Shown: positions 1 to 32,953 of the stretch, piece by piece
Position numbering within the stretch: position 1 is the first letter of the stretch
Layout of the letters: each line of letters starts with the position of its first letter
NCBI GenBank assembly: GCA_002742765.1
Contig: DLUF01000060.1
Coordinates: forward strand, 1-32,953
Length of the DNA stretch: 32,953 nt
Source of the DNA: Sulfurospirillum sp. UBA12182
Lineage (GTDB): Bacteria > Campylobacterota > Campylobacteria > Campylobacterales > Sulfurospirillaceae
Direction of reading: 5' to 3'
Notes under the pieces: model-generated
What the model was told of the DNA's origin: nothing
What the model saw: the letters and a program-made list of their open reading frames with translations, nothing else
The model's database searches: none
Made by a program: the position numbers and the translations under genes

Positions 1-198
1 GGAGATGCTATCGCTGCACTCTTTTTCGTACACTATCTGCGTTCTCGTTGCGTCAAAACAGCCTTGGAGCTTGCCGCTTCTTCGGTCTATGGACTTTTGA
101 AAAAAACTGAGTTAGCAAACTCGAGAGAAATCCTTCTTATCAAAGCCCAAGAGGAGATAACCACTCCAACATGGCAATTTGAAGCACAAGAGATTTAA
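1..198 (+). CDS. pdxY: Pyridoxal kinase, C-terminal fragment
   Basis: The first 65 codons are open from the window edge to a TAA stop. They read as the end of a PfkB/ribokinase-type pyridoxal kinase, which phosphorylates pyridoxal to pyridoxal 5'-phosphate in the vitamin B6 salvage pathway. The fragment begins inside the family's GTGDxFxAL motif (visible as GDAIAAL, containing the catalytic-base Asp). It continues with the helix and the closing segment KAQEEI...P...WQFEAQEI, which resembles the end of E. coli PdxY (…AAQDKI…P…QFSATRL). The N-terminal sugar-kinase domain lies outside the window. A strong hairpin follows directly, so this is probably the last gene of its transcript. It marks the chromosomal neighbour at the far end of the integron array. 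PdxY versus another PfkB kinase cannot be settled from 65 residues. Confidence 0.75.
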   Translation, partial: GDAIAALFFVHYLRSRCVKTALELAASSVYGLLKKTELANSREILLIKAQEEITTPTWQFEAQEI

Positions 199-202
199 AG
201 TT

Positions 203-246
203 AAAAAACCAATCAAACCGTTTTTTGGATTGATTGGTTTTTTATG
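203..246. terminator. Bidirectional intrinsic terminator
   Basis: An almost perfect inverted repeat (arm AAAAAACCAATCAAACC, one mismatch, loop of about 8 bases) is flanked by A's on the left and T's on the right, so it can terminate in both directions. It sits 5 bases after the pdxY stop and just past the stop of the convergent DUF2238 gene. It therefore separates the chromosome from the end of the integron array. Confidence 0.8.
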
Positions 247-248
247 TA

Positions 249-893
249 TTATTTATTTGCTACTTTGGAGACCATATTTTTTAGAGTAAATCCAAAAAGG
301 ACAAATACACTCACAGCACCCAAGATATCTAAAAACATATCTTTTTGCGCATCCCAAACATCACCTTGCGAACCTAAGAAAGCAGCTCCAGATTCTCCAC
401 CTTCAGAAATCGCATAGTACATCTCTATCACTTCATATAAAGCTCCCCAAAAGCCTAAAGCTATAATCCCGAGAAAAATTGCTGTTGGGATGTTTGAAAC
501 CCATCTTTTTCTTAAAAACAACTCCGCTAGAGGATAAGCCAATATACCAACTAAAAAATGCCCGACTCTATCAAAGTTGTTTCTACCATCAGGAAACAGA
601 AAATCCCAAGGCAAATGCGACAATAAAGCGTTAAAAAAGTCAAAAGGGGTTCTTTCAAAAGTATAATGACCACCGATTGTATGATACATGAAGAAAAAGG
701 CTATTAACCCATATGACAAATTTGAAAATCTAAAATTTTGAAATGTCAAAACCAAAACTAAAACTGGAATCATCACAGGTATATTTTCTGCCCACCATAC
801 AGCTCTATCATAAGGGTTTATAGCCAACAAGCTAAAATGAATGATATAAACCACCAACAAGATATGAGGGAAATATATATTTAATTTTTTCAT
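249..893 (-). CDS. YjdF-like DUF2238 inner-membrane protein
   Basis: A 214-residue protein with about six hydrophobic segments, including residues 7-27, 38-52, 59-70, 110-126, 135-155 and 184-203. It matches the pattern I know for the DUF2238/YjdF family: short N-terminal helices, a GGHYTFE-like loop, the NNFDRVGHF segment before a membrane helix, and an acidic W-G-A-L-Y-E-V-I-E helix later. The family's function is unknown; its conserved His, Asp and Glu residues hint at metal binding in the membrane. It starts 13 bases after the stop of the GyrI-like gene, so the two are probably co-transcribed. It is the outermost gene of the array and has no attC behind it, only the shared terminator, so it may be a stranded old cassette or native sequence. 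Confidence 0.75.
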   Translation of the reverse strand: MKKLNIYFPHILLVVYIIHFSLLAINPYDRAVWWAENIPVMIPVLVLVLTFQNFRFSNLSYGLIAFFFMYHTIGGHYTFERTPFDFFNALLSHLPWDFLFPDGRNNFDRVGHFLVGILAYPLAELFLRKRWVSNIPTAIFLGIIALGFWGALYEVIEMYYAISEGGESGAAFLGSQGDVWDAQKDMFLDILGAVSVFVLFGFTLKNMVSKVANK

Positions 894-906
894 CGTTTTT
901 CTTCAT

Positions 907-1362
907 TTATTGTATAGAAATGTAAATTTCAATTTCATTTTGATTTTTATAATATTCAAAATCAGTTTTATACGCTCTTTTATATTGAGAATTTTCATTT
1001 GAAAAATATTCCCAAATTTCGCCCCAAGTTTCTATGACTGCTTGTACTCTGGAGTTATCATTATTTTCTTTATATATTTTATTAAACACTAGGTATTTAC
1101 CTGTTTCAATTTTTATGCTTTCTAACTTCTCATTGGAAGTTTCATATCCTGCTAATACATCAAATTCACCATTTGCATCTGATTCATAGTTATAGTAAAC
1201 CCCGTAAACTCTCTCCCCACCTTTATAATCTACATCTACAGTTCCATCAAATTTTTGCCATACTGCGCCTATCTTTGCAGTTTGCGGATTCATTTCATCC
1301 TCATTTTTTGTTCTTGTTGAAATACCGTAAATCATTTTTTCTTCGATTTTGACTACTCTCAT
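907..1362 (-). CDS. GyrI-like small-molecule-binding protein
   Basis: A 151-residue stand-alone effector-binding domain of the GyrI/AraC-effector (SOUL-like) type. It starts MRVVKIEEKMIYGIS, like the opening strand of the family (xxVxxxPxxxVaGi). It has the central V-Y-G-V-Y-Y-NYESDANGEFDVLAGYE stretch, followed by a basic strand and the G-K-Y-L-V-F segment. It ends in W…E…Y…R…FE.Y, the usual closing W/E/FE positions of the fold. Members bind amphipathic or cationic small molecules or inhibit gyrase; no DNA-binding domain is attached here. Such domains are frequent as free-standing integron cassette genes. Good SD: AAGGAAG upstream of the ATG. Specific ligand unknown. Confidence 0.75.
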   Translation of the reverse strand: MRVVKIEEKMIYGISTRTKNEDEMNPQTAKIGAVWQKFDGTVDVDYKGGERVYGVYYNYESDANGEFDVLAGYETSNEKLESIKIETGKYLVFNKIYKENNDNSRVQAVIETWGEIWEYFSNENSQYKRAYKTDFEYYKNQNEIEIYISIQ

Positions 1363-1389
1363 AATCTTCCTTTATAGTTATTTGATAGC

Positions 1390-1421
1390 TGTGTATAAAA
1401 TGAGCCGATGAATTGTTATCT
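1390..1421 (-). other. Decayed attC behind the toxin gene
   Basis: On the - strand an R''-type core AGATAAC (1415-1421) begins directly at the toxin stop codon. It is followed by a GGCTCATTTTA stretch resembling the right arm of the attC at 5094-5162, then GCTATC where a functional site would have GTTATC. The stem region is deleted and no GTT core remains before the next gene. The site looks non-functional, which would join the toxin-antitoxin genes and the next two genes into one unit. Confidence 0.5.
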
Positions 1422-1690
1422 TATTCGCCATAATGTGACCACATTCTAGAAATTCTTATTACTTTATCAGATTCTCTAACTTCATAAACTAGCCTATGTT
1501 GAATATTTATTCTTCTTGAATATGAACCGTTTAAATTACCAACTAATTTTTCATAAGGAGGTGGATTTTTAAATGGGTCTTTTTTGATGGTTTCAATAAG
1601 CTCTTTAGCTTTTTTATCTAAATTGGCACTTGATAATTTTTTGGCATCTTTTAGTGCTAACTTACTATAAAGTATTTTATACTCTACCAT
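1421..1690 (-). CDS. YoeB/Txe-family mRNA interferase toxin
   Basis: An 89-residue RelE-superfamily toxin expected to cut mRNA at translating ribosomes. Features seen: DPFKNPPPYEKL near residues 39-49, matching the YoeB/Txe signature DPF-x-x-P-x-x-EkL; the N-L-N-G-S-Y-S-R-R-I segment at 52-61; the H-R-L-V-Y strand at 65-69; and the C-terminal S-H-Y at 85-87. By family analogy the catalytic set is E47, R60/R66, H86 and Y87, all present, so the toxin looks intact. It overlaps the antitoxin by 7 bases, consistent with translational coupling. The stop codon abuts the R'' core of the decayed attC. In integron arrays such pairs commonly act as array stabilisers. Confidence 0.9.
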   Translation of the reverse strand: MVEYKILYSKLALKDAKKLSSANLDKKAKELIETIKKDPFKNPPPYEKLVGNLNGSYSRRINIQHRLVYEVRESDKVIRISRMWSHYGE

Positions 1691-1929
1691 TCAATATCTT
1701 CACTAAACTCACTGTCATCTGAACCCATTGATTCTTGAATTGAAGAAGCCATGTTAGGAATAGAGTTTAAATATAGTGTTTCTTCTATTGCATTCCAGTC
1801 TTCCTCTGAAAGCATGACTACATTGTTTCTTTTCCCCGTAATCAATACAGGCTCATGTGTTTGCGCTGTTTGATCCATAACATTGTAAATATCAGCTCTT
1901 ACCTGACTTACTGACATAACTCTTGTCAT
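1684..1929 (-). CDS. Phd/YefM-family antitoxin
   Basis: An 81-residue antitoxin. The N-terminal half (MSVSQVRADIYNVMDQTAQTHEPVLITGKR…VVMLSEEDW) matches the Phd/YefM DNA-binding fold, with the hallmark S-x-x-R-x-x-(L/I) helix, the P-(V/I)-L-I-T strand and the V-x-L-S-x-E-(D/E)-(W/Y) strand. The C-terminal part (ETLYLNSIPNMASSI…) resembles the YefM toxin-wrapping segment and ends in an acidic tail. It should neutralise the YoeB-like toxin and autorepress the pair. SD AAGG precedes the ATG. A good promoter with an inverted repeat over its -10 box lies just upstream (1956-1984), so the pair does not need the integron promoter. Confidence 0.9.
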   Translation of the reverse strand: MTRVMSVSQVRADIYNVMDQTAQTHEPVLITGKRNNVVMLSEEDWNAIEETLYLNSIPNMASSIQESMGSDDSEFSEDIEW

Positions 1930-1953
1930 AGCTAACCTTTTTATTTATTTTTT

Positions 1954-1984
1954 ATATTGTACTCAATATCGTACGCTTTCTCAA
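1954..1984 (-). promoter_or_regulatory. Toxin-antitoxin promoter with candidate operator
   Basis: On the - strand: TTGAGA (1979-1984), a 17-base spacer, then TACAAT (1956-1961), 27 bases before the antitoxin ATG. A perfect 6-bp inverted repeat ATATTG-AGTA-CAATAT (1954-1969) covers the -10 box and is a natural candidate operator for the YefM-like antitoxin. Inferred from sequence only. Confidence 0.65.
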
Positions 1985-2001
1985 TGCGTGATAAGTTTTA
2001 A

Positions 2002-2071
2002 AGATAACGGTTGAGTTGAGAAATAGTTGTGCCCGCAGGGTCAACTATTTCTCTCCAAAGTTTTGTTAGAT
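2002..2071 (-). other. attC of the DUF2971 cassette
   Basis: R'' ATCTAAC (2065-2071) and R' GTTATCT (2002-2008) enclose an imperfect palindrome with arms GAGAAATAGTTG and CAACTATTTCTC and a CCC/GGG inner stem. About 70 bp. The stop codon TAA of the DUF2971 gene lies inside R''. Confidence 0.8.
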
Positions 2072-2790
2072 TAACTATATATTGGATTTCCCAATAAACT
2101 GCTGATTCTAATTTTATCTGTAATACCATGTTCTTCACATACATTTAATATTTTTTTTCTATCCTGCTTATCAATTGATGGACCAAGATATATGTTATTT
2201 ATCAAAATTGTGGGATTGACTTTCACCAAAATACCATGTTCAGGAACTGAAACACCAACTTCTTCTGCCATTCTTAAAGATATTGCAAGTCTAAATTCAT
2301 TTTCCCATGAAAAAGCATTATGCTTATAAAAAAATCTTTCAAGCACATTCGTGTTAACTTTCTCTTCCATAAGATTAATATATTGAATTTTACCTACATG
2401 TAAAGTTTCACTTCTATAGTTAGGTTTTATTCTATATGGTTCTAATGATTCTATAAGTGTCTCAATTGTAGTTGTTATTGCAAAACCTTTTTTTGAGTCT
2501 GCATATAACTTCCACATTGCATCATTTTCACAATCTGACATATGCCAACATGTAATTTTTGTTAATCTTCTAAGTTCAGCAAAAGCATGTTCAAAATTGT
2601 TATCTTGTTGAATTTCCATTCCTTGAGGTTTAATAGCAATAGCACCTTCATAAGGGTCATCTGTAAATTGTGTTGCAGATGAAAAATAAATTTCTTTTTT
2701 GTTTAGTATATCAATCAATCTATCAGGCTTAACATATCTCCAAAGTTTTTGCTTATTATCGTAATCATTTATTTTATTTACTGTCTTCAT
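2071..2790 (-). CDS. DUF2971 cassette protein
   Basis: A 239-residue protein with the DUF2971 signature: LWRYVKPDRLIDILNKKEIYFSS…FTDDPYEG near the N-terminus, CWHMSDCENDAMWKLYADSKKGFAI in the middle, and F-Y-K-H-N-A-F-S-W-E-N-E-F-R-L towards the C-terminus. Function is not established; the family is common in mobile regions and some members occur near defence genes. It occupies its own cassette: the start lies about 22 bases inside the preceding core site and the TAA stop is inside R'' of its attC. The SD is weak (TGGAAT, about 6 bases before ATG). No promoter was identified in the short leader, so it may rely on read-through from upstream cassettes. Confidence 0.82.
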   Translation of the reverse strand: MKTVNKINDYDNKQKLWRYVKPDRLIDILNKKEIYFSSATQFTDDPYEGAIAIKPQGMEIQQDNNFEHAFAELRRLTKITCWHMSDCENDAMWKLYADSKKGFAITTTIETLIESLEPYRIKPNYRSETLHVGKIQYINLMEEKVNTNVLERFFYKHNAFSWENEFRLAISLRMAEEVGVSVPEHGILVKVNPTILINNIYLGPSIDKQDRKKILNVCEEHGITDKIRISSLLGNPIYS

Positions 2791-2805
2791 TAATATTCCA
2801 TTGTA

Positions 2806-2873
2806 ATCTAACGACTGAATATAGCCAATAAATTTCCGTTAGGTAATTTATTGGCTACTATGATTTGTTATAG
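2806..2873 (-). other. attC of the graspetide-like cassette
   Basis: R'' CTATAAC (2867-2873) and R' GTTAGAT (2806-2812) flank an AT-rich stem with arms AGCCAATAAATTACC and GGAAATTTATTGGCT. About 68 bp. The last eight codons and the stop of the precursor gene (stop 2848-2850) lie inside this site. Confidence 0.85.
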
Positions 2874-3177
2874 ATTTTGTTTTTATATCAATGCTTAATA
2901 AATCCAAAAGATAATTACTTGAATCTGTATCTTCTAGGGAAGCTGTTTTTGTCATACCTATGGTTTCTAAAGTTGGAATAACATCATTATCAGTATCCTC
3001 TAAGGACTCCGTAATAGTCCTTCCATATATATCATTATCAGTATCTTCTAAAGATTTTGTAATTGTTCTTCCAAAATTATTATCATTATCAGAATCCTCT
3101 AAACTTCGTGTCATAGTTGATGCTGAAATATTATTTTCTAATATAATTTCAAAACTTGACAAATAAGGCTTTTTCAT
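2848..3177 (-). CDS. Candidate multi-core graspetide precursor peptide
   Basis: A 109-residue peptide. A short N-terminal segment (residues 1-18, MKKPYLSSFEIILENN…) may be the leader that the ligase binds. It is followed by four repeats: T21-M-T-R-S-L-E-D-S-D, T38-I-T-K-S-L-E-D-T-D-N-D, T54-I-T-E-S-L-E-D-T-D-N-D and M75-T-K-T-A-S-L-E-D-T-D, spaced 17, 16 and 22 residues apart. Each carries Thr/Ser donors followed by Glu/Asp acceptors, the layout in which ATP-grasp ligases form side-chain ester or amide links. There is no cysteine and no transmembrane segment. The start overlaps the stop of the membrane-protein gene (ATGA). The C-terminal residues 102-109 are read from attC. I do not recognise this repeat from the named graspetide groups; the precursor role is inferred from repeat pattern and neighbours. 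Confidence 0.75.
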   Translation of the reverse strand: MKKPYLSSFEIILENNISASTMTRSLEDSDNDNNFGRTITKSLEDTDNDIYGRTITESLEDTDNDVIPTLETIGMTKTASLEDTDSSNYLLDLLSIDIKTKSITNHSSQ

Positions 3178-4031
3178 TTGCTTCCTCCTATAAAAATATA
3201 TAGTATAGTTATTATAGCCATAATTAATAAGCTTCTATGTAAAAATAATTCTACATTTTTTACATAACTAACATGCATTTGTGAAAATAATTCAGTCCAC
3301 TTCATATTTGAATAATAGAATTTAAATTTACTATAGTTAATAGTTCCATCAATAAAGTCATCATATGTTTCTCTTATAAATGTACTCACTGACATAGATT
3401 GTAAATTAAATATTATCATATTTGTTAATAGAATGACTAGGTAATAAAATAATACTTTCAAGATTAAATTATCATCAACTATTTCAGTATAAAAACATTT
3501 TATGTCATTTAATTGTGTGAAGATTATTGATATAAAAGCTGCCACAAGTGTAACATAAAAAGTTCCTTTTGTTCTGGCTGTATTTTTTGAATCATTATAA
3601 ACATTTATATCATCTTTTAAAATCTCAATAGATATATTTTGCCATTTAGAATCATATTGATGGTAATTACTTTGCAAAAAATTATCAATTTCAGTTTTTG
3701 TTTTATCTATTTTTTGACTTATAATATTTTTTAAAGAAAGTAGATAGATAAAATCAAATTTTTCTCTCCAAGTGAAAAAATAAATCTTATAACTTCCAAA
3801 GGGAATCATTAAAAGTGAAAATCTGTATTTGATTTTTTCAGGATTATAATCGTTTTCAATAGTATGAAATTTTTCATCATGAGATAGTTGGAAAAAAGGT
3901 ATATCTGATAAGATGATTTTTTTAATATATTTAGCGATAGGATGATTTATTTCATAAATTAATCTAGCTACAATAAAGTATATAATAACAATTATAGTAA
4001 ATAAGCTAACATGATATACAATCTCAAGCAT
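3174..4031 (-). CDS. Unknown four-helix membrane protein in graspetide-like operon
   Basis: I do not recognise this 285-residue protein. Hydrophobic segments lie at about 7-27, 157-174, 190-211 and 265-282. A large polar region (about 28-156), rich in Lys, Asp and aromatic residues, follows the first helix, and a polar loop (about 212-262) lies between helices 3 and 4. No Walker motifs, protease motifs or Cys pairs are visible, so it is neither an ABC exporter nor a C39 peptidase. It overlaps the ligase gene by 8 bases and the precursor gene by 4, so it must be translated with them. Plausible roles are export, self-protection or membrane anchoring of the ligase; none can be chosen from sequence. 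Very AT-rich, like the rest of the cassette. Confidence 0.7.
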   Translation of the reverse strand: MLEIVYHVSLFTIIVIIYFIVARLIYEINHPIAKYIKKIILSDIPFFQLSHDEKFHTIENDYNPEKIKYRFSLLMIPFGSYKIYFFTWREKFDFIYLLSLKNIISQKIDKTKTEIDNFLQSNYHQYDSKWQNISIEILKDDINVYNDSKNTARTKGTFYVTLVAAFISIIFTQLNDIKCFYTEIVDDNLILKVLFYYLVILLTNMIIFNLQSMSVSTFIRETYDDFIDGTINYSKFKFYYSNMKWTELFSQMHVSYVKNVELFLHRSLLIMAIITILYIFIGGSK

Positions 4032-4926
4032 CTAAATACCTCATAATTTTATCTGAAATATCCAAATTTAATTTATTTTCTAGCCATAGCCATTGTCCAT
4101 TTGGATTACATTCTAAAAAATAATACATATTACCTTTTACCATATAATCAAAAGCACCAAATTTCAAGTTCGTATAATTAATAAATTTCATACATTCATC
4201 ATATATTATTTTTGGTGTATCAATAAATTCATATATTGCATTATTGTTATTTCTCCAATCAACTTGATTTGAGGTTATTTTCACTGTATAAAAAGTGTTA
4301 TCTATAAATGTTATTCTTAATTCATAGTCTGCCTCTATTTTTGTTTGAAAATATGTTGGACTAAGTTCAATATTATCAATTTTTTCATTAACAGTATTTG
4401 TCAGAATATACTTATGCTCTGTAATTTTGCCTGTAGATAATGGTTTGGCAATCCACTTATAAGGTTCAATTTTTTTATTAACAAAATTGTAATCATTAGA
4501 AATAATACTTTTAGGACAGTTAAAACCTAATTTCTTTGCAATGAATAACTGATAAACCTTATTTTCTATTTGTCTTAAAAAAGTTGGCTTAGATAAAACC
4601 TTCCCTTCAAAAGAGTCCACTAAACCAATTATAAAATTATATATTTCTTTTTGCATATAGTTTCTATATTTTTCTTCATAATCATTTAGGGAAGGTAAAA
4701 ATATTTTTCTAAAATATATTGATTTTATTTGTCTAAATAAATCTTTAATAATTAAATTAGCTTGGATATCTTCATAATAGATGTAATCATCTGTAATAGA
4801 GATTTTATATTTTTCTAGTTCATCTAAATTTAGTCTAATAATATTATATTTGACACAGTAATTTTGAATGAGAAAATCTACTGTAGTATCATATGAAGAT
4901 GTTACAATCAAAATATATTTTTTCAT
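4024..4926 (-). CDS. ATP-grasp ligase of the MvdC/MvdD graspetide type
   Basis: A 300-residue ATP-grasp enzyme. These ligases phosphorylate Asp/Glu side chains of a precursor peptide and join them to Thr/Ser (ester) or Lys (amide) side chains. Seen here: an N-terminal domain ending in S-I-Y-F-R-K-I-F-L-P (69-78), equivalent to the YxRR segment of the family; the ATP-binding Lys in W-I-A-K-P-L-S-T-G (K161); the Y-E-L-R-I-T strand (E202, R204); and the C-terminal FGAFDYMV…YYFLECNPNGQWLWLE (D260, E272, N274), whose NPNGQW box is the clearest mark of MvdC/MvdD-like and GRASP-type peptide maturases. Length fits the family (about 300-330). SD AAGGA lies 5 bases before ATG, and the start is about 22 bases inside the cassette. 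First gene of a three-gene overlapping operon with a repeat peptide last. Confidence 0.88.
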   Translation of the reverse strand: MKKYILIVTSSYDTTVDFLIQNYCVKYNIIRLNLDELEKYKISITDDYIYYEDIQANLIIKDLFRQIKSIYFRKIFLPSLNDYEEKYRNYMQKEIYNFIIGLVDSFEGKVLSKPTFLRQIENKVYQLFIAKKLGFNCPKSIISNDYNFVNKKIEPYKWIAKPLSTGKITEHKYILTNTVNEKIDNIELSPTYFQTKIEADYELRITFIDNTFYTVKITSNQVDWRNNNNAIYEFIDTPKIIYDECMKFINYTNLKFGAFDYMVKGNMYYFLECNPNGQWLWLENKLNLDISDKIMRYLDA

Positions 4927-4941
4927 TAGATTCCTTAATAT

Positions 4942-5025
4942 CTATAACGGCAGCGCGGGTGAGCGACGGGCATTGGTAACCCAGTAGGGTTTCCGATGGT
5001 TGCTTGCTCCTCCCGCTTGTTATCT
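4942..5025 (-). other. attC of gene-less cassette 2
   Basis: R'' AGATAAC (5019-5025) and R' GTTATAG (4942-4948) enclose an imperfect stem (for example GGAAACCC against GGGTTACC near the loop). About 84 bp and GC-rich, unlike the AT-rich attC sites of the coding cassettes. A longer reading of the site, out to GATAAC at 5070-5075, is also possible because 4944-4958 and 5060-5074 form a perfect 15-bp inverted repeat. Confidence 0.7.
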
Positions 5026-5100
5026 GGCGCGAAGCGACAGGTGACTAGCGGAGGTTCAGCCGCGCTGCCGTTATCTCGGATGCGTAGCGTCCGAGATAAC
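4948..5100 (-). repeat. Gene-less structured cassette 2
   Basis: The stretch between the core sites at 5100 and 4948 has no credible ORF. It starts with a 31-bp palindrome (5070-5100, GTTATCTCGGA…TCCGAGATAAC). A GGCAGCGCGG arm then pairs with CCGCGCTGCC at the far end. A second hairpin follows (GTCACCTG…CAGATAAC on the - strand), then the attC. It is clearly more GC-rich than the flanking cassettes. The first 85 bases match gene-less cassette 1 (6801-6977) in length and in position of every structural element. Confidence 0.75.
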
Positions 5101-5162
5101 GTTTAAAATGAGCTAATAAATTGCCCGTAGGGTAATTTATTGGTTCCTCTGATTTGTTAGAC
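5094..5162 (-). other. attC of the YkgJ-like cassette
   Basis: R'' GTCTAAC (5156-5162) and R' GTTATCT (5094-5100) flank a stem with arms AATAAATTACCC and GGGCAATTTATT around a TAC loop. About 69 bp. The upstream gene stops 3 bases before R''. Confidence 0.85.
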
Positions 5163-5165
5163 TTT

Positions 5166-5708
5166 CTATTTATTTTTAGTCTTTTGAAAATAATATCTGA
5201 TATCTTTTATTTCTGGACTTATTGTTTTAATTATAGCTGCCATCTGTTCATACATTGGTACACCTCTTCCAAAATATGCTCCATAAAGCTGATGTTCTTC
5301 ATTTGTTTCACAATACTTTGGATCATCTAATGTATGCATTGTTCGACAAGAAAAAGGTCTAACATTGTATATACTACAACTGTTATTAATTAAAAATGGA
5401 CAATCCCAATTTTTATTAAAATAATTATTAGAAATTAGATGTTCAGTATTATCCTGAATATATTGTGCTTCTAATTTAGTTATTTGTATCTCATTTTTAC
5501 AGCAAGCAGAACAGCCATTATGGCAAACTGAAAAAGTATCAACAAATTTATTGTATGAATCTAAAAAATCATATATTTTTTCTAATTTTTCATTATTGTT
5601 TTTTATAAAATTCAATTGATGAATTGTATTTTTAAACTCGCTTTGTAACTCTTGTGGTATTGGTGGCAAATCTGTAATTTCTGATTTATTTTTATATGTT
5701 TTAATCAT
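5166..5708 (-). CDS. YkgJ-family cysteine-cluster protein
   Basis: A 180-residue protein with the CxxxCxxCC motif of the YkgJ/UPF0153 family (C62, C66, C69, C70) and the second cluster CPFLINNSC-S-I-Y-x-x-R-P-F-S-C-R (C103, C111, C121), plus C133. These cysteines are thought to bind zinc or an iron-sulfur cluster; the biochemical role is unsettled. Charged coil-forming helices make up residues 15-60. The SD (GAGGAAA, 6 bases before the ATG) lies in the remnant of a decayed attC, so the gene is now effectively the second gene of a bicistronic cassette with the membrane protein at 5748-6764. It has its own intact attC downstream. Confidence 0.85.
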   Translation of the reverse strand: MIKTYKNKSEITDLPPIPQELQSEFKNTIHQLNFIKNNNEKLEKIYDFLDSYNKFVDTFSVCHNGCSACCKNEIQITKLEAQYIQDNTEHLISNNYFNKNWDCPFLINNSCSIYNVRPFSCRTMHTLDDPKYCETNEEHQLYGAYFGRGVPMYEQMAAIIKTISPEIKDIRYYFQKTKNK

Positions 5709-5710
5709 TC

Positions 5711-5753
5711 AATTTCCTCATGTTAATTTATTATCTCCCCTGATTTGTTAGAC
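5711..5753 (-). other. Half attC between fused cassettes
   Basis: Begins GTCTAACAAATCAG (5740-5753) and continues GGGAGATAATAAATTAACATG, closely paralleling the first half of the attC at 5094-5162 (GTCTAACAAATCAGAGGAACC). The second stem arm and the GTT core are missing before the ATG of the next gene at 5708. The stop codon of the upstream gene sits inside the GTCTAAC core. Confidence 0.65.
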
Positions 5754-6764
5754 ATTTGTTGATTTCTCTGTTTTACTTTTACTTTCTAAAAGTTCTCGTA
5801 TTTTTTTATTATCAAGTTCCCAGTTTGGCTTTTCGTTAGGGTAATAGGTATTGACTATTTCATCATAAAGCTTGTCAACTTCTTGAATATAGTCACTATC
5901 AGGATTATAGTATTTAATAGTTTCTCTTCGTATTGTCCAAAATCCACCATGAAATTCTTTTGCATCAATTCCTGATATTACCTTATGATAATCATTGACA
6001 ATTTTGGTTGCGCCAAGATGCACACTTTCATTATCATTTATATATCTTTCTGTAGTAACCTGCATAATCCCTAATGTTTTAGCAAAGCCACAATAGAAGA
6101 GTAGATTTTCTATCAATCTATACACTTTGGGGCGATTAAATGCTTCAGTAATTAAAATAGCATAAATTAAAGCTTCTAATTTTTTCGTCTCTGCGATTTC
6201 CTCAATAATTTTTCCGTAAGCATTTTTATACTTTGTGTAACGATTATCTAGATAATTGGCTTTACGTGCTTTTGTACGTTCGTCAGAAAGTTTGACACTA
6301 TTGAATGTATGATAAATATATGCAATGATTGCCAACCAGACGGCGCTTCCTAGCTCATCAGCAGTTGGAAATAAAAATTCTTTGTGTAGTATTAATTTAT
6401 CATATACATAATATGACATGGGTATGGAAACTAACATATAGGCAATTTGTGTGAACCAGTTAAGGAGTAAGCCACGCCCTGTTATTAAATTAAACGCTAG
6501 TCTGAATACAAAGTAATAAACGACAACCAAATATATATTTTCTATTAACCAGTTTTGATTCAACTGATAAAAAACTGCTGAAATAACAGTAATGTAAGCT
6601 ACTGGAGAAAAAGCTCTATAAAGAAAGTTAAATGCTGGGGCTTCATCGGCTTTTGCTAATATTGACATTCTAATGTATCCAGCATGAATTGAATGTTGTC
6701 CAATCCAATTCAGTAGATAAAATAGAATAATAGCTAATCCTATATGCGACATAATTAAATTCAA
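5748..6764 (-). CDS. Membrane protein with lytic transglycosylase-like domain
   Basis: A 338-residue protein. About five hydrophobic segments fill the N-terminal half (about 8-23, 52-68, 76-95, 103-121, 138-155). A soluble C-terminal half carries I-L-I-T-E207-A-F-N-R-P, then T-L-G-I-M-Q-V (230-236) and a helix with E-S-V-H-L-G-A-T-K-I-V-N-D-Y. This order (Glu, then G-[IL]-M-Q-[IV], then a G-x-x-x-[LI] helix) is that of the lysozyme-like transglycosylase fold, with E207 as candidate catalytic acid. It lacks a signal peptide, so the topology of that domain is open. The start is taken as TTG 6764 because AAAGGAA lies 7-8 bases before it; ATG 6752 is the alternative. First coding cassette after attI. 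Assignment of activity is an inference. Confidence 0.6.
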   Translation of the reverse strand: MNLIMSHIGLAIILFYLLNWIGQHSIHAGYIRMSILAKADEAPAFNFLYRAFSPVAYITVISAVFYQLNQNWLIENIYLVVVYYFVFRLAFNLITGRGLLLNWFTQIAYMLVSIPMSYYVYDKLILHKEFLFPTADELGSAVWLAIIAYIYHTFNSVKLSDERTKARKANYLDNRYTKYKNAYGKIIEEIAETKKLEALIYAILITEAFNRPKVYRLIENLLFYCGFAKTLGIMQVTTERYINDNESVHLGATKIVNDYHKVISGIDAKEFHGGFWTIRRETIKYYNPDSDYIQEVDKLYDEIVNTYYPNEKPNWELDNKKIRELLESKSKTEKSTNV

Positions 6765-6794
6765 AAATTATTCCTTTGTACTAAAAGTTTTGTC

Positions 6795-6902
6795 GTCTAA
6801 CGGCAGTGCTGAGCGACACTCAGGAAGGAGGATTGAAAACGGAGTTTTCAAAATCCAACTGAATGAGTGGGAAAGAGTGTTCGCTCCTGCGACTTGTTAT
6901 CC
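6795..6902 (-). other. attC of gene-less cassette 1
   Basis: R'' GGATAAC (6896-6902) and R' GTTAGAC (6795-6801). The inner arms GAGCG-A-ACACTC and GAGTGTCGCTC pair except for one extra A, the kind of extrahelical base used for strand choice by IntI. About 108 bp, GC-richer than its surroundings. A longer reading to 6953 is possible because 6798-6812 and 6936-6950 form a perfect 15-bp inverted repeat. Confidence 0.75.
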
Positions 6903-6977
6903 GAACGCCGAAGGCGGAGGATGACAAGAACTCGTTCAGCACTGCCGTTATCGGTTCGCCGTAGGCGAGCCGATAAC
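6801..6977 (-). repeat. Gene-less structured cassette 1
   Basis: The first cassette next to attI has no credible gene. It opens with a 31-bp palindrome (6947-6977, GTTATCGG…CCGATAAC). A GGCAGTGCTGA arm then pairs with TCAGCACTGCC at the far end of the unit. A second hairpin follows (GTCATCC…GGATAAC, with CGCC/GGCG inner stem), then the attC. The same layout, with identical 85-base spacing over the first part, occurs at 4948-5100. Confidence 0.75.
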
Positions 6978-7060
6978 TATTTATTGAATATACATTATAT
7001 ATAAAACAGCCTGAAAATCAATAAATAACATACATAAAAAATGTCGTATATCAAAATAAC
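6971..7060 (-). other. attI region of the integron
   Basis: The array-side junction is the core GTTATCG (6971-6977). Beyond it, towards intI, the sequence turns abruptly AT-rich with no cassette-like structure. Accessory integrase-binding repeats cannot be defined by eye, so the outer limit given is arbitrary. The 300-base stretch between this junction and intI holds promoter-like elements and one hairpin but no gene. Confidence 0.6.
6994..7021 (-). promoter_or_regulatory. Candidate cassette promoter Pc inside attI
   Basis: On the - strand TTGATT (7016-7021), a 16-base spacer and a perfect TATAAT (6994-6999) point into the array. The -10 box is 17 bases before the attI/cassette junction, so transcripts would start about 10 bases before the first cassette. 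Inferred from sequence. Confidence 0.5.
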
Positions 7061-7063
7061 AAT

Positions 7064-7085
7064 AAATGCCTTAAATAAGGCATTT
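7064..7085. other. Short inverted repeat between intI and attI
   Basis: AAATGCCTT and AAGGCATTT form a 9-bp stem around AAAT. It lies roughly at the expected start point of a second possible promoter at 7095-7123 and between that promoter and attI. It could be a protein-binding site or a weak attenuator; there is too short a T-run for a strong terminator. Confidence 0.45.
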
Positions 7086-7094
7086 TTACATGTT

Positions 7095-7123
7095 ATACTA
7101 TAAAAAACATTGCAATATGTCAT
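7095..7123 (-). promoter_or_regulatory. Second candidate cassette promoter
   Basis: On the - strand ATGACA (7118-7123), a 17-base spacer and TAGTAT (7095-7100). Weaker -10 match than the promoter at 6994-7021. It also points into the array. Confidence 0.35.
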
Positions 7124-7280
7124 ATTTTTATACTAAATTTTAATTTTTTGATATAGTTTCAATGTATAGTTTAGATGGGAATATCGGTAATAAAACAACA
7201 TTATGTACTATTATTTGTTAAAAATCGTAATAAACCTACATAATGTTGGCTTTTATATTTATTTAAGAAAGGAGAATATT

Positions 7281-8243
7281 GTGGGTAAAAAGTTATTAGA
7301 AATCATGAGAGATAAGATTAGATTTAAACATTATAGTATAAAAACTGAACAAGTATATTTACATTGGTCAAAAAGGTATATACTTTTCCATAATAAACGA
7401 CATCCCAAAGAGATGGGTAAAATAGAGATTGAGCAGTTTCTAACACACCTTGCAAAAGTTCAGAATTTATCAGCAACCTCACAAAACCAAGCGTTCAATG
7501 CTTTATTGTTTCTTTATGAGCAAGTATTAAATATATCATTAAAAGATCAAAATATTCAAGCATTAAGAGCCCAAGAGAGAAAACATATACCAGTAGTCTT
7601 AACAATTGATGAAGTAAAAAGTATTATATTAAATATGACGGGTATTTATCAGCTTATGGTAAAGCTAATGTATGGTTGCGGTCTTAGAATGAAGGAAGTA
7701 CAAAATATAAGAATAAAAGATATTGACTTTGGATTTGATAAACTGTATATATGGGACAGTAAGTCATTAAAAGATAGAACTTTGCCATTACCATCAAAAA
7801 TAAAAGATGAACTTAAGCTTCAAGTTGAAAAAGTAAAAGAGATTCACAATAAAGATTTAAAAGATGGTTTTGGAAGTGTATATATTCCCTATGCACTAGA
7901 ACGAAAATTTCCAAGAGCTAAGCATGAAACCAAATGGCAATATGTTTTTCCTATGGATACTATCTCTACAGATCCAAGAAGCGGTGAGAAAAGGCGTCAT
8001 CATATTTTAGATGTAACTTTGAGTAGAAACATCAAAAAAGCAGTTATGCAATCGAAAATTGATAAAAGAGTGACTTCTCACATTTTTAGACACAGTTACG
8101 CCACTCATTTATTGCAAGCGGGGATAGATTTGCGTTCTATTCAAGAATTATTGGGTCACAAGAGTGTAGAAACAACTATGATTTACACCCATGTAGTTTC
8201 GGAAATGAATAAAGCTAAACTTGTCAGCCCTTTAGATTTTTAG
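7281..8243 (+). CDS. intI: Integron integrase IntI
   Basis: A 320-residue tyrosine recombinase that inserts and excises cassettes at attI/attC. The N-terminal SAM-like domain ([18 protein letters not shown]…HPKEM, residues 17-45) and the C-terminal catalytic domain are both intact: R136 (GCGLRMKE), K164 (SLKDR), H267 and R270 ([13 protein letters not shown]), H293 (LLGHKS) and Y302 (TTMIYTHV). The IntI-specific insertion is present (ALERKFPRA near 205-213 and [13 protein letters not shown] near 229-241) and separates it from XerC/D. Start chosen at GTG 7281 because AAGAAAGGAG lies 6 bases upstream and the length then fits known IntI (about 320-340); an in-frame ATG at 7203 would add 26 unrelated residues. 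It diverges from the array, as usual. Confidence 0.97.
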
Positions 8244-8275
8244 GTTTACTAAAGAAGAAAAATCCCCTCTAAACC

Positions 8276-8309
8276 ATCTTTACATGTAAAGATAAAAAAA
8301 GAGTATAAT
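8276..8309 (+). promoter_or_regulatory. Promoter of the SIMPL gene with 18-bp palindrome
   Basis: A perfect palindrome ATCTTTACATGTAAAGAT (8276-8293) sits where a -35 element would be, upstream of a perfect TATAAT (8304-8309), 27 bases before the ATG at 8336. The palindrome centre is the TTACATGTAA motif that recurs through the window. It may be a regulator site; it is not a terminator for intI because no T-run follows. Confidence 0.5.
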
Positions 8310-8335
8310 GAAGCATTAAATTTCAAGGAGAGAAG

Positions 8336-9055
8336 ATGCAAACACCAAGCAAAATGGGATTTTTAGTCTTAGGAGTTTCTATCTTTTTTGGCTTAAGTGC
8401 TTTAGGTTATCTTCTAGGCAATGCTTTGTTAGAGTACAAACAGCTTGAGAGAAGTGTCAATGTCAAAGGTCTTTCTGAAAAAGAGTTTGAAGCCGACATC
8501 GTTATCTGGCCTATCCAATTCTTAGTTGCTAGCAATGACTTAGAAGACTTGTACGAGTCTATCGACACAAACAACCAAAAGATAAAAGAGTTCCTACTCC
8601 AAAGTAACATCAAACCAGAAGAGATAACATTTGGTACACCTTTGATCACCGATAAGATAGCCACCCAGTACTCAAGTGTAGAAAAACCAGAGTTTCGATA
8701 TAGTGCAGCACAAACAGTCACAGTATATTCAACAAACATCAAAGGAGTGATGGAAGTCAAAGGTACGCTTTCAAAACTAGGGAAAAAAGGTATCGCTTTT
8801 ACAGGAGAAAACTATGAAGCAAGAACCGAGTACCTCTTCACTAGACTCAATGAGATAAAACCTCTGATGATAGAAGAAGCCACCAAAGAAGCTAGAGCGG
8901 TAGCTCAGAAGTTCGCTTCCGATTCACAAAGCAAACTAGGGAAAATCAAAAGTGCCTCACAAGGGCAATTTACCATAACAGAAAGAGACACGAACAACCC
9001 ACACATCAAAAAAGTACGGGTTGTGTCAACAGTCGAGTACTACCTCAACGATTAG
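8336..9055 (+). CDS. SIMPL-domain (DUF541) membrane-anchored protein
   Basis: A 239-residue protein with one N-terminal transmembrane segment (about 8-30), so the rest should lie in the periplasm. The SIMPL/DUF541 pattern is visible: ERSVNVKGLSEKEFEADIVIWPI at the start of the domain (the usual V-x-V-x-G-x-(S/G)-x-x-x-(V/A)-x-A-D family strand) and the helix ATKEARAVAQKFASDSQSKLGKI towards the end. It closes with the VSTVEYYL strand. E. coli YggE and other relatives have been linked to oxidative stress; the molecular role is unknown. SD CAAGGAGAG before ATG. Single gene with its own promoter; it marks the chromosome resuming after intI. Confidence 0.85.
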   Translation: MQTPSKMGFLVLGVSIFFGLSALGYLLGNALLEYKQLERSVNVKGLSEKEFEADIVIWPIQFLVASNDLEDLYESIDTNNQKIKEFLLQSNIKPEEITFGTPLITDKIATQYSSVEKPEFRYSAAQTVTVYSTNIKGVMEVKGTLSKLGKKGIAFTGENYEARTEYLFTRLNEIKPLMIEEATKEARAVAQKFASDSQSKLGKIKSASQGQFTITERDTNNPHIKKVRVVSTVEYYLND

Positions 9056-9078
9056 GGATGATGCAAAACATCATCCTT

Positions 9079-9546
9079 TTATGCTTGTAGTTGCTCTAAT
9101 TTAGCTTTAACTTCTTGGACATGTCCTTTTACTTTGACATTACTCCAAAGAGCTGCTATCTCCCCTTTTGGGTTGATGATAAACGTACTTCTTACAACTC
9201 CCATGTACTCTTTTCCACACATTTTTTTGAGTTGCCATACGCCATAAGCATTGCACACTTGTGTGTTTTCATCACTTAAGAGTGTAATCTCTAAGTTTTT
9301 CTTTTCGATAAAATTTCGATGTTTTTTAGGGCTATCTGGGCTCACACCTAAGATAACAGCATTCAAGTCCTCAAAAGCAGGAAGTGCTTCTGTAAACTCG
9401 CAAGCTTCTGTCGTACAGCCTGGGGTGTTGTCTTTTGGATAAAAGTATAAAACTATCCACTTTCCACTCAAATCTCTTAAGCCTATCTCGACTTCATCTT
9501 GATTTGGTAGTACAAATTCTGGGGCTTTATCGTTGATACTTAACAT
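9079..9546 (-). CDS. bcp: Thioredoxin-dependent peroxiredoxin (Bcp/PrxQ type)
   Basis: A 155-residue cytoplasmic peroxiredoxin reducing H2O2 and organic hydroperoxides with electrons from thioredoxin. The active site is Y-P-K-D-N-T-P-G-C44-T-T-E-A-C49, with the peroxidatic Cys44 and the resolving Cys49 five residues later, the Bcp arrangement. The conserved Arg lies in G-V-V-R-S-T-F. Length is normal for Bcp (about 155). The start has a good SD (AAAGGAGATTT). It is transcribed divergently from trxC across a 75-bp gap, which fits a shared peroxide-defence role. Confidence 0.95.
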   Translation of the reverse strand: MLSINDKAPEFVLPNQDEVEIGLRDLSGKWIVLYFYPKDNTPGCTTEACEFTEALPAFEDLNAVILGVSPDSPKKHRNFIEKKNLEITLLSDENTQVCNAYGVWQLKKMCGKEYMGVVRSTFIINPKGEIAALWSNVKVKGHVQEVKAKLEQLQA

Positions 9547-9570
9547 AAATCTCCTTTAGTTTTTTGTGTG

Positions 9571-9597
9571 ATTATAACAAAAAACATGTGGTATAAT
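9571..9597. promoter_or_regulatory. Divergent bcp/trxC promoters
   Basis: TATAAT occurs on the - strand at 9571-9576 (towards bcp) and on the + strand at 9592-9597 (towards trxC). Both are at a suitable distance from their genes. No good -35 boxes are visible, which is common in this phylum. Confidence 0.55.
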
Positions 9598-9621
9598 TAA
9601 AAAAAATTTGTAGGAGATATT

Positions 9622-10047
9622 ATGAAAATCATATGTCCACACTGTTTAAGTATCAACAACGTACCAAAAAAAGAGACCTACAAAAAAGCAAATTGTGGAA
9701 AATGCAAAAACTCTCTACTAGATTCTAAAGCTTTACATGTAAGCAGCGATAACATAGATAAAATCATCGAAAATTCTGAGATACCAGTCATCTTAGACTT
9801 TTGGGCTCCTTGGTGTGCACCTTGTTCTATGATGGCTCCAGTGTTTGAAGAAGTAGCTAAAGATTTTGCACTTAAAGCCACTTTTGGCAAGGTCAACACC
9901 CAAGATGAACAGTTTTTAGCTTCGAGATTTAAGATACGCTCGATTCCAACACTTTGTGTTTTTAAAAATGGCAAAGAAGTTCACAGAGTTAGCGGAGCTA
10001 TGCATGATGAACAATTGACCAGTTTTGTCAACCAGTTTCTTGATTAG
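9622..10047 (+). CDS. trxC: Thioredoxin 2 with N-terminal zinc ribbon
   Basis: A 141-residue disulfide reductase of the TrxC type. An N-terminal zinc ribbon has C5-P-H-C8 and C25-G-K-C28; the thioredoxin domain begins at about residue 38. The active site is W64-C65-A-P-C68, with Ala in place of the usual Gly, a change that could shift redox potential. The cis-Pro loop R-S-I-P-T-L and the F-K-N-G-K segment are present. SD TAGGAGAT before ATG. It faces bcp, which needs a thioredoxin as electron donor. The last codon ends 5 bases before the stop of the convergent aldehyde dehydrogenase gene. Confidence 0.93.
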   Translation: MKIICPHCLSINNVPKKETYKKANCGKCKNSLLDSKALHVSSDNIDKIIENSEIPVILDFWAPWCAPCSMMAPVFEEVAKDFALKATFGKVNTQDEQFLASRFKIRSIPTLCVFKNGKEVHRVSGAMHDEQLTSFVNQFLD

Positions 10048-10051
10048 TTAG

Positions 10052-11470
10052 CTAACAGATAACTACTGATTTGATTTGCGTATAATCCTCTTCTAAAGCG
10101 TACTTTGGTCCTTCTTTTCCAAGTCCGCTTTGTTTGATACCACCATAAGGTTGCAAGTCAAAACGTAGTGTTGGTATGTCATTTATAACAACTCCGCCAG
10201 CTTCAAGCTCATCAATCGCTCTTTTACATGTAAGCAAATCATTTGTAAAAACAGAGTGTTGCAAGCCAAACTCAGAGTTGTTCATCTTCTCTTTTGCTTC
10301 ATCAAAATCTTTTACACTTATGAGAGAAACGATAGGAGCAAAAACTTCTTGACACACGATATTCATCTCTTCTTGAACGTCTATTACGATGGTAGGTTCA
10401 AACATCAACTTTTCACATCCCCCACCATATAAAACCTTAGCCCCCTCTTCTTTTGCATTTTCAAGCCAAGTTTTTGCTTTTTGAACTGCTTTTTCATCTA
10501 TCATAGGTCCGATAAAAGTATCTTCCGCATAAGGTGAACCTACTTTGAGCATCTGAGTTTGTTTCTTAAGCTCTTGCGCAAAAATATCATAAATCTCTTG
10601 TTGGACATAAATCCTCTGCAACGAGATACAAACCTGACCAGAGTTTATGAAAGCACCTAAAGCACACTTACTAGCTGCCAAAGCTACATCTGCGCTCTTA
10701 TCTATATAAGTTGCTGCATTACCCCCAAGTTCAAGTGCGACTTTCTTAATCCCCGCTTGCGAGAGGATACTCTTTCCAACTCCAACGCTCCCTGTAAAGC
10801 TGATGACTCTTGGAATTTCACTTTTGACAAGTGCTTCATTGACCCCTTCACCACTATATACAACACTTAGTGCATTAGTGATAGCAAATTCACTTTGTAT
10901 AAACAACTGAGCAAACTTATAAGCGATAAGTGGTGCTTGTGAACTAGGTTTTAACACGACAGCATTTCCTGCCACCAAAGCTGGGGCTATCTTATGGGCT
11001 ATGAGATTTAAAGGAAAGTTAAAAGGAGTAATCGCTAACACCACTCCGACTGCTTCTCGTTTGAAAAATGCCAAACTCTCTTTGCCACTAGGCATCACGG
11101 TTGTATCAAAAGTTTCTCCATGTAGGTTTTGCATGGCACTTGCACTAAGCCTAATCGTTTCTATACATCTATCCACTTCGACAAATGCAAACCTCAAAGG
11201 TTTTCCTACTTCATCACAGATAATTTTTGCCATCTCTTGTCTATTTTTTTCTAGTTTTAAAGCGACATCTAAAAGCCAATTTGTCCTTTGTGAGAGTTTT
11301 GTTAATTTTGCTTTTGAAGCTGCATTTTTCGCTATATGTAAAGCTTTTTTTGCATCATTCGCATCGCATAGGGCATATCTTGAAACAATCTCTTTACTAA
11401 AGGGATTGTGAACCTCTTTATAAGCCTCTTTTTTTTCACAGTTTGAGCCAAAAAAAACGTTTGCTTGCAT
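10052..11470 (-). CDS. NAD(P)-dependent aldehyde dehydrogenase
   Basis: A 472-residue aldehyde dehydrogenase superfamily enzyme oxidising an aldehyde to the acid. Key parts are complete: the oxyanion Asn in I-T-P-F-N151-F-P-L-N, the cofactor-binding Lys in V-L-K174-P-S, F-T-G-S-V-G at 225-230, general base E247 in L-E-L-G-G-N, nucleophile C281 in S-G-Q-V-C-I-S, and Q-E-V-F-A-P later. The C-terminal G-G-I-K-Q-S-G-L-G-K-E-G motif is also there. The overall pattern is closest in my memory to lactaldehyde or non-phosphorylating glyceraldehyde-3-phosphate dehydrogenases, but substrate cannot be assigned. A TATAAT (11505-11510, - strand) and the SD TGGAG lie upstream. It stands alone, convergent with trxC. 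Confidence 0.88.
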   Translation of the reverse strand: MQANVFFGSNCEKKEAYKEVHNPFSKEIVSRYALCDANDAKKALHIAKNAASKAKLTKLSQRTNWLLDVALKLEKNRQEMAKIICDEVGKPLRFAFVEVDRCIETIRLSASAMQNLHGETFDTTVMPSGKESLAFFKREAVGVVLAITPFNFPLNLIAHKIAPALVAGNAVVLKPSSQAPLIAYKFAQLFIQSEFAITNALSVVYSGEGVNEALVKSEIPRVISFTGSVGVGKSILSQAGIKKVALELGGNAATYIDKSADVALAASKCALGAFINSGQVCISLQRIYVQQEIYDIFAQELKKQTQMLKVGSPYAEDTFIGPMIDEKAVQKAKTWLENAKEEGAKVLYGGGCEKLMFEPTIVIDVQEEMNIVCQEVFAPIVSLISVKDFDEAKEKMNNSEFGLQHSVFTNDLLTCKRAIDELEAGGVVINDIPTLRFDLQPYGGIKQSGLGKEGPKYALEEDYTQIKSVVIC

Positions 11471-11551
11471 AACAAAAACTCCATTTAAAGTAAACTTAGG
11501 TATTATTATAGCTATTTATAAATTTACTTTATTTGATAAAGGCTAAGTATA

Positions 11552-12466
11552 ATGGAAAAAGCAAAATACATCTGGATGGATGGAGCATTAGTTGAGTGGG
11601 ATAAAGCTCAAACCCACATCTTAACACACACCTTGCACTATGGAAATGGAGTTTTTGAAGGAACTCGTGCTTATATGACAGAAGATGGTTTGGCAATTTT
11701 TAAACTAAGAGAACACACACAAAGACTCTTAAACTCTGCAAAAATTACAAGAATTAAACCAAATTTTTCACTGCAAGAGCTAGAAAATGCGCAAGTTGAA
11801 CTTTTGCGAGCAAATGATTTTAAATCAAATGTTTATCTACGTCCACTTGTCTATCTTGGGTATGGTATCATGGGACTTTACCACATAAAAGCTCCAGTAC
11901 AAACTGCTATCGCAGCATGGGAATGGGGAAGTTATCTAGGTGAAGAGGGACTTGAAAAAGGGATTAGAGTTAAAATCTCCTCTTTTACAAGAAACCCTGT
12001 AAGTTCAACTATGGGTAAAGCAAAAGCAGCAGCAAATTATCTAAACTCTCAAATGGCAAAATACGAAGCAGTTGAAGCTGGTTATGAAGAAGCTTTACTT
12101 TTAGATGATGAAGGATTTATCGCCGAAGGAAGTGGAGAGTGCTTTTTTATCGTTAGAAATGGCGTTCTTATAAGCCCTCCAAATGACACTTCTTTAGAGA
12201 GCATAACACAAGGTATGGTGCTGGAACTTGCAAGAGAAGCTGGCATACCGATAGAGAGAAGAAGAGTTACAAGAGATGAAGTATACATCGCAGATGAAGC
12301 ATTTTTTACTGGAACTGCTGCGGAAGTAACTCCGATTAGAGATGTTGATAATTACGTTATAGGTGATGGGAAAAGAGGTCCTTTGACAGAGCAACTTCAA
12401 AAAGCTTATTTTGATGTTGTATATGGAAGAAACCCTAAATATAAGCATCTGTTAACTTATATTTAA
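11552..12466 (+). CDS. ilvE: Branched-chain amino acid aminotransferase
   Basis: A 304-residue fold-type IV PLP enzyme that performs the last step of Leu, Ile and Val synthesis, moving the amino group from glutamate to the 2-oxo acids. Seen: YIWMDGALV at the start; LHYGNGVFEGTRAY (29-41), the family signature; the PLP-binding Lys in K158-A-A-A-N-Y-L-N-S; and E-E-A-L-L-L-D-D-E-G-F-I-A-E-G-S-G-E-C (179-197), with S-I-T-Q-G for the phosphate-binding turn. Length matches E. coli IlvE (309). An SD-like AAAGG lies 9 bases before the ATG. No other ilv or leu genes are adjacent. Confidence 0.95.
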   Translation: MEKAKYIWMDGALVEWDKAQTHILTHTLHYGNGVFEGTRAYMTEDGLAIFKLREHTQRLLNSAKITRIKPNFSLQELENAQVELLRANDFKSNVYLRPLVYLGYGIMGLYHIKAPVQTAIAAWEWGSYLGEEGLEKGIRVKISSFTRNPVSSTMGKAKAAANYLNSQMAKYEAVEAGYEEALLLDDEGFIAEGSGECFFIVRNGVLISPPNDTSLESITQGMVLELAREAGIPIERRRVTRDEVYIADEAFFTGTAAEVTPIRDVDNYVIGDGKRGPLTEQLQKAYFDVVYGRNPKYKHLLTYI

Positions 12467-12584
12467 TTTTCATAGGTACAATTGCAAATCATCTTAACAA
12501 ATGCCAAAGCTCTTTTAAAAAGAGTGCAAGAGTGAGATGAATTTCATTTGATTCAAATAAAAAATAAAACAAAAAAGGAAAAGA

Positions 12585-13682
12585 ATGCCAGCAGATTTGA
12601 ATGATTATTTCAAAAAGAAAAATGGTGGAAGCAATGGCGGTGGAGGAGATGATGGTGGCAACAGAGGAAGCCAGAACTTCAATGTAGAACCTCCTCAATT
12701 CATGAAAGATTTAGGTAAAAAAGCTGGTTTTTTATATGTGCTTATCGCTATCGTTGTAATCTTTGTGATAGCCAAACCATTTGTGGTTGTGAACTCTGGT
12801 GAAATGGGTATTAAAGCAACAGCTGGTAAATTTGACCCTATGCCGATGGAACCTGGATTTCATCTTTTTATTCCTTTTATCCAACAAGTTTTCATCGTTG
12901 ATACAAAAGTTCGTATCATGAACTACTCCTCAACTGAAGATTTAGGAGAGATAAACCAAAGAGGCTCAGGGATCAAACGAAATGCTGCTATCTCTGTGCT
13001 TGATGCTCGTGGTCTTCCTGTATCTATCGACCTTACAGTGCAGTATAAACTCGAAGCGCAAAAATCTCCACAAACGATAGCGACTTGGGGTATGGCATGG
13101 GAAGATAAGATAGTTAACCCAGTTGTAAGAGATGTAACAAGAAGCGTTGTAGGTAAATTTAACGCAGAAGAGTTACCACAAAGAAGAAATGAGATAGCTA
13201 TCAATATCGAAGAGGGAATCAGAAAAGCTATCGAAGCACAGCCTGGTCAACCTGTTGATTTGCTAACAGTACAGTTAAGAGAAATCGTTCTTCCTGTAAA
13301 AATCAAAGAACAAATAGAACGTGTTCAAGTGGCAAAACAAGAAGTTGAGCGAACAAGATATGAGGTTGAGCGAACAAACCAAGAAGCATTAAAACGTGCA
13401 GCTGAAGCTGAAGGTTTAGCAAAAGCAAGAGAGATCAATGCACAAGGTCAAGCAAAAGCTGTGAAGATTGAAGCAGATGCAAATGCTTATGCCAACAGAG
13501 AAATCAGCAAAAGCTTAACAACTGAACTTTTAAGACTAAGACAAATCGAAGTTCAAGCTAAATTTAACGAAGCACTCAAAGAAAACAAAGATGCGAAGAT
13601 TTTCTTAACTCCTGGTGGTGCAGTACCAAATATCTGGGTTGACACTAAAGACAAACAAAAACAAACAAGTGTTCAACAATGA
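12585..13682 (+). CDS. Prohibitin-like SPFH membrane protein
   Basis: A 365-residue SPFH/band-7 protein. Residues 1-30 are a soluble Gly/Asn-rich head ([15 protein letters not shown]), a single transmembrane helix spans about 47-66, the SPFH domain runs from about 70 to 240 ([10 protein letters not shown]…[13 protein letters not shown]), and a long Ala/Glu-rich coiled coil follows (about 235-320, [20 protein letters not shown]…). Such proteins form large ring-like membrane assemblies that organise membranes or control FtsH-type proteases. The Gly-rich head recalls HflK, but no HflC partner is next to it. SD AAAAGGAAAAG before ATG. It overlaps hisIE by 4 bases (ATGA), so they are translationally coupled although unrelated in pathway. 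Confidence 0.85.
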
Positions 13683-14359
13683 ATCAACCCCTCCTAGATA
13701 GTATAAATTGGGAAAAAACACCTCTCATTCCTGCCATAGTGCAGGAGTGGGGGAGTGAAGAAGTTTTGATGCTTGCTTATATGAATGAAGAAGCTTTAAA
13801 ACTAACTCTCTCTACACATGTAGCTCACTACTACTCAAGAAGTCGCCAAAAAATGTGGCAAAAAGGCGAGAGCAGTGGTCATCTACAACATGTAAAAGAA
13901 CTCTATCTGGATTGTGACCAAGATACAATTTTACTAAAAGTTGTTCAAGATGGTGGAGTAGCTTGCCATACAGGACGCAAATCTTGTTTTTTCCAAAGAG
14001 TGGATATGAGTGAAACTCCAAGTGAAGTTATCAAGCAGATAGAAAATTATAGCATTAGTGACAAACTGTATCATATCATTCAAGAGAGAAAATTTGCAGA
14101 CGCTAAAAGCTCTTATGTTGCTTCTTTATTTTCAAAAGGTGAAAATGCGATTTTGAAAAAAGTGGTTGAAGAAGCAGGCGAATTATGTTTCGCAATAAAA
14201 GATAAAAATAGTGACGATATAGTTTACGAAGCAGCTGACTTACTTTTCCACTCACTTGTTGCCCTTGGTTATGCAGACATCAATCCTGATTTGGTTAAAC
14301 AAGAACTTGAGAGAAGATTTGGGCTAAGTGGCATAGAAGAAAAGAACTCAAGAGGCTAA
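13679..14359 (+). CDS. hisI: Bifunctional histidine biosynthesis enzyme HisIE
   Basis: A 226-residue fusion catalysing steps 2 and 3 of histidine synthesis. The N-terminal phosphoribosyl-AMP cyclohydrolase (about 1-115) has A-Y-M-N-E-E-A, S-R-S-R-x-x-x-W-x-K-G-E-S-S-G, D-C-D-Q-D and [12 protein letters not shown]; those Cys and Asp residues bind zinc and magnesium. The C-terminal phosphoribosyl-ATP pyrophosphatase (about 125-215) has V-x-E-E-A-G-E-L and Y-E-A-A-D-L-L-F-H. Both active sites appear complete. The ATG overlaps the stop of the SPFH gene. It is separated from the rest of the his genes, none of which are in the window. Another name used for this fusion is hisIE. Confidence 0.95.
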
Positions 14360-14385
14360 TAGTTCTAACCAAAGGAGAACATAGT

Positions 14386-14919
14386 TTGAACATAGAAGCT
14401 ATAAAAACATCTATTTTGAATTATATAAATCACTTCACTATGTATGACTATATAGCTTTTGCTTGGTTAGTTTTAACTTTTTTTATAGCTCTTCTTTTGT
14501 CGATTATCCTTACAAAAAAAAGTGCTCTAGCAGCGGTTATCACTTTTCTTTTTTCACTTATCCTTATAAGTGTTGGTCCTTTTATCTTAAAAAAATACTT
14601 AGATGACTTTTTAAGACCTTCAAAAACCCAAATCATCTCTTATAAAAAACTTCATTTTTCTGATGTTTTAGTTATCCAAGGAGAAGTAACTAACATATCT
14701 AAACACCCTTTTGAGTTTTGTTCTTTGAGCGCTTCTGTGTTTAAAACAAGCCAAAACAGTCTCAAACAGACCATTTATAAGCTAAAGCCTTTGCGAAAAA
14801 AGTCGATACTTCTACAAAAGCATTTACAAGTTGGTGACTTAGAAAATTTTGAAATCGTTTTTTATGATTTTACCTACCCAAATGACATCAATGTAAGTGT
14901 TAATTCGGAGTGTTACTGA
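14386..14919 (+). CDS. DUF2393-type membrane protein, first copy
   Basis: A 177-residue protein with two hydrophobic helices (about 22-42 and 47-65) and a soluble C-terminal domain (about 80-177, presumably periplasmic) of beta-rich character: HFSDVLVIQGEVTNISKHPFEFCSLSASVF. This layout matches the DUF2393 family that I associate with Campylobacterota; its function is unknown. It starts at TTG 14386, chosen because AAAGGAG lies 8 bases upstream. The next gene is a paralogue whose ATG overlaps this stop (TGATG), so they probably work as a pair. Confidence 0.72.
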   Translation: MNIEAIKTSILNYINHFTMYDYIAFAWLVLTFFIALLLSIILTKKSALAAVITFLFSLILISVGPFILKKYLDDFLRPSKTQIISYKKLHFSDVLVIQGEVTNISKHPFEFCSLSASVFKTSQNSLKQTIYKLKPLRKKSILLQKHLQVGDLENFEIVFYDFTYPNDINVSVNSECY

Positions 14920-15458
14920 TGTATTTTACTATTTTGCACTGGATAACTTTTATCATACTACTTGTTCTTTTTATCCTGTTTTGTATCTTAGCATTGAAAC
15001 AAACTAATCGAAAAATTCTTCTTTCTATGCTCTTTTCAAATTTCTTAGTTATCACTACATTGGGGGTCTTTTCTGTTTTTGTCCTTGATAAGTACACAAA
15101 ACAAGCTAGACTTGAAGAGGTAACTCAAAAAAGAATCTTAATTACTGAGTCTTTTACGCTAAGTGGAAAGATAAGAAATATAGGCAACTTTAACATTGGA
15201 ACATGTAAACTAGAAGTTAAACTAGTAAACAATCCTATCACTAGTGGCGAAGTTACTGGTTCAAATGTGTTTAGCCCTAGAAGTGGTCTTGATTTTTTAT
15301 TTAAAAAAGATGAAAATGCTAGAGAATCAACTATTATACGAGAGTTTGTAGTTGCTAAAGGTCTTAAAAAAGGTGAATTGAGAAACTTTAGTATCTCTAT
15401 GAAATACCCACCTTATTTTCAAAAAACCTATATGAATTATAAGCTTTATTGTCACTAA
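14919..15458 (+). CDS. DUF2393-type membrane protein, second copy
   Basis: A 179-residue paralogue of the preceding protein: two N-terminal hydrophobic helices (about 4-24 and 31-50) and a soluble domain with a matching pattern, FTLSGKIRNIGNFNIGTCKLEVKLV, where the first copy has VIQGEVTNISKHPFEFCSLSASVF. The start is placed at ATG 14919, overlapping the previous stop by one base, because GGAG lies 8 bases upstream; the GTG at 14910 would overlap that SD. Its stop overlaps the stop of the convergent radical SAM gene. Confidence 0.72.
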   Translation: MYFTILHWITFIILLVLFILFCILALKQTNRKILLSMLFSNFLVITTLGVFSVFVLDKYTKQARLEEVTQKRILITESFTLSGKIRNIGNFNIGTCKLEVKLVNNPITSGEVTGSNVFSPRSGLDFLFKKDENARESTIIREFVVAKGLKKGELRNFSISMKYPPYFQKTYMNYKLYCH

Positions 15459-16414
15459 TAAACAAAACCTTTTTGCTTTATAGCTTGCTTAATGTTGAAC
15501 ATCTGTTTGTGTTTGTTTTCACACCATTTTGGAGCTAAAAGTGTCTCATCTGAAACTCCTGCACTAATGCGCTGTACCATCATTTTTTCTGGAATCATTT
15601 CAAAGGTTTTTAAAAGAGTATCTATATACTCTTGCTCACTAATAGGAGTAAATCTCTTTGCTTTAAAGTCATTTGCAAGAGCAGTTCTTTTAACAACATA
15701 CAAAGGATGGATTTTGATTGATTCTACACCTAGTTCTATAGCTTTTTTGACACTCTCAAGCATCATCTCTTGGGTTTCTCCTGGTAAACCAAAGATAAGA
15801 TGAGCACATACTTTTATCCCTTTTTGTTTTGTTAATGTAATGTAATCTATAACATTTTGAACACTATGTCCTCTGTTGATTCTTTGGAGTGTTTCATCAT
15901 AAACAGATTGGATACCATACTCTACCCATATCTCTTTTGTTTTTGATTTTTCAGCCAAATAATCTAAAACTTCTTCACTTATACTATCGGTTCTTGTTCC
16001 TATACTAAGTCCTATAACATCCTCAAAACTCAAAGCTTTTTCATAGAGTGCTTTGAGTGTATCAAATGGGGCATAGGTGTTTGTAAAGGATTGAAAATAT
16101 ACGAGAAATTTTTTTGCATTGAATTTTTTTTCAAGTTTTTTTCGTGTTAGATTATACTGCCCTTCTAGCTGTACAAGTTGAGAAGATAAAAAAGGATTAC
16201 TAGCAGAGCTTGGATTGAGTAAGAATTTTTTATCTATCTTTTGAACACCCAAATTTGGGCTAAAAGACTCATTTTCACAAAAAACACATCCTCCACGAGC
16301 CACTGTTCCATCTATATTAGGACATGTAAATCCTAATATAGATATAGGAGTTTTATAGACATTACATCCAAATTTTTGACGAAAATACCTTCCTGCTGTT
16401 AAAATTTCTCGCAT
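15455..16414 (-). CDS. yhcC: YhcC-like radical SAM protein (TIGR01212 type)
   Basis: A 319-residue radical SAM enzyme of unknown substrate. The opening RYFRQKFGCNVYKTPI…FTCPNIDGTVARGGCVFCENESFSP is characteristic: the cysteines of C-x(n)-C-V-F-C bind the 4Fe-4S cluster, and the spaced GGC-x-x-C form differs from the standard CxxxCxxC. L-V-Y-F-Q-S-F-T-N-T-Y-A-P and G-L-S-I-G-T-R-T-D-S-I follow, then E-Y-G-I-Q-S and the H-L-I-F-G-L-P-G-E-T strand. The start is placed at ATG 16414 because AGGG lies 5 bases before it; GTG 16420 is immediately next to that SD. It begins 20 bases after the purF stop and is probably the last gene of the purF unit. Confidence 0.9.
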   Translation of the reverse strand: MREILTAGRYFRQKFGCNVYKTPISILGFTCPNIDGTVARGGCVFCENESFSPNLGVQKIDKKFLLNPSSASNPFLSSQLVQLEGQYNLTRKKLEKKFNAKKFLVYFQSFTNTYAPFDTLKALYEKALSFEDVIGLSIGTRTDSISEEVLDYLAEKSKTKEIWVEYGIQSVYDETLQRINRGHSVQNVIDYITLTKQKGIKVCAHLIFGLPGETQEMMLESVKKAIELGVESIKIHPLYVVKRTALANDFKAKRFTPISEQEYIDTLLKTFEMIPEKMMVQRISAGVSDETLLAPKWCENKHKQMFNIKQAIKQKGFVY

Positions 16415-16433
16415 AACCACCCTATTTTATAAA

Positions 16434-17771
16434 CTAATTTATAAAATAGTTTCCATCAAAACTTACTAAGGAATAATTTGTATCATTGCCTAAACTATTT
16501 TTTAAAGCTTCTATACTCAAAAAGTGTAAAGAGTCTGCTTTGATATACTCTCTTACCTCTTCAACGCTTTTGTTTGCACTTATAAGTTCTTTGTAGCTTG
16601 GTGTATCTATACCATAGCGACAAGGATGCTCAATGGTTGGAGAAGCAATACACATATGAACTTCACTTGCTCCTGCTTCTTTTAAAATACGGATAATCCT
16701 TTTTGAAGTTGTTCCTCGAACGATACTATCATCTATAACAACAACTCTTTTGCCTTTTAAAAGAGAGCTTATCGGAGAAAGTTTTAATTTAACTTTCATA
16801 TCACGTCTCTCTTGCGTTGGCTCTATAAAAGTTCTCCCAACATAGTGATTTCTAACAATCCCCATCTCAAAAGGTATACCACTCTCTTCAGCATAGCCCA
16901 AAGCTGCACTCACTCCACTATCTGGCACAGGAATAACCAAGTCAGCTTCTATCTTACTCTCACGTGCTAGAGCTTTTCCCATCTCTTTTCTTGTTGCATA
17001 TACACTTTTGCCTTCAATAACACTATCTGGTCGAGCAAAATAGATATATTCAAAAGCACAGATATGTGGATCTGGTTCAAAAAGTTGTACACTTTTATAC
17101 TCGCTATTACCTTGTTCAAAAATAAGCATTTCACCAGGCTTTACATCTCTTATAAATTCTGCATCAACTAAATCAAAAGCACATGTTTCACTAGCTACGA
17201 TATATGCTCCATCTTTAAGCCTACCAAGGCTAAGTGGGCGAACACCATATTTGTCTCTTATGGCATACATTTTTGTTCTGCTTTGAATTAAAAGACAATA
17301 AGCTCCCTTGATGACTTGTAAAGCTTCTACAATCCTCTCTTGTAATCTCTCTTTTTGACTTCTTGCTATAAGATGTACGATATTTTCTGTATCCATTGAG
17401 GACTGAAAAATCGCTCCTTGCTCGATCAAAGAGCTTCTTACTTCATTTTTATTGATTAGATTACCATTGTGTACAACTGAAAGTTCTCCTAGTTTATAAG
17501 CGGCATATACAGGTTGAGCATCAAGAACTGACTCGCTACCAGCAGTTGAATATCTATTATGTCCGATAGCACAATCCCCGCTAAGATATTTTAAAGTTTC
17601 TTCATCAAAGACTTCTGTAACTAAGCCTCTTTTTTTCACTTTTTTTATCTTTTTTCCATCACTTACACTTATACCCGTAGCTTCTTGACCACGATGTTGC
17701 ATAGCAAAAAGTGAATAATACGCTATCCTAGAAGCACTATCTGAACCAAAAACACCAACAATTGCACACAT
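16434..17771 (-). CDS. purF: Amidophosphoribosyltransferase
   Basis: A 445-residue enzyme for the first committed step of purine synthesis: PRPP plus glutamine gives 5-phosphoribosylamine. The class II glutaminase domain starts MC2AIVGVFG, with Cys2 as nucleophile after Met removal and no propeptide; the family residues HRGQEATGIS, GHNRYST and H-N-G-N-L-I-N are present. The phosphoribosyltransferase domain has the PRPP loop V-V-V-I-D-D-S-I-V-R-G-T-T-S. Length is short but normal for bacterial PurF (about 445-505). SD AAGGGATAC precedes ATG. It lies 25 bases after dapB in a - strand series. Confidence 0.97.
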   Translation of the reverse strand: MCAIVGVFGSDSASRIAYYSLFAMQHRGQEATGISVSDGKKIKKVKKRGLVTEVFDEETLKYLSGDCAIGHNRYSTAGSESVLDAQPVYAAYKLGELSVVHNGNLINKNEVRSSLIEQGAIFQSSMDTENIVHLIARSQKERLQERIVEALQVIKGAYCLLIQSRTKMYAIRDKYGVRPLSLGRLKDGAYIVASETCAFDLVDAEFIRDVKPGEMLIFEQGNSEYKSVQLFEPDPHICAFEYIYFARPDSVIEGKSVYATRKEMGKALARESKIEADLVIPVPDSGVSAALGYAEESGIPFEMGIVRNHYVGRTFIEPTQERRDMKVKLKLSPISSLLKGKRVVVIDDSIVRGTTSKRIIRILKEAGASEVHMCIASPTIEHPCRYGIDTPSYKELISANKSVEEVREYIKADSLHFLSIEALKNSLGNDTNYSLVSFDGNYFIN

Positions 17772-17796
17772 TTAAGTATCCCTTACAATAATAATC

Positions 17797-18567
17797 TTAA
17801 TTAAGCCCTAGACAATCACTAATAGTATATAAACCATTAGGTTGCTTTCCTATCCATTTTGCCGCTCTAATCGCACCTTTTGCAAAAGTATCTCTACTTG
17901 TTGCTGTATGGTTCATCTCTATAAATTCACCGTCATTATAAAATCCAACAGTATGACGTCCTACGATATCACCACCTCGCAAAGCCATGATAGCAATTTC
18001 ATCTTTACTTCTCTCGCCAATAAGACCATTTCTTCCACTTACACGAACATCATCAAGGTCTAAACCACGGCCTTTTGCGGCATATTCTCCCAATGTTAAA
18101 GCAGTTCCACTTGGTGCATCTTTTTTATAGCGATGATGCTGTTCTACTATCTCGATATCAAAATCACTCAAACTCTTAGAAGCTAATTCTACTAAACGAT
18201 TTAAAACAGCTACACCCAAAGACATATTTGTTGAATAAAGAATAGGCATTTTCGTAGAAGCTTCTTTTAAAAGATTCATCTGATGTTCATTTAAGCCAGT
18301 AGTTCCTATAACCATTGGGCAAGGATTTTGTAATGCCGCTTCTAAAAGTGCTTCACTCCCTTGTGCAATCGTAAAGTCAATAACTACATCACTCTCCCTT
18401 AAAAGTGTTGAAGCTTCTGAAGTTATCTTTATATCATCTGGTAGTGTAAAATCAAACTCTTCTATCGCATGTAAGATATAAGGTTTTGCTTCTTGGTCTT
18501 TTTTTAAATTTTCAATCAATAATCTCCCAACTCTACCAGTTGAGCCATGAATCCCTACTTTTATCAT
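17797..18567 (-). CDS. dapB: 4-hydroxy-tetrahydrodipicolinate reductase
   Basis: A 256-residue NAD(P)H-dependent reductase of the lysine/diaminopimelate pathway. The nucleotide-binding loop is G-S-T-G-R-V-G (8-14), the substrate motif is E-Q-H-H-R-Y-K-K-D-A-P-S-G-T-A, and V-I-G-T-T-G lies between. Length is typical (about 255-273). SD AGGATTAAAAG before ATG. It sits between trxB and purF with short gaps (24 and 25 bases). It supplies peptidoglycan and lysine precursors; hom and an aminotransferase nearby draw on the same aspartate family. Confidence 0.97.
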   Translation of the reverse strand: MIKVGIHGSTGRVGRLLIENLKKDQEAKPYILHAIEEFDFTLPDDIKITSEASTLLRESDVVIDFTIAQGSEALLEAALQNPCPMVIGTTGLNEHQMNLLKEASTKMPILYSTNMSLGVAVLNRLVELASKSLSDFDIEIVEQHHRYKKDAPSGTALTLGEYAAKGRGLDLDDVRVSGRNGLIGERSKDEIAIMALRGGDIVGRHTVGFYNDGEFIEMNHTATSRDTFAKGAIRAAKWIGKQPNGLYTISDCLGLN

Positions 18568-18591
18568 CTTCTTTTAATCCTTCTAATTTTT

Positions 18592-19521
18592 TTAATGGTT
18601 AACATATTCTAAAGCTTGTATACCTGCTGTTGCACCATCACCTGCTGCACAAACCACTTGTTTAGAGGCTTCACATCTGATGTCACCAGCAGCAAATAAA
18701 CCTTTGAGAGATGTATGCATTTTTAAATCAACTATCACATTGCCATTTGCATCCAAATCACAAAGATATGTTCCGTCTTCTTGGAGTAAAATAGAGTTAT
18801 TTACATTCATACCAACAAAAACAAAAATCCCAGGAACACTGATATCTCTTATCTGTCCATCTTTATTTTTTGTGATAACTCCAGTAACGCCCATGTTATC
18901 GCCATAAATCTCTTCTACAACAGAATTTAAAACGAGTTCGATATTTTCACTTTTTTTGACTTTTTCAACTGTTACAGGAGAAGCTCTAAACTCCTCTCTT
19001 CTGTGTACTAAATAGACTTTTGAACAGATATGAGAAAGATAGAGTGCCTCTTCTAAAGCGGTATCTCCACCACCTAAAACAACAACTTCTTTACCTCTAT
19101 AAAAAAATCCATCGCACGTTGCACAAGTACTCACACCACGTCCAAAAAACTTATCTTCGCCTTTTACACCTGAGCGTCTTGGAGTTGCGCCAGTGCACAC
19201 TATAACACTTTTGGCTTCTACTACGTCTCCTCCACCGATAGCAAGTTTGAAAATCTCTTTATCTTTTGAGACTCTTAAAACCTCTTTCATCTCATGCTTA
19301 AGCCCAAATCTCATCGCTTGTTCAGGCCAGTTTGCCATCAAATCTAAACCACTTTTTACTTCACTTACACCAGGATAGTTTTCTATCTCACTGCTGCTTG
19401 TGATTTGTCCTCCTGGCATCCCTTTTTCAAACATAACTACATTTTTCAAACCACCACGAGTTGCATAAAGTCCCGCAGTAAGTCCTGCTGGTCCTCCTCC
19501 AACAATAGCCAAATCTAACAT
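18592..19521 (-). CDS. trxB: Thioredoxin reductase
   Basis: A 309-residue NADPH-dependent flavoprotein reducing thioredoxin. FAD-binding G-G-G-P-A-G (8-13), redox pair C133-A-T-C136-D, NADPH loop [10 protein letters not shown] and the closing A-A-G-D-I-R-C-E-A…[12 protein letters not shown] motif are all present. Length is standard. SD AGGAGATAAG before ATG. It is one gene away from trxA in the same - strand series, so reductase and substrate are co-expressed, with an unknown membrane-anchored protein between them. Confidence 0.97.
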
Positions 19522-19538
19522 TTCTTATCTCCTATATT

Positions 19539-19991
19539 TTATTCTACAACTTCAATAAGACTGTCTTGTTTATACTGGTTATTTTTAAATTTTTTTATCG
19601 CAAAAGCAGTAGGTAATTCATAAACATTAAATGTTTGAATTACTTTTAAAATAGTATTCATCCCAGAGTTAATAAACAAAACATCCCCTTCTAGTCCTCT
19701 TTTTTGCTGAAATATATCAATAGCTAAGATAGGACTCTCTTGTTTTAATTTAGGTCTAATAGTTTCAAAATCTTGCATATTAGAGCTAAAAAGAACGACT
19801 GTATATCTATCGCTTTTTGGAATAAAAATATCTTTTTTTGTATAAAAAACTAATTTCTCAAAATCAATAAATTTATACTCCGAAAAACGATAGTTTGAAT
19901 ATGCAAATGCCCCTGCAATCAAGGCAGCACCAAAAAAAGAGGCAAAAAGATAGTTAAGGGAGAAAACTCTTCTCCCTTGTGAAATTCTCAT
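19539..19991 (-). CDS. Unknown membrane-anchored protein between trxA and trxB
   Basis: A 150-residue protein of unknown function with one N-terminal transmembrane helix (about 13-31) after a positively charged start (MRISQGRR), so the rest probably faces the periplasm. The soluble part alternates strands and helices (RYTVVLFSSNMQDFETIRPKL, PILAIDIFQQK, DVLFINSGMNTILKVIQTFNVYELPTAFAIKKF). The last piece, Y-E-L-P-T-A, resembles the cis-Pro loop of thioredoxin folds, but no CxxC is present. Its ATG overlaps the trxA stop by one base (TAATG). A degenerate, non-catalytic thioredoxin-like fold is possible; that is inference only. Confidence 0.6.
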   Translation of the reverse strand: MRISQGRRVFSLNYLFASFFGAALIAGAFAYSNYRFSEYKFIDFEKLVFYTKKDIFIPKSDRYTVVLFSSNMQDFETIRPKLKQESPILAIDIFQQKRGLEGDVLFINSGMNTILKVIQTFNVYELPTAFAIKKFKNNQYKQDSLIEVVE

Positions 19992-20308
19992 TACAGAAGT
20001 GAATTAATTTTGTCTGCTAAAATTTGCTTTGATGATGCGCCTACCATTTGATCAACCAACTCACCATCTTTAAAAAATAAAATAGTTGGAATAGATCTGA
20101 TACCATACTTAACAGCTACATCTTGCTCTTCATCTGTATTTACTTTACAAATTTTTGCTTTACCATCAAAGTCTTCAGCTAACTCTTCGATAACTGGAGC
20201 CAACATACGACAAGGTCCACACCATGGAGCCCAAAAATCAACTAATACTGTACCTTTAGCGATAGTTGCGTCAAAGTCTGCTGCTTTTAAATCTATATAT
20301 TTTCCCAT
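19991..20308 (-). CDS. trxA: Thioredoxin 1
   Basis: A 105-residue thioredoxin with W-A-P-W29-C30-G-P-C33, D-F-W-A-P-W strand, K-V-N-T-D-E-E in the middle and the cis-Pro loop R-S-I-P-T. The start is placed at the second of two ATGs (20308) because AGGAG lies 8 bases upstream, against 2 bases for ATG 20314. It reduces ribonucleotide reductase, peroxiredoxins (including the Bcp at 9079-9546) and other proteins. First gene of the trxA-unknown-trxB-dapB-purF series, with a TATAAT at 20347-20352. Confidence 0.97.
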   Translation of the reverse strand: MGKYIDLKAADFDATIAKGTVLVDFWAPWCGPCRMLAPVIEELAEDFDGKAKICKVNTDEEQDVAVKYGIRSIPTILFFKDGELVDQMVGASSKQILADKINSLL

Positions 20309-20346
20309 TCTCATTTCTCCTTAAAGGTCTTAATTTAATAGGGACA

Positions 20347-20352
20347 ATTATA
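20347..20352 (-). promoter_or_regulatory. -10 box of the trxA operon
   Basis: TATAAT on the - strand, 39 bases before the chosen trxA ATG, in an AT-rich gap of about 100 bases after yraN. No convincing -35 box. Confidence 0.5.
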
Positions 20353-20407
20353 CACCTTATAACTTTAAATTTACCATAGTGGACAGGATTACTCTTTTTT
20401 ATAAAAT

Positions 20408-20740
20408 TTAATCAAAAAGAGTGATGTTTTCTATCATTTCTATACTCTGCTCACTTATCAAAAGTGCATCAATTTGATAATCTAGGCTTATAGAATTGTT
20501 GTACATGTAAAAATCAATTGTTTTTATAATTTTACGAATTTTTGAGGAAGTTATTCTTTCTGTTGGAATTTTATTTTTTGAGTATTTTACTTCTATAAAA
20601 TGGAGTATATCTCTTTTTTTAGCGATGATATCAATCTCACCAAAACGAGAATAAAAATTTCGAGTAACGATAGAGTATCCACTCTTTTGCAGATACTCTA
20701 CTGCTCTATCTTCTGCTTGATTTCCTACTTCTTTACTAAT
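20408..20740 (-). CDS. yraN: YraN/UPF0102 endonuclease-like protein with apparent AUU start
   Basis: A 110-residue protein with the YraN pattern: G-N-Q-A-E-D-R-A-V-E-Y-L near the start; R-N-F-Y-S-R-F-G-E-I-D-I-I-A; and H-F-I-E-V-K-Y-S. E in GEID and E-V-K are the metal-binding residues of this Holliday-junction-resolvase-like nuclease fold. The reading frame has no ATG, GTG or TTG in the correct place: an in-frame TAG lies 2 codons upstream, leaving ATT at 20738-20740 as the only sensible start. TAGGA lies about 6 bases before that ATT. The start overlaps the hom stop (GATTAG). The order hom-yraN-trxA-trxB is as I recall in Helicobacter. A sequencing error is the alternative, but the rest of the frame is clean. 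Confidence 0.85.
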   Translation of the reverse strand: MSKEVGNQAEDRAVEYLQKSGYSIVTRNFYSRFGEIDIIAKKRDILHFIEVKYSKNKIPTERITSSKIRKIIKTIDFYMYNNSISLDYQIDALLISEQSIEMIENITLFD

Positions 20741-22010
20741 CTTCTATCCTAATCATCACAGGTTTTTCTACACTAAACTCTGCCTTTTCTAACTCTTTCA
20801 TCGCTGCTTGTACATTCTCTTCTTTACATTCATGCGTTGAAAACAACAAAGTTGCATAATCTTTCATTTTTGTATCTGGTTTTTGTAAAAAGCTGTTTAT
20901 AGAGATATTGTAATTGCCTAAGATGTTTGCTATCCCTGCTAAAACACCTATCTTATCAACTACTTTCATACGAATATAGTACTTGGTATAGATTTCATTT
21001 GGACTTAAAAGAGAAAGTCCAGAACCCTCTAAAGTCTTTTTAAATCCTAACATAGGGGAATTTTGTCCATCTCTTGCTATATCTATCAAATCTGCTATAA
21101 CAGCACTTGCAGTAGCATCGCCCCCAGCACCTGGGCCATAGTACATAGTCTCGCCTACTCTATCGCCTACAACACTGATACCATTCATAACACCGTCAAC
21201 TTTAGCTATCATATGTGAATTAGGGATAAGGGCAGGATGTGCTCTTAACTCTACGGTATCATCACTTTTTTTCTTTGCTATGGTTAAATGCTTGATACTA
21301 TATCCAAACTCTTTAGCAAAATAGATATCTTCACTATTAATCTCTTCTATTCCTTCAATCAAGATATCCTCAGGCTTTGCATCAATCCCATAAGCGATAC
21401 TTGCTAAAATGAGAAGTTTATGAGCAGCATCAAATCCGCCCACATCAAAAGTCGGATCAGCCTCAGCATAGCCTAGATTTTGTGCTTCTTCTAAAACTGT
21501 CTTAAACTCAACTTTTTCATTCATCATTTTTGTCAAGATAAAGTTACATGTACCGTTCATAATCCCTTTAATAGAGTTTATGTGATTTGCACTCAAACCC
21601 TCTCTTAAAGCCTTTATGATAGGGATTCCACCCGCTACACTCGCTTCAAATCCAATAGGACTTAAACTAGCAATATCTTGTAATTCATATCTATGATATG
21701 CCAATAAAGCTTTATTTGCTGTTACCACAGCTTTGCCATTGGCTAAAGCTTTTTTTACAACTTTAAAAGCTTCATCAACACCACCCATAAGTTCTATAAC
21801 AACATCAATCTCTTCATTTTCTAAAACATCATCTACATTTGTACTTAGTTGAAGATCAATTCCTCGGTCTTTAGAGATATCTCTTACAACTCCGATAAGT
21901 GGGATTATCTGCTTACCACTTCTTGCGCTGATGATATCTGCATTCTCTTGTAAGATTTTTGCGACACTTGCACCAACAGTGCCTACACCAATGATTCCAA
22001 CTTTTAACAT
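20736..22010 (-). CDS. hom: Homoserine dehydrogenase
   Basis: A 424-residue NAD(P)H-dependent enzyme turning aspartate semialdehyde into homoserine on the route to Thr and Met. N-terminal Rossmann motif G-I-I-G-V-G-T-V-G-A-S-V; central K-A-V-V-T-A-N-K-A-L-L-A; catalytic region N-G-T-C-N-F-I-L-T-K-M; E-A-D-P-T-F-D-V-x-G-x-D-A-A-H-K. A C-terminal ACT domain (about 345-420, Y-Y-I-R-M-K-V-V-D-K-I-G-V-L-A) suggests feedback control by threonine. The start is placed at ATG 22010 (GGGGA 8 bases upstream) rather than TTG 22037. Overlaps yraN at its end. Confidence 0.96.
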   Translation of the reverse strand: MLKVGIIGVGTVGASVAKILQENADIISARSGKQIIPLIGVVRDISKDRGIDLQLSTNVDDVLENEEIDVVIELMGGVDEAFKVVKKALANGKAVVTANKALLAYHRYELQDIASLSPIGFEASVAGGIPIIKALREGLSANHINSIKGIMNGTCNFILTKMMNEKVEFKTVLEEAQNLGYAEADPTFDVGGFDAAHKLLILASIAYGIDAKPEDILIEGIEEINSEDIYFAKEFGYSIKHLTIAKKKSDDTVELRAHPALIPNSHMIAKVDGVMNGISVVGDRVGETMYYGPGAGGDATASAVIADLIDIARDGQNSPMLGFKKTLEGSGLSLLSPNEIYTKYYIRMKVVDKIGVLAGIANILGNYNISINSFLQKPDTKMKDYATLLFSTHECKEENVQAAMKELEKAEFSVEKPVMIRIED

Positions 22011-22089
22011 TTTTAATGTCCCCTTTTTACTAAACAAGTCCAGTAAAAATTCTTCGAGAAAGCGCGAAGTAAAAATTCTGTATTTTTCA

Positions 22090-23307
22090 TTATTTGCTCT
22101 TTTCTAAACTCTTTAGGTATTTTTTCAAATTTCTTGCTGCTTGGCGAATCCTGTTTTCATTTTCTATCAATGCTATACGAACATACCCTTCGCCACCTTC
22201 ACCAAAACCATTTCCGGGACTTACTGCGATTTTTGCTTCAGTAAGTAACTGTTTAGCAAAACTCATACTGCCCATATGCATGGCAACATCTGGAATTTTT
22301 GCCCAAACAAACATACTAGATTTTGGTTTTTCGATTACCCAACCAGCATTTGCAAAACTCTCTATAAGAACATCTCTTCTTTTTCTATATGTTTCTCTAA
22401 TCTCATCAACACACTCTTGAGGTCCATCAAGAGCAATCGTTGAAGCCACTTGAATCGGAGTAAACATACCATAATCAAACCACGATTTTATCTTTTGTAA
22501 AGCGCCTATTAGCTTTGGATTTCCAACGGTAAAACCTACACGCCAGCCAGCCATATTGTAACTTTTTGAGAGAGTATAACTCTCAACTGCTACATCTTTT
22601 GCACCTTCAACTTGTAAGATAGAAGGAGCCTCATATCCATCAAAACTAAGATCAGCATACGCTATATCACTGATAATATAAAATCTCTCTTGTTTTGCAT
22701 AAGCTACTAATCTTTCATAAAAACTTTTTTCAACAGTAACTGTTGTTGGGTTATGAGGGAAGTTTACAAGAACAAATTTTGGTTTTGGAACAGATTCAGC
22801 AAATGCTTTTTTAAGATTTACAAAAAAACCATCTACGTCTAATTCGTATTTATCGTTCCAATTAAAGCTCATTTTGTGAACATTACCACCCGCTATAATA
22901 AATCCATGAGAATGGATAGGATATGCAGGATCGGGAACAACTGCCACATCACCTGGATTTGTAATAGCTTGTACTAAATGCACATAGCCCTCTTTACTTC
23001 CTAAAGTAACAACAGCTTCTCTTTCAGGGTCTATATCTACTCCATATTTTCTAGCATACCATTTACAAATCGCTAGTCTTAGCTTATAAATTCCCTTACT
23101 TGCACTATAACCATGTGTTTTATCTTTATTAGCTGATTCTATTAGCTTATCAATAATATGTTGTGGTGTTCTTCCATCTGGATTACCCATCGAAAAATCA
23201 ATGATATCTTCGCCTGCTCTTCTGGCATTTAACTTTATCTCATTAATTTCAGCAAAAACATAATTTGGTAATCTCTCAATTGTATTAAAACGAATTTCAT
23301 CAAACAT
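22090..23307 (-). CDS. Class I/II aminotransferase (LL-DAP aminotransferase or AlaC-like)
   Basis: A 405-residue fold-type I PLP enzyme. Seen: F-S-M-G-N-P-D-G-R-T (substrate-phosphate region), Y-S-A-S-K-G-I, N-F-P-H-N-P-T-T (Asn of the PLP ring), D-I-A-Y-A-D-L-S-F-D and the PLP lysine in Y-T-L-S-K-S-Y-N-M-A-G-W-R-V-G. The pattern is that of the group annotated as LL-diaminopimelate aminotransferase in Campylobacterota and as AlaC (glutamate-pyruvate transaminase) in enterobacteria. The two are hard to separate by eye, so no symbol is given. Start at ATG 23307, with AAGGA 6 bases upstream; the preceding TTG is less likely. It lies 79 bases before hom in the same direction. Confidence 0.88.
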   Translation of the reverse strand: MFDEIRFNTIERLPNYVFAEINEIKLNARRAGEDIIDFSMGNPDGRTPQHIIDKLIESANKDKTHGYSASKGIYKLRLAICKWYARKYGVDIDPEREAVVTLGSKEGYVHLVQAITNPGDVAVVPDPAYPIHSHGFIIAGGNVHKMSFNWNDKYELDVDGFFVNLKKAFAESVPKPKFVLVNFPHNPTTVTVEKSFYERLVAYAKQERFYIISDIAYADLSFDGYEAPSILQVEGAKDVAVESYTLSKSYNMAGWRVGFTVGNPKLIGALQKIKSWFDYGMFTPIQVASTIALDGPQECVDEIRETYRKRRDVLIESFANAGWVIEKPKSSMFVWAKIPDVAMHMGSMSFAKQLLTEAKIAVSPGNGFGEGGEGYVRIALIENENRIRQAARNLKKYLKSLEKSK

Positions 23308-23319
23308 CAATTTTCCTTT

Positions 23320-24141
23320 TTAGTTTCGACTATAAAGATATAGTGACAACCCTCTTTTAATATTATCTAACGTATACACATCTTCAATTTTCAAATATCT
23401 AGCATTTTTTGGTACATCTAATTTCACAAATTCTATAACTTCATCTTTTTTGTAATAACTTATTATGTTTAAACTTTTATCGTAAAAAACTACACTAGGA
23501 TGCCATCTATCTGCTAATTTAGAACGGATAGAAACTCTGGTTGTATTTTCTACATTTATCCAATAAGCTTTTATAGGTTTTTTTAAAGCTATCGTTGTGT
23601 TTTCTTCGAGTTCTAAAGCATTGATTTTTATCTTTGAGCTATCTATAAAATAATTCCAATTATACTCACCATCTTTGTTTATACCAATTATTTTACACCC
23701 TCTTAAATCAAGCTCTCTTGCAAAAAGTACTGGGTCTACAACATGCTCTGTTGAAAGAGTTATATCCCACTCAAATTTTCCATCTTTTTGGATAACTTTT
23801 TTAGTGATAAAATAACTATAACCCATCGCTTCTAAAGCTTCGTTAACAACCCTCATAAAGATAAGCGAATTTTCATTTGTTACAAAAGAGAGTTCCATTT
23901 TCACAGGATTAGAATAAAAAAGTTTCAAAAGACCGCTTGCTTTTAGTTTTGCAAGTATCTTGACATCATCTGTATTTGCTTTATCGTCCAGATAGCTTGA
24001 TTTGTCTTCAAACAAAATATCTATCAGATTTTTTTGGACATAAAACTCTTTTTTCCCCAGAAAAGACTCTATCTTAGTATCAACGTTGTTGGCATAAAGA
24101 CTAAAAACTAAAAATACTAAAAATACTAAACCTCTTACCAA
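23320..24141 (-). CDS. Secreted protein of unknown function
   Basis: A 273-residue protein with a clear Sec signal (MVRGLVFLVFLVFSLYANN, cleavage likely after the Ala near residue 17). It should therefore be periplasmic or outer-membrane associated. No motif I recognise. The central part (ITKKVIQKDGKFEWDITLSTEHVVDP) and C-terminal part (VFYDKSLNIISYYKKDEVIEF) look beta-rich. The start is TTG 24141, with AGAGG 6 bases before it; it overlaps the stop of the RodZ-like gene by 7 bases, so the two are translationally coupled and probably act together at the envelope. Confidence 0.65.
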   Translation of the reverse strand: MVRGLVFLVFLVFSLYANNVDTKIESFLGKKEFYVQKNLIDILFEDKSSYLDDKANTDDVKILAKLKASGLLKLFYSNPVKMELSFVTNENSLIFMRVVNEALEAMGYSYFITKKVIQKDGKFEWDITLSTEHVVDPVLFARELDLRGCKIIGINKDGEYNWNYFIDSSKIKINALELEENTTIALKKPIKAYWINVENTTRVSIRSKLADRWHPSVVFYDKSLNIISYYKKDEVIEFVKLDVPKNARYLKIEDVYTLDNIKRGLSLYLYSRN

Positions 24142-25061
24142 GGATTACCTCTGTTTAACTCTTTAAATCTACTCCAAGATATCTCTTTTACTTCTCTATT
24201 TTCTACTTGAAATCTAATTGGGCTTTGTCTTGAAAATTCCATTGACTCACCTTCAATTTCTAATTTAAAACTTCCATGTCCTGTTGTTATAATTTGGTCT
24301 CTTGAAAGGTCAATCGAAAAATTACCCTCACCCAAATAAGACCTTCTTTTAAAATTATCAAGATAAATAACGCCAACCCATAGCTTTGTTTTAGGGGTTA
24401 TAACAGCTTGATTATCAAAAACTTCACTTACAGTTTGTGTAACTAAAACTTCCTCTCCATTAGAAACATTTTGTTCATCACTACTTATAGGAGCACTACT
24501 CTCTTCTACCACAGCTTCTTGAGTAACATTTATATCTTCTTGAGGCGCCACATCTAAAATCTCTTCTTGTTTTGGTTCTACTATTTGCTGTACAGTGTTA
24601 GCTTCTTGTTCTTCTTGAAGTTTACTTATCTCTTCTTGTGTCTCTTTTACTACTGGAGTTTCACTAAAAGTAGAAGTTACATAAGTATTGTTGTTAGAGT
24701 AAGAATTCTCTTTCGTAAATACAGAATATCCTATACCTGCTATAATTAGAAAAAGAATTACTACAAAAAATACAAATCTTTTTTTGGCTTTACCAGCTCC
24801 AGAATCAACAACTATAAAAAGTTTGTCATCTTCTTCAAGGTTGAGACGATTTTGTATCCAGTAATCTTCAAAAACTTCAACCCAATCACTTAAATCTAAA
24901 TTATATTCACGAGATAAAATCTTCACAAAACCTAATGTATTGATGCGATTTAATTTATCAAAATCACCATCAACCATATATCTTAGATATTTTTGTTCGA
25001 TATGTGTATCTTGTGAAACCTTATATAATCCTATCTCTTCAAGAACTTTGATACTATCCAT
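24135..25061 (-). CDS. RodZ-like bitopic membrane protein
   Basis: A 308-residue protein with three parts. A cytoplasmic N-terminal helical domain (about 1-85, MDSIKVLEEIGLYKVSQDTHIEQKYLRYMVDGDFDKL…) looks like a variant helix-turn-helix of the kind in RodZ. One transmembrane helix (about 97-116) follows, then a Glu/Gln/Thr-rich linker (about 125-215). The C-terminal domain ends in G-E-G-N-F-S-I-D-L…G-H-G-S-F-K-L-E-I, reminiscent of the beta domain at the end of RodZ. If so it may link the cytoskeleton to cell-wall synthesis; this is inference from architecture. The start at ATG 25061 is preferred (AGGATTGCTA before it); it overlaps the rlmB-like stop by 8 bases. Confidence 0.6.
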   Translation of the reverse strand: MDSIKVLEEIGLYKVSQDTHIEQKYLRYMVDGDFDKLNRINTLGFVKILSREYNLDLSDWVEVFEDYWIQNRLNLEEDDKLFIVVDSGAGKAKKRFVFFVVILFLIIAGIGYSVFTKENSYSNNNTYVTSTFSETPVVKETQEEISKLQEEQEANTVQQIVEPKQEEILDVAPQEDINVTQEAVVEESSAPISSDEQNVSNGEEVLVTQTVSEVFDNQAVITPKTKLWVGVIYLDNFKRRSYLGEGNFSIDLSRDQIITTGHGSFKLEIEGESMEFSRQSPIRFQVENREVKEISWSRFKELNRGNPW

Positions 25062-25737
25062 TAGCAATCCTATTACAAATAATTGCTGCTGCTGCACTCA
25101 CATTCAAAGAGTCAAATACTCTCGCCATTTTTATTGATATTTTTTTATCAAGTTTTTCTAAGACCTTTTTTTGTATTCCCTCTCCTTCACTCCCCATGAT
25201 AATAGCTTTTTTATCTGCAAAATGAACACTGTTTATATCTTCACCATGCATATGTGCACCATAAAGAACAAATCCAACTTGTTTAAGCTCATTGAGCATA
25301 TCTAAACTTGAAGGATAAAGAACGATAGGGAGTTCAAAAGCTGCTGCACTACTTGTTCTTACAATGGCTTCAAAATTTATACTTTTTATGCCACTTATGA
25401 TGAGTCCATCAGCACCAAACGCATATGCACTACGGATAATCGCCCCGATATTGCCTACATCTGTCACGCTATCTAAGATAATTAAAAAATTACTCTTTTT
25501 TAATTCACTAAAATCATAAAACTCAAAATCATCAATTTTTGCAATAAACCCCTGATGATTTCCACCATGAGAGAGAGCTTGTGCTTTTTTGTTATCTACT
25601 CTTAGTATGTTTTGACACACTTTTACAATAGAATTAAATGTTTTTTGATCACACTTTTTGGATAGATAAACTTCCTGAACTTTATTTGGATAGTTTTTAA
25701 GAATGTGAAAAAATAGTTGTTTCCCATAGATAATCAT
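25054..25737 (-). CDS. rlmB: TrmH/SpoU-family RNA 2'-O-methyltransferase (RlmB-like)
   Basis: A 227-residue SPOUT methyltransferase. The three knot motifs are present: motif 1 T-D-V-G-N-I-G-A-I-I-R-S-A, motif 2 A-I-I-M-G-S-E-G-E-G-I, motif 3 S-L-N-V-S-A-A-A-A-I. An N-terminal substrate-binding domain (about 1-75) starts MIIYGKQLFFHIL, as in the RlmB type that methylates G2251 of 23S rRNA. The target is inferred from family layout. No clear SD is near the ATG. It is followed, overlapping by 8 bases, by the RodZ-like gene. Confidence 0.88.
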   Translation of the reverse strand: MIIYGKQLFFHILKNYPNKVQEVYLSKKCDQKTFNSIVKVCQNILRVDNKKAQALSHGGNHQGFIAKIDDFEFYDFSELKKSNFLIILDSVTDVGNIGAIIRSAYAFGADGLIISGIKSINFEAIVRTSSAAAFELPIVLYPSSLDMLNELKQVGFVLYGAHMHGEDINSVHFADKKAIIMGSEGEGIQKKVLEKLDKKISIKMARVFDSLNVSAAAAIICNRIANG

Positions 25738-25851
25738 AAAAAGGGTACCTTCTCTTACAGATATGCAAGATATTTTATCGAAAATCGCTTAAAATTAGGT
25801 CATTTACTTTTTAAATCAAGAGTTATTTTACTTTTTTAGCTTTCTTACAAA

Positions 25852-26661
25852 TCAACTTAACTTTTCGTACCACTCTTTGACACTTTCACCTGTCAGTTTT
25901 GCTAAAAGTTTTGCTTTTTGTTTAGGAGGTAGAGATAAAGATAAGATGTCTTCTTTACTGATAATTCCTTTACTTCCATCATCATTTGTATCTAAAACAA
26001 CAACCCATTCACCTTTGAGATTTGATACTAAAATCTTTTCATAAATTTCTTTACATGTACCGAAAATTTTCGCTTCAAACTTTTTGGTTGCTTCTTTGAT
26101 AAAACAAGCATTTAATAAAGGAGAAAGTTGTGCTAATTCTTGGGATAGTTTTTCGATTCTATGGGGTGATTCATAGAGGATTACTGGGTACTTTGAACTT
26201 AAAACTTCATTCAAAGCATTTACTCTCTCTTTGCCTTTATGAGGCAAAAAACCATAAAAACTAAAACGAGCAGAAGAAAAACCACTCGAAGCATATGCTA
26301 AAAGTGCTGCATTTGCCCCTGGTAAAACTTCATAATCTAAAGCATTTTCTTGAGCGTATTTGACAAAATACGCACCAGGATCACTCACACAAGGCATTCC
26401 AGCATCACTTAGATAAGCTACATTTTTTTCAAAGATAGCTTTATCAAGACTTTCTAAAACTTTTTTTTCATTATGAGAGTGTAAAGAGATGTATTTTTCT
26501 ATATAAAATTCTAAAGAGTGTCTTTGAGAGAGGAGGTTTAAAAGTTTTTTGGTAACTCTTGTGTCTTCGCAAAAGAGGATTTGACACTCGCTAAGAAGTT
26601 TTAAACTCCTTAGCGAGATATCATCTAAATTTCCTATCGGTGTAGGAATGAAATAAATCAA
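25852..26661 (-). CDS. rsmI: 16S rRNA (cytidine-1402) 2'-O-methyltransferase
   Basis: A 269-residue methyltransferase of the tetrapyrrole-methylase fold. It begins IYFIPTPIGNLDDISLRS, the RsmI hallmark, followed by F-C-E-D-T-R-V-T-K-K-L, L-S-D-A-G-M-P-C-V-S-D-P-G and L-P-G-A-N-A-A-L-L-A-Y-A-S-S-G-F. It modifies the 2'-OH of C1402 in the ribosomal P site. The start codon is TTG with no evident SD, 10 bases after the rpmE stop, so translation may depend on re-initiation after rpmE. Confidence 0.95.
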   Translation of the reverse strand: MIYFIPTPIGNLDDISLRSLKLLSECQILFCEDTRVTKKLLNLLSQRHSLEFYIEKYISLHSHNEKKVLESLDKAIFEKNVAYLSDAGMPCVSDPGAYFVKYAQENALDYEVLPGANAALLAYASSGFSSARFSFYGFLPHKGKERVNALNEVLSSKYPVILYESPHRIEKLSQELAQLSPLLNACFIKEATKKFEAKIFGTCKEIYEKILVSNLKGEWVVVLDTNDDGSKGIISKEDILSLSLPPKQKAKLLAKLTGESVKEWYEKLS

Positions 26662-26671
26662 AGTTTTTGAG

Positions 26672-26872
26672 TTATTTTAAGTTGTATTTTTTCTTAAATT
26701 TCTCAACTCTACCTGCTGCATCAACGATTTTTTCTGAACCAGTAAAAAACGGATGACAAGCACTACAGATGTCAATTCTCATCTCTGATTTGTTAGACAT
26801 TGTCGCGAAGCTATTGCCACAAGCGCATGTCACAGTACATTCTACATATTCTGGATGTATATCTTTTTTCAT
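26672..26872 (-). CDS. rpmE: 50S ribosomal protein L31
   Basis: A 66-residue ribosomal protein of the zinc-containing L31 type. Cysteines lie in C-T-V-T-C-A-C-G-N and [11 protein letters not shown], so the zinc-binding set is present. It ends V-E-K-F-K-K-K-Y as typical. SD TTAGGA 7 bases before ATG. It heads the rpmE-rsmI pair; both products serve the ribosome. Because the zinc-ligand form is present, no zinc-starvation paralogue is implied here. Confidence 0.97.
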
Positions 26873-26983
26873 TGCATATTCCTAAAAAATTATATTATTA
26901 ACGATTTTGTGTTTTTTTATTCTTACGAAAATATAACAATATACACAAAATTCGTTACGATTCTACCCAAATATAAAACGCAG

Positions 26984-27001
26984 TAGACTCTTTCGAGTCC
27001 A
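26984..27001 (-). other. Hairpin with GAAA loop between rsmE and rpmE
   Basis: On the - strand a 7-bp stem (TGGACTC/GAGTCTA) closed by GAAA lies in the 198-base gap after rsmE. A short T-rich run follows only after several bases, so it may be a weak terminator for rsmE. No gene or known RNA family was recognised in the gap. Confidence 0.35.
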
Positions 27002-27070
27002 CCGCTATATAGGGGGAGGGGAATTGGGATTATATCAGAAACTTTCTTTTATTTCAAGACATTTAAAAGT

Positions 27071-27739
27071 TTATAATAACATTTTAGAACTGACCCCAAT
27101 AGTAGCACTTTCACTTCTTAAAATCATTTTAGTGCTTAATCCATAAACTTGACATTTTTGAAACAATTTTTTCTCTCTTTGACTAAAACCACCCTCAGGC
27201 CCTATAAGAAAAATGTTTTCTTCACACCCACTATGAAGCAAACTATTTGAAAAATCAATCACAGCACAATCTGGATAAAGTTCTACAAATTCATCCACAT
27301 TTTTAAGAAAATTTAACTGTATTAGATTACTACGACCACACTGTTCACAAGAGTTTATTAAAATTCTTTCTAACCTTTGAGTATCTATCTTAAAATGTTT
27401 TTGTGAATAATCCGCATATAAAAATGTAATCTTACTAACACCTATCTCATTGAGCATAGCTATACTTTTTTCTACACTTTTTGGATCGATAATACTCCAG
27501 CCTAGATGTAAAAATTTTTCAGGCTTTATCTCTAAAAGTTGTACATTTTCAAGTTCTAAAAATGCCTCTTTTTTCCCAATTTCTTGGATTTTATATGTGT
27601 AGATTTTATCATCTTGCAAATTCCTTAGCATTAAAGAACTTTGAGATTTTACACGTCTTACTTTAAATATATGAGCAAACTCTTTGACACAGAGGTTTAG
27701 CTTTGAAACTCCTGCTTCTTTTACATAAACAAACTGCAT
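27071..27739 (-). CDS. rsmE: 16S rRNA (uracil-1498) N3-methyltransferase
   Basis: A 222-residue SPOUT methyltransferase. An N-terminal PUA-like domain (about 1-70, with the H-I-F-K-V-R-R-V-K segment that corresponds to the usual H-x-x-x-V-L-R) precedes the catalytic domain. The latter has C-E-Q-C-G-R, I-G-P-E-G-G-F-S-Q-R-E (155-170 region) and the C-terminal L-R-S-E-S-A-T-I-G. Shorter than E. coli RsmE (243) but complete in motifs. It starts one base after the stop of the upstream membrane-protein gene. Confidence 0.95.
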   Translation of the reverse strand: MQFVYVKEAGVSKLNLCVKEFAHIFKVRRVKSQSSLMLRNLQDDKIYTYKIQEIGKKEAFLELENVQLLEIKPEKFLHLGWSIIDPKSVEKSIAMLNEIGVSKITFLYADYSQKHFKIDTQRLERILINSCEQCGRSNLIQLNFLKNVDEFVELYPDCAVIDFSNSLLHSGCEENIFLIGPEGGFSQREKKLFQKCQVYGLSTKMILRSESATIGVSSKMLL

Positions 27740-27740
27740 G

Positions 27741-28127
27741 TTACACCATATATACTAGAGATATTGTTAGAAGCATTAAACCTAAATCTAAAAGATATTT
27801 TCTTTTTGCATAAGTTCTGTATTGTTGCAATGAAGCTTTTTTATAGACTTTATAAAGCTTAATGCTCATGATAAAAATAACCAAAAAAACACCTATCATA
27901 AGAGCAGAAGCATGAGAAATTTTTAAATGCATAACACCTAAAATGATGACACCTGTGAAGCCTATGGCTGCAAAAAACATATAATAAATCGGATTTAAGA
28001 ATTTTATTTTTTTTGAAAAGTTTTTTGCATCACTTAAGATGATAAAAAGATTTACAACCCCAATAATAAGCATACAACCTATAAAAATAGTGTGTAGCTT
28101 TATCGCCATATCTAACAACTCTTGCAT
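27741..28127 (-). CDS. Four-helix membrane protein of unknown function
   Basis: A 128-residue protein with four hydrophobic helices (about 8-30, 46-66, 73-89, 110-127) and short charged loops. No catalytic motif visible. Such small proteins next to rsmE look like a conserved Campylobacterota gene, but I cannot name the family. SD AAAGGAAGAT before ATG. It is the first gene of a pair with rsmE (one base apart), driven from the palindromic promoter shared with moeA. Confidence 0.6.
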   Translation of the reverse strand: MQELLDMAIKLHTIFIGCMLIIGVVNLFIILSDAKNFSKKIKFLNPIYYMFFAAIGFTGVIILGVMHLKISHASALMIGVFLVIFIMSIKLYKVYKKASLQQYRTYAKRKYLLDLGLMLLTISLVYMV

Positions 28128-28147
28128 TTATCTTCCTTTGTATTTAG

Positions 28148-28161
28148 GGTATAATTATACC
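28148..28161. promoter_or_regulatory. Palindromic divergent promoter of moeA and the 128-aa gene
   Basis: GGTATAATTATACC is a perfect 14-bp palindrome containing TATAAT on both strands (+ 28150-28155, - 28154-28159). The two -10 boxes overlap by two bases, one facing moeA (ATG 28179) and one facing the gene ending at 27741 (ATG 28127). Confidence 0.6.
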
Positions 28162-28178
28162 TTAAAAAAAGAGGGCAT

Positions 28179-29246
28179 ATGATAAGTTATAAAAAAGCAT
28201 TGGAGATCATTCAGAAAAAAATTCCATATAAATCTCACACCAAGATTATCCCTCTTTTAGACTCCATCAAGCATGTGAGCGCGCAAGATATATTTGCTAT
28301 CAGTTCTCTTCCACTTACAGATGTAAGTTTAAAAGATGGCTATGCTCTTAGAAAAAATGAAAAATACGAAGTTTCGACAGGCGATAATCTAAAAGAGGGA
28401 ACTTTAGCTGTTATCCCTTTTGAAGAAGAAGTTTCAGAAAATTTTGAACTAGGCTACAATATAAAAAAAGCTGGCGAAGATATACAACAAGGTGAACCTC
28501 TTTTACTAAAGGGAGAATACATCAATGCAAACAATATAACCCCACTTGCAAGTCAAGGTATACAAAAAGTTAAAGTTTTTAAAAGACCAAGAGTAAGCAT
28601 ACTGAGTATAGGTGACAATCTATGCCCCATACAAAAAGAAAAAACCGACTTTGAAGTATACAACTCGAACGCTCTCACTTTTGCAGCACGTATCCTTGAA
28701 ATCGGTGCTAGTGTACATAAAGTTTGGCAAGCAAAAAACAATAAAAAAGATATTTTAGAATGTCTTGATGAATTAACACAAAAAAGTGATCTCGTGATTA
28801 CAACAGGAGCGATGAGTAAACATGATGCTATGAATACTCTTTTAAATAATGAACGATTTGAAACTCTTTTTCATAAAGTCCAAATCTCTCCTGCTAGTCC
28901 TAGTGCTTTAAGTCTTTTTCAACAAACTCCCATCTTGCATCTCCCTGGTCTTCCTCTATCTGCTCTTTTAGGGTTTGAAGCCTTAGGAATTCCTCTTTTA
29001 AAAACTATAAAAAATGAGACTTTTCCTAGTAAAAAGAGTTTACATGTAAAGAATAAAAAAGAGTTTACATGTAAAGAGTCTTGTACTTCTATAATCCCTG
29101 GTTATTTTGATGGTATCTCTTTTTTAAGTGCTCCATCTTTTGGAGCAGGAATGCTAAATGTTCTAGCAAAATGCAATGGCTATGTCATCATAGAGGATAA
29201 ACAAGTTATCAAAGAGAGGGAAAAAGTAGAATTTTTCCCTTTTTAA
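28179..29246 (+). CDS. moeA: Molybdopterin molybdenumtransferase
   Basis: A 355-residue enzyme inserting molybdate into adenylylated molybdopterin. N-terminal MoeA pattern L-P-L-T-D-V-S-L-K-D-G-Y-A; central domain with S-I-G-D-N-L, Y-N-S-N-A-L, D-L-V-I-T-T-G-A-M-S-K-H-D and L-H-L-P-G-L-P-L-S-A-L-L-G-F-E. Shorter than E. coli MoeA (411) and with several substitutions at usually conserved Gly/Pro positions, so it could be a divergent copy. Near residues 286-301 two copies of the TTACATGTAA palindrome are read in different frames (S-L-H-V-K and E-F-T-C-K). SD AAAGAGGG before ATG. moaA lies nearby, convergent. Confidence 0.88.
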   Translation: MISYKKALEIIQKKIPYKSHTKIIPLLDSIKHVSAQDIFAISSLPLTDVSLKDGYALRKNEKYEVSTGDNLKEGTLAVIPFEEEVSENFELGYNIKKAGEDIQQGEPLLLKGEYINANNITPLASQGIQKVKVFKRPRVSILSIGDNLCPIQKEKTDFEVYNSNALTFAARILEIGASVHKVWQAKNNKKDILECLDELTQKSDLVITTGAMSKHDAMNTLLNNERFETLFHKVQISPASPSALSLFQQTPILHLPGLPLSALLGFEALGIPLLKTIKNETFPSKKSLHVKNKKEFTCKESCTSIIPGYFDGISFLSAPSFGAGMLNVLAKCNGYVIIEDKQVIKEREKVEFFPF

Positions 29247-29548
29247 AGTTTACTAATATACTCCGAAACTGCATCTATATCTGTATCAGAAAAATTTTTG
29301 ATTGATTTTGTCATTATCTTGTTAATTTTGTCATTTTTATATTCTCCACTTCGAATCATAAGCATAATTAACTTTAATTCTTCTTGCGTACGCCCATGTA
29401 AAATACCTGCTGGCCTCTCATAAGGAGCATGCTTCGCATCCTTACCATGGCAGCCAACACATTTTTTATACAATTGCTGCGCATCAACCTTAGCTTCACT
29501 CGCAACTAAACATACACAGGTAAAAAACAACGAAACTAGAAATTTCAT
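29243..29548 (-). CDS. Small c-type cytochrome
   Basis: A 101-residue periplasmic monohaem cytochrome c. A Sec signal (MKFLVSLFFTCVCLVASEA) is followed by the haem site K-C-V-G-C-H and a distal Met candidate in the L-I-M-L-M-I-R-S-G-E-Y segment or in I-N-K-I-M-T-K-S. The mature part is about 80 residues, as in cytochrome c553-type electron carriers. It presumably carries electrons to a terminal oxidase or reductase. The stop overlaps the moeA stop (convergent). A short gap separates it from moaA. Confidence 0.88.
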   Translation of the reverse strand: MKFLVSLFFTCVCLVASEAKVDAQQLYKKCVGCHGKDAKHAPYERPAGILHGRTQEELKLIMLMIRSGEYKNDKINKIMTKSIKNFSDTDIDAVSEYISKL

Positions 29549-29568
29549 CTCAATCCTTCTTTTGGTTT

Positions 29569-30537
29569 TTATCCACCCGTTTCATAAAAAGCACGATTTG
29601 ATGTCTCATTTTGGTTATCATTTGACCATTTGTTTTTCTCAGGCTTATTCTTCAAAACCTCTTTCAAGACTTCACTCGCACCCTTTATATCCCCTTTTTG
29701 TACTGCATCTTTTATACTCATTGCTTCTTCAAAACATAAACAAGGAATTAACATTCCCTCTGCTGTAAGACGTATTCGGTTACAATCTTCACAAAAATCA
29801 TGTTTATGCGGGTCTATTATACCAAATCTATATCCATCTTCAAGTTCAAACAAAGCTGCTGGGCTTGAGCTTTCTCGAGGAATCTCTTTAAAGTTATATT
29901 TCTTGGCTATAATCTCTTTAATCTCCTCAGCTTTCATCCCTTGTAATTTATCTTTTGCATGAGAATTTTCCATATACTCTATATACCGAACACTCATGCC
30001 TTTAGATTTAGCATACTCTAAGATATCTAAAACTTCTACATCATTAATCCCTTTTAAAGGGACATTGTTGATTTTTACTCCTAAACCAACTTCTAAAGCT
30101 TTATCGATTCCTCTTTGAACTTTTTTAAGAACATCTTTTTGAGCTATTTTTGCTGCTACTTCCTCTTTTAGGCTATCTAATGAGATATTTAGACGTTTTA
30201 AGCCAGCCTCTTTTAAATCAGCTGCTACTTCTTCAAGTAAAAATCCATTGGTAGTAATTGCAAGGTCTAATCCACTTTTATAATCATTAATCATTTTGAT
30301 AAAACTAGGTAAATCTTTTCGCAAAAGTGGTTCGCCACCTGTAATTCTTATTTTTGTGATTCCTTCATCTATGCCAACTTTTATAAATAAAAAAAGCTCT
30401 TCAAAGGAGAGTAAATTTTCTCTTGGAACCCAAGAAAAAGGTTTTTCTGGCATACAATACTGACACCTAAAATTACACCTCTCAGTCACAGAAACTCTTA
30501 AGTATGTAACTTTTCTCCCATGTCCATCTATTAACAC
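29569..30537 (-). CDS. moaA: GTP 3',8-cyclase
   Basis: A 322-residue radical SAM enzyme starting molybdenum-cofactor synthesis from GTP. N-terminal cluster [18 protein letters not shown] contact; C-terminal second cluster [10 protein letters not shown]…L-I-P-C; the functionally essential Gly-Gly at the very C-terminus (Y-E-T-G-G) is present. The start is GTG 30537 with AGGGG close upstream and TATAAT at 30567-30572 on the - strand. moaA and moeA flank the cytochrome gene, consistent with a molybdoenzyme-using respiratory lifestyle. Confidence 0.97.
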
Positions 30538-30664
30538 TTTTTCCCCTCTCTATTTTTCTTAAAAGAATTATACTATGAGAAATGTAAATTTAAAGTTATT
30601 GTAAATTTCCTTAGGATAGAATTACTACGTAATAGTCTATTACTAGTTAACCACAGGAGCCTTT

Positions 30665-31177
30665 ATGCAAAAAATATCTTCTACCACAAAAGAGTATGAA
30701 GTAAAATCAGATGCTTTTTTAGTCTCTAAAACAGATACAAAAGGAAAAATAACTTACTGTAACCCTCCATTTATCGATATTGCAGGGTATAGTGAGAAAG
30801 AACTTCTTGGAAAACCTCATAGTATCGTTCGCCATCCAGATATGCCTCGGATTATTTTTAAACTTTTATGGGAGAAAATTCAAAGAAAAGAAGAAATCTT
30901 CGCATATGTAAAGAACATGTCCTCTGATGGTGGTTTTTACTGGGTTTATGCAAATGTAACAGCTTCATTAGATAAAAATGGAAATATCATCGGTTTTTAT
31001 TCGGTAAGACGCAAACCAAATCCAAAAGCGTTAGCCTCCATCAAGCCTCTTTATGAGAAACTTGTTAGTATTGAAAAAAATTCTGGTATTGAAGCCTCTT
31101 TAAAGTATCTAAATGAATTTTTAAAAGAAAAAGGAGTGAGCTATGAAGAGTTTTCAAACAATCTTCAAAGACTATAA
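30665..31177 (+). CDS. Aer-type PAS sensor protein
   Basis: A 170-residue soluble protein made of one PAS domain (about 15-120) and a short helical tail. The [13 protein letters not shown]…[16 protein letters not shown] pattern and V-K-N…[10 protein letters not shown] match the FAD-binding PAS of Aer and CetB energy-taxis proteins. It lacks a membrane helix and a signalling domain, which the next gene supplies. SD ACAGGAGCC before ATG. The two genes overlap by 35 bases, so the pair probably forms a two-part redox receptor, as CetA/CetB do in Campylobacter jejuni. Confidence 0.85.
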
Positions 31178-32576
31178 ATCACAGTTTCTCATAGTAACTA
31201 CCCTTACTGCTGTAAGCTTATATCAGTTTTTTAGTGGAGAGTTTGCAAATGGTTCAGCACTCTTGGTTGGTGCTTTTGCTGGTTCATTTTTTGGCAACAA
31301 AAACTCCCTAACAGTTAATGCAGACAATTATGAAAAACTTTTAGCTGTGACTAAAGAAGCGGCAAATGGAAATCTTGAACCAAGAGTCGTAGATGTTGAT
31401 ATAAACTCTCCTTTAGGTAAAGTTGCCCTACATGTTAATGACCTACTCGATCAAGTAGAAGCACTTCAAAGAGAGACTAAAACTTCTATCGAAGCAGCTA
31501 GTAGTGGAAAAGTATATAGAAATATTTTCAATGAAGGATTTCGTGGAGTTTTTGCAACAAATGCAAAGTATATCGAAAAAGGTGTTAGCGGTATTGTAGA
31601 GGGAGAAAAGGGAAAAGCAAAAGGTGTTTTATCAACAAAATTTGGAGAACTAGGTAATGGAAACAAAGGTATATTGGATGTGCAAACTGATTTAGGAGAG
31701 GCTATCAAAGCTATGAGTAGTATCTCTGAAGCTTCCAATCAAACCGCTGAAAAATCAAATGAAAGTCTACATATGGTAACCAATGTTTCTAATGATTTAA
31801 AAGAACTTTTAAATCTTATTAACAATTCTACTGATGCAGTAAATTCATTGGTGCAAAGAACTGATGAAATCTCAACTATCGTAGCCCTTATCAAAGATAT
31901 AGCGGACCAAACAAATCTTTTAGCCCTCAATGCTGCCATAGAAGCTGCACGCGCAGGAGAACATGGGCGTGGTTTTGCTGTTGTTGCTGATGAAGTAAAA
32001 AAACTAGCTGAACGTACGCAAAAAGCAACACAAGAGATCGCCATCACTATCCAAACACTCCAACAAGAAACAACAGGAATCCAAACAAACTCCGAGAGAA
32101 TAAGTGATATCGCAAATGCTTCAGAAGAGAGTGTCAATGGTTTTGAATCAACACTCAAAGAGTTCAATACAGATGCAAACAAAACAGCTCAGATATCTTA
32201 TACTATGGAAAACCATCTCTTTATAACTTTAGCAAAAATCGATCATATAGTTTATAAAACGAGAGTTTACTCAGCAATTTTAAATGAACAGATAAGCCAA
32301 GAGTTTAGCAATCATCACGAATGTAGACTAGGTAAATGGTATGAGCAAGGTGCTGGCAAAGAGAGATTTAATTGTACGCACTCTTATCCACATATACAAG
32401 AAACTCATAAAGTAGTTCATGAAGCTGTTCATAAAAATATCGAACTTATCCAAGATGGTTTTGATGCAAGTAAAACAGCAGCTATCATAGCAAACTTTTC
32501 TGAGATGGAAAAAGCGAGTGAAAATCTCTTTGCACTCCTAAACAAACTCCCTAGCGAGAAATGTCCTAATACTTAG
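31143..32576 (+). CDS. Methyl-accepting chemotaxis protein with CZB tail
   Basis: A 477-residue chemoreceptor. Two hydrophobic helices near the N-terminus (about 14-28 and 34-50) form a membrane hairpin with no periplasmic sensor. A HAMP-like stretch and coiled coils follow, then the signalling hairpin ([24 protein letters not shown]). The C-terminus is a chemoreceptor zinc-binding (CZB) domain: [10 protein letters not shown], then H-S-Y-P-H and H-K-V-V-H. CZB domains sense zinc or hypochlorous acid in other bacteria. SD AAAAGGAG before ATG, which lies inside the PAS gene. The PAS protein likely serves as its redox input. Confidence 0.92.
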
Positions 32577-32953
32577 CAAGAAGATTCATCGGTTTAAAAA
32601 AATCTTGAACCGATGAATCACTTATAAAACCTATGTTATAAGGGTGTAAAGTCTTTATAGCACTAAAGTGTATGCTATTTGGTAAAGATTTTTGTATATC
32701 TTTTGCCATATTTCCAAACAAAATCAACTTAACATCGTATCCAAAGAGTTTTCCTAAAAGCCTTTGCATAAATGGTTGAAACTCTTTTATATGGTATTTA
32801 CTTTCTTCTTTTGTACTAAAAACAAGAGCCGTGTTTAAAAGTAAAATACCGTTTTTTTCAAAATTGTCTTTTAGTTCATATATAGAGTTTATATAATCTT
32901 TTTTCTCGATTTTAGCGATAGCACTTTGTGAAACATCTTTACATGTAAGAGTT
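32566..32953 (-). CDS. Uracil-DNA glycosylase-like protein, C-terminal part
   Basis: The - strand is open from the window edge to TAG at 32566-32568 (about 128 codons). [12 protein letters not shown] corresponds to the family's G-V-L-L-L-N-x-x-L-T-V strand, L-I-L-F-G-N-M-A-K to the L-W-G-x-x-A strand, and T-L-H-P-Y-N-I-G to the HPSP loop that holds the catalytic His. The Ser of HPSP is replaced. The active-site GQDPYH motif would lie outside the window. It removes uracil from DNA if the assignment holds. The stop overlaps the chemoreceptor stop by 11 bases (convergent). Confidence 0.65.

What the first reader, a model, noticed from the sequence alone, without database searches (positions are those of the whole stretch)
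2806..4948. A complete graspetide-like peptide pathway on an integron cassette
Seen: one cassette bounded by core sites at 4948 and 2812 carries an ATP-grasp ligase with the NPNGQW signature, a membrane protein, and a 109-residue peptide with four T-x-T-x-S-L-E-D-(S/T)-D repeats. The genes overlap by 8 and 4 bases. Known: MvdC/MvdD-type ligases link Thr/Ser/Lys to Asp/Glu in precursor peptides. Inference: this is a multi-core graspetide system that moves as one cassette. I know of no integron cassette described as carrying such a pathway, and the repeat does not match the core motifs I recall (microviridin TxKYPSD, plesiocin TTxxxxEE).
Basis: partly seen in the sequence, partly recalled or inferred. 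Interest (0 to 1): 0.93.

Follow-up and report, generated by a model that had tools for sequence, protein, structure and literature searches.

The report
Cross-linked-peptide operon on integron cassette
A single mobile gene cassette carries three genes that together should make a peptide whose side chains are stitched into small rings; relatives of this gene set sit in phages and among anti-phage genes, so it may be a tool of bacterial conflict rather than an ordinary secreted natural product.

Summary
One 2,136-bp cassette (4948..2813, minus strand) holds an ATP-grasp ligase, a membrane protein and a 109-aa peptide with four TxTxSLED(S/T)D repeats. It ends in a real attC: a covariance model built without this site still finds it with 60.5 bits, E 9e-13. 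An intact integron integrase lies at 7203-8243. The ligase is a graspetide synthetase (SAV_5884, MvdC and MvdD models 135-109 bits; RimK 25 bits). It falls in a fully supported seven-member clade of Bacillota, Ignavibacteriota and virus-contig loci. All six relatives have the same gene order (ligase, three-TM membrane protein, peptide), five of them with a multi-repeat peptide. The repeats match the relatives' TxxTxxxExxDxD pattern minus one residue, so the core is a variant of the thuringinin type, not unprecedented. What is new is the vehicle: no integron-borne RiPP pathway was found in the papers held, and none of 93 related loci shows an attC. A conflict role is my inference; it is untested.

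The parts
2813..4948 (-). graspetide gene cassette, 2,136 bp, three overlapping genes
   Evidence: core sites GTTATAG 4948 and GTTAGAT 2812; attC model
4024..4926 (-). ATP-grasp graspetide synthetase, 300 aa
   Evidence: TIGR04187 3.3e-39, MvdC 9.4e-37, MvdD 2e-31; clade profile A10 hits CdnC 7mgv 1.9e-53; K123, K161, D260, E272, N274 invariant in the clade
3174..4031 (-). membrane partner protein, 285 aa, three conserved TM helices plus an N-terminal hydrophobic helix; no known family or fold
   Evidence: no Pfam/NCBIfam hit; hhalign between the two graspetide-associated membrane protein sets 96.6%, E 5e-10; AlphaFold pLDDT 86, pTM 0.80; no Foldseek match at E<=0.001 in PDB or BFVD
2848..3177 (-). 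multicore precursor peptide, 109 aa, pI 4.2, no Cys
3139..3177 (-). leader MKKPYLSSFEIIL, matches the clade's M-K-P-Y-I-x-x-F/Y start
   Evidence: alignment A11; Phhx(1,2)h leader motif in PMC8939145
3082..3117 (-). core repeat 1 TMTRSLEDSDND
3031..3066 (-). core repeat 2 TITKSLEDTDND
2983..3018 (-). core repeat 3 TITESLEDTDND
2917..2952 (-). core repeat 4 TKTASLEDTDSS (last Asp missing)
3184..3189 (-). Shine-Dalgarno AGGAGG of the peptide gene
   Evidence: sequence
2806..2873 (-). attC of the graspetide cassette
   Evidence: leave-one-out model R2: 60.5 bits, E 9e-13; hairpin on the bottom strand
4942..5100 (-). 31-bp hairpin (5100-5070) plus long GC-rich attC (5077-4942) directly before the cassette; no ORF; same design at 6977-6795
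   Evidence: folds
5094..5162 (-). attC of the preceding cassette (CxxCxxCC protein)
2002..2071 (-). attC of the following cassette (DUF2971)
2071..2790 (-). next cassette: DUF2971 protein, PADLOC candidate defence family PDC-S31
   Evidence: Pfam 1.1e-6; PADLOC 2.8e-27
7203..8243 (+). integron integrase, divergent from the array
   Evidence: TIGR02249 2.6e-120, 401.5 bits

Best explanation
The cassette is a thuringinin-type multicore graspetide operon. The ATP-grasp ligase binds the leader (MKKPYLSSF...) of the 109-aa peptide. It phosphorylates Glu/Asp side chains in each repeat and joins them to the Thr (Ser) hydroxyls of the same repeat, probably two ester links per repeat, giving a chain of small bicyclic hairpins. 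The three-TM protein, whose start overlaps the ligase stop and which accompanies most relatives, works with the product at the membrane, as exporter, anchor or effector. The operon moves as one unit through attC x attI recombination. Shown: family of the ligase, gene order and its conservation, repeats, attC, integrase. Inferred: ester chemistry and number of links, leader binding, role of the membrane protein, mobility of this cassette today. What the product is for is left to the first two rivals (conflict with phages, or a secreted product).
For: Ligase scores; clade profile against solved graspetide ligases: CdnC, two 'ATP grasp ligase' entries (5ig8, 5ig9) and AMdnB, E 1e-49 to 1e-53; tree: window with L014-L017, L094 and L095, support 100/100, all with the order ligase, membrane protein, peptide. 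Likely active-site residues intact. Repeats aligned with relatives' TxxTxxxExxDxD. In 80 genome loci the membrane protein is adjacent in 63, a core-bearing peptide in 72, both with at least 2 cores in 51. attC leave-one-out, independent attC sites elsewhere in the same genome, integrase. Only 1 of 44 genomes of the family has this ligase, as expected for cargo.
Against: No mass data. The core motif has one residue fewer between the first two Thr than in the nearest relatives, and the fourth repeat lacks an acceptor Asp, so link number and topology cannot be read off. No dedicated protease or ABC exporter is present. The thuringinin reference motif itself comes from memory plus the relatives' alignment; the primary paper was not in the library.
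Confidence: 0.86

Rival explanations
1. On function: the module is an anti-phage or anti-mobile-element system. The cross-linked peptide chain, held with the membrane protein, inhibits or is released by a protease or acts on the membrane during infection; integron, prophage and defence-island carriage reflect this. (Compatible with the best explanation of what the genes are.)
For: Ten neighbours picked by eye all match PADLOC families (REase_I, GajA, PifA, Tmn, QatD, ThsB, REase_III, JAB, HEC-05, HEC-06); of ten further neighbours drawn at random, four match; 30 control proteins, most of them housekeeping genes of the window, gave five family matches in all, so at most five proteins. In L129 the module follows a ThsB-like and a caspase gene with a 10-nt gap. 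Prophage cargo positions in L096, L098 and L099 and a Leptospira phage. Next cassette here is PDC-S31.
Against: Guilt by association only; neighbours were counted on a small sample, half of it picked by eye; PADLOC has no model for the ligase or the membrane protein; mobile elements also collect unrelated cargo.
Confidence: 0.35
2. On function: ordinary secreted natural product, a multicore protease inhibitor or antimicrobial, with the membrane protein as exporter. (Compatible with the best explanation of what the genes are.)
For: Makarova 2022 proposes transport for the thuringinin-specific membrane protein and notes that all characterised graspetides then known were protease inhibitors.
Against: No protease or ABC transporter in the cassette; the predicted three-TM fold has no significant match to any transporter in the PDB; carriage by phages and among defence genes is unusual for a secreted product.
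Confidence: 0.4
3. The ATP-grasp enzyme is a RimK-type or other non-peptide ligase and the repeat ORF is unrelated.
For: Some relatives are annotated rimK; weak TIGR00768 hit, 25.5 bits.
Against: Graspetide models score 109-135 bits; tree and synteny with multicore peptides.
Confidence: 0.02
4. Not a cassette: the operon merely sits near an integron.
For: Three-gene cassettes are uncommon (general knowledge).
Against: Own attC found by a model that excludes it; core sites at both ends; same attC type in neighbours, on another contig of this genome and in related genomes.
Confidence: 0.03

Closest known systems
Thuringinin-type graspetides (precursor cluster 13 and membrane-protein cluster 18 of Makarova et al. 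2022, PMC8939145)
   Same: single ATP-grasp ligase, repeated cores with Thr...Glu...Asp order, a family-specific uncharacterised membrane protein, P-h-h leader
   Different: core one residue shorter (TxTxxxExxDxD); carried on an integron cassette; thuringinin itself was not compared by sequence here
Paenibacillus xylanilyticus locus L014 (closest by tree path; 39% ligase identity)
   Same: order ligase, membrane protein, peptide; leader MKPYIAHF; repeats TRSLEDTRPDD, TTTESLEDSLPDD
   Different: chromosomal contig; no attC found
Virus-contig loci L094 and L095 (ligases 44% and 40% identical)
   Same: order, leader MKPYIMNY, six repeats TxxTxxxExSDxDE
   Different: IMG/VR contigs; membrane protein reading frame split in L094
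Leptospira phage vB_LalZ_80412-LE1 (KF114876)
   Same: ligase plus membrane protein in a phage genome; the near-identical contig locus L097 shows a multicore peptide before them
   Different: precursor first, TKTxxxxExDD cores; ligase annotated RimK-like
Rosaritide MirB/MirC and RODEO groups 34/35 (PMC13097080)
   Same: partner-protein-dependent ligase; long repeated precursors
   Different: MirC is a chaperone-domain partner, not described as a membrane protein; group assignment of the present ligase was not testable here
Plesiocin and chryseoviridin ligases (PDB 7drm and 7mgv; identification of 7drm as the plesiocin ligase is from memory)
   Same: multicore precursors, single ligase, same enzyme family
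   Different: core motif TTxxxxEE in plesiocin (from memory); more distant ligases

Membership tests
Graspetide (ATP-grasp ester/amide cross-linked RiPP) | MvdC/MvdD-like ATP-grasp ligase | tested here: met
   below the curated equivalog cut-offs, as expected for another subgroup
Graspetide (ATP-grasp ester/amide cross-linked RiPP) | adjacent precursor with leader and cores holding Thr/Ser/Lys donors before Asp/Glu acceptors | tested here: met
Graspetide (ATP-grasp ester/amide cross-linked RiPP) | omega-ester or amide links, minus 18 Da each | not testable with these tools
   needs mass spectrometry
Thuringinin-type subgroup | ligase clade with order ligase, membrane protein, repeat precursor | tested here: met
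   tree 100/100, order; that this clade is thuringinin's rests on motif and description, not on TgnB's sequence
Thuringinin-type subgroup | core TxxTxxxExxDxD | tested here: inconclusive
   T-to-E, E-to-D and D-to-D spacings match in three of four repeats; the first Thr is one residue closer; reference motif partly from memory
Thuringinin-type subgroup | sequence relation to thuringinin TgnB itself | not tested
   not found in the collections searched
Integron gene cassette | own attC with paired core sites and a bottom-strand hairpin | tested here: met
Integron gene cassette | integron integrase next to an array of attC-bounded cassettes | tested here: met
Integron gene cassette | integrase-dependent excision or insertion | not testable with these tools
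   bench assay
RimK-type ligases | best match to RimK models | tested here: not met
   25.5 bits against 109-135 for graspetide models
Known anti-phage systems (PADLOC) | match of ligase or membrane protein to a described system | tested here: not met
   no hit for the window's three proteins

The most novel reading that the evidence does not exclude
Ligase, three-TM protein and multicore cross-linked peptide form an undescribed anti-phage (or anti-mobile-element) system that travels in integrons, prophages and defence islands, in one case in an apparent operon with a Thoeris-like ThsB and a caspase; the cross-linked peptide would be its inhibitor, sensor or toxin.
Probability: 0.33. Interest if true: 0.9.

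Novelty: new variant of a known kind. Interest (0 to 1): 0.7.

Why it matters
If right, integrons move whole peptide-modification pathways, not only single resistance or toxin-antitoxin genes, and a ligase and its substrate can be swapped between genomes in one recombination step. The neighbourhood of the wider family makes the biological role of multicore graspetides, which is open, directly testable as phage defence.

Tried and rejected
RimK reading: rejected by scores. Simple regex attC finder: far too noisy (367 hits in 0.9 Mb), replaced by covariance models. Search for the precursor in virus contigs and plasmids: nothing. Search for the membrane protein in plasmids: nothing. Weak PycTM and AbiZ hits of membrane-protein relatives (E 0.015-0.017) and Claudin-3 hits of the profile (E 4e-4 and weaker): judged chance, hydrophobic segments. 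L064 and L062 carry tyrosine recombinases near the module, but they score below the integron cut-off (222 and 171 against 265). No second integron-borne copy among 93 relatives. Foldseek gave no fold for the membrane protein. Rfam has no match. A search of E. coli genomes with one Pseudomonas relative found nothing.

Full report
Observation. On the minus strand the cassette runs from the core site GTTATAG at 4948 to just before GTTAGAT at 2812. Ligase 4926-4024, membrane protein 4031-3174 and peptide 3177-2848 overlap by 8 and 4 bases. The peptide gene has an AGGAGG at 3189-3184. The peptide holds TMTRSLEDSDND, TITKSLEDTDND, TITESLEDTDND and TKTASLEDTDSS at residues 21, 38, 54 and 76. Four hits to T.T...E..[DE] were never reached in 200,000 shuffles, and the repeats differ partly by synonymous codons, which points to selection on the residues.

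Cassette. The integrase at 7203-8243 is an integron integrase (401.5 bits, cut-off 265). Sites at 5162-5094, 2873-2806 and 2071-2002 share one attC design with sites in related genomes, with paired changes in the hairpin. A model made without the graspetide site finds that site at 60.5 bits, E 9e-13. Relatives also have integron integrases (9 of 41 genomes over the cut-off), but only the window's genome has this ligase among 44 of the family. Just before the cassette lies a hairpin plus a long GC-rich attC without an ORF; the same design sits at the start of the array.

Ligase. Graspetide models score 135, 127 and 109 bits, RimK 25. A profile of the clade finds solved graspetide ligases: CdnC 1.9e-53, AMdnB 3.5e-49. 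A 99-sequence tree puts the window with L014 (Paenibacillus), L015, L016 (Clostridia), L017 (Ignavibacteriales) and virus-contig loci L094 and L095, support 100/100 (the bootstrap had not fully settled). These loci share the order ligase, three-TM protein, peptide, and most of the peptides start with M-K-P-Y-I or M-K-K-h-L. In L017 the peptide is short and has one core-like stretch, so its case is weaker. The repeats align with TxxTxxxExxDxD(E), one residue shorter between the first two Thr. I recall TxxTxxxExxDxD as the thuringinin motif; Makarova et al. (PMC8939145) state that such precursors carry repeated cores and that a membrane protein, cluster 18, is specific to thuringinin loci. I could not compare with thuringinin itself.

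Membrane protein. No family matches. By profile comparison it is homologous to the smaller three-TM proteins that follow the ligase in Pseudomonadota and Bacteroidota (96.6%, E 5e-10). AlphaFold gives a confident model (pLDDT 86, pTM 0.80), with a small N-terminal beta part and long helices, and no match in the PDB or the viral library at E up to 0.001. AlphaFold DB was not on hand, so a new fold is not claimed.

Wider family. Of 80 genome loci, 63 have the membrane protein adjacent, 72 a peptide with a core, 51 both with two or more cores. Elsewhere the peptide usually comes first, with TKTxxxxExDD repeats. Several copies are phage cargo: L096 beside a P2-type tail gene (phrog_52, 6.6e-81), L098 between what read as virion genes (one matches phrog_601), L099 between what read as baseplate genes, and a Leptospira phage.

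Neighbours. Ten neighbours picked by eye all match PADLOC defence families, including Gabija GajA at 7.8e-204, PifA, Tmn, QatD, type I and III restriction enzymes and ThsB. Of ten drawn at random from the other 80, four match. A control of 30 proteins, most of them housekeeping genes of the window, gave five family matches in all, among them viperin models that are probably matched by the MoaA-type radical-SAM gene. In L129 the module follows a ThsB-like and a caspase gene in the same direction with a 10-nt gap. In the window the next cassette is a DUF2971 protein of candidate family PDC-S31 (2.8e-27). The sample is small and the eye-picked set is biased, so I treat the defence reading as a lead of about one in three.

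Novelty. No paper held joins integrons with graspetides, ATP-grasp peptide ligases or RiPP cassettes, nor a multicore graspetide with phage defence; one paper links RiPPs in general to phage genes by co-expression (PMC11118758). Most subscription papers and preprints are not held. No other of the 93 relatives shows an attC of this type or a convincing general one.

Verdict. A real, intact-looking graspetide operon of thuringinin type on an integron cassette; new as a vehicle, a variant in its core, and with an unexpected defence-type neighbourhood in its wider family.

Noticed in passing
L129 (G718:C1:3736500-3742000), 4480-1180: ThsB-like TIR gene and caspase gene directly upstream, same strand, of a graspetide ligase, three-TM protein and multicore peptide; looks like a Thoeris-type operon with a graspetide module.
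   Followed up: partly
window 6977-6795 and 5100-4942: Two copies of one design, a 31-bp GTTATC...GATAAC hairpin followed by a long GC-rich attC without an ORF: apparent non-coding mini-cassettes of foreign composition.
   Followed up: partly
window 5709-5747: Remnant attC (GTCTAACAAATCAGGGGAGATAATAAATT) between ORFs 5748-6764 and 5166-5708: two cassettes seem fused.
   Followed up: no
L131 (Leptospira phage KF114876), 3892-5586: Ligase annotated RimK-like in a phage genome is part of a graspetide module; the precursor gene seems truncated in the annotation.
   Followed up: partly
L008 8739-8951 and L130 1926-2144: A second, single-core kind of precursor (ending DVETGEDRKGE / DVERGEDKK) upstream of ligase and three-TM protein, in a genome of the same order as the window's and in Bacilli.
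   Followed up: partly
L006 and L007, 1501-1884: Ligase pseudogenes with an in-frame stop in two genomes of one genus in the same order (different family).
   Followed up: no
window 907-1362 and 1421-1929: Further cassette-array genes: Cass2 effector-binding protein (Pfam 1.2e-21) and a RelBE-like toxin-antitoxin pair (read by eye).
   Followed up: no
L064 238-1326: XerA/integron-like recombinase (222 bits to TIGR02249, below cut-off) 154 nt upstream of a graspetide module in a Bacteroidales genome.
   Followed up: partly
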